From an uncultured Bacteroidota bacterium (GTDB lineage Bacteria > Bacteroidota > Bacteroidia > Bacteroidales > UBA12481): a stretch of DNA of 64,000 nt. The position numbers and the translations under genes are program-made. The notes beneath the pieces are model-generated. The model saw nothing but the letters and a program-made list of their open reading frames with translations. It did not search any database and was not told the DNA's origin. The stretch spans positions 200,051-264,050 of the forward strand of contig CAINOB010000002.1 of NCBI GenBank assembly GCA_903851365.1. Direction: 5' to 3'. Each line of letters opens with the position of its first letter. Position 1 is the stretch's first letter. This document shows positions 1 to 64,000 of the stretch, piece after piece.

Positions 1-1291
1 TCTTGAGCATGTTCCGATACTCCTCGTACATCTTGAAGGCAATCCAAATCCATAATCCCAGAGCCAGGATAAACAGCCAGTTGAAATGAACCAGCGTAAA
101 TGAAGGGATGGCAGAGAATAGGAGAATGACGCATCCCGTGATTACTGTACCCATGGCTTTAGGAATACCTTCAATCTGATTCTGGAATGGAAGCCGCTGC
201 TCAGCGGGCACCGGTTGATACAAGAGCTGAAATGCCGGTTCATAAAACGAGCCGCGGACCGATCGCTCAAAGAATCTTGCCAGCGCAATAAAAGCGAAAA
301 ACATGCCGACCGTACCATATAAAGTGCCAAAGACTGCAGCAAGAAAAATACTGATAATCAGTATCGAAGGTAACAGTAGCAAACTTGGCCTGAGTCCGTA
401 TCTAGTTAAGAAACGGCCCGAAAATAATTTGAAAAATAGCTCCACGATCGCTACTGCACCCAGGAATAGTCCCAGGAAACTCGCAAAGGTTTTAGGATCG
501 TTAACAAATTCATGCTTTGCCTGGGCGAGAAAAAGATAATCGACAAACAGGTACCCAAAAATCGGCAGCAGGGCCATCAGGGAAATCATCACGAAATAGG
601 GCTTCTTCAAAAGATTCCAGTAGTTCCATTCGCTCTTTGAAACTGGGGTCGATTTAGCGGCGGGCGCTTTGCCGGCATTAAGCTCTGTCTTGAAAGTTCT
701 GAAAATAATGACTGCCATCAGCACAGAGGCAAAAAGTGAAGCGGAAGCCATGAACAGCAGGTCAGAAACCCTGACAACTTTTAGAATCAGCGGGATAGAA
801 AGATATCCGATAATAATGGAGATGACTTCGCCAACGCTGATCAACCCGAAAATTCTTTTTCCCTGCCGGATATTGAACAGCCGGCCGGCGGTACCCCAGA
901 AATTTACCAGGGAGATATATACCATCACTCTCACCCAGGTATACATGATGAAAACGAGCCAGTCGTTTTCGAATTTCCACACTCCGATGCTGATGGCCAG
1001 AACGCTTACAAATACAAAAACGAACTTGGTGATAACCTGTCGCGATATGCTGGTTCTCTTATCGATTTTTGAGAAAAACCACCAGGCTAAATAAACAATG
1101 ACGCCGGAAGCAATGAATGAAACAGGAATCATTTTCGGTGAGAAATGCCTTACGAAAATTGCATTGGATGCTGTAAAGTAGAACGTCAGCGATAAACCAA
1201 TGAAAAACGAGAATCCCATCATCAGGAAAACCGGTTTGGCTTCCTCAGGACGGATATTCAATATTTTCGTAAGCCAGTTCTTCTGTTTCAT
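1..1291 (-). CDS. Nucleotide-translocase-like MFS transporter (3' end outside window)
   Basis: This is an uninterrupted reading frame from an ATG at 1291 to the left edge, about 430 codons, so the C-terminus is missing. It starts MKQKNWLTKILNIRPEEAKP and then alternates hydrophobic segments (about ten visible membrane helices) with short basic loops, as in 12-helix transporters. The stretch FFERSVRGSFYEPAFQLLYQ followed by PVPAEQR is like the conserved region of the ATP/ADP translocase (NTT/Npt)-related MFS proteins common in Bacteroidota, which often carry HEAT or cyclic-nucleotide-binding domains at the C-terminus; whether this one does cannot be seen. It lies 14 nt after the formyltransferase-like gene, so it is probably the fourth gene of one transcript. 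Substrate unknown; the nucleotide link is family inference. Confidence 0.75.
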   Translation of the reverse strand, partial: MKQKNWLTKILNIRPEEAKPVFLMMGFSFFIGLSLTFYFTASNAIFVRHFSPKMIPVSFIASGVIVYLAWWFFSKIDKRTSISRQVITKFVFVFVSVLAISIGVWKFENDWLVFIMYTWVRVMVYISLVNFWGTAGRLFNIRQGKRIFGLISVGEVISIIIGYLSIPLILKVVRVSDLLFMASASLFASVLMAVIIFRTFKTELNAGKAPAAKSTPVSKSEWNYWNLLKKPYFVMISLMALLPIFGYLFVDYLFLAQAKHEFVNDPKTFASFLGLFLGAVAIVELFFKLFSGRFLTRYGLRPSLLLLPSILIISIFLAAVFGTLYGTVGMFFAFIALARFFERSVRGSFYEPAFQLLYQPVPAEQRLPFQNQIEGIPKAMGTVITGCVILLFSAIPSFTLVHFNWLFILALGLWIWIAFKMYEEYRNMLK

Positions 1292-1305
1292 AATCTCGTC
1301 AGGCG

Positions 1306-2181
1306 TTATTTCAAAAGAGGATGCGCAGGTACGGTGTACATCTCGGTGAGGTTATTAATTGCAGGTTTGGATAATAAAGTCTTGATCTCAGCAGGTAACA
1401 CCCTCTCGAAATCAATCCATTCAATGGCTCCGGTGCTGCAGGCAGCTTTTTTGCTCCAGATATCGGAAACCAGTTGTGTGCACATCCATCCCCCAACACT
1501 CGTGATTTTTTCCAGCAATGTGAGGATGCTCGACGGGTAGCTTCCATCCTCAAGGGTGATATTTACGGGAGAGGAAACCCCGACAATCGGCCCCATATCG
1601 ATAAGGTCGGTTATCTGGTGAATAACTAACGGTGCAGTTTTTAACCCGTTGGACATGGCATTCTGGAAAGGCTGCGTGCCGGCTCCGATCTTCTTGGGCA
1701 GGTCGGAAGGATGCAGGTTATAGGAGCCCATCACCGGGTACTGGAAAATAAAGGGATCAAGCCACTGACCAAAACAAAACATGATCAGCGCTTCCGGGTT
1801 CCAGGCTTTATACATTTTTCGGAAATAGTCCGTTTTCACAGCGCCGGTATAACAGGGAATTCCTCTTTCCATACAGGATTCTATGATCTTGCTTTTAAGC
1901 CCGGCACGCTCTTCGGGGGTATAGTAATTCCATACTCTCTTTCGCAATGTAATGCGGGCTTGAGGATCAACCGGATCATCGGTGGCGACTCCCACGATAT
2001 TGAGCCGATCGGGATATCTCTGCTCGAACCGGTGAAGGGTTTTAAGAACAATATCACCGCAATTGCAACTAACGAAAAGAACCACGCGCAGTCCCTTTCC
2101 TGTATTTACCTTCTTAACAGCAGGTTCGTACAATTCTCCCCACAGAGCCTCCGGGTTCATGATCGTTTTAAAATCTGACAT
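1306..2181 (-). CDS. Formyltransferase-family enzyme
   Basis: A 291-residue cytosolic protein with a formyltransferase fold of the methionyl-tRNA/sugar/GAR formyltransferase type. The catalytic triad of the family is visible: Asn155 and His157 in YNLHPSDLP, and Asp195 in TDLIDMGPIV. These enzymes move a formyl group from N10-formyltetrahydrofolate to an amine. The N-terminal beta-alpha start (GLRVVLFVSCNCGD) is family-like, though the CNC cysteines are unusual. There is no long C-terminal OB-like domain, so it is unlikely to be the housekeeping Met-tRNA formyltransferase; a sugar-amine or small-molecule acceptor is possible. It sits between the TonB receptor (14 nt upstream) and the transporter (14 nt downstream) and should be co-transcribed with both. 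Acceptor unknown. Confidence 0.8.
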   Translation of the reverse strand: MSDFKTIMNPEALWGELYEPAVKKVNTGKGLRVVLFVSCNCGDIVLKTLHRFEQRYPDRLNIVGVATDDPVDPQARITLRKRVWNYYTPEERAGLKSKIIESCMERGIPCYTGAVKTDYFRKMYKAWNPEALIMFCFGQWLDPFIFQYPVMGSYNLHPSDLPKKIGAGTQPFQNAMSNGLKTAPLVIHQITDLIDMGPIVGVSSPVNITLEDGSYPSSILTLLEKITSVGGWMCTQLVSDIWSKKAACSTGAIEWIDFERVLPAEIKTLLSKPAINNLTEMYTVPAHPLLK

Positions 2182-2195
2182 TATAAATTGATGGG

Positions 2196-4793
2196 TTATA
2201 AATCATAGGATAATTTGATCAGGAAATGCCTCCCTCGCTGCATGATTGCGGTTGGGCTGTTTATTCCGTCAGCCGCCTTGGTTCCCGGATCGTAGTATAA
2301 CTTGTTGAAAATATTATTGCATACCAGCTGGAGCGATAGTCCGGGAACGAATTTGTTTCCGGAATAGGTGATGGCGCTGTTTAAAATGGCAACAGCAGGA
2401 AATTCATCAAAGTTCAAGGGTACCGAGGTACCAACACCCGTTGGCCGTTTTCCGCTGAAATTCAGTCGCAGGTCTACGTTCAGATGTTCGAAGAAATCTT
2501 TGTCGGCACCGATATTAAACTGGTGGCTCGAAATATCGCCAACCCGGTTATCCACCGCGCCGGTTTCGGAAAAGGTTTGCCTCGGATCGCAGAAAGTATA
2601 ATTGAAATAGGCAGAAAAGGTTTCGGCTTTATATAATGCATTGGCCTGGATACCGGTGATCACGAATTTCCCTACGTTCTGGTTTTGGATAATGCCCGGC
2701 TGACTCTCCACTTTAGCGGTTCCCACAACGTTGTCGATAAAGCTTCGGTAAATGCTGATATCCGCCTGGAATGATTTATTCAAACGGTACCCGCCACTGA
2801 GTTCCAGGTTTTGGATGTTTTCTGTTTTAAGTGATGGATTGGGTATGCGGTTTCCTGCGGAGGAGTATTTTGTCCAGTTCGACACGTTCATGATCCCGCG
2901 TGAGTAAATCGCCTTTACGGTAAACTTGCCGGGGGAATATACCAGCGCAAACCGAGGGCTTACCTCACTGCCGAATCCACCGCTTGAGCGAACACGGTTA
3001 TAGTCGTACCGTAAGCCGAAAGTCACTTTTAAATTGCGTAATGCCTGATAAGTTCCCTGCGAATAAACTCCGAGGTCCCAAACATTGAATTCGTTGCCTC
3101 CGTAAGGGGAGGGACTGATAACTGCCGAATCCTGCACATAGGGACTCAGACTGGTATAATAAGCTCCCTGCAGTGTGCTGTTCCTGATCTCGATACCTGA
3201 AACCAAATCAAACCTGGAAACAGGCCTGTAGAGAACTTTGAATTCCGAACGAATCTGTTTAGATAGCTCGAACATATGTAAAAGGCTCCATGTGGGCCCC
3301 CTGTCGGCAACCAGATCTGTGAGCTTTTTGTTGCCCCTCGCATAATTTGCAAGTGAGGTGAAAGCAGTTTCATCAGTGACCGCATGAATACGATAAGAGG
3401 TAAGGTTTGAGAAAAATACCTTTTCGCTTACCTGGTTTTCATACTTTGTAAAAAAGTACGTGAGCGCCGGTACCCAGTTGAATCCGTTATCGGAACCAGC
3501 GACATAAGTATCTGTATATTGAGTGGTTCCGCCGCGGAAATATTTCCAGGTCTGGAATCCCGCGGTAAAGTTTCCGATCTTGATCTTTGCATTCAGCAAC
3601 CCGCTGTTGGTTTCATTTGAAAAACCGATTTTATGACCGCCAAGTGTCATGTCATAGGCCGATTTATCCAGATTTCGTGCAGCTTCGGCACCCGCGGCGG
3701 TCAGCGTGAGCTTACTTGAATCGGCCGACAACTGGTAGTATGGATTGGAAAATGGCAGTTTGTTGGCAGTAAGATACTGCTTGGCCCCGGAGGCGATATC
3801 CAGCAGTTTATTGTAGTCAACCCCATCATAATAGGCAGGATCGTAATCAAAATATTTCTGGCTCGAAAGATCCGCCTCATCTGAATGAAATAAACGCCCA
3901 GTGACTGTGAATGACAGGCTCCGGCGCTTGCCGGAAATGCTTACATCAGCGGTTTTGGTATTATAGGTCCCGTAATTGACATTAGCACTGACGCCAATGC
4001 TCCGCCCGGGTTTAATAGCATCCACCGAATTCTGCATGATAACGTTGATAACCCCTGCAAAAGCGTTAGGGCCATACATCGTGGATGCCGGTCCGTAAAT
4101 GATTTCAACCCGCTCGATATTCGTCAGCGGATACTGCCGGTCGATATAGGCCCAGTTGGTCCAGAGGTCGTTTTCCTCAATACCGTCGAACAGCAGAAGG
4201 GTTTTCTCGGTATTGTTCTGCCTGAAACCGCGTTGATATATATTGGCATATTCCGGACCATAAAACAGGGTAAGGTCGAACCCGGGAACGTCCTTGAGCA
4301 GCTCAACCAGGTCATTGTATCCCCTTTTCCTGATATCGTCGCGCGAAATGACCACAATGGTAGCCGGAGCTTCATAAATGGATTCGGCCTTTTTTGAAAC
4401 AGAAGTAACCACCTGGGCGCCGCCGGTGAGTTTCAGACTGTTTACAAGCCGGATGAACGATGGGGGGTCAAAAAGGTTTGCTTCATAGGTGGGGCTGATC
4501 TGCAGTAAGAAACCGGTAGCAACGCTTGCCTTGTCCATGGAGTCGACTGCGATATACGTCATGGCCAGCAACCGGTAAGCTTCGATTTTCTGCTTTTCAT
4601 TGAAACCTCTGTTTATGCAGGGCGTAAGGGAATTGATCACCTCAGGGAACCTGCCGATTTCATAGTTTTTACGGGCTTCGTTAAGGGAAACATCGTTGCA
4701 TTCCTGGGCTTTGGCTGAAATAGGCAGGAGAAGGATCCCGAAAAGGAAAATCAGGATCCGGCCAGCCACCCTCGGTATATAAATCTGCTTCAT
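2196..4793 (-). CDS. TonB-dependent outer-membrane receptor
   Basis: An 865-residue outer-membrane receptor. I chose the ATG at 4793, 2 nt after the TGA of the upstream NTPase; a TTG two codons earlier would overlap that gene by 4 nt. Residues 1-30 form a Sec signal ending AKAQ. About 30-120 form a small helical, TPR-like region in place of the SusC-type carboxypeptidase-like domain. The plug follows (APATIVVISRDDIRKRGYND, then VEIIYGPASTMYGPNAFAG, the conserved plug end), and the rest is a beta-barrel ending in the aromatic/hydrophobic FLIKLSYDL. It takes up a ligand by TonB energy. No SusD partner is adjacent, so it resembles a siderophore, cobalamin or peptide type receptor more than a SusC. 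Its coupling to an nSTAND NTPase is notable. Ligand unknown. Confidence 0.9.
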   Translation of the reverse strand: MKQIYIPRVAGRILIFLFGILLLPISAKAQECNDVSLNEARKNYEIGRFPEVINSLTPCINRGFNEKQKIEAYRLLAMTYIAVDSMDKASVATGFLLQISPTYEANLFDPPSFIRLVNSLKLTGGAQVVTSVSKKAESIYEAPATIVVISRDDIRKRGYNDLVELLKDVPGFDLTLFYGPEYANIYQRGFRQNNTEKTLLLFDGIEENDLWTNWAYIDRQYPLTNIERVEIIYGPASTMYGPNAFAGVINVIMQNSVDAIKPGRSIGVSANVNYGTYNTKTADVSISGKRRSLSFTVTGRLFHSDEADLSSQKYFDYDPAYYDGVDYNKLLDIASGAKQYLTANKLPFSNPYYQLSADSSKLTLTAAGAEAARNLDKSAYDMTLGGHKIGFSNETNSGLLNAKIKIGNFTAGFQTWKYFRGGTTQYTDTYVAGSDNGFNWVPALTYFFTKYENQVSEKVFFSNLTSYRIHAVTDETAFTSLANYARGNKKLTDLVADRGPTWSLLHMFELSKQIRSEFKVLYRPVSRFDLVSGIEIRNSTLQGAYYTSLSPYVQDSAVISPSPYGGNEFNVWDLGVYSQGTYQALRNLKVTFGLRYDYNRVRSSGGFGSEVSPRFALVYSPGKFTVKAIYSRGIMNVSNWTKYSSAGNRIPNPSLKTENIQNLELSGGYRLNKSFQADISIYRSFIDNVVGTAKVESQPGIIQNQNVGKFVITGIQANALYKAETFSAYFNYTFCDPRQTFSETGAVDNRVGDISSHQFNIGADKDFFEHLNVDLRLNFSGKRPTGVGTSVPLNFDEFPAVAILNSAITYSGNKFVPGLSLQLVCNNIFNKLYYDPGTKAADGINSPTAIMQRGRHFLIKLSYDL

Positions 4794-4795
4794 AA

Positions 4796-7700
4796 TCAAT
4801 TCGTTTGTTTGTTGCTACTTTCATAGCCCGGAAGGTCGCTTCGGGTATTCTTGTAAGGAATATCGCTGCCAACCATTTTCTTCCATTCTTCCAGGGTCAT
4901 ATTCCGTGTCAGCTTCTTTTTCAGAGCTTCGGCCATCATGGCATTTTCCGTAGAATTTACACGTATGGTTTTATCTGCACTGCAGGAGATCAGGTGCTTA
5001 TTGTCGGGGGTAAACAAAATGTCGTATACCCAGGATTCATGATTTTCTATCGAGATGGGATTAGCCTCAACATTAGGGAACCCGGCCAATTTTAAGGTAT
5101 GATCATAGCTTGCAGATGCGAGCTGGCTGCAGTCCTGACTGAAAGCCAGAGCGGTAATCCCTGAAACGTGGCGCCCAAGGATTTCCCTTGGTTTTGCATT
5201 GATATCTTTCCGGTTCCAGATCAGGATTGTACCATTCGACATGCCTGCTGCCAGGGAAGTTTCATCTTTGCTGAATGCCATCGAAAGCACTGCATTCCCT
5301 GAAGCCAGTAGTGCCGCAGGGTGATAGGGCTGCTTATCCATAGATATGGTTTTTATTGCACCGCCGCCCGTTCCATAAGCAAGAACGGAACCATCGGGGC
5401 TGAACGATGCGCAGCTGATTTTTCCCGAAAGGGAGTCGAGCACCGCTTTAGTGAACGGCATTTTATCGGTATTCCAAAGCACGAGTTTACCATCGGAACC
5501 GGCCGACGCAAAACTGTTTCCTGATGGGTTCATGGCCAGTTCATTGATAACACCGGCATGAGCCCGTAAAACCTGCGGCAGGCTGTTTAATGCATTGCTT
5601 TTCCAAATCAGGAGGTCGCCGGCGGTAGTGCCGGCAATAAGCAATTTTCCATCGGTCGATATTCCCAGCGATCGTAATACACCCTGAACCTGTTTGGGCA
5701 TGGCTGCCTGTGTTGGAGGTGACTGCACATCGCTGACTTTCCATATTAAAAGTTTGTTTTCATCACCACAGGAATACATGGTTTTGCCATCAGGCGATAA
5801 AACCATCGAACGTACTCCGTCATCGTGTCCGCGCAAAATAGCCTGATCATTCGAAATCGATGAAAGAGCGGCATAGATCGATGGATCGTTTGCTACGCCT
5901 CCATTTTCCTTGTTCAGCTGATACGACTCTACGGCCATCAGGCCCGGGAGATCATCTTTAACGGTATTATGCAGCTGGCCGGCCTGAATGGCCATGGTAC
6001 GTGATATTGCCAGGAGACGAAGCCGGCGGGTATTTTTTTCGGATTCCTCAGCTTTCATTCTCTCTTTATCAGCAATCACCGTTTGCGCCACTGCTTCTTT
6101 TCGTTGCGACTGGGCCTCATCCCTGGCAACCAGGGCTTCCTGTTTTGATTCATCGGCCTTCTTTTTCTGATGGACCGCCACAATAGTCTGCTCCTGCGCA
6201 ATACCCTGCTGTTTTACCGCATATTGCCGCTGTTCCTCAGTAATGATCTTTTGTTGCTCGGATATCTGTTGCTGCTGTTCCGAGATTTTTTTCTGCAGGA
6301 TAGCTTCCTTTCGTTGCTCCTCCATCTGCCTGCGTTCGAAAATTGCCATTTTTTCCTTCTCCAGGGCCTGCTTCCGGCTGGCTTCTGCCTTAAACCGCAG
6401 ATTAAGGGATATCAGCAGGAAAAGGATGGAAATTATTGAGGCGGCTCCGAGTATTGTAGCAGATGTTCTGGCTCGTTTAAGGTTCTTTTTTTGCAGATTT
6501 TCCTTTTTTATAAGTTCCTGCTCATGTTGCTTTTTACTGTATTGCAGAAAAGTCATCGCCCTGTCGAAGGCTGGATCATAGCGCATGGCCCAGGTGGCAT
6601 TTGGTTTCGACTGATCTTTCCATTGTAGGGCGAGCTGCAACTCAGGATTTATCCATAAACCGGTTTTCCCTTCCTGATAGAGTTCTGCTGATTTTGAAAG
6701 TCGCAGGTAAAGCTGGGCCGACCGGCTCTCCTCCTCCACCCAGTTGCGCAATCGGGTCCATACACGCATGATGCTTTCGTGCGAAATATCGATAATGGTA
6801 TCCAGATCTAACCCCACGGATGCTGATGGCATGAGGAATGCGCAACCCGGCTTCCTGAAATTGTCGATCACACGGATAAGTTCCTCCTCGCGGGATTCGG
6901 CCAGCGTCATGATCTCTTTCAGCTTGGTAGGCCTGCGGGTACCCCGGTTTTCCTGGGTGATATCAGTCAGGGCCTTGAAAAGTTTCTCGGCAGTGTATTT
7001 GCTTTTATCGTCACGCAGATCAGCAAATATTTCCTCAAGATGCACCGACAGCGCTTCCTTCATGGTTCCGATAGCCGTATAGTGATCAAGCCCGATTGGC
7101 TGCTCACCTATGCGGTTCAATATCCAGTATTCCCAGGTTCTCATCATGGCGTGCTGCATGATAGGAAGCTGGTCGGGATCATCGCCGACATCCGCCAATA
7201 GTTGTTCCACCAGATCCTCTGCAATCTGTGCCCCTTTTGTTACCACCGGACCGGTAATTGCCAAACGCCGTTCCTCATTGTTCATTCGGGGAACCAGGTA
7301 ATATCCTTTATTGATGGCTTCACTGAGGCCGCGAAATTCAGTGCATTCATCAAGGAAATCGGTTCTCATCGACAATACGGTATAAACCGGAATTTCTGTA
7401 TGGCTGATAGCGGTAAGCACCAAGTCGACAAATGCAGCAGTTTCGGATTGAGTTCCTTCATCGATGCTGCTGTTTTTAAATCTGAACAGCTCTTCGAACT
7501 GATCAATAATAATCAGCCTTGAATCATCTGCCTTGTCACCAAGTGAACGCAGCACCTTTACTAATCCCTCTTTTCCGGAACGCAGGGTGGTGGCTATGGA
7601 AATTGCTTCCTGATCATCGCGCGCCAGTGACTTTGCAAGATTTCCTATAGGATCGTCAGACGGACGGAATATGCTCATTTTCCACGTCTTAGCAAAATTG

Positions 7701-7918
7701 TCCGGCTTGTTTTTTATGAGGGCTGGAATTACACCGGCCTTGATCAGGGAGGATTTACCGCAACCGGATGATCCGACTATCGCAAGAAATCTCGTTTGAG
7801 ATAATTTCTGAATCAGCTCCCTGACTTGAATTTCCCTTCCGAAAAACAGATCATCTTCATGAATGTCGTAACTCCGGATACCTGGGAATGGGTTGTCGCT
7901 TGCATGGAGTGGTGCCAT
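4796..7918 (-). CDS. nSTAND1-type NTPase with membrane helix, coiled coil and WD40 propeller
   Basis: A 1040-residue STAND-class NTPase. Residues about 10-330 are the NTPase: Walker A GSSGCGKSS near 50 and Walker B RLIIIDQFEELFR near 135. A winged-helix/adaptor part reaches about 480, followed by one hydrophobic helix (ILGAASIISILFLLISL). A Gln/Glu/Lys-rich coiled coil follows (about 510-640, with repeated SEQQ and AEES/ADES units). The C-terminal third is a WD40 propeller (GHDDGV..SPDGKTMYSCG, and further GH-to-WD-like units). The last 50 residues (LTLEEWKKMVGSDIPY-like) are typical of the Bacteroidota group. STAND proteins are ATP-driven sensor/assembly switches in which WD40 repeats usually sense the ligand. 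It overlaps or abuts the TonB receptor and heads the operon. A role in signalling or defence is possible but not shown. Confidence 0.9.
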   Translation of the reverse strand: MAPLHASDNPFPGIRSYDIHEDDLFFGREIQVRELIQKLSQTRFLAIVGSSGCGKSSLIKAGVIPALIKNKPDNFAKTWKMSIFRPSDDPIGNLAKSLARDDQEAISIATTLRSGKEGLVKVLRSLGDKADDSRLIIIDQFEELFRFKNSSIDEGTQSETAAFVDLVLTAISHTEIPVYTVLSMRTDFLDECTEFRGLSEAINKGYYLVPRMNNEERRLAITGPVVTKGAQIAEDLVEQLLADVGDDPDQLPIMQHAMMRTWEYWILNRIGEQPIGLDHYTAIGTMKEALSVHLEEIFADLRDDKSKYTAEKLFKALTDITQENRGTRRPTKLKEIMTLAESREEELIRVIDNFRKPGCAFLMPSASVGLDLDTIIDISHESIMRVWTRLRNWVEEESRSAQLYLRLSKSAELYQEGKTGLWINPELQLALQWKDQSKPNATWAMRYDPAFDRAMTFLQYSKKQHEQELIKKENLQKKNLKRARTSATILGAASIISILFLLISLNLRFKAEASRKQALEKEKMAIFERRQMEEQRKEAILQKKISEQQQQISEQQKIITEEQRQYAVKQQGIAQEQTIVAVHQKKKADESKQEALVARDEAQSQRKEAVAQTVIADKERMKAEESEKNTRRLRLLAISRTMAIQAGQLHNTVKDDLPGLMAVESYQLNKENGGVANDPSIYAALSSISNDQAILRGHDDGVRSMVLSPDGKTMYSCGDENKLLIWKVSDVQSPPTQAAMPKQVQGVLRSLGISTDGKLLIAGTTAGDLLIWKSNALNSLPQVLRAHAGVINELAMNPSGNSFASAGSDGKLVLWNTDKMPFTKAVLDSLSGKISCASFSPDGSVLAYGTGGGAIKTISMDKQPYHPAALLASGNAVLSMAFSKDETSLAAGMSNGTILIWNRKDINAKPREILGRHVSGITALAFSQDCSQLASASYDHTLKLAGFPNVEANPISIENHESWVYDILFTPDNKHLISCSADKTIRVNSTENAMMAEALKKKLTRNMTLEEWKKMVGSDIPYKNTRSDLPGYESSNKQTN

Positions 7919-8011
7919 GGATGGTTTAGGCTAATGACTATCTTAAAAAAGATTTCAGCCAATTTAACAATCTTTCAGGTCATGTAAAGCATCCATATAC
8001 TACAATTTGAC

Positions 8012-8023
8012 GATCGTACGATC
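8012..8023. promoter_or_regulatory. Perfect 12-bp palindrome in divergent intergenic region
   Basis: GATCGTACGATC is a perfect palindrome in the 172-bp space between the minus-strand NTPase operon and the plus-strand lipoprotein operon. Its placement about 70-95 bp from either start would suit an operator, but no regulator can be assigned and a 12-mer palindrome can arise by chance. The rest of 7919-8090 holds no gene; no clear -33/-7 pair was found. Confidence 0.25.
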
Positions 8024-8090
8024 CTCTTCATTTTCACTTCATCTTATTGTTTTATCCTTGCATCGAAGGAATTCAATTTTACTGTTTAAT

Positions 8091-9164
8091 ATGAACCGGA
8101 TTATGAAAAACAAAAAAGTAATGCAATGGGGAGCTTTGTTATGCGGAGTTGCCCTGGCGGGTCTTTTTGCCTGCTCAAAAACTGAAACTGCAACACCTGC
8201 TTCATCACTTAGCGCCAATTCACTAAAGGCGCTGTCCTTAACTGCCACTTCAGAAGTATTTGACGATGTTATGGAAATCGGTGACGAAACACTCAGTCTG
8301 TATGAGAATTTACTCCACGGTAAAGGCCCTTTAGGTAACGGTATGGGTAACGGTATGGGTAACGGTATGGGAAACGGGCATCATGGTATGGGGCCGGGCG
8401 ACAGGCTTGATAGTATCTGGCACCATGGAGATTCCCTGCGCGTTGGCGACCTCGATCACCTGCGCGACAGTATCGGACGTGACTCATTGCACCATCGACT
8501 TGGTCAGTGCACTAAAATTTCCCGGGCATTTGCCGGCGATACCCTGATAACCACTATCAATTATGGTACCGACAGTTGCGTGGCACCAGACGGAAAAGTA
8601 CGCAAGGGAAAAATCGTAATGACCAGCATCGGCGATTACTGGAAAGGTGAAGCCCTGATCACCTTCAAATGCGTCGACTATTATGTTGATGGAAACCAGG
8701 TTCTGGGTACATCAACCGTCAACTCAAAAATCAATGCTGCCGGAAACCGCGAAAGCCAGATAAAAGAAGAAGGTTCTATTGTTCTTGGTGATGGCACCGG
8801 AACTATCCTCCTGAACTCAGAGAAGACCAGGATTGTTACCCAAGGTACAAAAACCGTCGGACAGCACGATGACATTGTCACGGTGACCGGCACGGCCAGC
8901 GGCACTCTGGTAAGCGGAAATACCTTCACCAGCCAGACAACAACCCCTTTGGTTCGTATTATGGGCAAAGGATGTATGGGAGTTTTTACCTCAGGAGTAA
9001 CCAAGATCAACGTGAGTGACGGAACAGAAATCACGGTTGATTATGGTGACGGAACCTGCGATAAACTGGCTACCGTAACCACAAACGGAGTAAGCGAAAC
9101 CATTACACTTACCGGTTTCCTTCCGTTGCACGGTCATCGAAAAGGACATGGTGGTGGTAAATAA
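8091..9164 (+). CDS. Lipoprotein with Gly-Asn-Gly-Met repeat and His-rich segments
   Basis: A 357-residue putative lipoprotein. The ATG at 8091 (MNRIMKNKKV) is preferred because it places a lipobox, LAGLFACSK, at the end of a typical signal; an upstream in-frame codon would add 28 unlikely residues. Mature residues run through a short acidic region, then a repeat of GNGM units (encoded by 8335-8377), HHGMGPG, and a Ser/Thr/Gly-rich beta region with many TVT/GTG motifs. The tail is HGHRKGHGGGK. No catalytic motif or named domain was recognised. The His/Met/Gly-rich segment could bind metal, which is inference only. It begins the gene group that ends with the response regulator and kinase, and a strong terminator follows it at 9194-9235. 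Confidence 0.75.
   Translation: MNRIMKNKKVMQWGALLCGVALAGLFACSKTETATPASSLSANSLKALSLTATSEVFDDVMEIGDETLSLYENLLHGKGPLGNGMGNGMGNGMGNGHHGMGPGDRLDSIWHHGDSLRVGDLDHLRDSIGRDSLHHRLGQCTKISRAFAGDTLITTINYGTDSCVAPDGKVRKGKIVMTSIGDYWKGEALITFKCVDYYVDGNQVLGTSTVNSKINAAGNRESQIKEEGSIVLGDGTGTILLNSEKTRIVTQGTKTVGQHDDIVTVTGTASGTLVSGNTFTSQTTTPLVRIMGKGCMGVFTSGVTKINVSDGTEITVDYGDGTCDKLATVTTNGVSETITLTGFLPLHGHRKGHGGGK
8335..8377 (+). repeat. In-frame 12-bp tandem repeat encoding GNGM units
   Basis: The 12-bp unit GGTAACGGTATG is repeated about three and a half times with almost no change, giving Gly-Asn-Gly-Met units in the lipoprotein. As the unit is a multiple of three, copy-number change would alter length without breaking the frame. 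The low divergence suggests recent expansion or slippage. Confidence 0.85.
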
Positions 9165-9193
9165 TCTCACCCTCTCCGGTACTTGATAAATCG

Positions 9194-9235
9194 ATAAGGC
9201 TGATCTCACCCATCAGCCTTATTGATTTTGTTTTT
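9194..9235 (+). terminator. Rho-independent terminator after the repeat lipoprotein
   Basis: Perfect 11-bp arms ATAAGGCTGAT (9194-9204) and ATCAGCCTTAT (9212-9222) surround a 7-nt loop CTCACCC, followed by TGATTTTGTTTTT. The outer bases can extend the stem by a G-U pair. It lies 30 nt past the lipoprotein stop and 31 nt before the next start, so the lipoprotein may be transcribed apart from the genes that follow. Confidence 0.85.
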
Positions 9236-9265
9236 AAGGCGTTATATTTGTATCAAGATAAAAAA

Positions 9266-9508
9266 ATGCATTTGAGAAGACTTTTACCAATCCTGGTTTT
9301 TATTCTTGCCGTCCCCATTTTTGGATATGGTCAGGAAAAAGTTGTTAAGTCTGATGATAAAAAAAAGACTGAACAGGCAAAAACGGTGCCGATGACCAGT
9401 AAAACAATGGAAGCCATCCGGCTTCAGAATAAGAAGGCAACGATGGAACAGATGCATATCATCAATAAAGCCATCCGCAAATCCATGACAATACACCAAC
9501 GCAGGTAA
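9266..9508 (+). CDS. Small exported basic protein, unknown
   Basis: An 80-residue protein starting at the ATG at 9266 (MHLRRLLPILVFILAV), preferred over a TTG 18 nt upstream. Residues 1-23 form a Sec signal ending GYGQ. The mature 57 residues are rich in Lys and polar residues (SDDKKKTEQAK; later MEQMHIINKAIRKS) and probably helical. No family recognised. It lies 35 nt before the predicted outer-membrane protein and could be its periplasmic partner; that is inference from position only. Confidence 0.6.
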   Translation: MHLRRLLPILVFILAVPIFGYGQEKVVKSDDKKKTEQAKTVPMTSKTMEAIRLQNKKATMEQMHIINKAIRKSMTIHQRR

Positions 9509-9543
9509 CCTAATTCACCTATTGTACTAAAGTCAAACTACTC

Positions 9544-10374
9544 ATGCGAACCTTTATTACGTTTATATTATTGCTTACACTGCCTGATGCTCTTTTTTCG
9601 CAGGTGGTCAAGGACTCGGCCCGGGTATCGAGAGATCCCGGTTTTTTGCTGACTACACTTAGCTATACAAGCAACAAGAATAGTTCACGACTTGCCAACC
9701 CGATCAGGATGCCCGCACTGATGGCCAATGTTTCCTATTACAGCAATATTGGCCTTTATGGTACGGCCGATTATTACCAATACCTGGTTCCGGACACGAA
9801 TACCTTTGAAGCAGAATTTAAATTAGGGTACGAAAAAACCATTCTCGATTGCATTGATCTTGATTTTTCCTATACAAACCGGCAATTCAGGGGTGATAAG
9901 GCTTATGAGGGTATTTCCTATAATCATGCACTGGAGCTGTCGGGTTCTTACCGGTTAAAAGGATTTTCGGCCACGGTGGATAACAGTTTTATGATCGGTG
10001 AAACGAACAACTATTTTCTGGATCTCAGCCTCTCGCATGATTTTACATTTGAGCGGTTTCTCCTGAAAAACGGCTACCTGGCTATTTCGCCAAGTATAAC
10101 TGGCTCTTTTGGAACTAATTTCTGGCTTCCCGGTATTATCGATCGTACCTGGGGCCATCACGGGGGTATGGGTCATCCGCCACCATTCGTTCCCCCGGCA
10201 AGAAAATTTGATTATCAGAGTGTCAACCTGATTCTTCCTCTGCAATATACCATTAGCCACTTTACTTTAAGCCTGGCCGGGTTTTATGCAATACCTTCCA
10301 AAATCCTGAAACAGCATCTATGGACCAATCAATTCGGGGTCCTGGTTTCCTTAAGTTATTCGTTAATGCTATAA
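9544..10374 (+). CDS. Predicted outer-membrane beta-barrel protein
   Basis: A 276-residue protein with a Sec signal (MRTFITFILLLTLPDALFSQ). The mature part shows alternating hydrophobic and polar residues with repeated aromatic strand ends (NVSYYSNIGLYGTADYY, LDLSLSHDFTFERF, FTLSLAGFYAI) and ends in the strand LVSLSYSLML, as expected for an outer-membrane barrel. A loop near residue 205 is His/Gly/Pro-rich (WGHHGGMGHPPPF), echoing the HHGMG segment of the lipoprotein at 8091. It ends 2 nt before the response regulator, so it is very likely in the same transcript and may be the output or the sensed target of that two-component system. Confidence 0.7.
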   Translation: MRTFITFILLLTLPDALFSQVVKDSARVSRDPGFLLTTLSYTSNKNSSRLANPIRMPALMANVSYYSNIGLYGTADYYQYLVPDTNTFEAEFKLGYEKTILDCIDLDFSYTNRQFRGDKAYEGISYNHALELSGSYRLKGFSATVDNSFMIGETNNYFLDLSLSHDFTFERFLLKNGYLAISPSITGSFGTNFWLPGIIDRTWGHHGGMGHPPPFVPPARKFDYQSVNLILPLQYTISHFTLSLAGFYAIPSKILKQHLWTNQFGVLVSLSYSLML

Positions 10375-10376
10375 CC

Positions 10377-11054
10377 ATGAGGATTTTGATCGTAGAGGAT
10401 GAAAAAAGTCTGGCAGAAGAAATTGCCCTGTTTTTAAGAAATGAGCAATACTCCTGTGATATTGCCTTTAATGGAAGGGATGCATCGGAGGAGCTGGCAG
10501 CAAACCTGTATGATTTTGTGTTGCTGGATATCGGGTTACCCGATTACAATGGACTTGACCTGATAAAAGAAGCCAAGAATTACAATTCCGAAGCCTACTT
10601 TATCGTTATTACCGCCAGAGGTGAACTGGATGACAAGCTGAAAGGATTTAATTCGGGCGCTGATGACTATTTGGCAAAGCCATTCTCGATCCTGGAACTG
10701 CATTCAAGGATACAGGCAATCACACGCCGGAAATTCGGCCAGTCGAGCTCTATAATTAAGTTCGGAAGTTTTGCTCTCGACATCTCCAAGCTTCAACTCC
10801 TTCATCAGGAAACGCCCGTCAACCTGACCAAAAAGGAGTACGACCTGTTAAGCTACCTGGTTCTTAATAAGGGCAGGGTTCTCGACCGCCTGCAGCTGGT
10901 TGAGCATATCTGGGGCAGCTTTTATGAGGATGATTTCGATTCGAACTATATCGATGTACATATTAAGAATATTCGTAAAAAACTGGGTGAATTTGATCAG
11001 TCAAACTATATAAAAACGGTTCGTGGCCTGGGATATAAATTTGAGGACGCATAA
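10377..11054 (+). CDS. OmpR/PhoB-family response regulator
   Basis: A 225-residue DNA-binding response regulator. The receiver domain starts at once (MRILIVEDEKS, acidic pair E7-D8), with phospho-acceptor Asp51 in FVLLDIGLPD, the Thr in VITARG, and Lys in LAKPFS. The C-terminal half is an OmpR-type winged helix (LTKKEYDLLSYL, then the recognition helix region YIDVHIKNIRKKLG and the terminal hairpin IKTVRGLGYKF). The ATG at 10377 fits the receiver fold exactly. It sits 2 nt after the barrel-protein gene and its TAA overlaps the kinase ATG by 1 nt, so regulator and kinase are translationally coupled. Target genes may include the upstream exported proteins; no repeats that could be its binding site were found. 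Confidence 0.95.
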   Translation: MRILIVEDEKSLAEEIALFLRNEQYSCDIAFNGRDASEELAANLYDFVLLDIGLPDYNGLDLIKEAKNYNSEAYFIVITARGELDDKLKGFNSGADDYLAKPFSILELHSRIQAITRRKFGQSSSIIKFGSFALDISKLQLLHQETPVNLTKKEYDLLSYLVLNKGRVLDRLQLVEHIWGSFYEDDFDSNYIDVHIKNIRKKLGEFDQSNYIKTVRGLGYKFEDA

Positions 11055-12379
11055 TGCTCATCAAACCGATAAAGCTTAAAAATAAAATTTCCATCATCAA
11101 TGCCCTTACCAAGGTGTTGATCATCGTTATATCCGTATTTCTTATTCCATGGATCGTAAATCGGGTCTCGATAAAAGACCTGGACAACCAGCTGATTGAA
11201 AACCTCGATAAAACTTATTCCCTGGTTGAACAGTATGGAATTGAGGAGTTTATCAAGCAGGGCGGCGATCAGCAGGCTTTCGGCAGTTACAATATTTTTA
11301 AAGAGGAATACATTTCTATTGAAAAGGTTACCGATACCACCCTATACGAAGAGATCGACTATTCCAGGAGGACTATCGAGGGGGAAACTTTTGACTACCG
11401 GGTGATAAGCGCAACCATCGAATCGCAGGGGAGTTATTACCTGATTGAAATCGGTAAAAGCATAAACAGTATCCTTGCCTTTCAGAGGCTCATCAGGAAG
11501 TTCACCTTCTACTTTTTACTCGTCCTGATGGCAGTAACTATTCTGTTTGAGCTGGCGATCACACAATATCTGTTAAGACCGTTCGGCAAAATAATCGAGC
11601 GGTTGAAAAGCTCCAACCATCCGAAAAACTTTAACTATACCCCTGTAAAAACTTCAACCGCGGATTTCAAGGACCTCGAAGAAAATATCCATGGACTGAT
11701 GCGAAAAATTGAAAGCGCCTTTAATGAAGAAAGGGACTATATCAGCAATATTTCACATGAATTGCTGACGCCGATCAGCATTATAAAAACAAAGCTTGAT
11801 AATTTTTTAAATACTACTGAGCTGACCGATGAGGAAACGGAAAAGATTATTGAATCGAAAGTTACACTTGGCCGGTTGACAAAAATGGTACGCACGCTGC
11901 TGCTATTATCGAGGATCGACAATGAAGAGTATCTCCTGGCCGACAGGGTTAACCTGAATGAATTGCTTGCCGGTCTGGGTACCGATTTTCAGGAACATTT
12001 TGAACAGAAGAATCAGGAGTTTGAGCTTAAGCTTCCGGATCAGCAGGTGGAGATTCAGGGTAACCGCGAATTACTTCATATCCTGTTTTTCAACCTGGCG
12101 AATAATGCCATAAAATATACTCCCGATGGAGGCAGGATAAGTGTTCATCTTAACCTTGAAAAGGATATTCCAGTGGTGGTGATTCAGGATAACGGTATTG
12201 GAATTGAGGAGAAAAATCTCCCCTTTATTTTCACAAGATTTAAGAAATTCCAGGAGAGCGGAAATAATTTTGGCTTAGGATTGGCCCTCGTAAAAAAGAT
12301 TTGTGATTACCAGCATTTCAGCATTGAAGTTTATTCGAAACCCATGGAGGGTACGCGGTTTGTGATCAGGTGCAAATAG
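11054..12379 (+). CDS. Sensor histidine kinase, partner of the regulator at 10377
   Basis: A 441-residue membrane kinase. Membrane helix 1 is about residues 18-37, a periplasmic sensor of about 110 residues has no recognised fold, and helix 2 is about 150-170. The HisKA domain has its phosphorylated His235 in ISNISHELLTPISI, followed by the HATPase with the N box (LFFNLANNAIKY), G1 (DNGIGI) and G2 (GLGLAL). It is the classic partner of OmpR-type regulators and overlaps the regulator gene by 1 nt. Signal unknown; the nearby His-rich exported proteins make a metal or envelope stimulus a reasonable guess, not more. It converges on the kinase at 12388, only 8 nt away. Confidence 0.95.
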   Translation: MLIKPIKLKNKISIINALTKVLIIVISVFLIPWIVNRVSIKDLDNQLIENLDKTYSLVEQYGIEEFIKQGGDQQAFGSYNIFKEEYISIEKVTDTTLYEEIDYSRRTIEGETFDYRVISATIESQGSYYLIEIGKSINSILAFQRLIRKFTFYFLLVLMAVTILFELAITQYLLRPFGKIIERLKSSNHPKNFNYTPVKTSTADFKDLEENIHGLMRKIESAFNEERDYISNISHELLTPISIIKTKLDNFLNTTELTDEETEKIIESKVTLGRLTKMVRTLLLLSRIDNEEYLLADRVNLNELLAGLGTDFQEHFEQKNQEFELKLPDQQVEIQGNRELLHILFFNLANNAIKYTPDGGRISVHLNLEKDIPVVVIQDNGIGIEEKNLPFIFTRFKKFQESGNNFGLGLALVKKICDYQHFSIEVYSKPMEGTRFVIRCK

Positions 12380-12387
12380 ATTTCGGA

Positions 12388-13929
12388 TTAACGGGGCAGC
12401 GAAAATTTAAATTCACTTCCTTTTCCCACTTCGCTTTTCACAAGGATCCTGCCACCCATAAGATTTATCAGCTTTTTAACTATCGATAGGCCCAAACCGG
12501 AGCCGCCGTATTTGTATGAAGTATCGAATTCAGCCTGGGTAAAACGTTCAAAGACCAATTCCTGTTTTTCCTCCGGGATGCCAATGCCTGTATCAGAAAC
12601 AATGAACCAGATTTCGTTTTTTGTCACCTGATGAACACCGAAGGTTATCACTCCGGTTGTTGTAAACTTAATCGAGTTATCTAAAAGGTTTGTAAAAATC
12701 TGTATCAACCGGTTGGAGTCGGTCAGGATCTCCAGATCCGGCGGTGTCTGGAGCAACCGGAATTCAATATTCTTTTTCCCCAGATCGGCTAATTTTTGCA
12801 AAAAGATCCGTTGAAGAATCTGAAGGGTATCCTGTAAGCAAAACTCTGTTTTATTGATCGCCATCTGCCCCGTTTCCAGTTTTGATATATCGAGGATATC
12901 ATCAATAATCTGGATCAGCGTATTTGCATTCCGGTTTATTATTACTGAATATTCCTTCCTAAGCTCCGGCGTGAGGTCTTCATCTTCGGTTATCAATCCT
13001 GTAAATCCCAGAATTCCGTTCAGAGGTGTTCGGATTTCGTGGCTCATATTTGCCAGAAAAGCTGACTTCAGCCTGTCGCTTTGTTCTGCTTTTTCCTTGG
13101 CTTCAATCAGTTCCTTTTCAAGGTTTTTCTGTGCCGTAACATCGATTACCATGACATGCCGTGCAGACCTTTCATTAAAAACAGTAGTATGCGATATTAT
13201 TTCCACCTGAATAATCTCGCCGGATTTTTTTTGGTGGCGCCAGCTACCTGCAGGGTTTAGTGTTTTATAAGTTCGGGCAACATCTTCAAGTAGGAGCGGA
13301 ATATCTTCTGCAGGCCGAATGTCCTTAAGAGTCATTTTAAGGAACTCATCGTGAGAATATCCATAATGGTCTACTGCAGCATCATTAACCTCCAGAAAAG
13401 CAAGGGTTTCCAGGTCGTAGATCCACATAGGCTGAGGATTGTTGAGGAACAAAAGCCGGTAATTTCTTTCACTTTCGGCTAAGGCTATTTCGGCATGGGA
13501 ATGTTCGCTCGCCAGCAGATCATTTTCCAGCCGCTTAAGGTTTGTGATGTTAAAAACAATAGAACGGCTGCAAAGATATTCTCCGTTTTTATCAATTACC
13601 GCTGTCGCATTGACCATAACCGATATATTGGACCTATTTTTAGTGATTATGTCGAACTCCAGATCATGAACATAACCAAGCTCCTTAAATTTGGGAAAAT
13701 TACTTTCAAATACTTTTTTGCTATCCGGAGTCAGCAGGTCGGGAAAATGCATCCGACCGACTAATTCCTCCTCGGTATAACCCAGCCATTCCAATTCAGT
13801 GGAATTTATCCTGATAAAAATGCCGTCTTTATCCAGTGAATGATACCCGCATGGAGCATGCTGGTAAAAGTCTGTAATGTCCTGAACGCCCTTTTGAAAT
13901 TTCAGTTTTGATTTGTTTTGTCTGGTCAT
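12388..13929 (-). CDS. PAS-PAS sensor histidine kinase, soluble
   Basis: A 513-residue kinase with no membrane helix, so it is probably cytosolic. PAS domain 1 is about residues 18-130 (HAPCGYHSLDKDGIFIRIN), PAS 2 about 155-270 (FLNNPQPMWIYDLETLAFLE). The HisKA follows with His297 in ANMSHEIRTPLNG, then the N box (IFTNLLDNSIKF), G1 (DTGIGIP) and G2 (GGSGLGLSIV). There is no receiver or output domain and no regulator gene next to it, so it is an orphan kinase. The short PAS-connecting helices contain Glu/Lys coiled coil. It is convergent with the kinase at 11054 and divergent from the gene at 13995 (65 bp apart). Confidence 0.9.
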   Translation of the reverse strand: MTRQNKSKLKFQKGVQDITDFYQHAPCGYHSLDKDGIFIRINSTELEWLGYTEEELVGRMHFPDLLTPDSKKVFESNFPKFKELGYVHDLEFDIITKNRSNISVMVNATAVIDKNGEYLCSRSIVFNITNLKRLENDLLASEHSHAEIALAESERNYRLLFLNNPQPMWIYDLETLAFLEVNDAAVDHYGYSHDEFLKMTLKDIRPAEDIPLLLEDVARTYKTLNPAGSWRHQKKSGEIIQVEIISHTTVFNERSARHVMVIDVTAQKNLEKELIEAKEKAEQSDRLKSAFLANMSHEIRTPLNGILGFTGLITEDEDLTPELRKEYSVIINRNANTLIQIIDDILDISKLETGQMAINKTEFCLQDTLQILQRIFLQKLADLGKKNIEFRLLQTPPDLEILTDSNRLIQIFTNLLDNSIKFTTTGVITFGVHQVTKNEIWFIVSDTGIGIPEEKQELVFERFTQAEFDTSYKYGGSGLGLSIVKKLINLMGGRILVKSEVGKGSEFKFSLPR

Positions 13930-13994
13930 GATTCCGCGGAGAAAATCATTTACAAATTAAGACTAATTTTAAAGTAATTCATATATCCACTAAA

Positions 13995-16079
13995 ATGGCT
14001 AAAAAACAGGGTGTTCACTTAAGATCAGCAAAGGCAGGTAGATGGTGTGCCATTTTGGTCTTTTTTTTGGTGCTTCCGGGCTTTTCTACAGAACATTACA
14101 CCGGTAAATATATTGATGGTGAAGGTGATGCGAGGTTTCTAAAGCTCATTGATGAGTCATTTGCGTTTTTCCACCCCAATGCTGCAGTACCGAATGTTTC
14201 TATGCTTTATGAGCCAAAATGGGATACTTTCCTCGAGAGCGGCGGCTGGAATGCCTGGTGGATACAAAATGGATATGGTTTTTCATATTCCGCGACTCCC
14301 TTTATTCAGGAGCCCTGGTTTTCTCTTTTGCAGCGTTCCTGGGATCTCCTTTGGAACAATCAGGGTGATGGCAGGCGGGCTGGCCGTATCGACGTTCCCG
14401 GCAAGCCGGCTAATACCAGTGCACTCTATGCCCTGGTGGCTCCCGATGGCAGTTTGGGTGATTGCGCAGGCCCGGAGGAGATAATATATAAGCAGGGAGA
14501 TGGTGATGTTTCCGTGCATGACTGGTTTTATGAGGCTACGGCAGCTGGATTGGTGATGCAGGCGGAAATTCTGCTGGCTAACCGCGATCCGGAAGCCATC
14601 CGTCATTATCTGCCAAAAATGGAACGGGCATGCAATTTCATTGAAAAGGCACGCGACCCAAAAAACAACCTGTTCCTGGTGGGACCGGCCTGCAATTTGC
14701 TGGCGCCAAGCTATGGTGGTGTGAAAATGGCTGATGGCAAGTTTGGCAAAGGCTATCTGGCAGGTGTGTCGGTAACCTATCTGGCAGCGATCGACAGGAT
14801 GCTTGAAATTTACAGGATGACAGGCAATACCGAAATGATTGCTTTGTTTGAAAAAAGGCAGGCCATCACCCGTAAATCTCTTTCGCTGCTTCAGGCTCCT
14901 GCCGGATATTTTGTAAAATCAGTAGAGCCCGGAGGTATAAAACATGGGGTGTTGGGTCAAAAAGAGTACGGATATTTAGAAGGAGTTGTCAATGCAGATG
15001 CTGTAGCATTGAGGGTGGTGGATGATCAGACGGCTGATAAAATCTATAAGCAGATAGCGGCATTTCCGGACATCCGGCCCTTCGATTTTTTACTCACGAA
15101 TGCACCCGGGCTCGACGATACCTACTGGAGCTGGGGAAAAACTTCAGGCCCCGGAATGGATGGGATCAAGGAGTTTGGCTGCTGGGTAAACGGCGGAGCC
15201 TGGACAACAGTCGAGGGCAGGGCAATTCTGATGTATTACCGCATGGGGAAATTTGAGGATGTTTACCGTTCTGCCATCCGGGCCATGAAGTGGTCGAAGG
15301 ATTTTCGCATGGACCAGCCATTTACTCAGGGAGGAGAAAATACAAAGAATAACTGGTACGATGAGGGCCAGTGGTTGCATGGCGACGGAGTAGCCGTGAT
15401 GGCCGATAATTTTGCCATACCGGCGGCTACGATCAGGGGGCTTTTCGACTATGATTATCGGGCCGACCGGTTAATCCTGCGTCCGCGGATTCCCGGCTCA
15501 ATAACTCAGTATTTGCAAAAGGAACCGGTACGTTTCGGGGACAAGAAGATCTGGCTGACTTGCCGCAATGGCGGACCTTTTGTGAAAGCAGTGAGGATTA
15601 ATGGTGAAGAGCTTAAGAGAGGCGAGAAGCATGGTGATGAGGGGGTTAGCAGGAGTGAGGTGGTGCTGTATTATGATAAACTGCCGCAGGAAGCTAAAGT
15701 GGAAATTATTATGGAAGGAGGTTGGGAGAAGTTGGGATTTTCGTCAGCGTATCCTGAAATTCCGGCATTGACCACCGTGAAAGCTGATAAGAAATTCAGG
15801 GCTGAAAGTCTGCCTGACTCTATGCAGAAGCCATATTCAGTGCTTTACCAAGCGGAAAAGACACTGGCAAAAGATCCGGCGGCTGTGGTAAATCATGCAT
15901 TCGTGGTGGAGGCTCTGGCTTCTTTCCGGGCCTATCAGGAAAGAAAAACTGTTGATCCCGGTCCGGGATATTTTAGGGTGATTGATCAAAAGAGAAGGGA
16001 GAACATGGTTAAGCTGTATGCCCGAACCGCAATGGCGCAGTACCGGGGATTCGAGAAGAGGAATGAAAAGCACAGTTAG
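13995..16079 (+). CDS. Exported (alpha/alpha)6-barrel glycosidase-like protein
   Basis: A 694-residue protein with an N-terminal signal (CAILVFFLVLPGFST after a basic stretch). The body has the helix-rich pattern with aromatic-acidic motifs found in six-hairpin glycosidases: WNAWWIQNGYGFSYSATPF, DWFYEATAAGLVMQAE, LDDTYWSWGK, WVNGGAWTTVEGRAILMYYR, and W(L)HGDGVAVM. The section at about 480-560 is beta-rich (LILRPRIPGSITQYL), like the C-terminal beta domain that follows such barrels. The family number cannot be named with confidence; GH78-, GH94- or GH95-like relatives share this layout. Probable role: release or binding of sugars from a polysaccharide outside the cytosol. No carbohydrate genes flank it directly; the CAZyme region begins about 8.5 kb further on. 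Confidence 0.7.
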   Translation: MAKKQGVHLRSAKAGRWCAILVFFLVLPGFSTEHYTGKYIDGEGDARFLKLIDESFAFFHPNAAVPNVSMLYEPKWDTFLESGGWNAWWIQNGYGFSYSATPFIQEPWFSLLQRSWDLLWNNQGDGRRAGRIDVPGKPANTSALYALVAPDGSLGDCAGPEEIIYKQGDGDVSVHDWFYEATAAGLVMQAEILLANRDPEAIRHYLPKMERACNFIEKARDPKNNLFLVGPACNLLAPSYGGVKMADGKFGKGYLAGVSVTYLAAIDRMLEIYRMTGNTEMIALFEKRQAITRKSLSLLQAPAGYFVKSVEPGGIKHGVLGQKEYGYLEGVVNADAVALRVVDDQTADKIYKQIAAFPDIRPFDFLLTNAPGLDDTYWSWGKTSGPGMDGIKEFGCWVNGGAWTTVEGRAILMYYRMGKFEDVYRSAIRAMKWSKDFRMDQPFTQGGENTKNNWYDEGQWLHGDGVAVMADNFAIPAATIRGLFDYDYRADRLILRPRIPGSITQYLQKEPVRFGDKKIWLTCRNGGPFVKAVRINGEELKRGEKHGDEGVSRSEVVLYYDKLPQEAKVEIIMEGGWEKLGFSSAYPEIPALTTVKADKKFRAESLPDSMQKPYSVLYQAEKTLAKDPAAVVNHAFVVEALASFRAYQERKTVDPGPGYFRVIDQKRRENMVKLYARTAMAQYRGFEKRNEKHS

Positions 16080-16087
16080 CAGTAAAA

Positions 16088-16267
16088 CTATACGTTCCTA
16101 CCGCCCCTGTCCCTCATGGAACCGGTTAACCAATTGAGCAGATTCATCACCGCATCGAAAAACTTGTTAATGATGGGTGATTTTGAGTTTCTGAACAGCA
16201 GCCAGGTAAATCCGGCAAGGAGGAGCAGTACCGTAATGGCTCCAACGATAATCAGGAAATCAGACAT
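16088..16267 (-). CDS. Small single-span membrane protein, unknown
   Basis: A 59-residue protein from the ATG at 16267 (MSDFLIIVGAITVLLLLAGF), one membrane helix at about residues 4-25 followed by a basic, amphipathic tail (NKFFDAVMNLLNWLTGSMRD). The frame is open further upstream, but that part reads through the inverted repeat of the DUF559 unit and is unlikely to be protein. Convergent with the gene ending at 16079. Coding status is uncertain: short length and no recognised family. Confidence 0.4.
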   Translation of the reverse strand: MSDFLIIVGAITVLLLLAGFTWLLFRNSKSPIINKFFDAVMNLLNWLTGSMRDRGGRNV

Positions 16268-16337
16268 AGGGTATGGTTTTTGGTAATGCAATTTAAAAAA
16301 TTTAAATGGTGAGGCAATGCATGGGCTATGGGAGCCG

Positions 16338-16407
16338 GCTGTGAAGATCTTAGTTGTACCCACCCCGGCCCTCCCTGAAACCAGGGAGGGAGTCTGCTTT
16401 GTTGCTT
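16338..16407 (+). repeat. Left outer inverted repeat of the DUF559 unit
   Basis: 70 bp, matching the reverse complement of 16975-17044 at all but one base. It contains AGTTGTACCCACCCC (16352-16366), then the 9-bp-arm hairpin at 16369-16390. A diverged partner in opposite orientation follows at 16433-16475, sharing AGTTGTnCCCACCCC and CCTGAAAC read on the other strand. Confidence 0.9.
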
Positions 16408-16432
16408 TCTCACTACCCAATCAAGCCTGAGC

Positions 16433-16475
16433 ACAATTCCCTTCCCGTTTCAGGGGTTATGGGGTGGGCACAACT
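16433..16475 (-). repeat. Left inner, diverged inverted partner
   Basis: Read on the minus strand it begins AGTTGTGCCCACCCC (one change from the outer copy) and goes on with CCTGAAAC and a run like GGGAAGGGA. The hairpin arms have decayed. Together with 16352-16395 it forms a doublet with about 40 bp between the two copies. Confidence 0.7.
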
Positions 16476-16549
16476 CCAGATAATTGCTCTGGAAATTCCA
16501 TTTAAGCCTGTAAAATGCATCTATAGCTGTATCATATAAAAAGTTTCAC

Positions 16550-16912
16550 ATGCATTATATTGAAATCAAAGAATTAGCTGCCAGATTTCGTAAGAATCCG
16601 ACAGAGGCAGAAAAGAAATTATGGAAATACATCAGAAATATGAAATTATCCGGAAGGAAGTTTCTTCGACAGCATCCTATTATTTATCAGATTATTAAGA
16701 ATGATTGCTTCTTCTTTATCCCGGATTTCTATTGCGACAAAGAAAAGTTAATTATCGAGTTGGATGGCGGAGTTCACGATGACAGAATAGAAAAGGATAT
16801 TCATCGTGATAAGATCCTCCAAAATCTGGGTTTTCGTATTTTACATATCCGAAATGAAGAACTCTCAGAAATGGAGTTGGTCCTTTCTAAAATTAGACAT
16901 CATTTTCTCTAA
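16550..16912 (+). CDS. DUF559 / Vsr-like endonuclease-domain protein
   Basis: A 120-residue protein of the DUF559 family, related to very-short-patch-repair endonucleases with a PD-(D/E)xK core. The helical start is typical (ARFRKNPTEAEKKLWKYIRN, then GRKFLRQHPI). The core is visible: PDFYCDKEKLIIELDGGVH gives the Asp and the E-x-D residues, followed by RDKILQNLGFRILHI. It has the usual full length for the family, so it is not truncated. Upstream of the ATG at 16550 is AT-rich and without a good Shine-Dalgarno. It is the only gene in the inverted-repeat unit 16338-17044, which suggests a cutting or nicking role directed at those repeats or at mismatched/branched DNA; that role is inference. 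Confidence 0.85.
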   Translation: MHYIEIKELAARFRKNPTEAEKKLWKYIRNMKLSGRKFLRQHPIIYQIIKNDCFFFIPDFYCDKEKLIIELDGGVHDDRIEKDIHRDKILQNLGFRILHIRNEELSEMELVLSKIRHHFL

Positions 16913-16918
16913 ATCACA

Positions 16919-16942
16919 ATCCTTTCCTGAAACGAGGGAGTG
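16919..16942 (+). repeat. Right inner, truncated repeat partner
   Basis: Contains CCTGAAACGAGGGAG (16926-16940), like the hairpin part of the left outer copy, in the same orientation as it and opposite to the adjacent right outer copy. The AGTTGTACCCACCCC part is absent because the DUF559 stop codon (16910-16912) directly precedes it. Confidence 0.55.
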
Positions 16943-16974
16943 GATTTGTAATACTGATTGGTTACGTACAATGG

Positions 16975-17044
16975 AAGCAACGAAGCAGACTCCCTCCCTG
17001 GTTTCAGGGAGGGCCGGGGTGGGTACAACTAAGATCTTCACAGC
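16975..17044 (-). repeat. Right outer inverted repeat of the DUF559 unit
   Basis: 70 bp, the reverse complement of 16338-16407 with a single mismatch. The stretch 16913-17248 (336 bp) contains no gene: it holds this repeat, its inner partner, a 14-bp palindrome at 17100-17113 and the leader of the kinase at 17249. Confidence 0.9.
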
Positions 17045-17099
17045 ACGGGTCCTCGAATCTCTAAATTGGTCCTTGATCTCCCCAAATCCAACCCCTTTT

Positions 17100-17113
17100 C
17101 GCACACGTGTGCG
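17100..17113. promoter_or_regulatory. Perfect 14-bp palindrome, possible operator
   Basis: CGCACACGTGTGCG is fully palindromic with a central CG, which is the style of LacI-family operators. It lies 135 bp upstream of the hybrid kinase start. No LacI-type gene is in the window, so the assignment is a guess. Confidence 0.3.
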
Positions 17114-17248
17114 ATAATCGTCAATAAAAATAGTTGATTGGTGTAAAAGTAATTTCGGTAAGTTATTGCTTAAGAATAGGTTAAAATTTTTCATCAATCC
17201 GGTAAAATTCCCACTATTTTTTGGCACAACCTGTGTATAACATGGGTT

Positions 17249-20200
17249 ATGAATATTAAAAACTACTCATGGAGGTCCTCCCGCGGAACGTCCTGGAACG
17301 CATTTGGCATACTGCTGATTGGAATTATCCTGTCGGGACTGGCTGCCTATTATACTGAACAAAGCATCCGAAATACCCTTGCTGAGGAACTTAAAGATAC
17401 CGGCATTGAAATAAGCTCAAGAATAGATATCAGGCTTCATGCTCATGCCCAACTTTTAAGAAGCGGTGCCTCTTTATTTGCGACAACCGATACGGTAACC
17501 CGCGAACAATGGAAAGGATTCATTACTAATCAGGAAATCGAAAAAAACCTGAAGGGTATTCAGGGGGTTGGATATGCGCCACTGATCCCCAAAAAACAAT
17601 TGCAGGACCATCAAGGAACGATCAGAAAAGAAGGGTTTCCTGATTATAGGGTAACTCCTACCGGCGAGAGGGATGCTTACACCCCGGTAATTTTTCTGGA
17701 ACCCTTCAGCGGGAAAAATCTCCGCGTTTTTGGTTACGACATGCTATCAGAACCAGTCCGCAGGAAAGCAATGGAGAATGCGCGCGATTCCGATATAGCC
17801 ACTCTTTCCGGGAAGGTTAAATTAGTACAGGAAACAGATGAGAATCTGCAAGCAGGAATGGTGATGTATGTTCCTGTATACCGCAAGGATATGCCGGTTG
17901 ATTCACCTGAACACCGCAGGGCAGCCATCAGAGGCTGGGTATACAGCCCCTATCGTATGAACGATTTGATGAGTAAGATTCTGGATAAACTTAAAAACCC
18001 GGGAAAAGGCGAACTCTTTTTAGAGATCCACGATACACAAAGCCTATCTGAGGCAACCTTACTATTTAATTCCCAGGAAATACCGGACAGAAATAGTAAA
18101 TATAGCATCAAGCGTAAACAGGATTTTCAATTCAATACAAATTTCTGGACCTTGAATTTAACCCTGCTTAATTCTTATTGGACGACATTCCGTGCCGTAA
18201 TATTTGTTTTTGGTGTCGGGATCGCCATAAGCTTACTGATCTTCCTACTAATTAATGCCATATACAAACAGCGTCGGGAAACTCTGTTGCTGAATGAAAG
18301 TGAAAAGCGGTACCGTTCACTATTCCAGGACAATCATTCGGTCATGCTGCTGATTGAGCCTGATACAGGGGCCATCAGAGATGCCAATGCAGCAGCCTGC
18401 CAATATTACGGTTGGCCGATTTCTGAAATGTGCAGCAAAAACATTTCTGAAATTATCATGCTCAACGAAGAGGAAATTGCCTCAGAGATGCAAAATGCTG
18501 CAACGGAACAACGCAAGCATTTCTTTTTCAAGCACAGGTTGTCGAATGGAGAGATACGTGATGTGGAAGTTTATTCCGGCCCGATTTCGTACGGAGAGAA
18601 TACTTTACTCTATTCGCTGATACATGATGTTTCTGATAGAAAAAAAGCGGACAAGGATCTGAAAGCTATTAATTTAAGAATAACCCAATCGGAAAATGAT
18701 CTCGCGAAAGCCCAGGCTGTTGCACATCTGGGTAACTGGAAGTGGAGTGTAATGGACGGTGAGGTTACCTGGTCGGATGAGATGTACCGTATTTTCGGCA
18801 TCGATAAAAACAATTATACCGGCCGCCTTGGCGATGTGATCTCAGGGGTTATTCATCCTGACGATCTGTATCTTGTTCTTCCTTCCAATGCCGATAGTTT
18901 CGCGGGAAAAAAACCCATCGAGTATCGGATCATTCTACCCGATCATTCCATACGGTACATTTTAGCTGAATCCGGAGAAAGTGTTTTCGACAAGGAAGGC
19001 AACGTTACTTTCCTCACCGGTGTAGCTCAGGATATAACCGAAAGGAAAATGGCGGAGCAGGAACTGCTTGAAAATGAACAACAATTCAGATTTTTATCTT
19101 ATCAGCTTGAAGCAATTCTTGACCATATTCCGGGCCTGGTATTTTATAAAGACAAGAAAAATAATTTCATCCGTGTAAATAAGAATTTTGCTGAAGGACA
19201 TGGCAAAACCAAGGAAGAACTGGAGGGGAAGAATCTTGCCGACCTCTACCCCAAAGGGGATGCTGAACAATATTTTCAGGATGATTTAAAGGTAATTAAT
19301 TCAGGCCATGCCGAATTGAATATTGAGGAAAGATGGGTTACGGAAGAGGGTGTCAAGTGGGTGAATTCGAGTAAAATACCATTTGTTGATGCGGATGGGG
19401 AGACCATTGGGGTTATCGGAGTATCCATGGACATTACCGAACGCCGGCAAGCAGAACAGGCGGTGCGTGAGAGCGAGGAACTCTACCGGTCGATTCTTAT
19501 CGCTTCCCCGGATGTTATCACCATAACTGATCTTGACGATCGTATTCTGATGTTTTCACCTGGGGCCTTAAAAATGTTTGGATTGGAAAACGAAGATGAC
19601 ATAATGGGGCACTTAGGTTCCGATTTTATTGCTCCTGAAGACAAAGAACGTGCGGCTGCTGATCGACAACAAATGTTGGATGGAGATAGGAACGGATTAT
19701 CTGAATACCTCGCGCAGAGTATGGATGGCCGTAAGTTTTATGTTGAGCTAAATGGGGAGTTTATCCTGGATGCCGGCGGGCAGCCTTACCGGATGGTATT
19801 TATCATCCGCGATATAAGTGACCGGAAGCATGCCGAAGCTGAACTCCGTGAAAAGGAATTTCAATATTATAATCTTGCCAACTCCGGAATGGCACTTATC
19901 TGGGTATCAGATACTGAGAAGTCATGCTATTATTTTAATGAACCCTGGCTGAAATTTACGGGGCGGACGATGGAGCAGGAATCGGGCAACGGATGGGCGG
20001 AAGGGGTTCATGCTGATGACCTCGATTTTTGCTTTAATACCTTTGTGACAGCCTTTGATAAGCGAGAGCCGTTTGAAATGGAATATCGCATGCGTAATGC
20101 AGCTGGCGAATATCAGTGGATTCTTGATCTGGGCACCCCAACTTACAAGAGCACCGGTGAATTCACCGGATATATCGGGCATTGCTTTGACATCAATCAC

Positions 20201-21646
20201 AGGAAAATGATAGAAGCCGGTTTGTTAACCGCAAAGCAGGAGGCTGAAACAGCCAACCGGGCAAAGAGCTTGTTCCTGGCAAATATGTCGCACGAAATCC
20301 GGACCCCATTAAATGCTATCATCGGCTTCTCGCAATTGATGAGCCGCGATAACCAATTGTCAGAAACCCAGAAGGAGTACAATGTATCTATCATTCGTTC
20401 TGGTGATCATTTACTGGCGCTCATCAGCGATATCCTTGAATTATCAAAGGTGGAGGCCGGCCGGGCAGTTTTAAACCCCTCGAATGTCGATCTGAGAACT
20501 TTTTTCAAGGATATACAGCTTATATTTAATGAACGCGCAAAATCCAGAGGGCTGCATTTTATTCTCGAAACGGACTCCGATCTTCCTCATAATGTTATTA
20601 TTGATGAGAGTAAGCTGCGGCAGATTTTAATCAATTTAATAGGGAATGCTGTAAAATTCACCAACGAAGGGGGAATTTCAGTCAGGGCCCGCGTAGTCAA
20701 AGAAAGCAAGATCAAAAGTCACCTTTTTGTCGAAATTCAGGACTCGGGACCAGGTATTCCCAAAGAAGAAATTTCCAACCTTTTCCAGCATTTTGTTCAA
20801 ACCAGCCTCGGAATAAAACAGGGAAGCGGAACAGGATTAGGCTTAGCCCTCAGTCGTGAGCTGGCCATTTTAATGGGTGGCGATATTTCTGTATCAAGCA
20901 AAGTCGGGGAAGGATCGATATTTACGATACAGGTTGAAATAAAACTGGGGATCACCGAAGAAATTGCAAAAGGCAACTTAAACAAAGTGCTTTACATCGT
21001 TGAAAATCAGAAGAAATACCGTATCCTGATTGTTGATGATAAAGAGGAAAATCTGAGAGTAGCTGTTGACTTGCTCAGTATTGTGGGGTTTGAAACCAAT
21101 GAGGCGACAAACGGGGAGGAAGCCATTTTAAAATTCAAGGAGTGGAAACCTGATCTCATTCTCATGGATATGCGCATGCCGGTTATGGATGGATATGAAG
21201 CTATCCGCCGGATCAGAACCACCAGAGAAGGAAAGAAAACCCCAATCGTGGCAATAACTGCCAGCACTTTTGAAGGCGATCGGGAACGAATTGAAATATT
21301 GAATTTGCAGGGATATATCAGAAAACCATTCAGGGAAAATGAATTGTTCCAATGCATCGGAAAAGTCCTTAACATTAAATATATCTATGAAGATGAAACT
21401 TCCTTGCCACTGGCCGGAGATCAGGTTGTTAAAGCACAGGCAAAAGCTAATACAGCTGCGCTGCCTGAAAGGATGATAATGGAGATGAAGAATGCCCTTG
21501 CTATCGCAGATATCAGCCAGATTAAAAAATTAATAAATAGTCTTGGAGAAGAACATCAGGATATTTCCAGACTCCTGTTATTCCATACCAAAAATTACGA
21601 TTACGATTCCTTGCATCAGTTATTAAACATAGCGGAAAATAAATGA
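17249..21646 (+). CDS. CHASE-domain multi-PAS hybrid histidine kinase
   Basis: A 1465-residue membrane hybrid kinase. Membrane helix 1 is about 17-36, the periplasmic CHASE domain about 45-300 (IQGVGYAPLI, FLEPFSGKNLRVFGYDM, VYVPVYR-like end), helix 2 about 315-338. Five PAS domains follow at about 350-465, 480-600, 615-735, 740-860 and 865-990. HisKA has His1015 in ANMSHEIRTPLNA; HATPase shows NLIGNAVKF, DSGPGIP and GTGLGLALS. A receiver domain has Asp1307 in LILMDMRMPVMDG, and about 90 helical residues finish the protein. CHASE domains bind small extracellular ligands such as cytokinin- or peptide-like compounds. Its stop overlaps the next kinase by 4 nt, so the two should act in one phosphorelay. 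Signal and output are unknown. Confidence 0.93.
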   Translation: MNIKNYSWRSSRGTSWNAFGILLIGIILSGLAAYYTEQSIRNTLAEELKDTGIEISSRIDIRLHAHAQLLRSGASLFATTDTVTREQWKGFITNQEIEKNLKGIQGVGYAPLIPKKQLQDHQGTIRKEGFPDYRVTPTGERDAYTPVIFLEPFSGKNLRVFGYDMLSEPVRRKAMENARDSDIATLSGKVKLVQETDENLQAGMVMYVPVYRKDMPVDSPEHRRAAIRGWVYSPYRMNDLMSKILDKLKNPGKGELFLEIHDTQSLSEATLLFNSQEIPDRNSKYSIKRKQDFQFNTNFWTLNLTLLNSYWTTFRAVIFVFGVGIAISLLIFLLINAIYKQRRETLLLNESEKRYRSLFQDNHSVMLLIEPDTGAIRDANAAACQYYGWPISEMCSKNISEIIMLNEEEIASEMQNAATEQRKHFFFKHRLSNGEIRDVEVYSGPISYGENTLLYSLIHDVSDRKKADKDLKAINLRITQSENDLAKAQAVAHLGNWKWSVMDGEVTWSDEMYRIFGIDKNNYTGRLGDVISGVIHPDDLYLVLPSNADSFAGKKPIEYRIILPDHSIRYILAESGESVFDKEGNVTFLTGVAQDITERKMAEQELLENEQQFRFLSYQLEAILDHIPGLVFYKDKKNNFIRVNKNFAEGHGKTKEELEGKNLADLYPKGDAEQYFQDDLKVINSGHAELNIEERWVTEEGVKWVNSSKIPFVDADGETIGVIGVSMDITERRQAEQAVRESEELYRSILIASPDVITITDLDDRILMFSPGALKMFGLENEDDIMGHLGSDFIAPEDKERAAADRQQMLDGDRNGLSEYLAQSMDGRKFYVELNGEFILDAGGQPYRMVFIIRDISDRKHAEAELREKEFQYYNLANSGMALIWVSDTEKSCYYFNEPWLKFTGRTMEQESGNGWAEGVHADDLDFCFNTFVTAFDKREPFEMEYRMRNAAGEYQWILDLGTPTYKSTGEFTGYIGHCFDINHRKMIEAGLLTAKQEAETANRAKSLFLANMSHEIRTPLNAIIGFSQLMSRDNQLSETQKEYNVSIIRSGDHLLALISDILELSKVEAGRAVLNPSNVDLRTFFKDIQLIFNERAKSRGLHFILETDSDLPHNVIIDESKLRQILINLIGNAVKFTNEGGISVRARVVKESKIKSHLFVEIQDSGPGIPKEEISNLFQHFVQTSLGIKQGSGTGLGLALSRELAILMGGDISVSSKVGEGSIFTIQVEIKLGITEEIAKGNLNKVLYIVENQKKYRILIVDDKEENLRVAVDLLSIVGFETNEATNGEEAILKFKEWKPDLILMDMRMPVMDGYEAIRRIRTTREGKKTPIVAITASTFEGDRERIEILNLQGYIRKPFRENELFQCIGKVLNIKYIYEDETSLPLAGDQVVKAQAKANTAALPERMIMEMKNALAIADISQIKKLINSLGEEHQDISRLLLFHTKNYDYDSLHQLLNIAENK

Positions 21647-22767
21647 TACATCAAATTGTGCTGACCCCGGTTATCCCGAATGTCATTATTGTCGATGATA
21701 TACCTGCGAACCTTAAAATATTGGGCGATATTCTGGAAGCTGAGGGTTACATGGTTCGACCCGTACTAAATGGAAAGCTGGCACTCCAGATAGCTGAAAA
21801 AGAGAAGCCCGACCTGGTATTGCTTGATATTATGATGCCTGGTTTGGATGGATATGAAGTGTGCCAGGAATTCAAGAAACGCCCTTTCTTAAAAGACGTA
21901 CCGATCATCTTTATCAGCGCTCTCACAGATACCAATGATATTGTTAAAGCTCTGAAATTAGGCGGAGTCGATTACATCAGCAAGCCATTCAGGGTTGAAG
22001 AGGTACTCGCACGGGTGAATACGCATCTGAAATTGCATCAGCAAAAGAAAGAACTTCAAGAGATGAATGCTGAAAAGGACCGTTTCTTTTCGATCATTGC
22101 GCATGATTTGAGGAGTCCCTTTAATTCATTCCTGGGATTAACCCGGATGTTGGTCGAGGATTTTGATGCTCTCGAAAAGGAGGAGATGATGGATATTGCC
22201 CTGATCCTGAGGAATTCGGCCACCAATGTGTATGGTTTGGTAGAAAACCTGCTGGAGTGGGCAAGTATACAGCGAGGCTTGACCGCCTTTAATCCCAGGG
22301 TGCTTTTACTTAAGTCTTTTCTAGAAAATGCACTGCAGACGGTTTCAGAGTTCGCCAATTCCAAACGGATTGGTATTACTTATAGCATGAATGATGACCT
22401 TCAAATTTATGCTGATACGAATATGCTTGGTTCTGTTTTCCGCAACCTGGTTTCCAATGCAGTGAAATTTACTCCGGTTGGGGGAGCGATTTCTATATCA
22501 GCCAGTGATACGGGTAATGGAAACGTCTTAATTTCCATAACTGATAATGGTATAGGAATGGACATCAGCATGGTTGATCACCTTCTTCAGTTCGACACGC
22601 AAACTGGCAGAGCAGGTACGGAAGGGGAACCGAGCTCGGGTCTGGGACTAATTATCTGTAAGGATTTTGTTGAAAAGCACGGTGGGAAACTTTGGGCCGA
22701 AAGCAAGGAGGGTATAGGTTCAGCCTTCCACATGCTGATACAAAATAAAACCGGCGCCCTGCCCTGA
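21643..22767 (+). CDS. Receiver-histidine kinase (REC-HisKA-HATPase)
   Basis: A 374-residue soluble protein. Receiver domain about 13-130 with acidic pair D18-D19, phospho-acceptor Asp62 in LVLLDIMMPGLDG and Lys114 in ISKPFR. A short linker leads to HisKA with His154 in FSIIAHDLRSPFN and HATPase (LVSNAVKF, DNGIGM, SSGLGL). The order REC then kinase is the reverse of a hybrid kinase and is common in Bacteroidota for proteins that take phosphate from one kinase and control their own kinase activity. It starts inside the 3' end of the CHASE kinase (ATGA overlap), strong evidence for a pair. No DNA-binding or enzymatic output domain lies in either protein. Confidence 0.92.
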   Translation: MIHQIVLTPVIPNVIIVDDIPANLKILGDILEAEGYMVRPVLNGKLALQIAEKEKPDLVLLDIMMPGLDGYEVCQEFKKRPFLKDVPIIFISALTDTNDIVKALKLGGVDYISKPFRVEEVLARVNTHLKLHQQKKELQEMNAEKDRFFSIIAHDLRSPFNSFLGLTRMLVEDFDALEKEEMMDIALILRNSATNVYGLVENLLEWASIQRGLTAFNPRVLLLKSFLENALQTVSEFANSKRIGITYSMNDDLQIYADTNMLGSVFRNLVSNAVKFTPVGGAISISASDTGNGNVLISITDNGIGMDISMVDHLLQFDTQTGRAGTEGEPSSGLGLIICKDFVEKHGGKLWAESKEGIGSAFHMLIQNKTGALP

Positions 22768-22803
22768 AGCAACACGCCGGTTAATCTGACGAAGGATTAA
22801 TGC

Positions 22804-23151
22804 TTATTCGGGTTTTTCCGAACACTCACACCTGTTTTTCCATTCGGCTCTCATCTTTTCCTTTTGTTCAGGAGTTAGATGCATCCATCTTTCATGCCTA
22901 CCGTAGTGGTGTGATTTGTGGTGACCATGGTGACCGCTGAATCCGCCAAAAAGGATTTTCGACAGGATCAGGATTCCCAGGGCCTGCCAGAAAGTAATCG
23001 TATGTACACCTATCACTGCCGGAAGTAAAGCATTCCATAGAAGCATCACCAGGCTTCCGAAAATAAAAACACCAGCTGCAATGGCTATAGGGATGAAAAT
23101 GGCATATTTTATCCAGTATCCCCGTCTCCGTTCATGTCCGCAACACATCAT
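22804..23151 (-). CDS. Small His-rich membrane protein co-transcribed with sigma factor
   Basis: A 115-residue protein with two membrane helices (about 14-38 and 45-68), then a His/Gly/Ser-rich segment (FGGFSGHHGHHKSHHYGRHE) and a charged tail (LTPEQKEKMRAEWKNRCEC). It starts with MMCCGHERRR, so Cys and His could bind metal. It lies 20 nt after the sigma factor gene. The position is where an anti-sigma factor often lies, and the membrane topology would allow that, but no zinc-binding anti-sigma motif (HxxxCxxC) is present. Function unknown. Confidence 0.75.
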   Translation of the reverse strand: MMCCGHERRRGYWIKYAIFIPIAIAAGVFIFGSLVMLLWNALLPAVIGVHTITFWQALGILILSKILFGGFSGHHGHHKSHHYGRHERWMHLTPEQKEKMRAEWKNRCECSEKPE

Positions 23152-23171
23152 AATTTCTAATTTTTAAATTG

Positions 23172-23735
23172 TTAAAATTCGTCGTAAAGATTTTGAAGCT
23201 TTTCACGCAGATGCGCCACTGCGTAACGCTTTCGTGATATGATCGTTTTAATGTTTTCACCGGTATTATCCGCAATTTGCTGCAGGGTCATATCCTCCAG
23301 TTCATTCCAGACAAAAACATCCCGTTGTTTTTCTGGCAGTTCCTGCAGTGCTGAAAAAAAGACCTCCTGGAAATAGGCGCGTTCCATTACAGTCAGAGGA
23401 TCTGAACCGTCTATCAGCAAACCTTCGGGGAGCACCAGTTCGCCCTCATCATCTTCATAAGCCAGATCTTCCAGCGCTACCGTACCTTTCTTGCGTTTTT
23501 TGTCCACAATCTTATTGCGGCTCACGCGGTAAAGCCATGCGCTGAGCTGTCCAACCGGCTCAGTTTCGATGATGGTACTCAGCTGATACCAAACGTCCTG
23601 CAGAATATCTTCGGCGTCCTCATCGCTTTTCACCCTGTTCCGGATAAAGCTGAATAAACGCTTCCCGTAATTCTGCACGGCATAGGAGATACTTTGCTGC
23701 TGCTGTGCCATCGGTAAAGTCATTAAATCGTCCAT
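23172..23735 (-). CDS. ECF-type RNA polymerase sigma factor
   Basis: A 187-residue sigma-70 family protein of the extracytoplasmic-function group. Region 2 is about 20-90 (LFSFIRNRVKSDEDAEDILQDVWYQ, with the conserved DAEDILQ, then LSAWLYRVSRNKIVDKKRKK for promoter melting/-10 recognition). An acidic linker follows, then region 4 at about 125-185 (LPEKQRDVFVWNELEDMTLQQIAD helix-turn-helix, ending in TIISRKRYAVAHLREKL). The gene heads a two-gene unit with the His-rich membrane protein and is divergent from the FISUMP lipoprotein (86 bp between starts). Target promoters unknown. Confidence 0.93.
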   Translation of the reverse strand: MDDLMTLPMAQQQQSISYAVQNYGKRLFSFIRNRVKSDEDAEDILQDVWYQLSTIIETEPVGQLSAWLYRVSRNKIVDKKRKKGTVALEDLAYEDDEGELVLPEGLLIDGSDPLTVMERAYFQEVFFSALQELPEKQRDVFVWNELEDMTLQQIADNTGENIKTIISRKRYAVAHLREKLQNLYDEF

Positions 23736-23821
23736 AAAATAGTAGACGAATGAAATGGAAAATTACTTTAAAAGGTGGTGGGTTTTCCTAATTTTATAGC
23801 AAATATGAATAATCACCTATC

Positions 23822-24517
23822 ATGAACAAAAACCTTTTCCTTGCAGCCCTTACGCTTGCGATCGTTTTTTCCGGATGTAAAAAAGATCCTTTCGTCACGG
23901 ACAACAACGGGACTTTCACCGACACGCGCGATAGTCACGTATATCCCTGGGTAAAAATCGGCACCCAGATCTGGACGGCTGAAAATATGGCCTATATTCC
24001 TTATGTTAACCCTTCCACAGTAAGCTCAGTAGCTGAAGCCAAAAGCTATGTTTACGGTTACCAGGGTACCAGTGTTACCGAAGCTATGGCCACTTCCAAT
24101 TATGATAACTATGGCGGTTTGTACAATTATGAGGCGGCTAAGATTGCCTGTCCCTCCGGATGGCACCTTCCTACTGATGCAGAATGGAAAACTATGGAAA
24201 TGTTCCTTGGAATGTCGCAGGCAGAAGCAGATAATACTGGAAAACGAACAAACGGATCAGTGGACCTAAAATTAAAGGCCACAACCGCGTGGGGTGCAAA
24301 CAGCAATACAAACTCAAGTGGATTTAGTGCAATACCTGGCGGTTTTTGCGGCGATAACCTATTTCAGGCACTCCTTACAGGAACATGTTTCTGGACAGCT
24401 ACCAGTCAGGATGCGGACAAAGCTATTGACCGCTGGATGGATAATGTTTCTCCGGGTATCGATCGCAGCCCCTGGCCAAAAAGTCACGGATATTCAGTAA
24501 GGTGCGTCCGCAATTAA
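23822..24517 (+). CDS. FISUMP-domain lipoprotein
   Basis: A 231-residue lipoprotein: signal with lipobox VFSGCKK (Cys about residue 20), then a Fibrobacter succinogenes major paralogous (FISUMP) domain. Hallmarks are VKIGTQIWTAENMAY near residue 45, YGGLYNYEAAKIACPSGWHL with LPTDAEWKTME near 100-125, FSAIPGGFCG, and the end GYSVRCVRN. These proteins are surface or periplasmic, of poorly known function, sometimes linked to adhesion or glycan contact. It converges on the sialidase-fusion gene 29 nt downstream. Confidence 0.9.
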   Translation: MNKNLFLAALTLAIVFSGCKKDPFVTDNNGTFTDTRDSHVYPWVKIGTQIWTAENMAYIPYVNPSTVSSVAEAKSYVYGYQGTSVTEAMATSNYDNYGGLYNYEAAKIACPSGWHLPTDAEWKTMEMFLGMSQAEADNTGKRTNGSVDLKLKATTAWGANSNTNSSGFSAIPGGFCGDNLFQALLTGTCFWTATSQDADKAIDRWMDNVSPGIDRSPWPKSHGYSVRCVRN

Positions 24518-24546
24518 GAATTTTAATATTGATTGGGATAGATTTA

Positions 24547-27240
24547 TCACGGTAGCCATTGGCATGTGTGTAATGGCCCCATCTTTTTGCTTTTAGCTGC
24601 CACCTTTCCGTCAACCAAAACCTGAAGTCCGACACCCCTTTGATATTTCTCACCGGTACGGTCCCAGAGTATGGTGATCCGTTTGCCTTTATATGAGATA
24701 TCATCCAGACAGAACCAATCCCAGCTTTCAGGGACCAAAGGGTTTACTGTAAGCGTATTATCCAATGATGGTCTCAGTCCCACCAGCCCGGTGATGATAA
24801 TATCATTATAGGTGGAATGGTTATAGTAAATGCCTCGTTCCTGAAATCCGTGGTTGTAATTCTGCACTTCCATGCGGGTGCGGGCCAGCCAATCTCCGTT
24901 GAAAGGATTAAGGTTCTCATCGATCCATAATTTGTCATTGATTATTGCATCCCCGCCGGGCGGAATCTGACGAAACCGGTGAGATTTGGTATAGATCTTC
25001 AAGGTTTCGAAAAAATCACTTTTTGTAACCACATTCTGCGGATAATCATTCAGTACATTGGCCAGTGCAGTAAGGGTTTGTGAGGTTGCAAAGGGCCAGC
25101 TTGGACCGTTCCACTGGCATTCATGACCTTCATAGCTTACCCTGAATCCCGGATTTCTCTGCTCTGCAGTGGTGGGGCCGAATGGTGCAAAAAATCCTTT
25201 AGAATCCATGAGTTGATTCCAGGCGGTTTCATATCCCGCATTTTTTGGCGGAAGCTCAACGTACCAGGGAATGTAACCCAACAATTCGCGGGCATCGCTC
25301 AGTGACTCAGTTGACCCGTCTGTTTTGCTGCCTTCACCGGCGGTAGGAATAACCTTGAAAAATTCTGCTTTCGGATCCCAAAGTTTATCGAGTGTAAGTC
25401 GTTGTATTTTATCTGATTCAGCGCTGAACTCGCTGGCGAGTTTTTTATTTCCGGTCATCGAAGCTATCCAGGCAATAGCGCGTGCATCGGCAAACATATA
25501 GGAATTAATGGTCGGTCTCTTGCCAGTTCCTCCGATAGCTACCTCCATACCGTCCTGACCGTCATATTGCCAGAATAGTCCGTCCGCACTTTTGCGGCGC
25601 TTTTCCCATTCATGAAAATTGTTGACCAGATCGGGTAGAATATCAGTAAGCAGGGCATTATCAGGATGAACCATCTGGAATTGAAGAAAACTCTCGGCAA
25701 TCGGGAAACTGTAAACATAAGGGTCACCTCCCTGGCGCAGCCAGAATAATCCGTAATCCTTGATAAAATCCTGGTTGTGAAGCCAGCGGCCTTCCCTCAT
25801 GTGATGTCCGGCGGCACAGGAAATCGTATTATACTTTTTTGCCCAGGAAACATTTGGCATAAATTCGGTGATAACGTAGCCTTCAGGTGTTTGCTTGATG
25901 TGCTTGCGGTAGGTCCACCAGCGGTAATAATATACTTCCTCGATTTCTTTATCAGGACATTCAAAAAATGGGATGTTGGCAACCATGAATGGCCAGGCTT
26001 CGACATTTCGGATCATTTTTGTACCCGGCACAATATCCACATGGAGCTCCTGCTTGTCCTGTTCGTTGAATTCATCGATATAATGTTTGAAGGCAGTTTT
26101 ATCTAAAATTGTAACGCCCTTAACCTTAATTGTCTTTAAGTTGAGTGGAACAATTCTGAAGAAAATACCCTCGTATGCCGATTTTTCTCCTGCTTCATAC
26201 AGGCAACAGATCTCCTTACCGCTGACTTGAACCAAATCTGAATAGGCAGCTGGGCCTGCATGAACTGTGCTCAGCAGGTCCCAGGTTTTACCCTGGTCGC
26301 GGCTGATTTTCAGCTCCAGGTTGCGCCGGTCGGAGGAATCAGCTGGATTCAGAAAGGCAAGTGCCGTTTGGTGCTTGTTAAAGACAATATCCAGCAAGGC
26401 AGCCTGGCAGATGGGCTCAATCAGGTTCGGGTCATTCATCAGGTCCGACCAGGTTGCACCTCCATCTGTTGAAATACTTACCTTTCTGCTCCTCTGATTC
26501 TTCTCGTAGTTGCGCATATTCAGTATCAGCTGTCCGCCGTGCAGCTCGGCCACAGTGCACTCATTTACCTGATCCTGCGGTGTGGTACCGCCTATTTTCC
26601 AAGTGTTTCCATGATCATCGGAGTAGATAATATGGCTGAAATATTTTTTTGTTCCGGCTTCAATATGATCGCAGGGAATGATCAGGCGGCCCCTGAAAGG
26701 TTTGCTTTTCATCTGGATTCCGTGGACGGGACCGGTAGCATACCAGGTCCAGGAGGGCAGCTTGACAGAGGATGTCAGCTCCCTGGCCTTGCTCCAGGAA
26801 AGTCCATCGTCCAGAGAATTCATGATAAAAACTCTCCGGGTGTCCTGGCTGGTCTGGTTGATAATCATTGATTCGTGATCCTTGCCCAGGTTCCATGTTG
26901 AAACCAGAAAAATGTTTCCGGTTTCATAATCTACCACCGGAGCCGGATTGCCGGCAACATTGTCACCATCGTCCCAGACGATTTGCAGGGGACCCCAGGT
27001 TTTACCCCCATTGAAGGAGCGCCTGAGCACAAGGTCGATATCCCCCGTATCGGAGCAACCCTTTTTACGAGCCTCCGCAAATGCAAGTAATGTCCCTTTC
27101 GCAGACTTTATTATCGCCGGAATCCGGAAACAGGCATAACCCGAATCACCGGCTTTGAAAAGGGCTTCAGGCTCAGAGGCAAATAAGCCTGTTTTGGGAG
27201 ACAATAGAAGCAGAAAGGCGATGAAAATGCGAGAGTTCAT
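24547..27240 (-). CDS. Exported sialidase-like BNR protein fused to (alpha/alpha)6 glycosidase domain
   Basis: A 897-residue exported protein. The ATG at 27240 (MNSRIFIAFLLLLSPKTG) starts a Sec signal and overlaps the upstream stop by 4 nt. Residues about 25-370 are a sialidase-type propeller: the FRIP motif (ACFRIPAII) and at least five Asp boxes (SFNGGKTW, SLDDGLSW, SDDHGNTW, STDGGATW, SRDQGKTW). Residues about 400-897 are a second, helix-rich domain of the trehalase/GH63-like (alpha/alpha)6 type (YYYRWWTYRKH, GHHMREGRWLHN, WNGPSWPFATSQT, then a beta tail LTVNPLVPESWDWF). A single protein would thus carry two glycan-active domains. The N-terminal part may hydrolyse sialic acid or another acidic sugar; the pairing with the GH27-GH78 protein suggests a complex plant or host glycan. 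Substrate unproven. Confidence 0.8.
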   Translation of the reverse strand: MNSRIFIAFLLLLSPKTGLFASEPEALFKAGDSGYACFRIPAIIKSAKGTLLAFAEARKKGCSDTGDIDLVLRRSFNGGKTWGPLQIVWDDGDNVAGNPAPVVDYETGNIFLVSTWNLGKDHESMIINQTSQDTRRVFIMNSLDDGLSWSKARELTSSVKLPSWTWYATGPVHGIQMKSKPFRGRLIIPCDHIEAGTKKYFSHIIYSDDHGNTWKIGGTTPQDQVNECTVAELHGGQLILNMRNYEKNQRSRKVSISTDGGATWSDLMNDPNLIEPICQAALLDIVFNKHQTALAFLNPADSSDRRNLELKISRDQGKTWDLLSTVHAGPAAYSDLVQVSGKEICCLYEAGEKSAYEGIFFRIVPLNLKTIKVKGVTILDKTAFKHYIDEFNEQDKQELHVDIVPGTKMIRNVEAWPFMVANIPFFECPDKEIEEVYYYRWWTYRKHIKQTPEGYVITEFMPNVSWAKKYNTISCAAGHHMREGRWLHNQDFIKDYGLFWLRQGGDPYVYSFPIAESFLQFQMVHPDNALLTDILPDLVNNFHEWEKRRKSADGLFWQYDGQDGMEVAIGGTGKRPTINSYMFADARAIAWIASMTGNKKLASEFSAESDKIQRLTLDKLWDPKAEFFKVIPTAGEGSKTDGSTESLSDARELLGYIPWYVELPPKNAGYETAWNQLMDSKGFFAPFGPTTAEQRNPGFRVSYEGHECQWNGPSWPFATSQTLTALANVLNDYPQNVVTKSDFFETLKIYTKSHRFRQIPPGGDAIINDKLWIDENLNPFNGDWLARTRMEVQNYNHGFQERGIYYNHSTYNDIIITGLVGLRPSLDNTLTVNPLVPESWDWFCLDDISYKGKRITILWDRTGEKYQRGVGLQVLVDGKVAAKSKKMGPLHTCQWLP

Positions 27241-30200
27241 TCCTTGATCAGTTTTAGTTTCGAGTTGTTTTTGACCACTATCTGATATCCCCTCGGATAT
27301 TCGCAATTGTAGCTAATAGTATTGCCTTTGCGTTGCCAATCGAGCCTCACCAGGCCATCTCCCACCGGGACTGCACCCCTGCACGATTTCAAGGTGAGGT
27401 CGGAAAATTGGATCGTCACGAGCTTTTTCTGAGTATCGATATCAGCGATCCCAAGAACGTCGCGGTATAGCACATGCACCACATGAGAAGCAAAACCATG
27501 ATCGCAGCTTGCATCGGCCGAGATATTTTCCCAGAGGGTCCCGGTTTTCTGAGCCATGTAATTAAAGAAATCGATGGATTCCCCAAGAAGTTGTGCTCTG
27601 AGGTTGTTTTGCGACAAGAGTTCCAGACGCAGATAATTACCTACAAACGAATTCGCAAAATGAACATCGGGATACGGATTGTGGCCTTTGCGTTTGGGAC
27701 CGAATTGTTTGGCCAGCTTGTTCCATAATTCAGGGTAAGTCTCTGGAGTCGCCACCTTAAAATAGAATGCAAAGTATTGACAAACTTCAGAAGTGTTAGC
27801 CGTAACCTCAAGTTTTCCCTGTTTATTACGAACCGCGTTATCGATAAAAAAATTGCCGTTATAAGATTGTTTCCTGATGGTTTCGCGGATGGCGGCTGCC
27901 TGATTTTTCAAAGTTTCGATACCATACATTTCGCCTGCAGCTTCCAGGGTGGAAGCAAACAGCATGTTGGTGGGATAATTTACGTCCTGCACATAGTTAT
28001 TGGCATCCGACCATTCGACAAAGATCCAGCTGTCGAGTTTCTCCAGCAGTCCATCGGGATTTTTAAAGGGCTCAAAATATTTCAGCAACGCCATGACTTT
28101 CGGCTTCAGGTCATCGACAAGTTTCCGGTCGTTGCTTCGGTACAGATATTCCCTGAGTTCCAACACGAACCACATTGCCCAATTGGGAATGAATACCCCG
28201 TCGTTATGATCCGATGGATAACACATTGGAAGCATGCCTTTGGGGAGATGAGGAAATGAATCCGGCAGCAGAAAGTTTTCGAGAAAGTTCTTCTCAACCA
28301 GGTTATTGCCCGATAAATCATTGGCCACTCGTGAGGTAAAATAGCTGTCACACAACCACCCGGCCCGCTCACGGTGAGGGCAGTCCATGAAAATATCGAC
28401 GGCATTTTGCCTGAATGTTTCCACCCCCGACTGGTAGATCCGGTTCAGACGCTCGTCGCTGCTCACGAAAAATGCCCGTTTGATATCCGGATTGGCATAT
28501 TCGCGTAGGGTGATTTTTTTCACTGTGCACTGACCGCCGATCATGATTATTTTCAAATAACGGGCCGTGTAGGGTTCAAAAGATTCCAATGTGTAAGTGC
28601 CCGGAGCCAGGTCGTAAGTTACTGCGTTGATGCATCCAAGACGTTTAAAATCGACATCTTTTCCGGTGAGGATCTCATCAAAAGTAAAATAGATCCTGCC
28701 CGGTTTTGTTACTTCGATTGTACTCCCGATAAAGCCCGTAAGGTTGGTCCCGAAATCAAAGATCCGGAATTGATCCGGCCCGAGTTCGAAGGTGGTTTTT
28801 TGGTTTATTGGAACCGCTTTACTCCTAATTTCCCCAATCTCCATTTCCTGCAGGTTGATTGCTGGATTTATAACGAGTTCACTTTCCTTGAATCCGCCCA
28901 GCTTGGGGCCGATATTCACCACCGATCGGTCTTTCCAGTATTTCTCTCTTTTAATTCCGGTTTTCATGGTACCGGATGCTATGGACTGCTCCGGCTGCCT
29001 TACCGAAAAATCAGGATACATCACCCTCCTTGGCACTAACTTCTTGATTCCTGCTCTCTCCAACTTGAGCCTTATATCTTGTTCCTTATCACCTTCCTTT
29101 TGCCCTTCTGCCCTCTTGCCCTCTTGCCCTTGGTTTGTCCTCCATGCATCCCACGAAGGATTCAGCTGATAAACCTCCGTAAAGGGCCTCTGAAAGGAAT
29201 ATCTTGGAACTTTCCGTACTCGTCCGGTCAACAAAAAAGCCTCGAAATCATTCGATTCTGATGTTGTTGCAGCAAGTACTTCATCGCCCGAGACAATCTC
29301 CGCCTGCAAGAATGAAGGCTGGTCGAGCAGGTAATAACTGTTTACATTGTATCCGGCTACTTCAATTGCCAGGGTATTTTTTCCAGGTGTCAGTTTGCTT
29401 GACAGATCCCACTCATCAACGCGGTAATATCCCTGACCGGCCCTCGCAGGACCGCATCCCACGAATTCTCCGTTCAGGAAAACCCGGTAGAGCGTTGAGC
29501 CGGCAATTTTTACTGAAGCAGTTCCTCCCGCTCCCCGGTAAAAGGCTGACCGGAATCCAACGGTCATATTTTTCTCCAACTCTTTTCCAACGGGCCAAAC
29601 AGGTTCGGCTTTTTTAAAAAAAGCGTTTTTATTTTTTTTATAACTCAGGAAAACACAGTCATCAGGATTGACCGGAAAAGTTAGAACTGCGGATTGGGGA
29701 ACATCTTTACGGCTCCATAATTCTTTAAAGGTGTATTCGATGCCTGAATCCAGGCCCAGCTCTTTGAGGCTGACCTGAATGTTATGGGTATTTTTACCAT
29801 CGCGGTTAAAAATTCCTATCCATCCGTTATCCGGATTTCCGCTTTCTGGTGTTTTCCAGACATCCGTTTTATCGGCCCGGTAAACCAATTTCCCAACCAC
29901 GCCATTCTGATCGCATTCCAGGATATCGGGATTGGTTAGCAAGCCGATGGAAAAGTCATCCATACTGTACATGACCCCTCCGGCAATTAAGGGCGAAGCA
30001 GCTAGTGCGCGTTGCAGCATAAAGGTGCGCTTCTGGCCGGGAGTGAACTTGCATTGCCAGCCGCCATTATCAACCACATAAAGCTGTCCGAAACAGATCA
30101 TGTCCATATCGAGCCAGCTGTGGTTGGCGGCGCCATCATAACTCTGCATCTCTTCCCAGCGCTGAAAAGTGGCATCAATACTTTCGCGGTTATCCCAGAT

Positions 30201-30926
30201 ATCGCTGGTGATCCGCACCATATTAGCTTCCTTGTAAGCCTGGCTGTGCTCAACTTTGATGTAGTCGCCCGGAGAAAGACTTAGCACGATATCACGTCCG
30301 CAGAATTTTATTGCCTTAACAACTGCCTGAACTTCATCGGGATGAGGAACAATATCATCGAACTTGATAAAATCCACACCCCATCCTGCATACTTGCGCA
30401 GGAGGCTGTTGTAGTATTCCTGGGCTCCGGGCTTGCTCATATCTACCCCATAATTAAAATCATTCCAGGGGCACAGTTTTTTCTTGTCGGCAATGTCCTT
30501 AAGCCTGTATTTTGTTCCCTCGATTGGCAGGTTTTTCTCCACCGCTTTACGGTCGACGCCCCGTATCAGCCAGATACCAAATTTTAATCCTTTCTTATGG
30601 GCATAGTTGATTACCGATTTTACCCCGTTCGGAAAGAAAAAGGGTGATGATTCCGGCCGGCCATATTCATCAATAATGACAGTACCTCCATCATCCTGTC
30701 GTTTGGTGAGGAACCATCCGTTATCCACGGTTACATACTGGTATCCGAAGGGCTTGAGTTTTTGGCTTACCGCATCGATATTTTTTATCAGCTCATCTTC
30801 ATGGGCAGCTGTGCTGTAACCGGTATAGCTGTTCCATCCCAGAGGCGGTGTTGAAGCTATCTTTTTATTTTGCGCCGGCAATTGCAGACAGAGCATACAG
30901 AGGAGGGTGGTGATGACTTGTTTCAT
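27237..30926 (-). CDS. GH27-GH78 fusion: alpha-galactosidase-like plus alpha-L-rhamnosidase-like
   Basis: A 1229-residue exported protein with a short signal (MKQVITTLLCMLCLQLPAQ). Residues about 25-450 are a GH27-type barrel: TPPLGWNSYTG start, VTVDNGW, WGVDFIKFDD holding the likely nucleophile (near 190), and RITSDIWDN with a likely acid/base Asp. Residues about 460-1229 match alpha-L-rhamnosidase (GH78): a beta-sandwich with YRVFLNGEFVGCGPARAGQG and LAIEVAGYNVNSYYL, then the barrel start VDIFMDCPHRERAGWLCDSY with its conserved Asp/Glu cluster, and the C-terminal beta domain (SCRGAVPVGDGLVRLDW). A charged insert at about 597-622 is encoded by a tandem repeat (29097-29132). It would remove alpha-galactose and alpha-rhamnose, for example from rhamnogalacturonan; that is family inference. 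Confidence 0.85.
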   Translation of the reverse strand: MKQVITTLLCMLCLQLPAQNKKIASTPPLGWNSYTGYSTAAHEDELIKNIDAVSQKLKPFGYQYVTVDNGWFLTKRQDDGGTVIIDEYGRPESSPFFFPNGVKSVINYAHKKGLKFGIWLIRGVDRKAVEKNLPIEGTKYRLKDIADKKKLCPWNDFNYGVDMSKPGAQEYYNSLLRKYAGWGVDFIKFDDIVPHPDEVQAVVKAIKFCGRDIVLSLSPGDYIKVEHSQAYKEANMVRITSDIWDNRESIDATFQRWEEMQSYDGAANHSWLDMDMICFGQLYVVDNGGWQCKFTPGQKRTFMLQRALAASPLIAGGVMYSMDDFSIGLLTNPDILECDQNGVVGKLVYRADKTDVWKTPESGNPDNGWIGIFNRDGKNTHNIQVSLKELGLDSGIEYTFKELWSRKDVPQSAVLTFPVNPDDCVFLSYKKNKNAFFKKAEPVWPVGKELEKNMTVGFRSAFYRGAGGTASVKIAGSTLYRVFLNGEFVGCGPARAGQGYYRVDEWDLSSKLTPGKNTLAIEVAGYNVNSYYLLDQPSFLQAEIVSGDEVLAATTSESNDFEAFLLTGRVRKVPRYSFQRPFTEVYQLNPSWDAWRTNQGQEGKRAEGQKEGDKEQDIRLKLERAGIKKLVPRRVMYPDFSVRQPEQSIASGTMKTGIKREKYWKDRSVVNIGPKLGGFKESELVINPAINLQEMEIGEIRSKAVPINQKTTFELGPDQFRIFDFGTNLTGFIGSTIEVTKPGRIYFTFDEILTGKDVDFKRLGCINAVTYDLAPGTYTLESFEPYTARYLKIIMIGGQCTVKKITLREYANPDIKRAFFVSSDERLNRIYQSGVETFRQNAVDIFMDCPHRERAGWLCDSYFTSRVANDLSGNNLVEKNFLENFLLPDSFPHLPKGMLPMCYPSDHNDGVFIPNWAMWFVLELREYLYRSNDRKLVDDLKPKVMALLKYFEPFKNPDGLLEKLDSWIFVEWSDANNYVQDVNYPTNMLFASTLEAAGEMYGIETLKNQAAAIRETIRKQSYNGNFFIDNAVRNKQGKLEVTANTSEVCQYFAFYFKVATPETYPELWNKLAKQFGPKRKGHNPYPDVHFANSFVGNYLRLELLSQNNLRAQLLGESIDFFNYMAQKTGTLWENISADASCDHGFASHVVHVLYRDVLGIADIDTQKKLVTIQFSDLTLKSCRGAVPVGDGLVRLDWQRKGNTISYNCEYPRGYQIVVKNNSKLKLIKE
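29097..29132. repeat. In-gene TGCCCTCT-type tandem repeat
   Basis: Four 8-bp units (TGCCCTTC, TGCCCTCT, TGCCCTCT, TGCCCTTG) preceded by CTTT. Related arrays occur between genes at 44739-44763 and 56512-56542. Here it is inside the rhamnosidase frame and encodes a Gly/Glu/Lys-rich insert. Confidence 0.75.
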
Positions 30927-30971
30927 AGTCGGGATAGATTAATTCATTGAGGATAGTTGGCTCGTATTCTG

Positions 30972-31048
30972 CCCCAGACTGAAGTCTGGGGTTAGTCAGG
31001 GATCTCATTATCAGGATATTTGATTAACTCCGGGTTTCAACCTGGGGG
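30972..31048. repeat. REP-like palindromic doublet
   Basis: Copy A (30972-30998) has arms CCCCAGAC and GTCTGGGG around TGAA, followed by TTAGTCA. Copy B (31022-31048) is inverted; read on the minus strand it matches A at 20 of 27 positions. Several differences keep stem pairing. A related copy is at 44673-44700. Copy B forms the last codons and stop of the Tat protein gene at 31037. Confidence 0.75.
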
Positions 31049-32485
31049 TTCTGTGAATAGCTCCGGATAATATCTTGCGATCAGGGTCTGTTCATCCTGC
31101 TTCAGCTCTTTCAAGGATATTGGTGTGTCCTGTGGCCTCAGACCTTTCTGGTTGATCCGGTTCATGAGGCTCCAGTCGGTCACCGGATGCTGAGGGCTTG
31201 GATCGGCAGGCTCACTTGCGGGCAGGTCGTAACGGGTAAAGTCGATCACCTTTTCGGGCGTATTCTTGTGCCAGTTTTTTAATAAAGCCAGCCTGAAAGT
31301 TTTATTCATAAACCAGCGGATCTCCTCATTGGCATAGGAATTTCCAATACCCAGGCCTTTTTCCTCAAACCGATAGTTCCACTGGTCGTTATTCCGGTAA
31401 TGGTTGCGCCAGATTTCGCCATAGTCACCGAAAGTGATAAACTGAACATCGGGCCACCTCTTTTTGGTTTCACCCACCCATCTCTCCATCGCCTGTAAGA
31501 TGAACTTATCGCCCCAGTCTTTTCTTTCGGGAACTTTTACGAGGGCTGCTTCCCAGATATTTGGGATCCAGCCGAAGCCGTTCCGCTCAAATCCACGGTC
31601 GAAATGAAGCGATTGGGTATGCATCACCGACAATTGGCCGATATCGAGACCCCATTCGCAGTAAGTTTCGATGGGTCCAACGCCCCGGCGGCTCGATCCG
31701 CCGTTAAATGGTGTAGTCCCGTTGATACCGCCACTCAGTTTGGCGCACAGGAAATCCACGCTCCATCCGTCGAGGTTCACACAATCGATAAAGTCCTTCT
31801 TGCCCTGTGCCGGCTTGCAAAAATGTTCGGTCGATGGGTAATAGGGATACGAAGGTGAGCCATCGGCACCTCCGCCGTCGACCGCATGCTGGCTCCAGAT
31901 CACCCCGTGAGCAGCATGGATATTTTCTTTCTCGGCCAGATATCGTAAGGTATCCGCAGCAATGAAACCACCCATGATGGATTTCGGCCGGTATCCGCCT
32001 CCCACAAATCCTGAAATTATTTCGATTGCTTCGCTCATCTCCCGGTTCACACGTTCACGGGGGAGATACATGGCCGGGAAATATCCGGGGAAATAGGATA
32101 TCTCATCACCGTATTTTTCATGGCATTCCACGGTGTATTTCCGGATATCACTGTAATGATCGCGCTTATCTTCCAATGCATTCAGGGTAAATCCCCAGGT
32201 CAGGCGGCCATCGGGATTGTTCTTTGAAAAAGCCTCCCGAAGATCACGCACCACCTGAAGGGTATGATACTGATATTCTTCGCGGGGATGAAGCTTAACA
32301 TCGCGCGAAACCTCCCAGGGCGTGGTTCGGATCATAATGCATAAGGTAACAAAGCGATTGCCCATCAGAGGAGGTATGGCATTGGCACGAAAAAGACTTT
32401 CCGCACCGGTCAGCGGCAGCCCTGAGGCTGTTACCAAACCGGCACCGGTAATGAGGGATTCCCTGATAAAATTGCGACGTTCCAT
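31037..32485 (-). CDS. Tat-exported protein of unknown function (possibly DUF3863-like)
   Basis: A 482-residue protein with a twin-arginine signal (MERRNFIRESLITGAGLVTA). The mature part looks like a single alpha/beta catalytic domain: RFVTLCIMIRTTPWEV near 43-58, LTWGFTLNALEDKRDHYSDI near 95-115, YGDEISYFPGYFPAMYLPRE, and YRPKSIMGGFIAADTLRYLA. The layout with TIRTTPWE and search-like Asp/Glu/His clusters recalls deacetylase- or GH57-like barrels and the DUF3863 proteins of Bacteroides, but I cannot confirm this. Its position upstream of the GH27-GH78 gene suggests a role in the same glycan pathway. Its 3' end runs into a REP-like repeat. The divergent kinase begins 43 bp from its start. Confidence 0.7.
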   Translation of the reverse strand: MERRNFIRESLITGAGLVTASGLPLTGAESLFRANAIPPLMGNRFVTLCIMIRTTPWEVSRDVKLHPREEYQYHTLQVVRDLREAFSKNNPDGRLTWGFTLNALEDKRDHYSDIRKYTVECHEKYGDEISYFPGYFPAMYLPRERVNREMSEAIEIISGFVGGGYRPKSIMGGFIAADTLRYLAEKENIHAAHGVIWSQHAVDGGGADGSPSYPYYPSTEHFCKPAQGKKDFIDCVNLDGWSVDFLCAKLSGGINGTTPFNGGSSRRGVGPIETYCEWGLDIGQLSVMHTQSLHFDRGFERNGFGWIPNIWEAALVKVPERKDWGDKFILQAMERWVGETKKRWPDVQFITFGDYGEIWRNHYRNNDQWNYRFEEKGLGIGNSYANEEIRWFMNKTFRLALLKNWHKNTPEKVIDFTRYDLPASEPADPSPQHPVTDWSLMNRINQKGLRPQDTPISLKELKQDEQTLIARYYPELFTEPPG

Positions 32486-32527
32486 TGAAGTTTTCTGTAA
32501 CTACAATAATAATCATAAGGATTCATT

Positions 32528-35395
32528 ATGAGAGAACTGAATGGGTCTCATAAATTGTTTTATATCTTTGAGCTGATGAAAAAAGGCAACAATATGCAGC
32601 CGAACGAACTCCAACTGCTGCAATCCATTTACGAAGGCGCGGCTAGTATTATCATCTTCTCCATTGATAAAGACTATTGCTACACGTGGTTCAATAGATC
32701 ACACAAGCAGACAATGAAAAATATCTGGAGCGCTGATATCTGTTTGGGTATGAATATGCTCAATGCCATATTGGATCCTGCGGGTAGTGCGAAGGCTAAA
32801 ATCAATTTTGACAGGGCTTTAAGCGGAGAAACATTTGTGTTAATTGAAGAATACGGGGATTTAGAACTTGCCCGGGAATATTATGAAAATCATTATAGCC
32901 CTGTAAGAAATTCTTCAGACAATATTGTCGGGGTTTCCGTTTTTGTCATCGATGCCACTGAGAGAGTAAAGACCGGCATGAATCTGGTGAAAAGTCAGGA
33001 AGGCTTAAGGCGATTATCACAGGCTGTTGAACAGAGTCCGGCTATGACCTACGTAACCAACCTCGCCGGAAAAATCGAGAATGTCAACAACAAGGTAACA
33101 CAATTAACCGGCTATTCGCGGGAGGAGCTTATCGGTGAAAATCCGAGGATATTCAGCTCGGGGAACAAATCGAAAGAGGAATACAAGATCCTTTGGGAAA
33201 CAATCAGTTCAGGTAAGGAATGGCGGGGAGAGTTTTTGAACAGGAAGAAGAATGGGGAACCTTACTGGGTATCAGCATCGTTATCTCCGGTTCTGGATGA
33301 GAAGGGAGCGATTACCCATTACCTGGCAGTTGAAGAAGATGTAACCGAGCGAAAAAACTCGGAGAGGGAAATTCTGGAGCTCAATGCAAATCTGGAGCTC
33401 CGGATAGCCGAAAGAACCGCAGCGCTGGAAGAGGCATTGAACCGGCTGCAGAAAATTGGCAGCCGTCTCCCGGGAATGGTTTACCAGTATCAGCTGCGCC
33501 CCGACGGCACCTCCTGCTTTCCTTTTGCCAGCGATGGCATACGTAATATTTACCGGGTTTCACCGGAGGAAGTTGTTGATGATGCCACCATTGTATTCAG
33601 CAAAATACACCCCGAAGATTTCGAAGGTGTGGTTGAGTCCATTAAAAAATCAGCCGGTGAGCTGACAGTGTGGAGACACGATTACAGAGTTAAGTTTGAC
33701 GATGGAAGTGTGCACTGGTTATCCGGTAACGCAGTCCCGCAAAAGGCACGTGACGGCTCGGTGCTTTGGCACGGGTTTATTGCAAATGTCACTGAATATA
33801 AGCAGGCTGAGGAAAAACTCCACTGGAACCAATCTCTGATGCGGCTGATGGCAACGTCATCTCCGTTGGGTTTTCTGGTTGTTGATAATCGCACCGACGA
33901 AATTCTTTACTTCAATGACCGGTTCTGCGAGATCTGGAACATCGGGCATTTAACGGAACGCATGAGGCTGGGTGAACTGAAAAACAACGATATTATCCCG
34001 GACTGCCTGGCCGTGCTGACGGATATACCTGCGTTTGCCGAATCGTGCAAACCGCTTCAGTTTGAAGAAAACCGCATTGTTGTTCAGGATGAGATTGGCT
34101 TTACGGAAGATAGGACAATACAGCGCTTTACTACCCAGATACGTGGTGAGAATGATGAATATTACGGACGGTTTTACATTTTCGAAGATATCACCCAACG
34201 CAAGCGGGCCGAAGAGCAGATTAGTGAAGCCAGGAACGAGGCTGAGAAGGCGAACCTTGCCAAGAGTGATTTCCTTTCACGTATGAGCCATGAACTCCGC
34301 ACTCCGATGAATTCAATTCTGGGTTTCGCCCAGTTGCTGAACATGGGAGATCTCGGACCCGCCCAGAAAAAGGGGGTTAACCATATTCTGAAAAGTGGCA
34401 ACCATTTGCTCAATTTAATTAATGAGGTGCTCGATATTGCGCGAATCGAAGCCGGCCATATGTCGCTGAGCATTGAGCCTGTTGACATTTTCCTTCTTGC
34501 CAGTGAATTGGTTGATTCCGTACACTATCAGGCGGAGAAAAATCAACTGTCTGTTAAAATTGAAGAATCTTCGGCAGGCCCGATTTCCGTTATGGCCGAC
34601 CAGCAGCGATTAAAGCAGGTATTACTGAACTTACTCAGCAATGCCATTAAATATAATCGAACAGGCGGATCGGTTTTTGTTAAAATTGAACCGGTGGAAA
34701 ATGACGAAAATGGCACCATGGTCGTTAGGATTTCTATCAGAGACACCGGTATTGGAGTTTCTCCGGAGGACATGGCCAAACTTTTTGACCCTTTTGAGCG
34801 AATCGGGGCTGAAAAATCGGAAACTGAAGGCACCGGCCTCGGGCTGGCTGTTGTGAGGAAGTTAATGGATGCTATGGGTGGAACCGTCGGTGTTGAAAGT
34901 AATCCGGGAGTAGGAAGCAATTTTTGGATTGACTTGCCATTCGTGGTAAATCAAGCGCAAACCAAGGAGAGAAAAGCAGCAATCGGGGAGGTCGCACATT
35001 CGCTGTCCAATGGGGTTATCAAAACAGGTATCATTCTGTATATCGAAGATAATTTTTCCAATATTGAACTGGTTGAAAACGTACTTTCCGATCAGCGTCC
35101 CGGTATTCGCGTGATATCCAATATGGATGGGCGTAAGGCGGTGGCACTTGCCATTCAGCATGCACCCGACCTGATTTTGCTCGATCTTGATTTGCCTGGT
35201 ATTCATGGTACTGAAGTTTTGGCAAGCCTTCTGGAAGAGGAAAAAACAAAATCTATTCCCGTGGTTATCATCAGCGCCGATGCCATGCCAAGGCAGGTTG
35301 AAACCCTGATGCTGGCGGGTGCCAGGGATTACTTAACCAAGCCTTTCAACATCCTGATGTTTTTGCACATGGTGGATGAATGGGTTAAAGGGTAA
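32528..35395 (+). CDS. Soluble multi-PAS hybrid histidine kinase
   Basis: A 955-residue hybrid kinase without membrane helix. Four PAS domains at about 30-140, 155-275 (SPAMTYVTNLAGKIENVN), 310-430 (GMVYQYQLRPDG) and 440-560. HisKA has His588 in SRMSHELRTPMNS, then HATPase (NLLSNAIKY, DTGIGV, GTGLGLAVV) and a C-terminal receiver with Asp886 in LILLDLDLPGIHG and Lys in LTKPFN. The ATG at 32528 is the most upstream; ATGs at residues 17 and 23 are also possible starts. It is the only plus-strand gene in the CAZyme region and may sense a state linked to glycan use; there is no DNA-binding domain, so it is not a classic hybrid two-component system regulator. Confidence 0.92.
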   Translation: MRELNGSHKLFYIFELMKKGNNMQPNELQLLQSIYEGAASIIIFSIDKDYCYTWFNRSHKQTMKNIWSADICLGMNMLNAILDPAGSAKAKINFDRALSGETFVLIEEYGDLELAREYYENHYSPVRNSSDNIVGVSVFVIDATERVKTGMNLVKSQEGLRRLSQAVEQSPAMTYVTNLAGKIENVNNKVTQLTGYSREELIGENPRIFSSGNKSKEEYKILWETISSGKEWRGEFLNRKKNGEPYWVSASLSPVLDEKGAITHYLAVEEDVTERKNSEREILELNANLELRIAERTAALEEALNRLQKIGSRLPGMVYQYQLRPDGTSCFPFASDGIRNIYRVSPEEVVDDATIVFSKIHPEDFEGVVESIKKSAGELTVWRHDYRVKFDDGSVHWLSGNAVPQKARDGSVLWHGFIANVTEYKQAEEKLHWNQSLMRLMATSSPLGFLVVDNRTDEILYFNDRFCEIWNIGHLTERMRLGELKNNDIIPDCLAVLTDIPAFAESCKPLQFEENRIVVQDEIGFTEDRTIQRFTTQIRGENDEYYGRFYIFEDITQRKRAEEQISEARNEAEKANLAKSDFLSRMSHELRTPMNSILGFAQLLNMGDLGPAQKKGVNHILKSGNHLLNLINEVLDIARIEAGHMSLSIEPVDIFLLASELVDSVHYQAEKNQLSVKIEESSAGPISVMADQQRLKQVLLNLLSNAIKYNRTGGSVFVKIEPVENDENGTMVVRISIRDTGIGVSPEDMAKLFDPFERIGAEKSETEGTGLGLAVVRKLMDAMGGTVGVESNPGVGSNFWIDLPFVVNQAQTKERKAAIGEVAHSLSNGVIKTGIILYIEDNFSNIELVENVLSDQRPGIRVISNMDGRKAVALAIQHAPDLILLDLDLPGIHGTEVLASLLEEEKTKSIPVVIISADAMPRQVETLMLAGARDYLTKPFNILMFLHMVDEWVKG

Positions 35396-35405
35396 GCGGA
35401 TTTGT

Positions 35406-36842
35406 TTATCTTATTTCAGCCTTGTTCCGGTCAACCGGCATTCCATATTGATTAAACCAGTCAAACAAATCCCTGCCCACAGCCTTGCTAAGTAAGGCGA
35501 CGGTGTTGTTCAGGTCGTATTTCGTAATTTTGCCTGGAACTGCATATTGCCGTTTAAGCTTGAAATAGTCGGCCACGATATTCGGATTTTCCTTCCTCAG
35601 CTGCTCCAGTACCCAGTAAGTTTTGCCCCAGTGGATGTTGTTTTTCTCGCCATCAGATAGCTCCTTGCCGGTTCCGGTGAGCTTACCCGTCAGATCATAG
35701 TTCTTCATTTCAGGGTCGTTTTTGGTAGCCCGCTCAATGGTCTTTTGAATCCTTTTCAGGCCTTCTTCCTGATGGCCCATGTCAATCATCACCAGATTGC
35801 CGACATAGGTTGCAACAGGCTCATTCCATACCTCCGGATAGGGAAGCACCCAGGAATGCACCGACTCGTGTGTGAGGAACTCGATCATTCCGTCTTCGCG
35901 TTCCGGAAATCCACCCCACCAGACTGCCAGGGCTACAATCGTGCCGCTCGAAAAGCCGCCACCACCGGTTGCCAGCAAAGTAACCTGCGAGGCCATTCCG
36001 GGAGAAAGGGGCACACCCATCCTTTTTTCCACAAAGGGCATGGAACGCTTGTAAACATCAACCATGGCCTCGGCAAACGGCTTCATGTATTCATTGTAGC
36101 TCAGCTTGAAAGTGCCGTGATCATCATTGTATTCCAGATCCTCAATGCCCAAACCTTTCAATTCTTTATCCGGATCGATCTTCTTTGCTGATGAAATAGC
36201 AATCAGCAAAGGTTTCCAAAGGTCCTTGTTGATAGAGTCTTTTGCATTCGGATTGCTGCCGGCCAGTGAACGCGATGATATCAGCAGGGTTCCTTTCCCT
36301 ACTTTTTTAGTTGCCATGACTGCCTGATCGCCAGCATCGTGGATCAGTACTTTCCAGGTTTTTGCCTGATCAAATGTCAATGACGAGGTTATTCGCTGGC
36401 TCTCAATTTCAGCAGGAGCAGATTTAATCATGGCGCTAAGCTTTTCCGAAATCACTATCGGAGCTTTCGCCTCAGCAGTAAATTCAGCGCCAAAAGTCTT
36501 GAGCAGCTTGTTGGTCGACTTGCTCTTTATGGATCCGAAGGCCACAACGCCACCGCCGGATATTAAAAATTTATTGATTATTTCAATATCCTTTGCCGAG
36601 TATTCAATCCGGTCGTCGCACCCGGGCAGTATCAGCAGGTTGTAATTGGAGAAATCAAAATTATACAGATCGCACCAGTTGGTTTCGCCTTTCTGGCCCG
36701 GCAGATACTGACTGTAAAAACGATGATCGGCGTAAAAGGTGAATTCGTGTGCCAGATCTGTAACGGCATGCACCACTGGCTTTTTCTGGGCTATCGAAGC
36801 AATGCTCAGTGAGCAGAGAAAAATGATAATCAGCTTCTTCAT
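35406..36842 (-). CDS. Exported HExxH metallopeptidase-like protein with N-terminal amidotransferase-like fold
   Basis: A 478-residue protein with a Sec signal (MKKLIIIFLCSLSIASIAQ). Residues about 25-210 resemble class-I glutamine-amidotransferase-like/DUF4350-type domains used as sensors in Bacteroidota glycan proteins (YNLLILPGCDDRIEYSAKDI, FLISGGGVVAFGS). The C-terminal half has a gluzincin signature: His325-Glu326-x-x-His329 in FLTHESVHSW, with Glu341 in VWNEPVATYVG as probable third zinc ligand. Such proteins may cut glycopeptides or other peptides. It ends a run of seven minus-strand genes starting at 44610 (12-nt gap to the GH172 gene), so it shares their expression. Peptidase activity inferred from the motif. 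Confidence 0.75.
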   Translation of the reverse strand: MKKLIIIFLCSLSIASIAQKKPVVHAVTDLAHEFTFYADHRFYSQYLPGQKGETNWCDLYNFDFSNYNLLILPGCDDRIEYSAKDIEIINKFLISGGGVVAFGSIKSKSTNKLLKTFGAEFTAEAKAPIVISEKLSAMIKSAPAEIESQRITSSLTFDQAKTWKVLIHDAGDQAVMATKKVGKGTLLISSRSLAGSNPNAKDSINKDLWKPLLIAISSAKKIDPDKELKGLGIEDLEYNDDHGTFKLSYNEYMKPFAEAMVDVYKRSMPFVEKRMGVPLSPGMASQVTLLATGGGGFSSGTIVALAVWWGGFPEREDGMIEFLTHESVHSWVLPYPEVWNEPVATYVGNLVMIDMGHQEEGLKRIQKTIERATKNDPEMKNYDLTGKLTGTGKELSDGEKNNIHWGKTYWVLEQLRKENPNIVADYFKLKRQYAVPGKITKYDLNNTVALLSKAVGRDLFDWFNQYGMPVDRNKAEIR

Positions 36843-36854
36843 TCGTACTAAATT

Positions 36855-38516
36855 TTATTGTTTTAATAATATGCGTTTGGTTTCTTCGATTCCGCTGGTT
36901 CCGATGGCTTTCGCGTTTTTATCACCATACCAGTAAACCGTGGAGGAATAATCAGCCGTTCCCGCGAACCAGCTGAGCAATTCAAAATCAAATTTAAACT
37001 TTCCCTGAAAAGGAATGCCATCCAGATTCCGGGTCCTGAAAAAAGTGTTATACCCATGCGAGCTGGTGGAATCGGCACGCGGGGCACCGCCGAAGGGAGT
37101 TTGAAAAAGCACTACCGGGGCCCACGAACTATTGTAATAATCCTCGGTTCCGGTACCAAAATGAGATGGAAAAGTGTCCTTGTCAACCCAGATTTTTTCA
37201 TCCCCCTCCCCGTACCAGCTTTTGGAATGATTATACAGGGAAAGAACATCGCCCTTGTATATTCCTTTACCGGTGAGGGTGCAGAAATTCCACTCCTTGC
37301 AGGTGGGCTTGTTGATATCCTCGTTGCAGTTGCTTAGCCAGAGCCCGGCCTCCTGCTTCCAGGAAGCGTGGAAATAAAGCGACCGGCTGTCCCATTTTAG
37401 CAGACTGGTTTTTATTCTGATGGCGACCTCAGCAACCGATGAGGAAACATTTTTAATACTGATGAAAGCCTTTTTTTGATAGGGCATCAGCCATCGGCTG
37501 GTGATGTTTCCGTTTCCGTCGGAGGTAAGGTACCAGCTGCTCACCGCCGGAGCGCCCATACCCCCTCCTGAGAAATCACTGATGGGTACCCATACCGTTG
37601 GGCAGCCATCGAAAGTGGCCGCAAATATCAGCTCCCGCATAACCTGTGCAAACTCTTCTCGATTTCCAATTTTGATATTGAACACGATCTCATAAACCGC
37701 ATTTTCGCCTTTGGGAAGGCTGATGAGGAGCGAATCGCCGGGGTTCAGCTTTTTCTGTCCATCACTGGTCACCATTTTTAAATCAGGTACCACGGGACTC
37801 AGCAATATCCTGTTTACTTCTTCAATCTTCTTTTGAGCACGTAAAGCAATTTCTTTTGAGAAAGATTCAATTCTGGCCGTACTTTCATATCGGCGGTAAT
37901 TGATCTGATAATACCGGGGTTTCTTATCCACCTTTACCGGAATCTCAATGGTAACCCTACAACCGTGAGCATACGGGATAGGTAAAAACGAGGTGCTTCC
38001 GCCACTTCCGTCGCTGGAATAGCTGGTATGCGGAATCATGAGCCCCTTGCCTGCTCCTGCCACTCCAACCTGCATCATGTCGTAGGCAGGGATCACAAAT
38101 TGCGGCTCCTTAGCCCCATCGAAATAAAACCGCAGTATGGGTTGCCTGTCGGCCGAGGTTATCCAGAACCGGGTGATCACGCCGGGACCGCTTTCGTCGA
38201 GCATTACTTTCTCAATCCGTCCGTTAATCGTGTCGATCCTAATGAAATTTCCCCCGTCATAGCCGTCGCCATTGGCGAACCAGTTGGGGGCATCCGGCGA
38301 AACCGAGCGCCTGTCGTGACTGCTTTCCTGGCGGCAGGTATAATATGGATCGGGGTACCGGGCCATCTCCTCCATCGATACCATTTCATCGAGCAGCGAC
38401 TCGAAAGTGATCACTTTTCCGGAGACCGACTGGCTTACCGCCGGCGGAACAAAGCCGGGCAAAGAGATCATTATGGCGCAGAAAAGCGCAATCGCGACAG
38501 GTTTTTTGTCAGTCAT
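36855..38516 (-). CDS. GH172 (DUF2961) exported glycosidase
   Basis: A 553-residue protein of the DUF2961 family, now GH172, a jelly-roll-fold group including alpha-D-fructofuranosidase/difructose-anhydride and D-arabinofuranosidase enzymes. Start ATG 38516 (MTDKKPVAIALFCAIM, a Sec signal) overlaps the upstream gene by 8 nt; a longer frame would begin inside that gene. Family marks: QESSHDRRS, DAPNWFANGDGYDGGNFIR, DESGPGVITRFWITS, YNHSKSWYGEGDEKIWVD and FGTGTEDYYNSSWA, where the Glu is the probable catalytic acid. Probable role: release of fructofuranose or arabinofuranose units. A second GH172 lies four genes upstream at 40673, and a GH32 at 44765 supports fructan-like substrates. Confidence 0.87.
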   Translation of the reverse strand: MTDKKPVAIALFCAIMISLPGFVPPAVSQSVSGKVITFESLLDEMVSMEEMARYPDPYYTCRQESSHDRRSVSPDAPNWFANGDGYDGGNFIRIDTINGRIEKVMLDESGPGVITRFWITSADRQPILRFYFDGAKEPQFVIPAYDMMQVGVAGAGKGLMIPHTSYSSDGSGGSTSFLPIPYAHGCRVTIEIPVKVDKKPRYYQINYRRYESTARIESFSKEIALRAQKKIEEVNRILLSPVVPDLKMVTSDGQKKLNPGDSLLISLPKGENAVYEIVFNIKIGNREEFAQVMRELIFAATFDGCPTVWVPISDFSGGGMGAPAVSSWYLTSDGNGNITSRWLMPYQKKAFISIKNVSSSVAEVAIRIKTSLLKWDSRSLYFHASWKQEAGLWLSNCNEDINKPTCKEWNFCTLTGKGIYKGDVLSLYNHSKSWYGEGDEKIWVDKDTFPSHFGTGTEDYYNSSWAPVVLFQTPFGGAPRADSTSSHGYNTFFRTRNLDGIPFQGKFKFDFELLSWFAGTADYSSTVYWYGDKNAKAIGTSGIEETKRILLKQ

Positions 38517-39000
38517 CTTTATAATGCTTGATCGGTATCCAGACTTCCTCTTCGGAGGAGTCATCATCACGTTTATATTTTTCGCCCAGTATTTCGAAAT
38601 GAGGCCTTTGATCGGCTACGTATCCCGATGCCGGCAGCCAGGTTCCGAATATGTATCCAAAGGTTTTTGGCGCATCGGCTGAGGAGCCTTTATGGATAAA
38701 AACAGCGTACAATCCACCGGGTAAGGTAAAAGGTTCCATCCCCTCCGGTATCCTGTTAAAATCAGGAACCTCTACAGTGGCCCATTTTACAAACAGATCG
38801 TCCGGATTAAAAGTCTCGAAGCTCATCGATGGTCCGTATACCTGGATCGCATAAAGCAAGTCACTGATTTGATTGGTAATCTCTTTTCGCCGGGGCATGA
38901 AGTTCCTCCACAACTGGAATGTTTTGTCCTGATTGAAAGTCATTTCCAGCTGCTGGCCCACCAGTTTTTTCTCGGGTAATATTTCTATTCTTGGCTCCAA
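38509..39000 (-). CDS. GyrI-like (AraC effector-binding) domain protein
   Basis: A 163-residue protein with the GyrI-like small-molecule-binding fold: PRIEILPEKKLVGQQLEM start, FQLWRNFMPRR, central VYGPSMSFETF, PGGLYAVFIHKG, and the hallmark FGYIFGTWLPASGYVADQRP with HFEILGEKY. There is no ATG at a sensible place; the frame begins with TTG at 39000, 15 nt after the pentapeptide-protein stop, giving the usual GyrI-type beginning. The family binds cationic small molecules and, as E. coli GyrI (SbmC), can inhibit DNA gyrase. Its neighbour is a pentapeptide-repeat protein, another gyrase-linked family. It overlaps the GH172 gene by 8 nt. Confidence 0.8.
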   Translation of the reverse strand: MEPRIEILPEKKLVGQQLEMTFNQDKTFQLWRNFMPRRKEITNQISDLLYAIQVYGPSMSFETFNPDDLFVKWATVEVPDFNRIPEGMEPFTLPGGLYAVFIHKGSSADAPKTFGYIFGTWLPASGYVADQRPHFEILGEKYKRDDDSSEEEVWIPIKHYKDD

Positions 39001-39015
39001 GGTTGCTAAAATTTA

Positions 39016-39588
39016 TTATTCGATTTCGATATCATGCTTGTCCAGCAATCCGGCTATTCCGGACATGGAAAATTTAGCTTTTTTAATCCGGTTGGTCTCG
39101 GGATTGATGGAATAATTCGTTGCGGTACGAAAATCTGCTTTTTCAATAATGCTCCTTTCGAAAATCGCATGGGTCAGGTCGCAGTTTTCAAACAGCGAAC
39201 CGGATAAATCACATTCGGTAAAATCCACCTCCTGAAGATTCACATTTTTAAAGCTTGTTTTCTTGAATTTGGTCCGATAAAAGGAGGAGTGACTCAGGTT
39301 GCAATTATCAAAACTTACTGTTAAACCAAACTGGTTGCATTTCCAAAAGTTGAGTCCGAGCATTTTGCAGCCTTTGAAGCCAGTGCCCCGTAAAGCAGTA
39401 TTGTTCAGCTTAGCCATGCTCAGGTTGCAATTGTCGAACCGGCAATCAATAAATGATATTTCAGTAATATCTGCATTGGAGAACTCGCAACTGATGAAAG
39501 TACAATTCTCATATTCACCAGTGGCGAGAGGCAATGCAGTAAAATCATTATGGTTGAAAACCAGGTTTCCGATATATTCCTTAATCAT
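39016..39588 (-). CDS. Pentapeptide-repeat protein (Qnr/McbG-like)
   Basis: A 190-residue protein made almost wholly of pentapeptide repeats, A(D/N)LXX-like, forming a right-handed square beta helix: CTFISCEFSNADITEISF, CRFDNCNLSMAKL, VSFDNCNLSHSSFYRTKF, VDFTECDLSGSLFENCDL. The length of about 190 fits the MfpA/Qnr/McbG class that mimics DNA and protects or inhibits gyrase; the interruption near residue 75-90 (GCKMLGLNFWKCNQF) corresponds to loops in that class. Cytosolic, no signal. It is embedded in a glycan-enzyme operon, 17 nt after the GH5-like gene and 15 nt before the GyrI-like gene. Gyrase interaction is a family hypothesis. Confidence 0.88.
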   Translation of the reverse strand: MIKEYIGNLVFNHNDFTALPLATGEYENCTFISCEFSNADITEISFIDCRFDNCNLSMAKLNNTALRGTGFKGCKMLGLNFWKCNQFGLTVSFDNCNLSHSSFYRTKFKKTSFKNVNLQEVDFTECDLSGSLFENCDLTHAIFERSIIEKADFRTATNYSINPETNRIKKAKFSMSGIAGLLDKHDIEIE

Positions 39589-39605
39589 GGTATGCTGGCT
39601 GGTTG

Positions 39606-40667
39606 TTATTTGATTTTTCCGTTGGTTTTCATGATGGCCTCAATCTCTTTCTGATCGAACGGGGTTTTGTCCTGCCGCAGGATATCGTGGAACCAGAGTT
39701 CCGGTTCTTTGCCGTCAGGATGCGGATCACCCCAAGCAAAGATCGTGTTTGTCTTTCCGGATACAAAACCCCAGTTGATGGCGCCAACATTGTATTGTCT
39801 GAACAGAGGCATGATGTTCTGGAAGCGGCAATCGAATTTGCGGGCCATATATTCCGAACAGATAATGGGTCGGTTGTACATCTTTAGAAACTTGATCCAG
39901 TAGGTTTCATCCTTCACGCTGTCATAACAGTGAAAAGTGATAATATCAGAATTGTCCAATCGGAATCGGTTGATATCCAGATCATCAAGATTATTAATTC
40001 CGCTAGTCAACGGCTGGCTGGGACGGATTTCCCACGCCCAGTTGTATACCCGTTTCAGCAAACCGAGTGTTTCTGTACCGGGCTCATTGAACAAGTCCCA
40101 GCAGAGGATACGGTCATCATTTTTAAAGGCTCCCATCACATCTTTCACGTATTTTTCCAGATCGGCATACAGCTTTGCCGTATCCTTGCGCAGGCTCCTG
40201 GACGGGTCCTGCACCCATCCCGAGTTGTGTACGCCGGGCTTTGGATCAGGCTGTTTACCAAGATGTGACTCTTCCATCCAGCAGTCATCGAAAAAGACAA
40301 ACATGGCGGTAATCTTATGTTTTGCAGATATCGCCAGGTACTGATCCATCCTTTTTTTGAACCCCTCGGGATCGTTTTTCCACACCAGGCTATTCAGGAA
40401 TACGCGCATGGTAGAGAAACCCAGCTCCTCGGCCCAGCCCAGTTCCTTATCGATAGTGGTTGGATCGAAGCTCTCTTTTTGCCACATCTCGACCGAATTG
40501 ATAGCGGTAGCAGGGATGTAATTACACCCACTTTGCCAGCCTTTTTTCTGATACCAGGCATTAGCCTTTTCTTTCGACCATACTTTTGATGGGTTTGTCT
40601 GGGCTGCCACACTGCCCAGGCTGATCAGCAGGGCGGCGGCGATAGATAGGTAACGATGTGTTTTCAT
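39606..40667 (-). CDS. Exported GH5-like (clan GH-A) glycoside hydrolase
   Basis: A 353-residue protein, ATG at 40667 (MKTHRYLSIAAALLISLGSV) with Sec signal ending AAAQ-like; a TTG three codons earlier is less likely. The mature part is a TIM barrel of clan GH-A: FSTMRVFLNSLVW, MFVFFDDCWM, the acid/base motif CWDLFNEPG, TFHCYDSV, the nucleophile candidate ICSEYMARKF, and GAINWGFVSGK at the last strand. This order fits GH5/GH2-like retaining enzymes that cut beta-linked sugars. Five nt separate it from the GH172 lipoprotein upstream. The exact subfamily and linkage cannot be told. Confidence 0.85.
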   Translation of the reverse strand: MKTHRYLSIAAALLISLGSVAAQTNPSKVWSKEKANAWYQKKGWQSGCNYIPATAINSVEMWQKESFDPTTIDKELGWAEELGFSTMRVFLNSLVWKNDPEGFKKRMDQYLAISAKHKITAMFVFFDDCWMEESHLGKQPDPKPGVHNSGWVQDPSRSLRKDTAKLYADLEKYVKDVMGAFKNDDRILCWDLFNEPGTETLGLLKRVYNWAWEIRPSQPLTSGINNLDDLDINRFRLDNSDIITFHCYDSVKDETYWIKFLKMYNRPIICSEYMARKFDCRFQNIMPLFRQYNVGAINWGFVSGKTNTIFAWGDPHPDGKEPELWFHDILRQDKTPFDQKEIEAIMKTNGKIK

Positions 40668-40672
40668 AATTT

Positions 40673-42196
40673 TCAATTTACGATAAGGCTGAAAGCCCAG
40701 AGATGATTGTTAGGGATTTTATTGAAGTTTATCGATTTTATCAGGATTTCATTTGCACCTTTCTTTAATCTGACGGGGATATTCTGAAATCCGAAATCAT
40801 GCTCATGATACAGGGTGGTAACTTTCTCACCATTCACCCAAAGTGAGATCCAGTCGTCGAAGGCTATCCGGATGGAGGCATTTCCGGAGCGTTTGCTCTC
40901 CACAGTCCCCCTGGCGTAAACTGCCTGATCGGTCAGCGCAAAAGGCGTATAGGTGTGGGTGAAATAAAAACGGTGAAAGTTCACCCAGGTATGATCGGGC
41001 TGAAGTTCGTGAACTGCATAATTTTTTGTTCCGATTTTAAGGGTGTCGGGCCAAGAGCCAGACAGCCCGGCGGGCAGATCGGTCTTATCAAATTCCTCTT
41101 TTGTTTTGCAAGGAAATGTACCCGTGATCTGCCACTTTTTCGGGGTAAGCACTTCCGGAGCAGTGGTGCCGGTTTTCTTGTAATACCAGATAACGGTCTC
41201 GGTATGGTCAGGCCTTGTTCCGACTCGCATGGATATCGAGGAAGAGAAAGAAACGGGATCGGGCCCCAGCCACCGGTAAACAATTGCCTCCTGCTGGAGA
41301 GCGAAAATGGAGCCATCTTTCGGGTCCGATCCTTCAAATCGCTTATAGGTATGGTAGGGAACACCGAACCAGGGAGTTTGATGGGAATGAAATCCCCAGG
41401 TGAAACCATAATCATCCTCCATATTGAAGCCACGAATCGCATTTGGGTCAGTCTCCCCATCGATCAGCCAGGTGATGCCCCCGTGATGATACATGAGGTC
41501 ATCGAATTTCAGTTGAATAATTCCCTGCATGATGCCGGCGATAAATCCTGATCCTGAAACATCGGCCATCACCATGGTCCCCCCGCGCGCAGGTGCGGGA
41601 TTCATTATATTATGCGTCACATACAACCGGTATGGAGTGATCCGGGTGCCATCGGCATATTTGTGCCAGTTGACCATGGCCGACATGCCTTTCTTTTCCA
41701 GCTCATAAATGCGGATGCTGCAAGAATCCTGAAAGGGGATAGGCAGGTAGCAGGTGTATCCCGGCTCGCCGCCGCCACCGAAATCTTTCTTGACCATATC
41801 ATTGGGCATGCTTACCAGTGCTGCCGAATTGAGCAGATAGGGCTCCTTGCCCAGCAGCGTACCAAAAAACACATCAGCTGGCATATCCACCTGGGTTACT
41901 CCATCGGCACGGATCACAATACGCTTGTGCTCTGCATAAAGGAACCAGATACTTCTCACGCAACCGGGCCCCTTGGCATCAAGCAGGTTATAATAACCAC
42001 CCGGTTCCAGAACATTGTTAGTGTTCTGTCGAAACGACTTGAAATCCACTGGCAGCTGTATAAGCGGCATCACAGGATCGGAATAAACCTGTACCTCGGC
42101 TGGTTTTACTTTACAGCCTGAGAGGAGTATGACCAGGATGGCGGTGATAATTGTACCTCCGGGTCCACTTGATCTTGCGATTTCAACATTCAACAT
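40673..42196 (-). CDS. GH172 (DUF2961) lipoprotein with C-terminal beta-sandwich
   Basis: A 507-residue putative lipoprotein: lipobox LVILLSGCKV near residue 28. The GH172 fold shows as GYYNLLDAKGPGCVRSIWFL, RIVIRADGVTQVDMPADVFFG, GYTCYLPIPFQDSC and FNMEDDYGFTWGFH, where the Glu-Asp pair replaces the GTGTEDYY motif of the sister protein at 36855. The last 120 residues (ALTDQAVYARGTVES, ISLWVNGEKVTTLYH, PVRLKKGANEILIKSINFN) form a carbohydrate-binding-like beta sandwich. The two GH172 proteins are strongly diverged and probably not redundant. Co-transcribed with 42220 (23-nt gap) and the GH5-like gene. Confidence 0.8.
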   Translation of the reverse strand: MLNVEIARSSGPGGTIITAILVILLSGCKVKPAEVQVYSDPVMPLIQLPVDFKSFRQNTNNVLEPGGYYNLLDAKGPGCVRSIWFLYAEHKRIVIRADGVTQVDMPADVFFGTLLGKEPYLLNSAALVSMPNDMVKKDFGGGGEPGYTCYLPIPFQDSCSIRIYELEKKGMSAMVNWHKYADGTRITPYRLYVTHNIMNPAPARGGTMVMADVSGSGFIAGIMQGIIQLKFDDLMYHHGGITWLIDGETDPNAIRGFNMEDDYGFTWGFHSHQTPWFGVPYHTYKRFEGSDPKDGSIFALQQEAIVYRWLGPDPVSFSSSISMRVGTRPDHTETVIWYYKKTGTTAPEVLTPKKWQITGTFPCKTKEEFDKTDLPAGLSGSWPDTLKIGTKNYAVHELQPDHTWVNFHRFYFTHTYTPFALTDQAVYARGTVESKRSGNASIRIAFDDWISLWVNGEKVTTLYHEHDFGFQNIPVRLKKGANEILIKSINFNKIPNNHLWAFSLIVN

Positions 42197-42219
42197 TGGC
42201 TTTGGTCTTTATTATTTGG

Positions 42220-44610
42220 TCAGTTAATCCACTGCATTCCATTGACCGTGCTGGAAACGGGTTTTTTGCCGGCAAACCGGACCTGGCATTTCAACGGGTT
42301 TTTGGTGTTAACATGAACCCGGTCGACTATGTTTTCCGATGGGGTGATAATCAGGCTACCTCCCACTTTTTCGCAGGAACAATTGTATGATTTAACGGAT
42401 CCGTCCTGCCGTTCGATAACATACGCGGCATTGAGGGCAAATTCCTCCATAGCCTTGAATATTTCATACGGAATCTGGTCACCCGTCCAACCCCATTCAA
42501 CACGGTCAAGGTAGGTGTCTCCAACAGTACATTTTCCATACCATTCTCCTATTGTTTCCAAATATTCCTCGCTGTAAACATAGGGGACTGCCTGTCCGTC
42601 AGGTTTTTTCGGGTCGGGCATCCGCTTGAACGCTGCCAGATGGGGATCAATCACGTATGCCTGGCGCAGCCGGCCGGATGGCCAGTCCATCAGTTGGGCG
42701 CATGACCCCAGTGCGTTCATCACCCCTTCAAGCAAATCCTCGTGTCCGGTGAGCAGGTATTCATAATATACGGCATAAAGGCGCCATCCCGACCAGCCAT
42801 GTGGCGAAGTGGTCATCTGCCCGTCAACCTTGTTATCGCCCCAGGCTTCCCACCACCGGATAGTGCTGCCATTAGAGCGCGTATCCGGCGAGAGAAGCCG
42901 GGTAAGACAGGAGTGGGCATTAAGGAATCCAAGTGCTGCATCGGAATATCTCTGACGTTCAGCCGGATCACTCTGCATCAGGGCAAACATTGCAATTTGT
43001 GTGGCGGAGCAGGAAACTGAGCCATCCTCGAAAGTGCCGCCACCCTCGGTTTTTACATCAAGCTTCTTCTTGACAAGATCGTCAATGGAACGTTTAACAG
43101 ATTGATAGTGCTTATCATACAGATCTTTCCATTTCGGGTCCTTTGCCCCGAGCGGTTTCTCAACCTCCATGAGTTCAACGATTGCCTTGGCCACATAGAG
43201 CACCGAAGTATAAGGATGCATGCCATATCCTCCATAGTATCCTTCAGCATGTTGGCGCGAAAGAAGGTAAGAAGCAAATTTCTCAGCCATCTCCAAGGTC
43301 TTCATGTCATCGGTAGCCAGATATTTATCTACCAGAACGCTTAGCATAAAGGAGCCGTTTTGTATCCGCTCCTTGTTCCCGCTCATGTAAAAGCCGTTCT
43401 CTTCCTTAAATAGCCTGGCCAGAATTTTCTCCAGAATCTTGTCGCCTTTTACATCGATGGCCGGGTCGGGAAAATGTTTGGATGCCAGCCAAAACCCCAG
43501 TAAACCATAATAGCTTTCACAGGAATATCCATCTGCATCACCGTTCAGGTCGGCTCTCGGAGTCAGCCGCAAAGCCTCCTGCCTGGCGCTCTGGATATAC
43601 CACGACCATTTGGGCCGGACATAGAACCGGCCCATCGCAGTTTTGCCGTTTTCTGCCTTTACGCTGACATTGTAATATCCATATTCACCGGTTTCCGAAA
43701 AAGTAGATTGATATTTTCCATTTTGTGAAGCTCCCTTAACGATCACGGGATAAACTTTTCCTGCAGGGTTGGTCACAGTCATGGTGATGGGGCCAGGCGA
43801 GAAGATCGAAAACTCTGCCACCTGATCCGGTTCCAGGGTGTAATTGTAAAGATCAAGCATGGGTGCTTCGGCACTCTTTGCCAGTGTGGATTTAACCTGA
43901 TCCAGCTTATCGATAGCCATGATTTCAATGGTCCAGGTGCGCTCTTCCCCGGAAATGAGAGGTTTATATGCCGGATGATGGTCCGGGACGGGTGGTTTCT
44001 GCAGAAGATCCAAACTCGCCGTGTACACGTAATGGTCATACATTTGATTGCGATATTCGATGGTATATGATCCCACCGGATCTTTACAGGAGATACCCAG
44101 TATTTTTCCCAATGGTGTCATAAAATATCCCCAGAAATGAGTAAGCTCACAACGCAGAAAGGTTGGAAAATAAAGCGTGTTCCATTGCGGATACTTATCC
44201 ATAAAGGCATCAATACCTAAAATCAAAGGCAATCGCTCGGGGACAAAATCCTTGTTATTGTTGTTTTTTAAAGAGACCTGAAGCAGCAGTGAACTCTCTG
44301 AAATCTTATAGGCCAATTGATAGTAAATACCCTGGATTTCAACAAAATAAACCGGAATCCCAGGCGTATGCTGTTTCAGGGTAACCTGACTGCCAAATCC
44401 CGGACCGCTGAATTCATCAGTCCGGAACTTTACTTCCTGCCATCCATCGGAATAATGGACTTTCAGGTTTTTAATGGTTCCATTTTCATTCAGTCCGGCA
44501 ACGATTCCTTCTGATTCCGAACCAATCACCGTTGTAGTTTGTGCCTGCAGGTTTCCACTGAGAATAGTTCCGGTCAGGAAGAGAATGAGGAGAGGGTGTA
44601 GGGGTTTCAT
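42220..44610 (-). CDS. Exported (alpha/alpha)6-barrel glycosidase-like protein, unknown family
   Basis: A 796-residue exported protein (Sec signal MKPLHPLLILFLTGTILSG). Residues 25-330 are beta-rich (TVIGSESEGIVAGLNENGTI; FSIFSPGPITMTVTNPAGKV), like an N-terminal beta-sandwich plus a linker domain. From about 340 comes an (alpha/alpha)6-type helical part: RPKWSWYIQSARQEALRL, DADGYSCESYYGLLGFWLAS, GYYGGYGMHPYTSVLYVA, STIRWWEAWGDNK and MTTSPHGWSGWRLYAVYYEY, with many surface Trp/Tyr. A short beta domain ends the protein. It fits a glycosidase or lyase of plant or microbial glycans, but no named family is certain. First gene of the seven-gene run to 35406. Confidence 0.7.
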   Translation of the reverse strand: MKPLHPLLILFLTGTILSGNLQAQTTTVIGSESEGIVAGLNENGTIKNLKVHYSDGWQEVKFRTDEFSGPGFGSQVTLKQHTPGIPVYFVEIQGIYYQLAYKISESSLLLQVSLKNNNNKDFVPERLPLILGIDAFMDKYPQWNTLYFPTFLRCELTHFWGYFMTPLGKILGISCKDPVGSYTIEYRNQMYDHYVYTASLDLLQKPPVPDHHPAYKPLISGEERTWTIEIMAIDKLDQVKSTLAKSAEAPMLDLYNYTLEPDQVAEFSIFSPGPITMTVTNPAGKVYPVIVKGASQNGKYQSTFSETGEYGYYNVSVKAENGKTAMGRFYVRPKWSWYIQSARQEALRLTPRADLNGDADGYSCESYYGLLGFWLASKHFPDPAIDVKGDKILEKILARLFKEENGFYMSGNKERIQNGSFMLSVLVDKYLATDDMKTLEMAEKFASYLLSRQHAEGYYGGYGMHPYTSVLYVAKAIVELMEVEKPLGAKDPKWKDLYDKHYQSVKRSIDDLVKKKLDVKTEGGGTFEDGSVSCSATQIAMFALMQSDPAERQRYSDAALGFLNAHSCLTRLLSPDTRSNGSTIRWWEAWGDNKVDGQMTTSPHGWSGWRLYAVYYEYLLTGHEDLLEGVMNALGSCAQLMDWPSGRLRQAYVIDPHLAAFKRMPDPKKPDGQAVPYVYSEEYLETIGEWYGKCTVGDTYLDRVEWGWTGDQIPYEIFKAMEEFALNAAYVIERQDGSVKSYNCSCEKVGGSLIITPSENIVDRVHVNTKNPLKCQVRFAGKKPVSSTVNGMQWIN

Positions 44611-44617
44611 GGGGATG

Positions 44618-44673
44618 GGGTGTCGGGTATCGGGTGTCAGGTATCGGGTATTGGGTGTCGGGTGTCGGGTATC
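44618..44673 (+). repeat. Eight-copy 7-bp tandem array GGGTRTC
   Basis: Eight consecutive heptamers: GGGTGTC, GGGTATC, GGGTGTC, AGGTATC, GGGTATT, GGGTGTC, GGGTGTC, GGGTATC. It begins 8 nt upstream of the (alpha/alpha)6 gene start and runs straight into the palindromic repeat at 44673-44700. It lies where a leader or promoter of the seven-gene run should be. Confidence 0.9.
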
Positions 44674-44700
44674 CCCAGACTGAAGCCTGGGGTTAATCAG
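44673..44700 (+). repeat. REP-like palindromic repeat, third copy
   Basis: CCCCAGACTGAAGCCTGGGG followed by TTAATCAG; matches copy A at 30972 except for two bases. The rest of 44701-44764 holds a TGCCCTC array (44739-44763) and no gene. Confidence 0.75.
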
Positions 44701-44738
44701 AGGGCTGTAGCGAATACTTCATTCTTATTACTAATTTC

Positions 44739-44763
44739 TGCCTTCTGCCCTCTGCCCTCTGCT
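44739..44763. repeat. TGCCCTC-type tandem array at the GH32 3' border
   Basis: TGCCTTC, TGCCCTC, TGCCCTC and a partial TGC, ending 2 nt before the GH32 stop codon. Same family as 29097-29132 and 56512-56542. Confidence 0.7.
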
Positions 44764-44764
44764 T

Positions 44765-46375
44765 TTACCATGCTGATTTGAGCTCATAAACTATCAGCTT
44801 TTGAATTTTAATGGCTTTACTGTCACCAAGGATTTGCAGCCCTGACTGTTTTTTAGCGGCATTCAGGGGAGCCACGAAAACAGAAAGCCCATTCTGGAAA
44901 TAGGATTCCACAGAGGTCCGGTCGATCAGGAATTCCACATCAAAAATCAACGAGCCCGGATTTGGCTGAGGAATTTGTATGCCATTAATTTCGTCGCCGT
45001 CCATAGTCGCAATCCTGTTTCCCTGATAATCCACTGACACTGCAGAACCACTCAATGACTCAAATCGGGCCACCACGTGCAGCAGTCCGGATTTTATCTG
45101 TCCAAGCTTTTCGTTTGCCTGATCAGCGGTGAGTCCCGACAGATCGTGCTCGGCAGCATGCAGTTTGCTGATGGCAGCGATGGGCTGACTGAACAACCTG
45201 ACACCTTCTTTGGTGGTTCTCAGAGTAAATTCGGTTGGGAAACACATCATCTGGTTAAAAGGCATGCCTTTGGATGCAATGGTGCCCCAACCAATCTGAA
45301 TCCTCTTGCCATCGGGCGTGTTGTTATAAGTCTGAGCAGCATATTGATTACCATAGGTGGTCCGGTATTTTCCGTATTTCGGGCTAAACTTTTTACCATC
45401 GAAATCACCAAGCATATAGGTTCCGGAAGCAGCAGTAGCCACCCAAAGCATTTTTTTCGGGTCATTGTCAACCGGCAGTTGAAACAACTCTGCACACTCG
45501 AAAAATCCTGGCAAATGACTCTCAAATTTCCAGTCTTTCAGATTCTTTGAAGTAAAAAAGCTTAATCCGGCTTCTTCGTACATGACCATCGACCATTCCT
45601 TGTTCGGCTCATACCAGGTTACTTTCGGGTCGCGGCTATCGCGACTGGCAAAGCGTTCGGGCTTAACTACCGGGTTGCCTGCAAACTTGTTAAAGGTGCG
45701 GCCGTTATCCAGGCTATAGGCCACACATTGGGTTTCCTTTTTCCCATCGGCAGTGTACATCGCTACCAACGCATCTTTCCCCCAGCCTGAAGTGTTATTC
45801 TTGTCAACTACGGCGCTTCCTGAAAACATGGTCCCGATCTTATCCGGATAAAGGGCATCATTCAATTCTTCCCAATGAACCAAATCCTTGCTTACGGCAT
45901 GGCCCCAGGTCATGTTTTCCCATTCGCTCTCGTAGGGATTATGCTGGTAAAACAGGTGATATTCGCCATCTTTATATACCAGCCCGTTAGGGTCGTTATT
46001 CCATCCGCGGCGCGACGAAAAGTGGAACTGCGGCCGGTTGGTTTCCTTGTAAAGCGAGTCCTGCCCGGCAAAAATATCCGACTGATAAATCTTCTCAATC
46101 CCCTTCACCGATTTCGAAAAGACCAGCTTCAGGGTTTGTCCCTTAAATTGGGAAACATCTTTAAATACCCAGTAGTCGGGCTCATTATCGATCCGTACAA
46201 CGGCATAGGTGAGGGTATCCTTTCCGGTAAGAAAATTGACTTTAAGCCGGTCCTGCTTTTTGGCGACCGGAAAATTCAGATACTTGCTGGTGATCTTATA
46301 TTCCTTAACAGTTTCCTGTCCCTGCGCGAACGTGGCAAGGGCTGTTAATCCGATGATTAAACTTAAGAATTTCAT
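44765..46375 (-). CDS. GH32 fructan hydrolase (levanase/inulinase/fructanase type)
   Basis: A 536-residue exported enzyme. Sec signal MKFLSLIIGLTALATFAQGQ; about 25-110 is an N-terminal beta domain seen in Bacteroidota GH32 proteins. The five-bladed propeller shows the catalytic set: Asp128 in WNNDPNGLVY (nucleophile), Asp in SRDSRDPKV (transition-state stabiliser) and Glu in GFFECAELFQLP (acid/base), with LFYQHNPYESEWENMTWGHA between. The C-terminal beta sandwich ends RTSVESYFQNGLSVFV. It hydrolyses beta-fructofuranosides such as inulin, levan or sucrose; endo or exo mode cannot be told. It is first in the local gene run but separated by a 154-bp repeat-rich gap from the next gene. A terminator at 46400-46425 insulates it from the arsenic operon. 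Confidence 0.93.
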   Translation of the reverse strand: MKFLSLIIGLTALATFAQGQETVKEYKITSKYLNFPVAKKQDRLKVNFLTGKDTLTYAVVRIDNEPDYWVFKDVSQFKGQTLKLVFSKSVKGIEKIYQSDIFAGQDSLYKETNRPQFHFSSRRGWNNDPNGLVYKDGEYHLFYQHNPYESEWENMTWGHAVSKDLVHWEELNDALYPDKIGTMFSGSAVVDKNNTSGWGKDALVAMYTADGKKETQCVAYSLDNGRTFNKFAGNPVVKPERFASRDSRDPKVTWYEPNKEWSMVMYEEAGLSFFTSKNLKDWKFESHLPGFFECAELFQLPVDNDPKKMLWVATAASGTYMLGDFDGKKFSPKYGKYRTTYGNQYAAQTYNNTPDGKRIQIGWGTIASKGMPFNQMMCFPTEFTLRTTKEGVRLFSQPIAAISKLHAAEHDLSGLTADQANEKLGQIKSGLLHVVARFESLSGSAVSVDYQGNRIATMDGDEINGIQIPQPNPGSLIFDVEFLIDRTSVESYFQNGLSVFVAPLNAAKKQSGLQILGDSKAIKIQKLIVYELKSAW

Positions 46376-46394
46376 AAAATGGAATTAGCGATTA

Positions 46395-46425
46395 TAAAAA
46401 ATCCGGACTGAAATCAGCCCGGATT
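46395..46425 (-). terminator. Rho-independent terminator of the arsenic operon
   Basis: On the minus strand, AATCCGGGCTGA pairs with TCAGTCCGGATT (one G-U pair), tight loop, then TTTTTATAATC. It lies 15-45 nt after the acr3 stop and upstream of the GH32 start at 46375, cleanly separating the two transcripts. Confidence 0.88.
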
Positions 46426-46439
46426 AAATATAGGTTTTT

Positions 46440-47462
46440 TTAGAATCGCTTTTTCCAGCGCAAAGCCACATTTACCAGGCTGATAAGCACCGGGACTTCA
46501 ACCAGAGGTCCGATGACCGCCGCAAATGCCTCCCCGGAATTAATGCCGAAAACCGATATGGCAACGGCGATGGCCAGCTCAAAGTTGTTGCTGGCTGCAG
46601 TAAATGAAATAGTTGCTGACTTTGCGTACCCGGCTCCAATTCGCTTTGCCATGAAAAATGAAATAACAAACATCAGCAGGAAATAGATAACCAGCGGAAT
46701 GGCTATGCGGACAACATCCAATGGTAATCTGATAATATAATCTCCTTTTAATGAAAACATCACCAGAATGGTAAATAGAAGGGCAATGAGGGTAAGCGGA
46801 CTGATTTTTGGTATAAATTTTTCTTCATACCATTTTTTGTTTTTTATCCTGATTAAGGAAAATCTGGTGATCATCCCTGCCAGGAAAGGTACTCCCAGAT
46901 AAATAAATACGCTTCGTGCAATCTGAGCCATCGTGATATGCACTTCGGTGGTTGTCCTGCCGAACCAACCAGGAATGATGGTGATAAAAACATAGGCATA
47001 GACGGAGAAAAATAGCACCTGAAAAATGCTGTTAAAAGCCACCAAACCCGCGGCATATTCAGTGTCTCCTTTTGCCAGGTCGTTCCATACAATCACCATA
47101 GCAATGCATCTGGCCAGTCCGATCAGGATCAGTCCTGTCATATAGTGCGGCATATCAGGAAGCAGCAGGATGGCAAGGAAAAACATCAGGATCGGGCCGA
47201 TCACCCAGTTCTGAATGAGCGACAACAATAGAATACGCCAATTACGGAAAACCTGTCCAAGCTCCTCGTATTTTACTTTGGCCAGAGGCGGGTACATCAT
47301 GATTATCAGTCCGATGGCAATAGGTATATTCGTTGTTCCCGAGCTCAATGAATTCCAGAACCCGGCAACAGAGGGTGAAAAATATCCCCATAATACCCCG
47401 ACGAGCATCGCCAGGAAAATCCAGAGAGTCAGGTACCTGTCAAGGAAGGATAACTTCTTCAT
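46440..47462 (-). CDS. acr3: Acr3-family arsenite efflux permease
   Basis: A 340-residue inner-membrane protein with about ten helices. ATG at 47462 ([20 protein letters not shown]) fits the family; the frame is open further upstream only because it crosses the tandem array at 47463-47520. Acr3 hallmarks: [32 protein letters not shown] with the essential Cys, and [20 protein letters not shown] with the essential Glu. It exports As(III) by proton exchange. It is the last gene of the ten-gene arsenic operon, 55 nt after arsC, and is followed by a strong terminator. Confidence 0.95.
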
Positions 47463-47520
47463 AATGTGATAATGTGATAATTTGATAATTTGCCAACTGC
47501 CAACTGCCGACTGCCGACTA
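47463..47520. repeat. Composite tandem array filling the arsC-acr3 spacer
   Basis: From 47461: ATAATGTG twice, ATAATTTG twice, then CCAACTG twice, CCGACTG and CCGACTA. Read on the coding (minus) strand the units come in identical pairs. It starts at the acr3 ATG and the last unit contains the arsC stop codon, so the array is the entire spacer. Confidence 0.85.
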
Positions 47521-47922
47521 TTTCGGGAACTTTGAAAAGCGTGCTTCAATCTCATCCCGCACTCTGCGGTAAACTGGCAGCACTTCGTTGTCTTCGCCAA
47601 CGGCATCTGCCGGGTCATCAAACCCGATGTGGATCCTGTGTTTGACTTTGCCGGTAAAAACCGGGCAAACTTCACGCGCTCCGTCACACACGGTAATTAC
47701 ATAATCGAATTCATCATTGATAAATTGATCTACGAGTTTGGGGTGTTCGCCACTAATATCGATGCCCTTTTCGGCCATTACTTTTATGGCATGCTTATTC
47801 ACTCTTTCGGCTGGCTTTGTTCCTGCTGAAAGAACTTCCCAATCAGGATTAAAGGACTTAAGAAATCCCTGGGCCATCTGGCTGCGACAGGAATTGCCGG
47901 TGCATAGTACGAGAACTTTCAT
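47518..47922 (-). CDS. arsC: ArsC arsenate reductase, thioredoxin-coupled (LMW-PTP) type
   Basis: A 134-residue cytosolic reductase of arsenate to arsenite. The P-loop CTGNSCRS (Cys7, Cx5R) is that of low-molecular-weight phosphatases, and Cys82/Cys89-type residues in [11 protein letters not shown] form the disulfide relay typical of thioredoxin-linked ArsC. Length is standard. Its ATG overlaps the rhodanese-like gene by 4 nt and its stop lies in a tandem array. With Acr3 downstream it gives classic As(V) reduction and As(III) export. Confidence 0.95.
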
Positions 47923-48314
47923 AGTTTTCTTTCTCTGAATTTAAGTTGACACATACATGATCCTGACAGCCGGGCCGCATTATCCATAACAACAGGCATC
48001 CCGTCGCGCTCCCATTCGACCATGCCTCCACCGATGCCGGCAATATTCTTAAAACCGGCGCCGGTGAGCATTTCAATGATTTCGCGGGTTTGGATACCAG
48101 ATGAATCAGCAACAATAATTTCCTGGTCAGCAGGCAGCTGATCCAGATATTTTCCGATCTCCTGCCAAGGGCAATATAAGACTTGGGGCACATCAAAGGC
48201 TTTATAGGTGCATAACAGTTCAGGACGGATATCCAGGATTACCGACCCTTGCCGGCAACGCTGATAAGCCTCGCGGGGGGTGTATTGTAATTGGCTGCCT
48301 ACGGAAAAGCTCAT
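47919..48314 (-). CDS. Rhodanese-like protein lacking the catalytic cysteine
   Basis: A 131-residue rhodanese-fold protein (YTPREAYQRCRQGSVILDIR, VPQVLYCPWQEI, GIGGGMVEWERDGMPVV). In active enzymes the loop reads C-R-x-G-x-R-S; here it is VADSSGIQTREI, with Asp where Cys is expected. A different Cys pair occurs at the C-terminus (LSGSCMCQLKF). It therefore is probably not a sulfurtransferase and may bind arsenic or a partner protein. It lies between arsM and arsC (8-nt gap and 4-nt overlap), so it belongs to the operon. The loss of Cys rests on hand alignment. Confidence 0.75.
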   Translation of the reverse strand: MSFSVGSQLQYTPREAYQRCRQGSVILDIRPELLCTYKAFDVPQVLYCPWQEIGKYLDQLPADQEIIVADSSGIQTREIIEMLTGAGFKNIAGIGGGMVEWERDGMPVVMDNAARLSGSCMCQLKFRERKL

Positions 48315-48322
48315 GGCCGGAA

Positions 48323-49156
48323 CTATTTACATCCGCACAAACAAGTTGGTTTCTCAGCAGTTACGGTGATGCTGTACAGGCCGATTCCACTGTTTTTATA
48401 CGTGTTAACCTGGTCTTCAGTAAGAATCTCATGCAAGATAGCTTCCGGTATATCGATGCGTTTTTTCTTTTTAACATCGATATTCTTAAACCCGTTCTGA
48501 CGGATAACATCAAGATATACTTCAACCGGCATAGCACCTGCCACGCATCCCGCATACAGTTCTGCCTGCTCGAGCAACTCCTGAGGTATCACTCCTTCGG
48601 TAACCACATCGCTGATGCAGAAATGGCCACCCGGCTTCAGAACCCTCATCATTTCACGGAAAGCAGCATATTTATCCGGAACCAGGTTGATCACGCAATT
48701 GCTGATGATCACATCGGCTTTATTTGCTGTTACCGGAAGGTTTTCAATCTCTCCTAACCTGAATTTTACATTGGTGTATTCCAGTTTTTCGGCATTGGCT
48801 TTGGCCCGCTCGATCATCTGCGGAGTCATATCAACACCGATCACTTCGCCATTGGCTCCGACTAATTGACTGGCAATAAAACAATCGTTGCCGGCACCCG
48901 ATCCAAGGTCAATCACCGTATCGCCTTCTTTGATTCCAGCATATTCCGTGGGCAGCCCACAGCCTAGATTCAAATCAGCCTCAGGTATATAACCCGGGAT
49001 GCCCTCATAATCATCTTTGAAGACAGAATAATCCATTCCATCATCATTGCCGCATCCACAACCACATCCGCAGCCACTCATATCTTCCGTTTCGGCAATT
49101 TTGCCGTATTTTTCTTTGACGACATCTTTCATATCGTCGGAACTACAACATGACAT
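48323..49156 (-). CDS. arsM: ArsM arsenite S-adenosylmethionine methyltransferase
   Basis: A 277-residue methyltransferase. SAM motif VIDLGSGAGNDCFIASQLVG, then GVDMTPQMIERA. ArsM cysteines are present: Cys in GCGLPTEYAG, NCVINLVPDK and YAGCVAGAMPVE, the set that holds As(III) during methylation. An N-terminal Cys-rich run (SGCGCGCGCGND) and a C-terminal LCGCK tail add metal-binding potential. It methylates arsenite to methylated forms. It follows the ArsG-like gene (20-nt gap). Methylarsenicals are then potential substrates of the ArsP-like permease at the operon start. Confidence 0.95.
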   Translation of the reverse strand: MSCCSSDDMKDVVKEKYGKIAETEDMSGCGCGCGCGNDDGMDYSVFKDDYEGIPGYIPEADLNLGCGLPTEYAGIKEGDTVIDLGSGAGNDCFIASQLVGANGEVIGVDMTPQMIERAKANAEKLEYTNVKFRLGEIENLPVTANKADVIISNCVINLVPDKYAAFREMMRVLKPGGHFCISDVVTEGVIPQELLEQAELYAGCVAGAMPVEVYLDVIRQNGFKNIDVKKKKRIDIPEAILHEILTEDQVNTYKNSGIGLYSITVTAEKPTCLCGCK

Positions 49157-49176
49157 ATATATTAAGTATTAAGTTT

Positions 49177-49872
49177 TCAAATAGTTACAATTATATAATA
49201 GATACCTACACCGATAAACAGTACAGCGACCACCCGGCGAAACCACAGTTCGAAAACCTTAATTTTATTATAAATCGATCCGATACTGCCAACCGCATAG
49301 GCGACCATCCACGCAAAAAGAATTACCGGTAACCCGGTGGCAATGGCAAATACCAGGGGAAGATAGAGTCCCTGAGCCGAAGCTATTGTCATGGGTATCA
49401 GCATAACGAAAAAGAGTACCCCACTGTACGGACAAAATCCGAGGGCAAAAACCACTCCCAGCAGAAATACTCCCCAATAGCCATTAGCCGCCTGATTCTC
49501 CATGCGCTCGTTGAGTTTGCCCAGACCGGGGAATTTCAGGTTGATAATACCCAACATAAATAGTGCGATAACGATCAGCAACGGGCCGAGAATCTTTTCT
49601 CCCCATTGCTGAAAAAATCCGGATAGTCCGATTTCGCCCAAACCAAAAAAGAACATCAGTCCGATTGTGGTATAGGTAAATGCACGCCCCAGGGTATAAA
49701 CAATTCCCTTAAGCAAAACTGTTTTCTTATTGGTGATGCTTTTGCCGATATAAGCAACGGCACTGATATTGGTTGCCAGGGGGCATGGACTGATGGCAGT
49801 CATCAGCCCAAGCAAAAAAGCCGTGAATACCGGCCAATGCGAATTTTCCAATAATCCCTGCAACCAGCCCAT
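49177..49872 (-). CDS. arsG: ArsG-like CcdA/DsbD-type permease
   Basis: A 231-residue membrane protein of the CcdA/DsbD transmembrane family with about six helices. The two Cys-Pro motifs are present: TAISPCPLATNISA and LGFCPYSGVLFF. In arsenic operons of Bacteroidota and Shewanella this type is called ArsG, a proposed efflux permease for aromatic aminoarsenicals formed by the ArsE/ArsF nitroreductase. Its order after ArsE- and ArsF-like genes (3 nt after the latter) supports that. A general thiol-electron carrier across the membrane is the alternative. Confidence 0.8.
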   Translation of the reverse strand: MGWLQGLLENSHWPVFTAFLLGLMTAISPCPLATNISAVAYIGKSITNKKTVLLKGIVYTLGRAFTYTTIGLMFFFGLGEIGLSGFFQQWGEKILGPLLIVIALFMLGIINLKFPGLGKLNERMENQAANGYWGVFLLGVVFALGFCPYSGVLFFVMLIPMTIASAQGLYLPLVFAIATGLPVILFAWMVAYAVGSIGSIYNKIKVFELWFRRVVAVLFIGVGIYYIIVTI

Positions 49873-49875
49873 CTG

Positions 49876-50298
49876 TTATTTTTTGAATTTTTCTACGCCA
49901 GACTTGATTTCTGCTTTCAGCTTTTCGGGTTCAGTCATAGCATACATGAATCCCTTGTCGGTAATGTTGATCTGGTCTTTTCCATTTACGATCAGTAAGG
50001 ATTGACCCTGAACCTTCAGCTTTTTCACCAGGGCTTTATTCTCCTTGTCCTCAATATTTATCGCTTTAAAAGTAACATCACCCTTCTTGACAGCATCAGC
50101 AAAGAATTCATTTACTGCTTCTTCGGAAACTTTCTCAACGGTTTGGCAAGTGGTACACCGGTGGGTCATGTGAAAATAGTAAACTTCAATGGGTGTTGAT
50201 TTCGCAACCTGCTGAACAGGTTCTCCGGCGAATGCTGATCCGATTAACATACCGGTGATCATTACAGCCGCCGAAATAAGGAAACTAATTTTTTTCAT
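49876..50298 (-). CDS. arsF: ArsF-like exported thioredoxin-fold protein
   Basis: A 140-residue exported protein. ATG at 50298 (MKKISFLISAAVMITGMLIG) starts a Sec signal ending AFAG; a longer frame is less likely. The mature part has a thioredoxin-like fold with CxxC in HMTHRCTTCQ. Family members beside ArsG are named nitrophenyl-compound nitroreductase subunit ArsF. Position: 10 nt after the ArsE-like gene, 3 nt before the ArsG-like gene. It probably passes electrons to or from ArsG on the outside of the membrane; nitroreductase activity is annotation-based. Confidence 0.8.
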   Translation of the reverse strand: MKKISFLISAAVMITGMLIGSAFAGEPVQQVAKSTPIEVYYFHMTHRCTTCQTVEKVSEEAVNEFFADAVKKGDVTFKAINIEDKENKALVKKLKVQGQSLLIVNGKDQINITDKGFMYAMTEPEKLKAEIKSGVEKFKK

Positions 50299-50308
50299 TT
50301 CGATAAAT

Positions 50309-50542
50309 TTATTTGGTAAGCATGTGCCTGAGTTCATTTTTATCGGGTATGCGCCCCTTAACCACTACTTTTCCATCGACAACTAATGCCGGGGTAGTCA
50401 TTACTCCAAAGGACATAATTTCCACGATGTCCTCCACTTTGGTCACCTCGGCATCGAGGTCCATTTCAGCCACAACCTCGCGTGTGATTTTCTCGAGGCT
50501 TTTGCATTTTGCGCAGCCTGTTCCAAGTACTAATATGTTCAT
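50309..50542 (-). CDS. arsE: ArsE-like small thioredoxin/glutaredoxin-fold protein
   Basis: A 77-residue cytosolic protein of the small thioredoxin-like family (MNILVLGTGCAKCKSLEKI). The CxxC motif is GTGCAKCKS, and MSFGVMTTPALVVDG holds the cis-Pro. It overlaps arsR by 4 nt. In ArsEFG-type operons this protein is called ArsE. It may carry reducing power from cytosol to the membrane protein ArsG. Confidence 0.85.
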   Translation of the reverse strand: MNILVLGTGCAKCKSLEKITREVVAEMDLDAEVTKVEDIVEIMSFGVMTTPALVVDGKVVVKGRIPDKNELRHMLTK

Positions 50543-50874
50543 ATTGTTGGGTTAGTCATACAATCTTCTTTAATTATCGGGGTGGGCTGAAAGAGATTCC
50601 CAAAAAGCATACGTGCTTTCTGCCAGTTCTCCCGATTAATACAATACCTTATTTTGGGTGCCTCGATGGTTCCCTGGATCAAACCGGCGGCTTTGAGCTC
50701 CTTTAGGTGCTGGGAGAGAGTCGAGCGTGCGATTGGAAGATCCTCGGCAAGGTCACCGCTGAAGCAGCACGTCTGGTTCGATAGGAGCTCCATTATGTAA
50801 ACCCTCACCGGATGTCCTAGTGCCTTTGCAAATCGGGCAAGCTGATCGAAGTCGCTTGTTAACAGATTATTCAT
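50539..50874 (-). CDS. arsR: ArsR-family metalloregulator
   Basis: A 111-residue winged-helix repressor. ATG at 50874 (MNNLLTSDFDQLARFAKALG), 2 nt after the upstream stop. HTH: EDLPIARSTLSQHLKELKAAG, wing GTIEAPKIRYC. Cysteines: a CC pair in SNQTCCFSGDLAE and one in RYCIN, a possible three-thiolate As(III) site, different from the E. coli ELCVCDL layout. It is the third gene of the operon it probably controls, with a likely operator at 52707-52730 before the first gene. Confidence 0.93.
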   Translation of the reverse strand: MNNLLTSDFDQLARFAKALGHPVRVYIMELLSNQTCCFSGDLAEDLPIARSTLSQHLKELKAAGLIQGTIEAPKIRYCINRENWQKARMLFGNLFQPTPIIKEDCMTNPTI

Positions 50875-50876
50875 GA

Positions 50877-51650
50877 TTATTTCTTTATGGGTGCGCAGTT
50901 GCTTCCAGGTTTGGTGCAGCCCGGACCGCATGTGCCGGCCTCAGTTTTGCTAGCGGCCATCACCAATTGGGCCGATGTTGATTCAACATTGAAAATGCCG
51001 GTAACCACACCAGTTTTATTGATCGCATAAATGGCGGGTTCAGCGGTCGATACATCAATATTAAAATTCGTTAGGAGTGTGGTTTCTTCCTTATCTCCGG
51101 TATTTACTTCCACCGTAATTGCTTGGTCTTTCATCTCTTTCATAGCTTCTTTGCAAATTTGGGTGGCCGCTTCCCGGTTCTTCATCGATGATGTATAAGC
51201 AACAATAAAGACACTTTTCTGATTATTGAATGCATCGACAATCGCAGAGAATTTTGGCGAAGGAATCGATTTCAGCAGGTCCTCTGGAGTAGCGGCTGCA
51301 AGAGGGAACCCACTTTTGGCTGATCCCTTATTATCCAGTACTATAATGAGTGGCAAAGTCGCTTCGGACAGCCCGTAATTCAATGTTAATTCGCTGTTTC
51401 CCTTATCGCTGGTATTGAGTTCAATAACCTCAACCGCTCTCCTTTTTTTTGCTGATGCCATCCGGGCTATCGATACAGCCTTGTCCTTATTGGCATCGTT
51501 TTTATTAAAGGCCACCAGGAAAACAAATTTTCCATCTTTGTTAGCCGCCATGATACGCTGCCCGATATTTTTGCCTGGAGGAGCGAAGCTTGTTGCAAAT
51601 ACCTGGACCGCAACCAGCATAGATATCAATAATGTTAGAATAGATTTCAT
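50877..51650 (-). CDS. Exported thioredoxin-like protein with C-terminal Cys tail
   Basis: A 257-residue exported protein from the ATG at 51650 (MKSILTLLISMLVAVQVFAT). Two thioredoxin-fold halves can be made out (FVFLVAFNKNDANKDKAV..TLPLIIVLDNKG and SVFIVAYTSSMKNREAA..EPAIYAIN) without CxxC at the usual site. The C-terminus has five closely spaced cysteines or prolines (GTCGPGCTKPGSNCAP), a plausible soft-metal ligand set. Gene 2 of the arsenic operon. An outer binding or sequestration role for arsenic is inference. Confidence 0.75.
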   Translation of the reverse strand: MKSILTLLISMLVAVQVFATSFAPPGKNIGQRIMAANKDGKFVFLVAFNKNDANKDKAVSIARMASAKKRRAVEVIELNTSDKGNSELTLNYGLSEATLPLIIVLDNKGSAKSGFPLAAATPEDLLKSIPSPKFSAIVDAFNNQKSVFIVAYTSSMKNREAATQICKEAMKEMKDQAITVEVNTGDKEETTLLTNFNIDVSTAEPAIYAINKTGVVTGIFNVESTSAQLVMAASKTEAGTCGPGCTKPGSNCAPIKK

Positions 51651-51676
51651 AGTAACTTGATAAATTGGTGTCACAT

Positions 51677-52708
51677 TCAGAAAATCAGATTAAATAAAAA
51701 CCCAACGATCATAATGCCAAAAGATACGATTCCCACAAAAGTAAAGATCAGGGGGAGTTTTAAGACCTTTCTTAGAATTATCATTTCCGGCAGCGATAAA
51801 CCAATCACTGCCATCATAAAAGCCAGTGCAGTTCCCAGTGAAGCCCCTTTTTCAATGAGTACTGATACTATCGGGATAATTCTGGCGGCATTGGAGTATA
51901 AGGGTACCCCAATCAGAATCGAAAGAGGAACACTATACCATGCTGATTTACCCATAAGCGCCGCCATGAAATTCTCGGGAACATAACCATGTACACCCGC
52001 ACCAACGGCGATACCAAGAGCAACATAAATCCACACTTTCCCAACAATTTCCTTCACTGCCGTAATTCCAAAAGGGATACGATCAGAAAAGCTTAGTTTT
52101 TCCTCCGTATCTGAAGCATCACCCATTTTGGTTTTATACACCCATTCTTCCACCCATTTTTCCAGATGTAATCTGCCGATAATCCATCCGGCAGTAATAG
52201 CTATCACCAATCCGGTAACAACATAGGTGACGGCAACTTTCCATCCAAACATTCCGAAAAGCAAAATCACCGCTATCTCATTGATCATAGGGGAAGCTAT
52301 CAGGAATGAAAAAGTGATTCCTAAAGGAACCCCTGCCTCAACAAAACCCAGGAAAAGCGGTATGGCGGAACAGGAACAAAATGGAGTAACAATCCCCAGC
52401 AGCGAGGCCATAACATTACCTGCAAAAGTTGTTTTTCCGGCTAATGCCCTGCGTGTTCGTTCAGGAGAGAAAAATGTTCGTATGATGCCAACGAAAAAGA
52501 CGATCAGGGTAAGCAACAGCAGGACTTTTGGGAATTCGAAGACAAAAAACCTGATGGCTTCAGTCAGACGTTTCCCTTGCTCCAGGCCGAATAAGTTATA
52601 CGTAAGATAATTGGTGAGTGGCTCCAAATAGTCGTAAACCAGTGCCCATACTATCAGAAGGCCAGCTATTACCCAAATTGTTTTTTTCTGCCTTATCAAA
52701 CGTTTCAT
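51677..52708 (-). CDS. arsP: ArsP-like permease (PF03773 family)
   Basis: A 343-residue inner-membrane permease with about eight to ten helices. Start ATG 52708 (MKRLIRQKKTIWVIAGLLIV) is adopted; a TTG 36 nt upstream would put the operator inside the gene. The family mark FCSCSAIPLFLGF is present, with GVPLYSNAARIIPI and LSLPEMIILRKVLKL. The ArsP/DUF318 group exports trivalent organoarsenicals; relatives are also linked to other metals. First gene of the arsenic operon, so dedicated to it. The operator and promoter touch its start codon. Confidence 0.88.
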   Translation of the reverse strand: MKRLIRQKKTIWVIAGLLIVWALVYDYLEPLTNYLTYNLFGLEQGKRLTEAIRFFVFEFPKVLLLLTLIVFFVGIIRTFFSPERTRRALAGKTTFAGNVMASLLGIVTPFCSCSAIPLFLGFVEAGVPLGITFSFLIASPMINEIAVILLFGMFGWKVAVTYVVTGLVIAITAGWIIGRLHLEKWVEEWVYKTKMGDASDTEEKLSFSDRIPFGITAVKEIVGKVWIYVALGIAVGAGVHGYVPENFMAALMGKSAWYSVPLSILIGVPLYSNAARIIPIVSVLIEKGASLGTALAFMMAVIGLSLPEMIILRKVLKLPLIFTFVGIVSFGIMIVGFLFNLIF

Positions 52709-52730
52709 ATTTCGCAAAAATACGAAATAT
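52707..52730 (-). promoter_or_regulatory. Probable ArsR operator, perfect inverted repeat
   Basis: ATATTTCG (52707-52714) and CGAAATAT (52723-52730) are perfect arms around an 8-bp centre. The site covers the start of the ATG and the -7 box of the probable promoter, so a bound repressor would block polymerase. Assignment to ArsR rests on position and on the style of such sites. Confidence 0.7.
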
Positions 52731-52745
52731 AAATAAGCTGACAAC
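52715..52745 (-). promoter_or_regulatory. Probable arsenic-operon promoter (Bacteroidota type)
   Basis: On the minus strand: GTTG (52745-52742), 19-nt spacer, then TATTTTTG (52722-52715), an exact TAnnTTTG -7 box. The -7 box is the centre of the ArsR operator. The start point expected a few bases further would leave a leader of only about 0-8 nt before the ATG at 52708. Confidence 0.65.
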
Positions 52746-52766
52746 TTTTCTTCAAATTATCAGCTT
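52734..52766 (-). terminator. Weak terminator after the PAS/GAF kinase
   Basis: On the minus strand AAGCTGA (52766-52760) pairs with TCAGCTT (52741-52735) over an 18-nt loop, followed by ATTTATATTT. The left arm overlaps the kinase stop codon and the right arm lies inside the spacer of the arsenic promoter. Long loop and short stem make it uncertain. Confidence 0.4.
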
Positions 52767-55129
52767 TAATTTCCTGGCAGCGTAAACAGGAATTTACTGC
52801 CTGTACCCAGAGTGCTTTCAACACGAATCTCTCCACCGTTTCTGTGCACAAAATCTTTGCATAAATTAAAACCCAGTCCGGAGCCTCTTTCGTGATTAGT
52901 CCCTGCTAAAGAAACAAATGAAGATGTTTTAAGGAGGGTTTCAACAAATTCAGGCGCCATGCCAACACCATTATCCTTTACAGTAACCTCAACATTGCCT
53001 GCACTTTCCCTTGATGAAATCTCTAATGATCCGCCTTGATGCGTGAATTTTATAGAATTCGATAATAGATTCCTTATAACGACATCAATGGTATCTCTGT
53101 CGGCAAAGGCAAATATCTCTTTCTCTGTCGAATATGATATATTGATTCTTTTTTGGTTGGCAAGTGGGGAGAATAATTCAATATTTCCCTTAATTAATTC
53201 ATTGATCGAAAAACTTGAAGCCTTCAGACTGAAATCATCCATCTGACTTTTTGCCCAGATCAGCAAATTGTCCAGCATGGTGTAGGTTACCCTCGAAGTA
53301 TTTTTAAGGTTCTCGATCAGCGTAGTCCTGATATTATCCTCCATCATGGGATCATTGGTGAGCAAATCGAGTATTGGGAAGAAACTGCCAATGGGTCCTC
53401 GCAGGTCATGGGATATAATGGAGAATAATCGGTTCTTGGTTCGAACAACTTCCTGTAGCTCCTGCTCAATTTCTTTTTGCCTGGTAACATCAATATGGGT
53501 GCCGACAGTTCTTACCGGTTGATTCCAGTTATTCCGTTCCACTACGCGACCATGATCGAGGATCCATTTCCATTCGCCACTTTTTGCTTTCATCCGGTGG
53601 ATACTCTCGTAATATTCCGTTTCGCCTTTCAGGTGTTTACCCAAAATTTCCCTGACAACCGGCTTGTCCTCCGGATGAAGGAGAGCATCCCAACTTGATT
53701 CATTTGGCGCTATCACATCGGGCTCATAACCAAGCATCCTGCACCAGGTCTCACTGAAAAAAACAAAACCGGTTTCATTGTTCCAATCCCAGATTCCCTC
53801 ATTACCGCTCTCGATAGCCAAACTTAACCTTAACTCGCTGTTCTCCAGTTTTTGTTTTACCTGGTGCCTTTCGAAAGCATTTGATATGGTAAGCGAAACG
53901 ATACTCAGTAAATCCAATTCATCTTCCCTCCAGATCTTATCAATCCTGTTTTCATCAAATCCAATAAATCCGCAAAAACTATTCTGAACATATATCGGAT
54001 AAATAAGAATTGATTTAACCTGAAGAGGATTTAATATTTTGTAAAGATCCGTAGGTAAATCAGTCAGGTCTTCCGAAAATATACCACCTTCAGTAATCAG
54101 GAGTTTCTCCCACGCTGGAGTCCTGCTGATTCCGATTCCTTGTAAGAACTTCTTTCGGGGAGCAATGCCTTTATTGCACCATTCATAGGTATTGCTGATC
54201 TCGGTCCCATCATTGCTATTTTCGAAAATATATACCCTGCTCACATCGAGGTGAATCCCGATATGTTTGAGAATATCATCCATGATCAGGTCGAGCTGCG
54301 AATTGCTGTTTAAAAGTTGAGAAATATCAGCCAGGAGTTTCTGTTGCTCGAACAGGTACTTTATTTTTGATTCAGCTTCTTTCAGCGAGGTAATATTATT
54401 GGCTGAAGTGAGAAGGTGTTTTTGGTTTTGTATTGTGATCTGATCAACAGAAAAAAGGCAGGTGAGAACATCGCCGGTTTTGGTTCGCGCCAGGGCTTCA
54501 AAATTATAGAGGTGCCCCGTTTTTGCCAATAATGCATGTGCTTCATTACGCTGATTCCAGTCAGCAAATAAATTAAGGTCCTTTGATGATTTTCCGATAA
54601 CCTCGCTTTCTTCGTAACCCAACAGTTCATAGAATTGTTGGTTGGCATTGATAAATACACCTTCGTCGAGAGTGCTTATTGCCATTGCAATCTGTCCACT
54701 GTTAAAGGCTTTGTAAAACTTCTCTTCCTTGAAGCGAATCGTTGCCTCTGCATTTTTTACTTCCGTTATATCTCGCACCAGACAGCAGTTGCACTCTCTG
54801 TCACCTGATTTGACATACTTCTCCTGCAGAGAAACAGGGATTAATAAACCGGTTTTATTTTTGAAATTACTTTCTGAAAAGATAGTACCTGAAATTTTCA
54901 GCATTTGCCAATGTTCGTTCCAATCAAGGAGCCCGTTGCCTGGTGAAGCGATATCCCTAATGGTTAGCCAGTTGAGTTCTTCACGGTTATAACCCAGCAA
55001 TGAACATGCTGCATTATTAACATATTCAAATTGCCCGTCAGGAGAGATCCAATACGCAGCGTCGGCCATCTGGTCGATAAATACCTGATTAAAGATCAAA
55101 GTTTCCTTCTCACTCTGTGGGTCAGACAT
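52766..55129 (-). CDS. PAS-PAS-GAF-PAS histidine kinase, soluble
   Basis: A 787-residue kinase with no membrane helix. PAS 1 about 20-125 (AYWISPDGQFEYVNNAACSL), PAS 2 about 135-255, GAF about 275-430 (RVYIFENSNDG, YPIYVQNSFCGFIGFDENRI), PAS 3 about 435-555 with a PAC end. HisKA has His574 in FSIISHDLRGPIGSF and HATPase shows NLLSNSIKF, DNGVGM and GSGLGFNL. There is no regulator nearby. It is upstream of and codirectional with the arsenic operon, 57 nt apart, but the intervening promoter and operator argue against co-transcription. Signal unknown. Confidence 0.92.
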   Translation of the reverse strand: MSDPQSEKETLIFNQVFIDQMADAAYWISPDGQFEYVNNAACSLLGYNREELNWLTIRDIASPGNGLLDWNEHWQMLKISGTIFSESNFKNKTGLLIPVSLQEKYVKSGDRECNCCLVRDITEVKNAEATIRFKEEKFYKAFNSGQIAMAISTLDEGVFINANQQFYELLGYEESEVIGKSSKDLNLFADWNQRNEAHALLAKTGHLYNFEALARTKTGDVLTCLFSVDQITIQNQKHLLTSANNITSLKEAESKIKYLFEQQKLLADISQLLNSNSQLDLIMDDILKHIGIHLDVSRVYIFENSNDGTEISNTYEWCNKGIAPRKKFLQGIGISRTPAWEKLLITEGGIFSEDLTDLPTDLYKILNPLQVKSILIYPIYVQNSFCGFIGFDENRIDKIWREDELDLLSIVSLTISNAFERHQVKQKLENSELRLSLAIESGNEGIWDWNNETGFVFFSETWCRMLGYEPDVIAPNESSWDALLHPEDKPVVREILGKHLKGETEYYESIHRMKAKSGEWKWILDHGRVVERNNWNQPVRTVGTHIDVTRQKEIEQELQEVVRTKNRLFSIISHDLRGPIGSFFPILDLLTNDPMMEDNIRTTLIENLKNTSRVTYTMLDNLLIWAKSQMDDFSLKASSFSINELIKGNIELFSPLANQKRINISYSTEKEIFAFADRDTIDVVIRNLLSNSIKFTHQGGSLEISSRESAGNVEVTVKDNGVGMAPEFVETLLKTSSFVSLAGTNHERGSGLGFNLCKDFVHRNGGEIRVESTLGTGSKFLFTLPGN

Positions 55130-55217
55130 AAAAAGTAATTATTCAGCAAGATTATTAATGCCAATCCTTTCCAGCGGAAAGCTAGGGCATTTTATACTCT
55201 CACCCAAATAATTTTGA

Positions 55218-55259
55218 CCAAATAATAAAGCTGCCATCTTTTCTTAAAAAATGGCAGCT
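55218..55259 (-). terminator. Rho-independent terminator of the beta-propeller gene
   Basis: On the minus strand AGCTGCCAT (55259-55251) pairs with ATGGCAGCT (55237-55229) across a 13-nt A/T-rich loop, then TTATTATTTGG. It follows the stop at 55282 and precedes the kinase at 55129. The rest of 55130-55281 contains no gene. Confidence 0.8.
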
Positions 55260-55281
55260 CTAAAATAAAATATCGAAGCTT

Positions 55282-56316
55282 CTAATTAAAAACCACTTCC
55301 AGAATTGTGAATGAATCCGGCTTCATGGTTCTGCGTGGCCTTGGATTTTCCGTAGTCGCAGCCGGTGCCGGTAAATATTCTGCAGTTGGCAGGTAAAGGC
55401 GGTGGGTGCCTTTGTTTATTGTGATTGTGCGTGCGCCCTGCTGGGTTTTTATGGTGGAGGCAACCGTAAATTTGTCACCTTTTTCTTCCTGAACAACAGT
55501 AATCGTACCATCACCGTTCGAGCTGTAAGCCCTTTTCAGTTCCGGATCAAACATAACTCCGTCGCAGCCGTCGCCAATCGGGAGGGTAGTGATGACCTTA
55601 CCGTTCACTGCATCGAATACCACCATCATTTTATTGCCGCAAACAGAGAATAAGCGGTGAGTTTCGTTATCAAGGGCCAACCCGCTGGGTTCTTCACCCG
55701 GGGCAATCGACCATTTTTGCTCCACTGCGAGGGTGGTGGCATTGATCTGAACAATCAGGCTTTTATCTTCAATATTTGCATAAACCTTTCCTTTGCCGTC
55801 AGAAACGGAATATTCAGGTTTCCCGTCGAAAGCTATCGTGCCGGCAACCTTATTTGTTTTACCATCAATGACGGTAGCATTTGCCGTTCTACCATTATAA
55901 ACAAATACCCTGGATGAGAACTTGTCATAGATTATTGCATCCGGGTTTTTACCGGTAACCGCAACTCCGGCAATTGTTTTCAGGGTTTTCAGGTCGAAAA
56001 CAAGAACAGTATCGCTCCTGCCACAGCTGATAAAGCCTTTATTGAGATCGGCAGCGATGGCAATACCATGAACTCCGGGAGTATTTTCGATTGTTCCTAC
56101 CAACTGATTGGTTTTGGTATCAACAACCTGAACTACAGATCCGTGCGAGATAAATAATCTTCCAGTGGATTCATCAACCGTAAGATAATCCCAACCTCCC
56201 GTACCCGGAAGATGGATGTTTGATGCAACTTTAGCATTAATCGCACCGGTCTGGGCGTTAATTGAGGAAGCAAAGCCTATCAGGGCCAAGCAAGCGAAAA
56301 AGAGGATTTTTTTCAT
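55282..56316 (-). CDS. Exported YncE-like seven-bladed beta-propeller protein
   Basis: A 344-residue exported protein (Sec signal MKKILFFACLALIGFASSIN). The rest is a YVTN/YncE-type beta propeller: repeated units such as GRLFISHGSVVQVVDTKTN, GFISCGRSDTVLVFDLKT, VFVYNGRTANATVIDGKT and RLFSVCGNKMMVVFDAVN. The family is periplasmic or surface, can bind nucleic acid or protein, and has no common catalytic role. It stands as a single gene with its own terminator and a repeat-rich upstream region with a possible operator. Function unknown. Confidence 0.85.
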   Translation of the reverse strand: MKKILFFACLALIGFASSINAQTGAINAKVASNIHLPGTGGWDYLTVDESTGRLFISHGSVVQVVDTKTNQLVGTIENTPGVHGIAIAADLNKGFISCGRSDTVLVFDLKTLKTIAGVAVTGKNPDAIIYDKFSSRVFVYNGRTANATVIDGKTNKVAGTIAFDGKPEYSVSDGKGKVYANIEDKSLIVQINATTLAVEQKWSIAPGEEPSGLALDNETHRLFSVCGNKMMVVFDAVNGKVITTLPIGDGCDGVMFDPELKRAYSSNGDGTITVVQEEKGDKFTVASTIKTQQGARTITINKGTHRLYLPTAEYLPAPAATTENPRPRRTMKPDSFTILEVVFN

Positions 56317-56332
56317 TTTATTTTCATTTTAA

Positions 56333-56389
56333 AGTTGCCAACTTTAAATGTTTGGCAACATTTGTATTACATCATTAAAGTTGGCAACT
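56333..56389. promoter_or_regulatory. Three-part TTGGCAAC repeat upstream of the beta-propeller gene
   Basis: AGTTGCCAACTTTAA (56333-56347) and TTAAAGTTGGCAACT (56375-56389) are perfect 15-bp inverted repeats. A third TTGGCAAC lies between them (56352-56359). Further upstream on the minus strand TAAGTTTG (56408-56401) matches a -7 box exactly, but no TTG lies at the normal distance. Region 56317-56548 holds no gene; it ends in a TGCCCTCT-type array (56512-56542). Confidence 0.55.
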
Positions 56390-56511
56390 CTATTATTTTT
56401 CAAACTTATAACAATATTCGGGGAATTATTCTGCCAAATGGCAGATTATCTTATTATAAACGTTCCTTCAAGGCCATTCAGTCCCCGGACTTATTTTTAA
56501 TGCTTTACTTT

Positions 56512-56542
56512 TTGCCTTTCTGCCCTCTTGCCCTTTGCCCTA
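56512..56542. repeat. TGCCCTCT-type tandem array
   Basis: TTTTGCCTTTC, TGCCCTCT, TGCCCTT, TGCCCTA, just 7 nt before the stop of the ABC permease gene at 56549. Same family as 29097-29132 and 44739-44763. Confidence 0.7.
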
Positions 56543-56548
56543 TTGATC

Positions 56549-57661
56549 TCAGCTCCTCTTTCTGTAGCTGTATACCGCCCACCCATTGAAAAACACCGCA
56601 AATGCACTCAAAGCAATGAACTGATGAACCATTTCGCTAAAACCGCTGCCCTTGAGATAAACCTGCCGTAACACCTGAATCATGTATTTCAGCGGGCTGA
56701 AATTGCTGACAAACTGAGCCCAGTCTGGCATGGAGGCAACCGGTGTATATAATCCGCTCAGGAAAACGAACGACATCACTACGAAAAACATCATAAACAT
56801 GGCCTGCTGAATCGTATTGGCATAATTGGAAATCACCAGCCCGAATCCCGAAAAAGCCAGCACGAAAACCGAGGCAAAAAGGTAAATCGTGTAATAATGG
56901 CCCACTGGCACTAATCTGTAAAAAAGCCAGGCAACGAAAAAGCAGATGGTTAAAGCAATGAACCCTATGATCCAATGTGGGATCAGTTTAGAGAGGATAA
57001 AGTTGAATTTATTGACGGGTGTAACATTCATCTGTTCCATAGTGCCGTTCTCTTTTTCTCCTACAATATTTAATGCGGGAATAAAGCCGCAGATCATAGC
57101 CAGCATCATAATCATGATTGCCGGGATCATAAAAACGGTATAGCTCAGGTGTGGATTGTACTTATACTCCGGCACTATGTTGAACGCGGGAGTGACTGTT
57201 CGGCCGGCCGGTGCGATCCAATCTTCACGCACTTCCTGGCTGAAATCGTTTATGATGCCTGCCAGGTAGGCACTGCCCAACCCTCCCTTCATGCCATTCA
57301 CCGTGTTGGCCGAAATCATCACACCCGCTTTTCTGGTGTTCACCAAATCTTCCTCAAAACGAGGCGGTATTTCCAATACGACGTCCGAATGATCGAGCTC
57401 CACACTTTTCAGGGCCTCCTGATAATTGTCGGCAGTTTCCATGAGCCTGAAATATCCGGAGGAGGCAACTTTTCTTATCAGTCGGCTGGAATATGGACTG
57501 TGACTATTATCCACCACGCTAAGGTTAATATTATTGATGGAGAAATTAACAGCCAGTGGAAAGATGGCTAAGGCGATAAACGGAAAAATAATTACAAATT
57601 TCGGCAGAAATTTGCTCCGCATAAATTGCTTGAATTCTTTTTCGAGCAGATATTTTAGCAT
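56549..57661 (-). CDS. ABC-2 type export permease 2 (YbhR-like)
   Basis: A 370-residue inner-membrane permease. One helix near residue 25 (FVIIFPFIALAIFPLAV), a periplasmic domain of about 150 residues (NINLSVVDNSHSPYSSRLI), then five helices from about 175, with the ABC-2 pattern NIVGEKENGTMEQMNVTPV. It forms a heterodimer with the permease at 57664, which ends 2 nt upstream. Last gene of the operon. In the YbhGFSR model the pair moves cationic drugs or ions. Substrate here unknown. Confidence 0.9.
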   Translation of the reverse strand: MLKYLLEKEFKQFMRSKFLPKFVIIFPFIALAIFPLAVNFSINNINLSVVDNSHSPYSSRLIRKVASSGYFRLMETADNYQEALKSVELDHSDVVLEIPPRFEEDLVNTRKAGVMISANTVNGMKGGLGSAYLAGIINDFSQEVREDWIAPAGRTVTPAFNIVPEYKYNPHLSYTVFMIPAIMIMMLAMICGFIPALNIVGEKENGTMEQMNVTPVNKFNFILSKLIPHWIIGFIALTICFFVAWLFYRLVPVGHYYTIYLFASVFVLAFSGFGLVISNYANTIQQAMFMMFFVVMSFVFLSGLYTPVASMPDWAQFVSNFSPLKYMIQVLRQVYLKGSGFSEMVHQFIALSAFAVFFNGWAVYSYRKRS

Positions 57662-57663
57662 GG

Positions 57664-58776
57664 CTATTCCAATCGTATTTTAAATTTCTTCAGACTAACA
57701 ACAATCAACACCACAGCCATCGACCCCAAAATCAGCAACTCCTTGGTTATGGATGAATAAGTGAGGCCCTTGATCATGATTTTCCGAACGCCCATGATAA
57801 ACCATTTGGCTGGAATAATTTCGGAGATCATGCGAAGCAGCCATGGCATGTTTTCCACCGGAAACAGCATCCCCGAAAGAAAAACTACGGGCATCATCAG
57901 CGCCATCCCAGAAATCAGCAGAGCCACCAACTGTTTCTCCACCATCGATGATATCAGGAGGCCAAGCGCAAGTGAAACAAAAATAAAGAGCAGGGCCAAA
58001 ATGATCAGCCAGAATAAACTGCCGGCTATCGGCACCTTAAGCAGGTAAACAGAGAGAAGCAATATCGTGGTGAGATTGATAATCGACAAAAAGAAATAAG
58101 GCACCACCTTGGATAAGATAATATAGATCGGCTTCATAGGTGAAACCAACAGCAGCTCCATCGTACCCAGCTCTTTTTCCCTGGCTATCGAAACCGAAGT
58201 CATCATGGCGCAGATAAGCATGAGTATCATTCCCATCACACCCGGAACGAAATTATACGCTCCCTTCATCTCCGGATTATAAAGTAATTTCACTTCCGGG
58301 CTGATCTGATAAGGAATGCCCGAAACTGAGGTTTTTAATAAATCCTGCTGATAGGAGGCGATGATGGTTGTTGCATAATTTGTTACCGTGATGGCATGGT
58401 TGGGATCTGCTCCGTCAGCTAGCAGTTGAACCTGCGCTTCCCCGGTGTGCATGAGGTTTTCGTAGAACCGCTCGCTGAAAACTACTGCCAGTCCGGTTTT
58501 TCCTTCCCTGAATACGTGCTCGATTTCGTCGGGACTGCTCAAATACCGGGTAACTCCGAAATATCCGCTGGCTTCCAGCTTATTGATGATAGCCTGGGTG
58601 GCAATATCATTCGACGGGTCATAAACAGCAATGCCGGTATTCCTGACCTCCGTGGTGATAGCGTACCCAACGAGTATCAGCATCATGATGGGTAACAGGA
58701 GAAGTATTGCCGTGGTGAGCCGGTCGCGAAAGATATGGTAGAACTCCTTTCTGATGAATGCGATGAGTTGTTGCAT
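57664..58776 (-). CDS. ABC-2 type export permease 1 (YbhS-like)
   Basis: A 370-residue permease with the same layout as its neighbour: helix near 25-45 (LTTAILLLLPIMMLILVGY), periplasmic domain, then five helices; ABC-2 mark SIAREKELGTMELLLVSPMK. It starts 1 nt after the second ATPase. The two permeases share only family-level similarity, so they form a heterodimer rather than a recent duplicate. Confidence 0.92.
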   Translation of the reverse strand: MQQLIAFIRKEFYHIFRDRLTTAILLLLPIMMLILVGYAITTEVRNTGIAVYDPSNDIATQAIINKLEASGYFGVTRYLSSPDEIEHVFREGKTGLAVVFSERFYENLMHTGEAQVQLLADGADPNHAITVTNYATTIIASYQQDLLKTSVSGIPYQISPEVKLLYNPEMKGAYNFVPGVMGMILMLICAMMTSVSIAREKELGTMELLLVSPMKPIYIILSKVVPYFFLSIINLTTILLLSVYLLKVPIAGSLFWLIILALLFIFVSLALGLLISSMVEKQLVALLISGMALMMPVVFLSGMLFPVENMPWLLRMISEIIPAKWFIMGVRKIMIKGLTYSSITKELLILGSMAVVLIVVSLKKFKIRLE

Positions 58777-58777
58777 T

Positions 58778-59515
58778 TTATTCTCCGTTTAGCTTGGATT
58801 TTCTGGCCAGCTGGTGAAATACCTGATCCATATTTTTTGCATCGAATTGCTGCTTCAGGTTTTTTGGCGTATCAAGCGCCTGAATCCTGCCATCAACCAT
58901 GATGGAAACGCGGTTGCAATATTCTGCTTCATCCATATAATGTGTGGTAACAAAAACAGTTATTCCCCGATCGGCTGCATCATAAATCAGTTCCCAAAAC
59001 TGGCGCCGCGTTGCGGGATCAACTCCGCTCGTTGGTTCATCGAGAAAAACAATCCGGGGATCGTGCACGATGGCGACCGAGAATGAAAGTTTCTGTTTCC
59101 ATCCCAGCGGAAGTGCCTTGACCAATACATTTTTTTCATTTTCAAATCCCAGCCGCTGCAGGATTTCATCGGTTTTCCGCCCAATCTCCTTTTCAGGAAT
59201 TCCATAGATTCCGGCATACAAGCGAATGTTTTCCCATACTTTCAGATCTTCGTACAGGGCGAACTTCTGGCTCAGGTAGCCAATGTTTGCCTTTATGGGT
59301 TCCGGTTGTTTTCTGATATCGAAACCTGCAACGAAACCCTTCCCCGACGTGGGTTTGCTTAATCCGCAAAGCATACGGATAGCAGTGGTTTTTCCGGCCC
59401 CGTTGGCGCCGAGGAAACCGAAAATTTCCCCCTGAGCCACTTCAAAGGAGATATGATCGACTGCGGTAAAACTCCCAAAACTTTTGGTCAGATTTTCAGC
59501 GGTAATTACATTCAT
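58778..59515 (-). CDS. ABC transporter ATPase 2, catalytic H-loop intact, altered signature
   Basis: A 245-residue ATPase from the ATG at 59515 (MNVITAENLTKSFGSFTAVD), 4-nt overlap with ATPase 1. Walker A GANGAGKTT, Q loop YLSQKF, Walker B RIVFLDEPTSGVDP, H loop VTTHYMDEA with the His present. The signature motif, normally LSGGQ/M, is LPLGWKQ. In E. coli YbhF both halves are fused; here they are separate genes. Energises the permease pair. Confidence 0.93.
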   Translation of the reverse strand: MNVITAENLTKSFGSFTAVDHISFEVAQGEIFGFLGANGAGKTTAIRMLCGLSKPTSGKGFVAGFDIRKQPEPIKANIGYLSQKFALYEDLKVWENIRLYAGIYGIPEKEIGRKTDEILQRLGFENEKNVLVKALPLGWKQKLSFSVAIVHDPRIVFLDEPTSGVDPATRRQFWELIYDAADRGITVFVTTHYMDEAEYCNRVSIMVDGRIQALDTPKNLKQQFDAKNMDQVFHQLARKSKLNGE

Positions 59516-60432
59516 TTTTCTGTCTGGTTTCCTGATAGGTCCATGAAACAATCTTCAACACTGGCCGCAATAGGACTGATTTCAATCCCAGTATGCCCGA
59601 GTCCGGTGAGATAGTTTTTCATTTCACCCGGTGTCAGGGTTGAATCTTCCAACGTAATATGGTGGGTTTCCCCAAAAGCAAAACAGGTTTTAACCTTTTT
59701 ATGCCTGCGCAGATCGGCGAGTAATTTCGACATGGTATCGCTTTGAACAGACCAGAGGATTTTATCAAATTCCCGGGTCATGGCTGCCGGAGTATCAATC
59801 TTGAGGAACCTGCCATCCTGAATCAGGGCAATACGGTCGCATAAACTGGCTTCATCCATGTAAGGGGTGGAAACCAGAATGGTTATTTTTTGTTTCTTCA
59901 AACGAATCAGCATGTCCCATAAATCCTTACGCGATATCGGATCGACCCCGGTAGTTGGCTCATCTAAAAATAGTACAGAAGGCTTATGGATCAGGGCACA
60001 GCAAAGGGCGAGCTTCTGCTTCATGCCACCCGAAAGCGCACCGGCGCGCCTGGTTTTAAATGGTTCTATCTGTTGATATATATCCTTGATGAGATCGTAA
60101 TTCTTTTCGATCGTCGTATTGAAAACAGTGGCAAAGACCTTTAGATTTTCTTCGACCGTGAGATCCTGGTACAGGGAAAAGCGCCCGGGCATATATCCAA
60201 TGCGGTTGCGTATCTGCTTATAATCTTTAATTACGTCAAATCCATCTACCGTCGCCTTACCAGAGTCGGCAAGCAGCAGAGTCGTCAGGATACGGAAAAG
60301 CGTGGTTTTCCCTGCACCGTCGGGACCGATGATCCCGAAAATTTCACCCTCATTCGCGTCAAAGCTGATATCTTTCAGGGCTTCGACCTTACCAAAATTC
60401 CTGCTGATATTCTGAACTGTAACGACCTTCAT
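59512..60432 (-). CDS. ABC transporter ATPase 1, canonical signature, altered H loop
   Basis: A 306-residue ATPase. Walker A GPDGAGKTT, signature LSGGMKQKL (canonical), Walker B SVLFLDEPTTGVDP; the H loop is VSTPYMDEA with Pro in place of His. About 80 extra residues at the C-terminus (DKILWSVQSDTMSKLLADLR...) form an accessory domain. The missing features are complementary to those of ATPase 2, so one of two ATP sites in the dimer should be fully competent. Its ATG overlaps the HlyD stop by 1 nt. Confidence 0.93.
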   Translation of the reverse strand: MKVVTVQNISRNFGKVEALKDISFDANEGEIFGIIGPDGAGKTTLFRILTTLLLADSGKATVDGFDVIKDYKQIRNRIGYMPGRFSLYQDLTVEENLKVFATVFNTTIEKNYDLIKDIYQQIEPFKTRRAGALSGGMKQKLALCCALIHKPSVLFLDEPTTGVDPISRKDLWDMLIRLKKQKITILVSTPYMDEASLCDRIALIQDGRFLKIDTPAAMTREFDKILWSVQSDTMSKLLADLRRHKKVKTCFAFGETHHITLEDSTLTPGEMKNYLTGLGHTGIEISPIAASVEDCFMDLSGNQTEK

Positions 60433-61340
60433 CAGGGGGTAATTTTAAATCCGCCGTACATGCCGATTTTCAGATATCCGTCGTTGGTGAGGTGCACCTT
60501 AACGGCATATACCAGGTTGGCCCTTTCATCCTGGGTTTGTATGGTTTTCGGGGTGAACTCCGATTTGGCGGATATCCAGCTTATCGTTCCGGCATACTCC
60601 CGCTTTTTTTCGATCCCGAAATCGGCAAATACCTTCACCGTTTGCCCGATTTTTATCTGGTCGAGCTGGGCAGAGGTTACATAGGCCCTTAAGATCATCT
60701 GGTCGAGATCGGCAATTTTGTAAAGTGCCTTGCCGGGAACCGACACCTCGCCGGCCTCGGAATATTTAACCAGCACAGTACCTTTTACCGGATTGGTGAT
60801 CAGACATTTTTTTAGCTGGTCGTTGAGCTGCTCAACCTGATAGCCCAGCGCTTCATTATCGCTGCCGATTCCCCGGTCGGTGATCGACAAAGTGGATTTT
60901 TGTGCATCCAGCTGTTTCTCCAGAAGTGCAATCAGGGCATTGATGTCATCGAGCTGCTTTTGGTTTGCTGCATTGGCTTTCAGAAGGTTAACAATCCTGT
61001 TTTTTTCTGTTTTCGCTGTCGCTATCTGTTGCTCGATAGCCGCGATCTGCTTACGTGTATCAGGTTTTCGGATTTCCATCGCTTTCATGCTTGCCTGCAA
61101 TTGCAATTTGCGCAGCGAAAGCTGCAAACTATCGATATACCCAAGCTGTTGGCCAGCTTCGAGTACCTGGCCTTCCTGAATATTGAACTGCATGAGCTTG
61201 CCTGTAGCTTCGGAGGATACAATTATTTCGGTGGCTTCAAAGGTGCCATTTGCATCGAGTCTGTCCTTGGTTTTTCCACAGGAGAGCATTAACAGGGTGC
61301 TGGCTGCCACAATCAGGTAGCTTACCGTTTTCATTTTCAT
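60432..61340 (-). CDS. HlyD/YbhG-type membrane-fusion lipoprotein
   Basis: A 302-residue periplasmic adaptor, probable lipoprotein (lipobox LLMLSCGKT, Cys about 21). Lipoyl half motifs flank a long coiled coil at about 70-170 (IAAIEQQIATAKTEKNRIVN, LIALLEKQLDAQ), followed by CLITNPVKGTVLVKYSEAGE and the barrel domain (IKIGQTVKVFADFGIEKK). It links the inner-membrane permeases with the TolC-like channel. It starts 4 nt after the TolC-like gene stop. Confidence 0.92.
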   Translation of the reverse strand: MKMKTVSYLIVAASTLLMLSCGKTKDRLDANGTFEATEIIVSSEATGKLMQFNIQEGQVLEAGQQLGYIDSLQLSLRKLQLQASMKAMEIRKPDTRKQIAAIEQQIATAKTEKNRIVNLLKANAANQKQLDDINALIALLEKQLDAQKSTLSITDRGIGSDNEALGYQVEQLNDQLKKCLITNPVKGTVLVKYSEAGEVSVPGKALYKIADLDQMILRAYVTSAQLDQIKIGQTVKVFADFGIEKKREYAGTISWISAKSEFTPKTIQTQDERANLVYAVKVHLTNDGYLKIGMYGGFKITP

Positions 61341-61344
61341 TCTA

Positions 61345-62607
61345 TTAGTTGTTTGTTATGTTTCTAAGATTATATATCGATATCAGCAGCTGCATTTCAT
61401 GAAGCGATTTCTCCTGCCTGGCCATGTCCTCAGCCTGAATATCGCGGATCAATTCCGACACCGACAAGGTTCCGTTTTCAACCTTTGTTTCGGATGATTT
61501 CCGGATGTTCTGACGCAAAGAGATGATGTCAGTATCCCTGCTAATCAATTCATGGATTTTACTGATTTCATTGTTTTGCTGAATGCCTGCCAGATTGCTG
61601 TTATACAGGAAAACTTCCTTTTGCAGGTCAACCGTTTGGCCACTCAGGCCAAGTTTGCTGATATTGTTTTTTTGTGAGTAATAATTGCTGATGTTCCAGG
61701 TGATCCTTGCACCCCCGATGGCAAAAGGCGAAAACTTGTTGCTCAGGATATTCAGGCCGGGCTTTCCATAACCTGCCTGCAGGAACATTCCGAATTTAGG
61801 CCGGTTGGCAGCGTAAAGCGCCTCACGCTGATAACCGAGAAGGTTTTTCTGGTTTTCGAAAAGCTGCAGCTCTGGTCGGTGATTGACTGATAATTCGGGT
61901 TGCATGGCCGATTCTGGCTTGATAAAGGTTACTCCTTCCCCGATGGGTTCACCGATCATGGCTGACAACATCTGTGTGTACGACTTTTGCAGCGACAGGA
62001 GTTCGGTGTTGCGCTGGGCTGTACGAAGCTGCTCCACTTTTAAGGCATCGAGATCGGCCTGGTTGGCGACACCGTTGTTTATCCATGCTGTTACCCGGTC
62101 GATATTGGTTTGCCAGCCAGCCTGCAGCAGGTCGTTTTGTTTAAGTTGTTCCTTGATTACCAGGATTCCAAAAAACAACTGGTTGATCCTTTCGTTAAGG
62201 GTATAAAGCGATACCTCGAGATTCTGCTTTTCAACCTCGGCCGATTGCTGAATAATCTTTTTCTGCGACCGGATTGCGCCACCGTCCCAGATCAACTGAT
62301 TTATCTCGCTGATAGCCTGATACTGGTCCTTCGACATGGAAAAGGCTGGAATTCCTGGTATGTTGATCGGAATTTCGGTGGTTTCAGACTGATAACTGAC
62401 TTTTGCCGATACGGTAACCTGTGGCAGGTAGCCCTTGTTGGCATTCGATAAATTGTATTCAGCCGATTGCCCTATCAACCCATACTGCTTGATCAGGGGA
62501 TAGTTGGCCCTTGCCTTTTCGCGGCAAGCATCCAGGGTCAGCTGGCTGTAAGCCGCAGTGGTGTGCAGGAGAAAAATCGAGGCCAGTACAATAAGTAATT
62601 GTCTCAT
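61345..62607 (-). CDS. TolC-family outer-membrane efflux protein
   Basis: A 420-residue outer-membrane channel subunit with Sec signal (MRQLLIVLASIFLLHTTAAY). Two similar halves of the outer-membrane-factor type: LTLDACREKARANYPLIKQY start, a strand region YLPQVTVSAKVSYQ, coiled helices, then the second half with GMFLQAGYGKPGLNIL. Its ATG overlaps the TetR gene by 4 nt. It forms the exit duct of the tripartite pump. Confidence 0.93.
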   Translation of the reverse strand: MRQLLIVLASIFLLHTTAAYSQLTLDACREKARANYPLIKQYGLIGQSAEYNLSNANKGYLPQVTVSAKVSYQSETTEIPINIPGIPAFSMSKDQYQAISEINQLIWDGGAIRSQKKIIQQSAEVEKQNLEVSLYTLNERINQLFFGILVIKEQLKQNDLLQAGWQTNIDRVTAWINNGVANQADLDALKVEQLRTAQRNTELLSLQKSYTQMLSAMIGEPIGEGVTFIKPESAMQPELSVNHRPELQLFENQKNLLGYQREALYAANRPKFGMFLQAGYGKPGLNILSNKFSPFAIGGARITWNISNYYSQKNNISKLGLSGQTVDLQKEVFLYNSNLAGIQQNNEISKIHELISRDTDIISLRQNIRKSSETKVENGTLSVSELIRDIQAEDMARQEKSLHEMQLLISIYNLRNITNN

Positions 62608-63227
62608 ATATTGTTTTTTAAGCTTTGTAAAATTATAATTACGTTTTCCTGCTTCCTGTGATCAAAAAGTGTTTCAATCTCCTGCTGGTCAAGATCAGCA
62701 ATGATTTTTAAAATCGGACTGGCGAGAAAAAGCAGCACATTGAGCGATACTATAGTTATCAGCAGGTCATACACGGTGATAGAACGGATGTTCCCTTTTG
62801 CAATTTCGGATTCCAGCTCGGCTTTAAAAGGCAAAATGACATTCTTGGGAACATCGAGCATATTATCCCGAAGTTTTTTCAAACGGTCAGGATTCGTAAG
62901 CAGTTCGTTGAATATCAGGAAAGGCAATCCGGGATTGGCGCGGAGCATGTCAAAATGATCTTCGATCTTGAGCCTGAGCTTTTCTTCGAAAGTGGCACCG
63001 GGCCTGTCAGCCTGAAAAAGACCGTTGGCAATCATTCTGGCCTTTTTTTCAAACACCGAATTAAAGAGGTTTTCCTTAGTGCGGAAATAATAATGAACAA
63101 GCGCCTGGTTGCACCCCGCCACCCGGGCAATTTCCGTTGTGGAGGTCAGGGCAAATCCCTTTTCGAGAAACAGCTTCTCCGCTGCTTCAAGAATAGTATG
63201 CTCTGTATTGGAATCTGGATTAATCAT
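62604..63227 (-). CDS. TetR-family regulator of the export operon (CecR-like)
   Basis: A 207-residue TetR regulator. N-terminal HTH: TILEAAEKLFLEKGFALTST, TEIARVAGCNQALVHYYFRT. The C-terminal ligand domain is helical with hydrophobic segments (LLITIVSLNVLLFLASPIL). First gene of the operon, with a palindromic operator in front (63245-63262), which implies self-regulation. E. coli CecR has the same role before YbhGFSR. Ligand unknown. Confidence 0.93.
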   Translation of the reverse strand: MINPDSNTEHTILEAAEKLFLEKGFALTSTTEIARVAGCNQALVHYYFRTKENLFNSVFEKKARMIANGLFQADRPGATFEEKLRLKIEDHFDMLRANPGLPFLIFNELLTNPDRLKKLRDNMLDVPKNVILPFKAELESEIAKGNIRSITVYDLLITIVSLNVLLFLASPILKIIADLDQQEIETLFDHRKQENVIIILQSLKNNI

Positions 63228-63244
63228 TCTATTTAATCGAGTAA

Positions 63245-63262
63245 TTTAATAGAGCTATTAAA
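63245..63262. promoter_or_regulatory. Probable TetR operator, 18-bp palindrome
   Basis: TTTAATAG (63245-63252) and CTATTAAA (63255-63262) are perfect arms with a 2-bp centre. Located 18 nt before the regulator ATG, directly downstream of the predicted -7 box. A second, weaker TCTATTTAAT lies at 63229-63238. Regulator assignment is by position. Confidence 0.65.
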
Positions 63263-63264
63263 TG

Positions 63265-63296
63265 CAAATTAACGGACTATTTTTTAATGTTCCAAA
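63265..63296 (-). promoter_or_regulatory. Probable promoter of the TetR-ABC export operon
   Basis: On the minus strand: TTTG (63296-63293), 20-nt spacer, then TTAATTTG (63272-63265), one mismatch to TAnnTTTG. Directly followed by the palindrome at 63245-63262, so the transcription start should fall in the operator. Confidence 0.6.
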
Positions 63297-63334
63297 TTTT
63301 TCTCCGTAACTTTTAGCAGAATTATATCACCACC

Positions 63335-64000
63335 ATGAAAAACGCATACCTATTCCTGACAGCCTTCTTCTTTTTTTCTGTTGCCTCAAGTGGTCAGAAT
63401 TCTTTAAAAGAGATGAAATCGACCACTGAAATCAAGCAAAAGCTCGATTTCGTAATTTTTGAGGCCTTCGATGATTCATTGCGAAGCCTTGTTACCGCAT
63501 TCAAGGATGAGTATCGGTATGATGCTTCCGGCAGGCAAACGCAGACTGTCTCGTGGGACTGTGTTAAAGAAGTGTGCGAGCCTAATTATATGGATGAATT
63601 CACGTATGACTCCAATGGTAACAAATCTCTTTATAGCTATTACCATCGCGATTCTGCCAGCGGGAACTGGATTCTTTACTACAAAGAGGAAATGTTTTAT
63701 GATGCCGCAAATAATTTACTCCGGGCTATCGAGTCCTATATGGATGATTCTACTAAAGTGTGGAGATATACCGGGAAGTTTGATCGCACTTATGATGCCG
63801 ATAAAAATTTGCTGACAAGCACTGATTTTAAATGGGATGTGGATAATAATATCTGGGTCAATAATAATAAAAATCAATATGAGTATGACCATGGAAAAAT
63901 GGTACGCGACACTCATACTATCTGGAACGATTCAACGGGAATCTGGGTGAATTCCAACAAGGTAGATTACTCATACGATTCGGCAGGGCATGAAACCCTT
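63335..64000 (+). CDS. Exported protein with YD-like repeats (3' end outside window)
   Basis: Begins at the ATG at 63335 (MKNAYLFLTAFFFFSVASSG, a Sec signal) and is open to the right edge, 222 codons seen. The mature part has repeated units of tyrosine, aspartate and Trp such as YRYDASGRQT, FTYDSNGNKS, FYDAANNLL, WRYTGKFDRTYDADKN, VDYSYDSAGH. These look like the loose YD/RHS-type repeats of Bacteroidota surface proteins, which often end in a type IX secretion signal; that end is not seen. Function unknown. Confidence 0.8.
   Translation, partial: MKNAYLFLTAFFFFSVASSGQNSLKEMKSTTEIKQKLDFVIFEAFDDSLRSLVTAFKDEYRYDASGRQTQTVSWDCVKEVCEPNYMDEFTYDSNGNKSLYSYYHRDSASGNWILYYKEEMFYDAANNLLRAIESYMDDSTKVWRYTGKFDRTYDADKNLLTSTDFKWDVDNNIWVNNNKNQYEYDHGKMVRDTHTIWNDSTGIWVNSNKVDYSYDSAGHETL

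Follow-up and report, generated by a model that had tools for sequence, protein, structure and literature searches.

A probable family of mobile elements with REP-like hairpin doublets around a Vsr-like DUF559 nuclease gene

We analysed a window of 64,000 nucleotides from an uncultured Bacteroidota bacterium, in which a 0.7-kb unit (positions 16338-17044) consists of one DUF559 gene enclosed by two inverted hairpin-repeat doublets. This unit probably represents a family of mobile elements, in which inverted doublets of tip-bearing hairpins surround the gene of a Vsr-like (EDxHD-type) DUF559 nuclease in a manner resembling REPINs and their RAYT genes. The mobility of the element and the pairing of the nuclease with the repeats are well supported, and we infer that the nuclease cuts DNA.

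The element in the window and its nuclease

The outer repeats at 16338-16407 (+) and 16975-17044 (-) are reverse complements of each other, 99% identical over 70 bp (E 3.5e-28), which bears out a sequence-only reading of this DNA; with their inner parts the arms reach 109 nt at 83%. The hairpins which that reading had placed at each end were likewise found, at 16369-16390 (+; CCCTCCCTG-AAAC-CAGGGAGGG, of which the genome has further copies, identical or nearly so) and, inverted, at 16992-17013. The doublets follow a plan of tip (AGTTGTACCCACCCC), hairpin (CCCTCCCTG-loop-CAGGGAGGG), spacer, and then an inverted hairpin and tip. Specifically, the left doublet (16352-16475, +) comprises the tip AGTTGTACCCACCCC, the outer hairpin, a spacer, and a decayed inner hairpin and tip (..GGGGTGGGCACAACT); because solo doublets elsewhere show the identical part order, the left end is recognizable as a full, though decayed, doublet. 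The right doublet (16921-17030, -) has its outer hairpin at 16992-17013 and an outer tip (..GGGGTGGGTACAACT) ending at 17030; its inner hairpin (16921-16942, -) is decayed, with 82% identity to the reference copy, and the inner tip is gone. The suggestion that each end is a doublet with a decayed inner partner is confirmed. Folded as a single strand, the left end (16353-16480) gave a z-score of -3.9; the right end (16914-17030) folds weakly (z -2.6), and 2 of 200 shuffles were equally good. A known structured RNA was not indicated, as Rfam gave no match at gathering score.

The element lies between an upstream gene ending at 16079 and a downstream gene at 17249, which from reading their open frames we take to be glycoside hydrolase-like and sensor kinase-like respectively. 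Over 54 repeat ends of the genus, the repeat edge most likely reads AGTT before GTACCC (G 0.87 at -3, A 0.83 at -4) and is mostly AG(T/A)T ahead of GTACCCACCCC, with weaker preferences at -7 to -11. These latter preferences are largely due to copies in genome G005, which have a longer end in common, so that the exact border of the element is uncertain. At the same 54 ends, neither the GTAG tetranucleotide of REPIN/RAYT edges nor the CGTC edge motif of CGTC REPs was present. No target-site duplication was seen at the few readable junctions, all of which are too diverged to rule out a short one.

Between the repeats lies a single complete DUF559 gene (16550-16912, +), as had been read from the sequence. 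Its intact 120-aa frame matches in Pfam only PF04480 (DUF559, E 5.9e-28) and, below cut-off, a REase model. An AlphaFold2 model of the protein (mean pLDDT 89.9) matched the Neisseria DUF559 structure 3hrl (Z 14.5), I-Bth0305I (Z 11.5) and Vsr (Z 9.6); a match to TnsA (Z 6.9) is possibly at background level. Residues E21, D59 and E70 are kept in all 71 members that lie in-frame within larger genes and in 62/62 stand-alone members, and D72 and H76 in 70/71 and 62/62 respectively. From Vsr and the name of the EDxHD family, we take these five residues to be catalytic. The window protein is a single catalytic domain of 120 aa, without an extra tethered DNA-binding region. A known defence gene was considered, and PADLOC gave none. 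Assignments of DUF559 to Vsr-like or EDxHD-family nucleases have been made earlier, in the sections cited (PMC1189080, PMC9403480, PMC12907096), and one DUF559 gene was there placed in the EDxHD family itself (PMC9403480).

Solo, shrunken and transferred copies in the genus

Doublets without a gene, whose existence elsewhere the sequence-only reading had proposed to check, are present both in the source genome (G000; 5.23 Mb in 130 contigs) and in sister genomes. In G000 they lie on contigs C63, C30, C94, C55 and C85, with weaker copies on C1 and C18; the sister genomes G006 and G001 contain further ones. Of 10 doublets measured, eight have a length between 127 and 129 bp and two are of 58 and 139 bp; the single-strand folds of four solo doublets are far better than those of shuffled sequences (z -6.3 to -11). 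Genome G005 contains nine distinct copies of a derivative of ~330 nt, which combines hairpin ends with a mere fragment of the DUF559 gene. As 7 of the 8 copies covering the place have an identical 32-base gap, one defective element has multiplied in this genome. Three other genomes of the genus (G002, G003 and G007) gave no match to DUF559 and none to window-type repeats, and G001, in an assembly of 960 contigs, has the repeats and a sole DUF559 match of another type.

An empty site, which the sequence-only reading had also proposed to look for, was found for a G006 solo doublet on C255, which is missing from the matching G000 stretch (C118); G001 has one end only at this place. At the G000 copy on C63, the match to G006 stops where the border lies. 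In a search over ten solo sites, locus L159 gave a usable pair of filled and empty sites, and at L013 the left border alone was clean. All other sites were one-sided, rearranged or too diverged.

The neighbourhood of these copies offered several further observations. At locus L157 (G001, C632), the counterpart of window positions 15656-17800, inspection by eye showed a sulfatase-modifying-factor-like gene in place of the DUF559 element, and the same locus has one single end of a different repeat family. More short dispersed repeat families from the flanks of solo doublets (query positions of about 918-972 and 66-123; GGGTATCGGGTATCGGG-like, with others at 66-123 and 2601-2690) have matches at many sites in G000, G001, G006 and G007.

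At the window site the element is present in G006 too. Between G000 and G006 the DUF559 gene has a dS of 0.10 (2/26 fourfold sites differ), against 1.50 for the upstream gene (68/122) and 1.01 for part of the downstream gene (95/187; a second alignment of this gene, 33% identical and with repeated domains, was set aside). Nucleotide identity is about 90% in the repeats and 78-84% in the flanks. As judged from these sequences, which come from assemblies of many contigs, the element was probably transferred or converted well after the two species had separated, with a local assembly error as another possibility. In addition, the outer arms have changed jointly between the two genomes, with ATCTTA/TAAGAT in one and ACCATA/TATGGT in the other beside the tips, as gene conversion between the ends would give.

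Elsewhere, most same-site insertions of stand-alone genes look old and vertically inherited, because DUF559 was clearly closer than every flanking piece in only 3 of nine pairs. In five pairs DUF559 was about as close as the flanking pieces or less so, and in the ninth (L188/L194) its nucleotide identity exceeded the flanks, yet its dS was 1.2. The nine pairs, three of which share members, were drawn from 19 listed, of which 11 had flank matches on both sides; L064/L201 (identical, apparently from a single genome) and L025/L049 (both loci in the same genome) were dropped. In a B-type pair (L032/L044), DUF559 is 98% identical, which is weak support because the flanks are themselves 85-93% identical.

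Pairing of repeats with DUF559 genes across genomes

We searched 395 genomes of the class and found a DUF559 match to the window protein (E<=1e-6) in 149. The hairpin pattern CCCCTCTCN{2,16}GAGAGGGG occurred in 89 of these 149 genomes but in 35 of the 246 others (p 5e-21, uncorrected for host kinship), with 1319 versus 177 copies; 124 of 125 hairpin-bearing genomes entered this count. The backward control pattern was found in 8/395 genomes by hand count. Nine DUF559-negative genomes have at least five hairpin copies, and 3 of the 9 gave a PF04480 match. In two nearly complete genomes, G176 and G406, the hairpin occurs 5 and 7 times, while PF04480 was not matched at E<=1e-5; these copies may be remnants or belong to another mover.

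Repeats also vary together with their proteins. Similarity of repeats and similarity of proteins correlated with a Mantel r of 0.32, a value that includes host kinship, the highest of 500 permutations being 0.10. At 43 of 107 loci the nearest repeat was that of a protein among the five nearest, as compared with a mean of 5.1 and a maximum of 15 after permutation. These were loci with repeats compared between genomes, with L316 omitted.

A genome collection was also scanned with 16 related proteins as queries. The best 80 of 543 loci are mostly from Bacteroidota, with others from Balneolaceae, Saganbacteria, Patescibacteria, Cyanobacteria, Anaerolineae, Caulobacter and further groups. An inverted repeat across the DUF559 gene (E<=0.01) was found at 42 of 70 loci versus 4 of 251 shifted windows, and at E<=1e-6 at 29 versus 1; ten of the 80 loci had less than 300 bp on one side and were left out. 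At the other 28/70 loci no flanking inverted repeat was found at E<=0.01. Matching inverted repeats around DUF559 homologues are thus frequent; the sequence-only reading had made its proposal depend on this and on further copies of the repeat, and both exist. Many of the flanking repeats share one C-rich hairpin style (CTCACCCC..CCCCTCTC-loop-GAGAGGGG). Motif patterns, picked after the DUF559 loci had been inspected, occurred within 600 bp of 39/61 stand-alone and 45/71 in-frame DUF559 genes but in 4/124 shifted windows, and at 14 of 19 DUF559 loci examined in the genus, in the family and in genomes rich in the hairpin. A TGCATCTAT box upstream of the gene was discarded as a general feature, being found in 0/61 stand-alone loci.

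In a Caulobacter MAG, all seven DUF559 genes are flanked, by several kinds of repeat of which two are alike. Nine of 35 DUF559 matches in plasmid and phage records were fetched. Matching inverted repeats surround DUF559 in Sinorhizobium (E 5e-19), in Deinococcus within an hpa operon (E 1e-6) and in Sphingomonas between two transhydrogenase genes (E 3e-8), and a weak one does in Picosynechococcus (E 0.003); an Azospirillum record and two E. coli records showed no matching repeat pair around the gene. An unverified phage record (MT835749, L284, a faecal phage contig) has DUF559 with a 22-nt inverted repeat of other sequence (E 6e-5). In Neisseria gonorrhoeae (L276) a CCCTCTCCCTGTGGGAGAGAG-like repeat flanks the gene on both sides, in direct rather than inverted orientation. 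No CGTC repeats were seen by eye next to DUF559 in Alphaproteobacteria and Neisseria.

Hairpins are common near genes, and ordinary GC-rich terminators could happen to flank a small gene. We regard this as vanishingly improbable. Chance and terminators were rejected on the control rates around DUF559 loci (2-3%) and on the Y1_Tnp loci, where DUF559-type repeats were found at 0/26; moreover, the tips are conserved, doublet length is nearly fixed, and hairpins are translated in-frame within essential genes (see below).

The same loci bear on whether a RAYT or other transposase moves the repeats, with DUF559 as cargo or as a user of the repeats as landing sites. Y1_Tnp genes are present in 12 of 13 genomes tested, and some hairpin-rich genomes lack a DUF559 match, as would be expected if the nuclease were a passenger. 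However, with Y1_Tnp as the transposase class searched, motif patterns again picked with DUF559 loci in view were found at 0/26 Y1_Tnp loci in genomes of this kind (26 of 30 fetched loci, from 32 rows listed), and the Caulobacter MAG with 7/7 flanked DUF559 genes has no Y1_Tnp match; on these two counts RAYT was rejected as the mover. Since, in addition, repeat type follows DUF559 type, we hold a passenger role of the nuclease to be very improbable. Flanking inverted repeats do occur at 9/26 Y1_Tnp loci and are of other sequence than the DUF559 type; the Y1 transposase genes at L362, L363, L369 and L370, for instance, have inverted repeats of their own.

In E. coli K-12, the DUF559 gene ycjD (L285:2683-3036) lies between sapF and fabI; of 5426 E. 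coli genomes, 3365 gave a match to it. The 367-bp stretch behind ycjD that contains the repeat matches a median of 13 places in each genome. The repeat was seen on one side of ycjD only, downstream, and strains lacking ycjD likewise gave matches to sequence from this stretch. We discarded E. coli as a clean empty site, as the three ycjD-less strains fetched have an efflux operon at the place, described as eefRABCD in the cited part of PMC12817139. A control panel gave a PF04480 match in Caulobacter vibrioides only; its E. coli, without a match, may lack ycjD or may have been missed by the search. The pairing is testable in E. coli K-12, a carrier of ycjD.

In-frame cassettes, mechanism and known systems

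DUF559 cassettes also occur inside conserved genes. By hand count among the matches listed, at least 49 lie within open frames of at least 600 aa. We read 71 in-frame loci, 52 from fetched regions and 19 from the 80-locus scan, with at least one double: L237 equals L316 in DUF559 and host, L316 being left out of the pairing test above and L237 out of the tree below. Pfam placed a full DUF559 domain inside six proteins, namely LeuRS (at two insertion points), MetH, RecG, acetyl-CoA synthetase (Acs) and a class I tRNA synthetase. The last is presumably IleRS, and further hosts appear to be restriction enzymes and, in L097, HisF, all judged by their motifs. The hairpins are translated too, giving peptides such as SPLPGRGAGGE and LPSGEG. 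Flanking inverted repeats were found at 40/71 in-frame loci versus 11/350 shifted windows, and at E<=1e-6 at 20 versus 0. Within one genus, Acs contains a cassette in four genomes and, at the corresponding place, a short loop in 19. Of 36 genomes 32 gave matches, and among the 24 sequences aligned L125 was uninformative. Besides the cassette, L241, L242 and L256 show by eye several in-frame hairpin-like peptides, as if solo repeats had inserted too.

Certain sites recur: LeuRS site A accounts for 20/71 loci and site B for 7/71, as assigned by reading. On a poorly resolved DUF559 tree of 149 rows, of which L320 and L321 (the longest branches) are doubtful members, in-frame and stand-alone states change 12 times versus 49 when shuffled, and occupation of LeuRS site A changes 8 versus 19 times. 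On this tree site occupation is clustered, and a single event may be one explanation. Among in-frame pairs, similarities of DUF559 and host disagree in both directions, e.g. 52% versus 81% in a MetH pair (L297/L316) and 81% versus 74% in an Acs pair (L090/L100). The fourfold sites of in-frame pairs are near saturation, too diverged to reveal recent transfer.

Repeated occupation of the LeuRS, IleRS, MetH, Acs and RecG sites, with DUF559/host similarities discordant both ways, agrees with strict homing. Here, an EDxHD homing endonuclease would cut one site in alleles lacking the gene, homologous repair would copy the gene, the hairpins would be mere borders and the solo doublets deletion remnants. 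The dS at the window site (0.10 for DUF559, 1.0-1.5 for its neighbours) and the kinship to I-Bth0305I, the nearest solved functional relative, agree with such a course. However, solo doublets and shrunken elements at many unrelated sites are not expected from it, DUF559 is the catalytic domain alone, most same-site stand-alone pairs look vertical, and the tree resolves the site groups poorly. We therefore judge strict homing unlikely, though of some weight.

Another possibility is that DUF559 is a housekeeping gene, i.e. a Vsr-like nuclease for mismatch or hairpin repair that benefits the host and is kept near the repeats to protect or homogenize them. The Vsr fold agrees with this, and dN/dS values of ~0.04-0.3 in same-site pairs with finite values indicate that the protein is under constraint. 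Moreover, the part of PMC12907096 cited here suggests very-short-patch repair as the task of the DUF559 protein VsrA of Caulobacter, and reports that cells without the ScmA cytosine methyltransferase need it for the SOS response; this VsrA-dependent response, observed in vivo, suits a nuclease. In contrast, the patchy presence in 149/395 class genomes, the in-frame invasion of unrelated genes, the multiplied shrunken copies and the several repeat kinds in one genome fit a mobile element better, making a purely repair-related role quite improbable.

For the mobile element that we favour, the following course can be envisaged. The nuclease would recognize its own repeats (as a cruciform, a single-strand hairpin or a tip sequence) or its target, and would cut or nick DNA; host break repair would then fill the cut with a copy of the element or of a solo doublet. 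As in REPIN/RAYT systems, the movable doublet would be served in trans by one full-length gene, with a hydrolytic nuclease plus host repair standing in for the HUH tyrosine transposase. In-frame fusion into essential enzymes could ensure expression of the gene and hinder its loss. RAYT-like action on the doublet best explains the solo copies, while homing-like action best explains the repeated same-site occupation and the dS result; one enzyme may do both. Of the earlier suggestion that a nuclease takes the RAYT role, the repeat pairing and the dispersal have stood up, and a homing-like route of cutting and repair is conceivable beside it in view of the dS result and the I-Bth0305I/Vsr kinship.

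More tentatively, and with somewhat less than even confidence, we suggest that DUF559 proteins constitute a second, independent REPIN-like class, as dedicated mobilizers of C-rich hairpins (CACCCC..CCCTCTC..GAGAGGG types) found in phyla as different as Bacteroidota, Cyanobacteria, Chloroflexota and Proteobacteria; E. coli ycjD would belong to this class too. Such elements would spread by cutting and host repair without a transposase, and persist by in-frame entry into essential enzymes. In the open-access literature we found no prior report linking DUF559 to REP-like repeats or to in-frame insertion into essential genes. Bacterial genomes commonly contain REP-like repeats, and RAYT is the only enzyme class tied to them in the portions of that literature consulted; the pairing gives another repeat class a candidate enzyme. 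It likewise offers a candidate role for DUF559, still a domain of unknown function in Pfam, and accounts for the odd nuclease domains in LeuRS, IleRS, MetH, Acs and RecG. Its recurrence in several phyla, together with the scattered solo copies and the in-frame cassettes, suggests a type of mobile DNA that has so far been overlooked.

Among known systems, REPIN/RAYT as portrayed in the cited sections of PMC3116915 and PMC6006769 shares with these elements inverted hairpin doublets as the dispersed unit, able to form hairpins; one full-length gene flanked by related repeats, although here not at every locus; and several repeat families per genome, with co-variation of repeat and enzyme. The enzymes differ, in that RAYT is an HUH tyrosine (Y1) transposase whereas the window-type enzyme is a Vsr-like hydrolytic nuclease; the repeat tips are of AGTTGTACCCACCCC or CTCACCCC types rather than the GTAG of REPINs; and DUF559 cassettes often lie in-frame inside essential genes. 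CGTC and GTAG palindromic repeats and Rickettsia palindromic elements are comparable as short palindromes and dimers, some in ORFs, and CGTC repeats are said, in the part of PMC3733652 cited, to have no dedicated transposase; the window's repeats have neither GTAG nor CGTC as their tip, and they come with a candidate enzyme. The Vsr/DUF559 repair nucleases YcjD (PMC1189080) and VsrA (PMC12907096) belong to the same protein family or fold, but the cited parts of these papers treat the genes singly and leave flanking repeats unmentioned. With EDxHD homing endonucleases such as I-Bth0305I (PMC3943268, cited in part), the elements share catalytic fold and residues, the occupation of conserved genes and, at one site (that of the element in the window), strong signs of recent same-site transfer, which are weak or absent in most other pairs. 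Unlike these endonucleases, DUF559 has no extra DNA-binding domain, showed no intron or intein where its loci were read, and comes with REP-like ends and dispersed solo copies.
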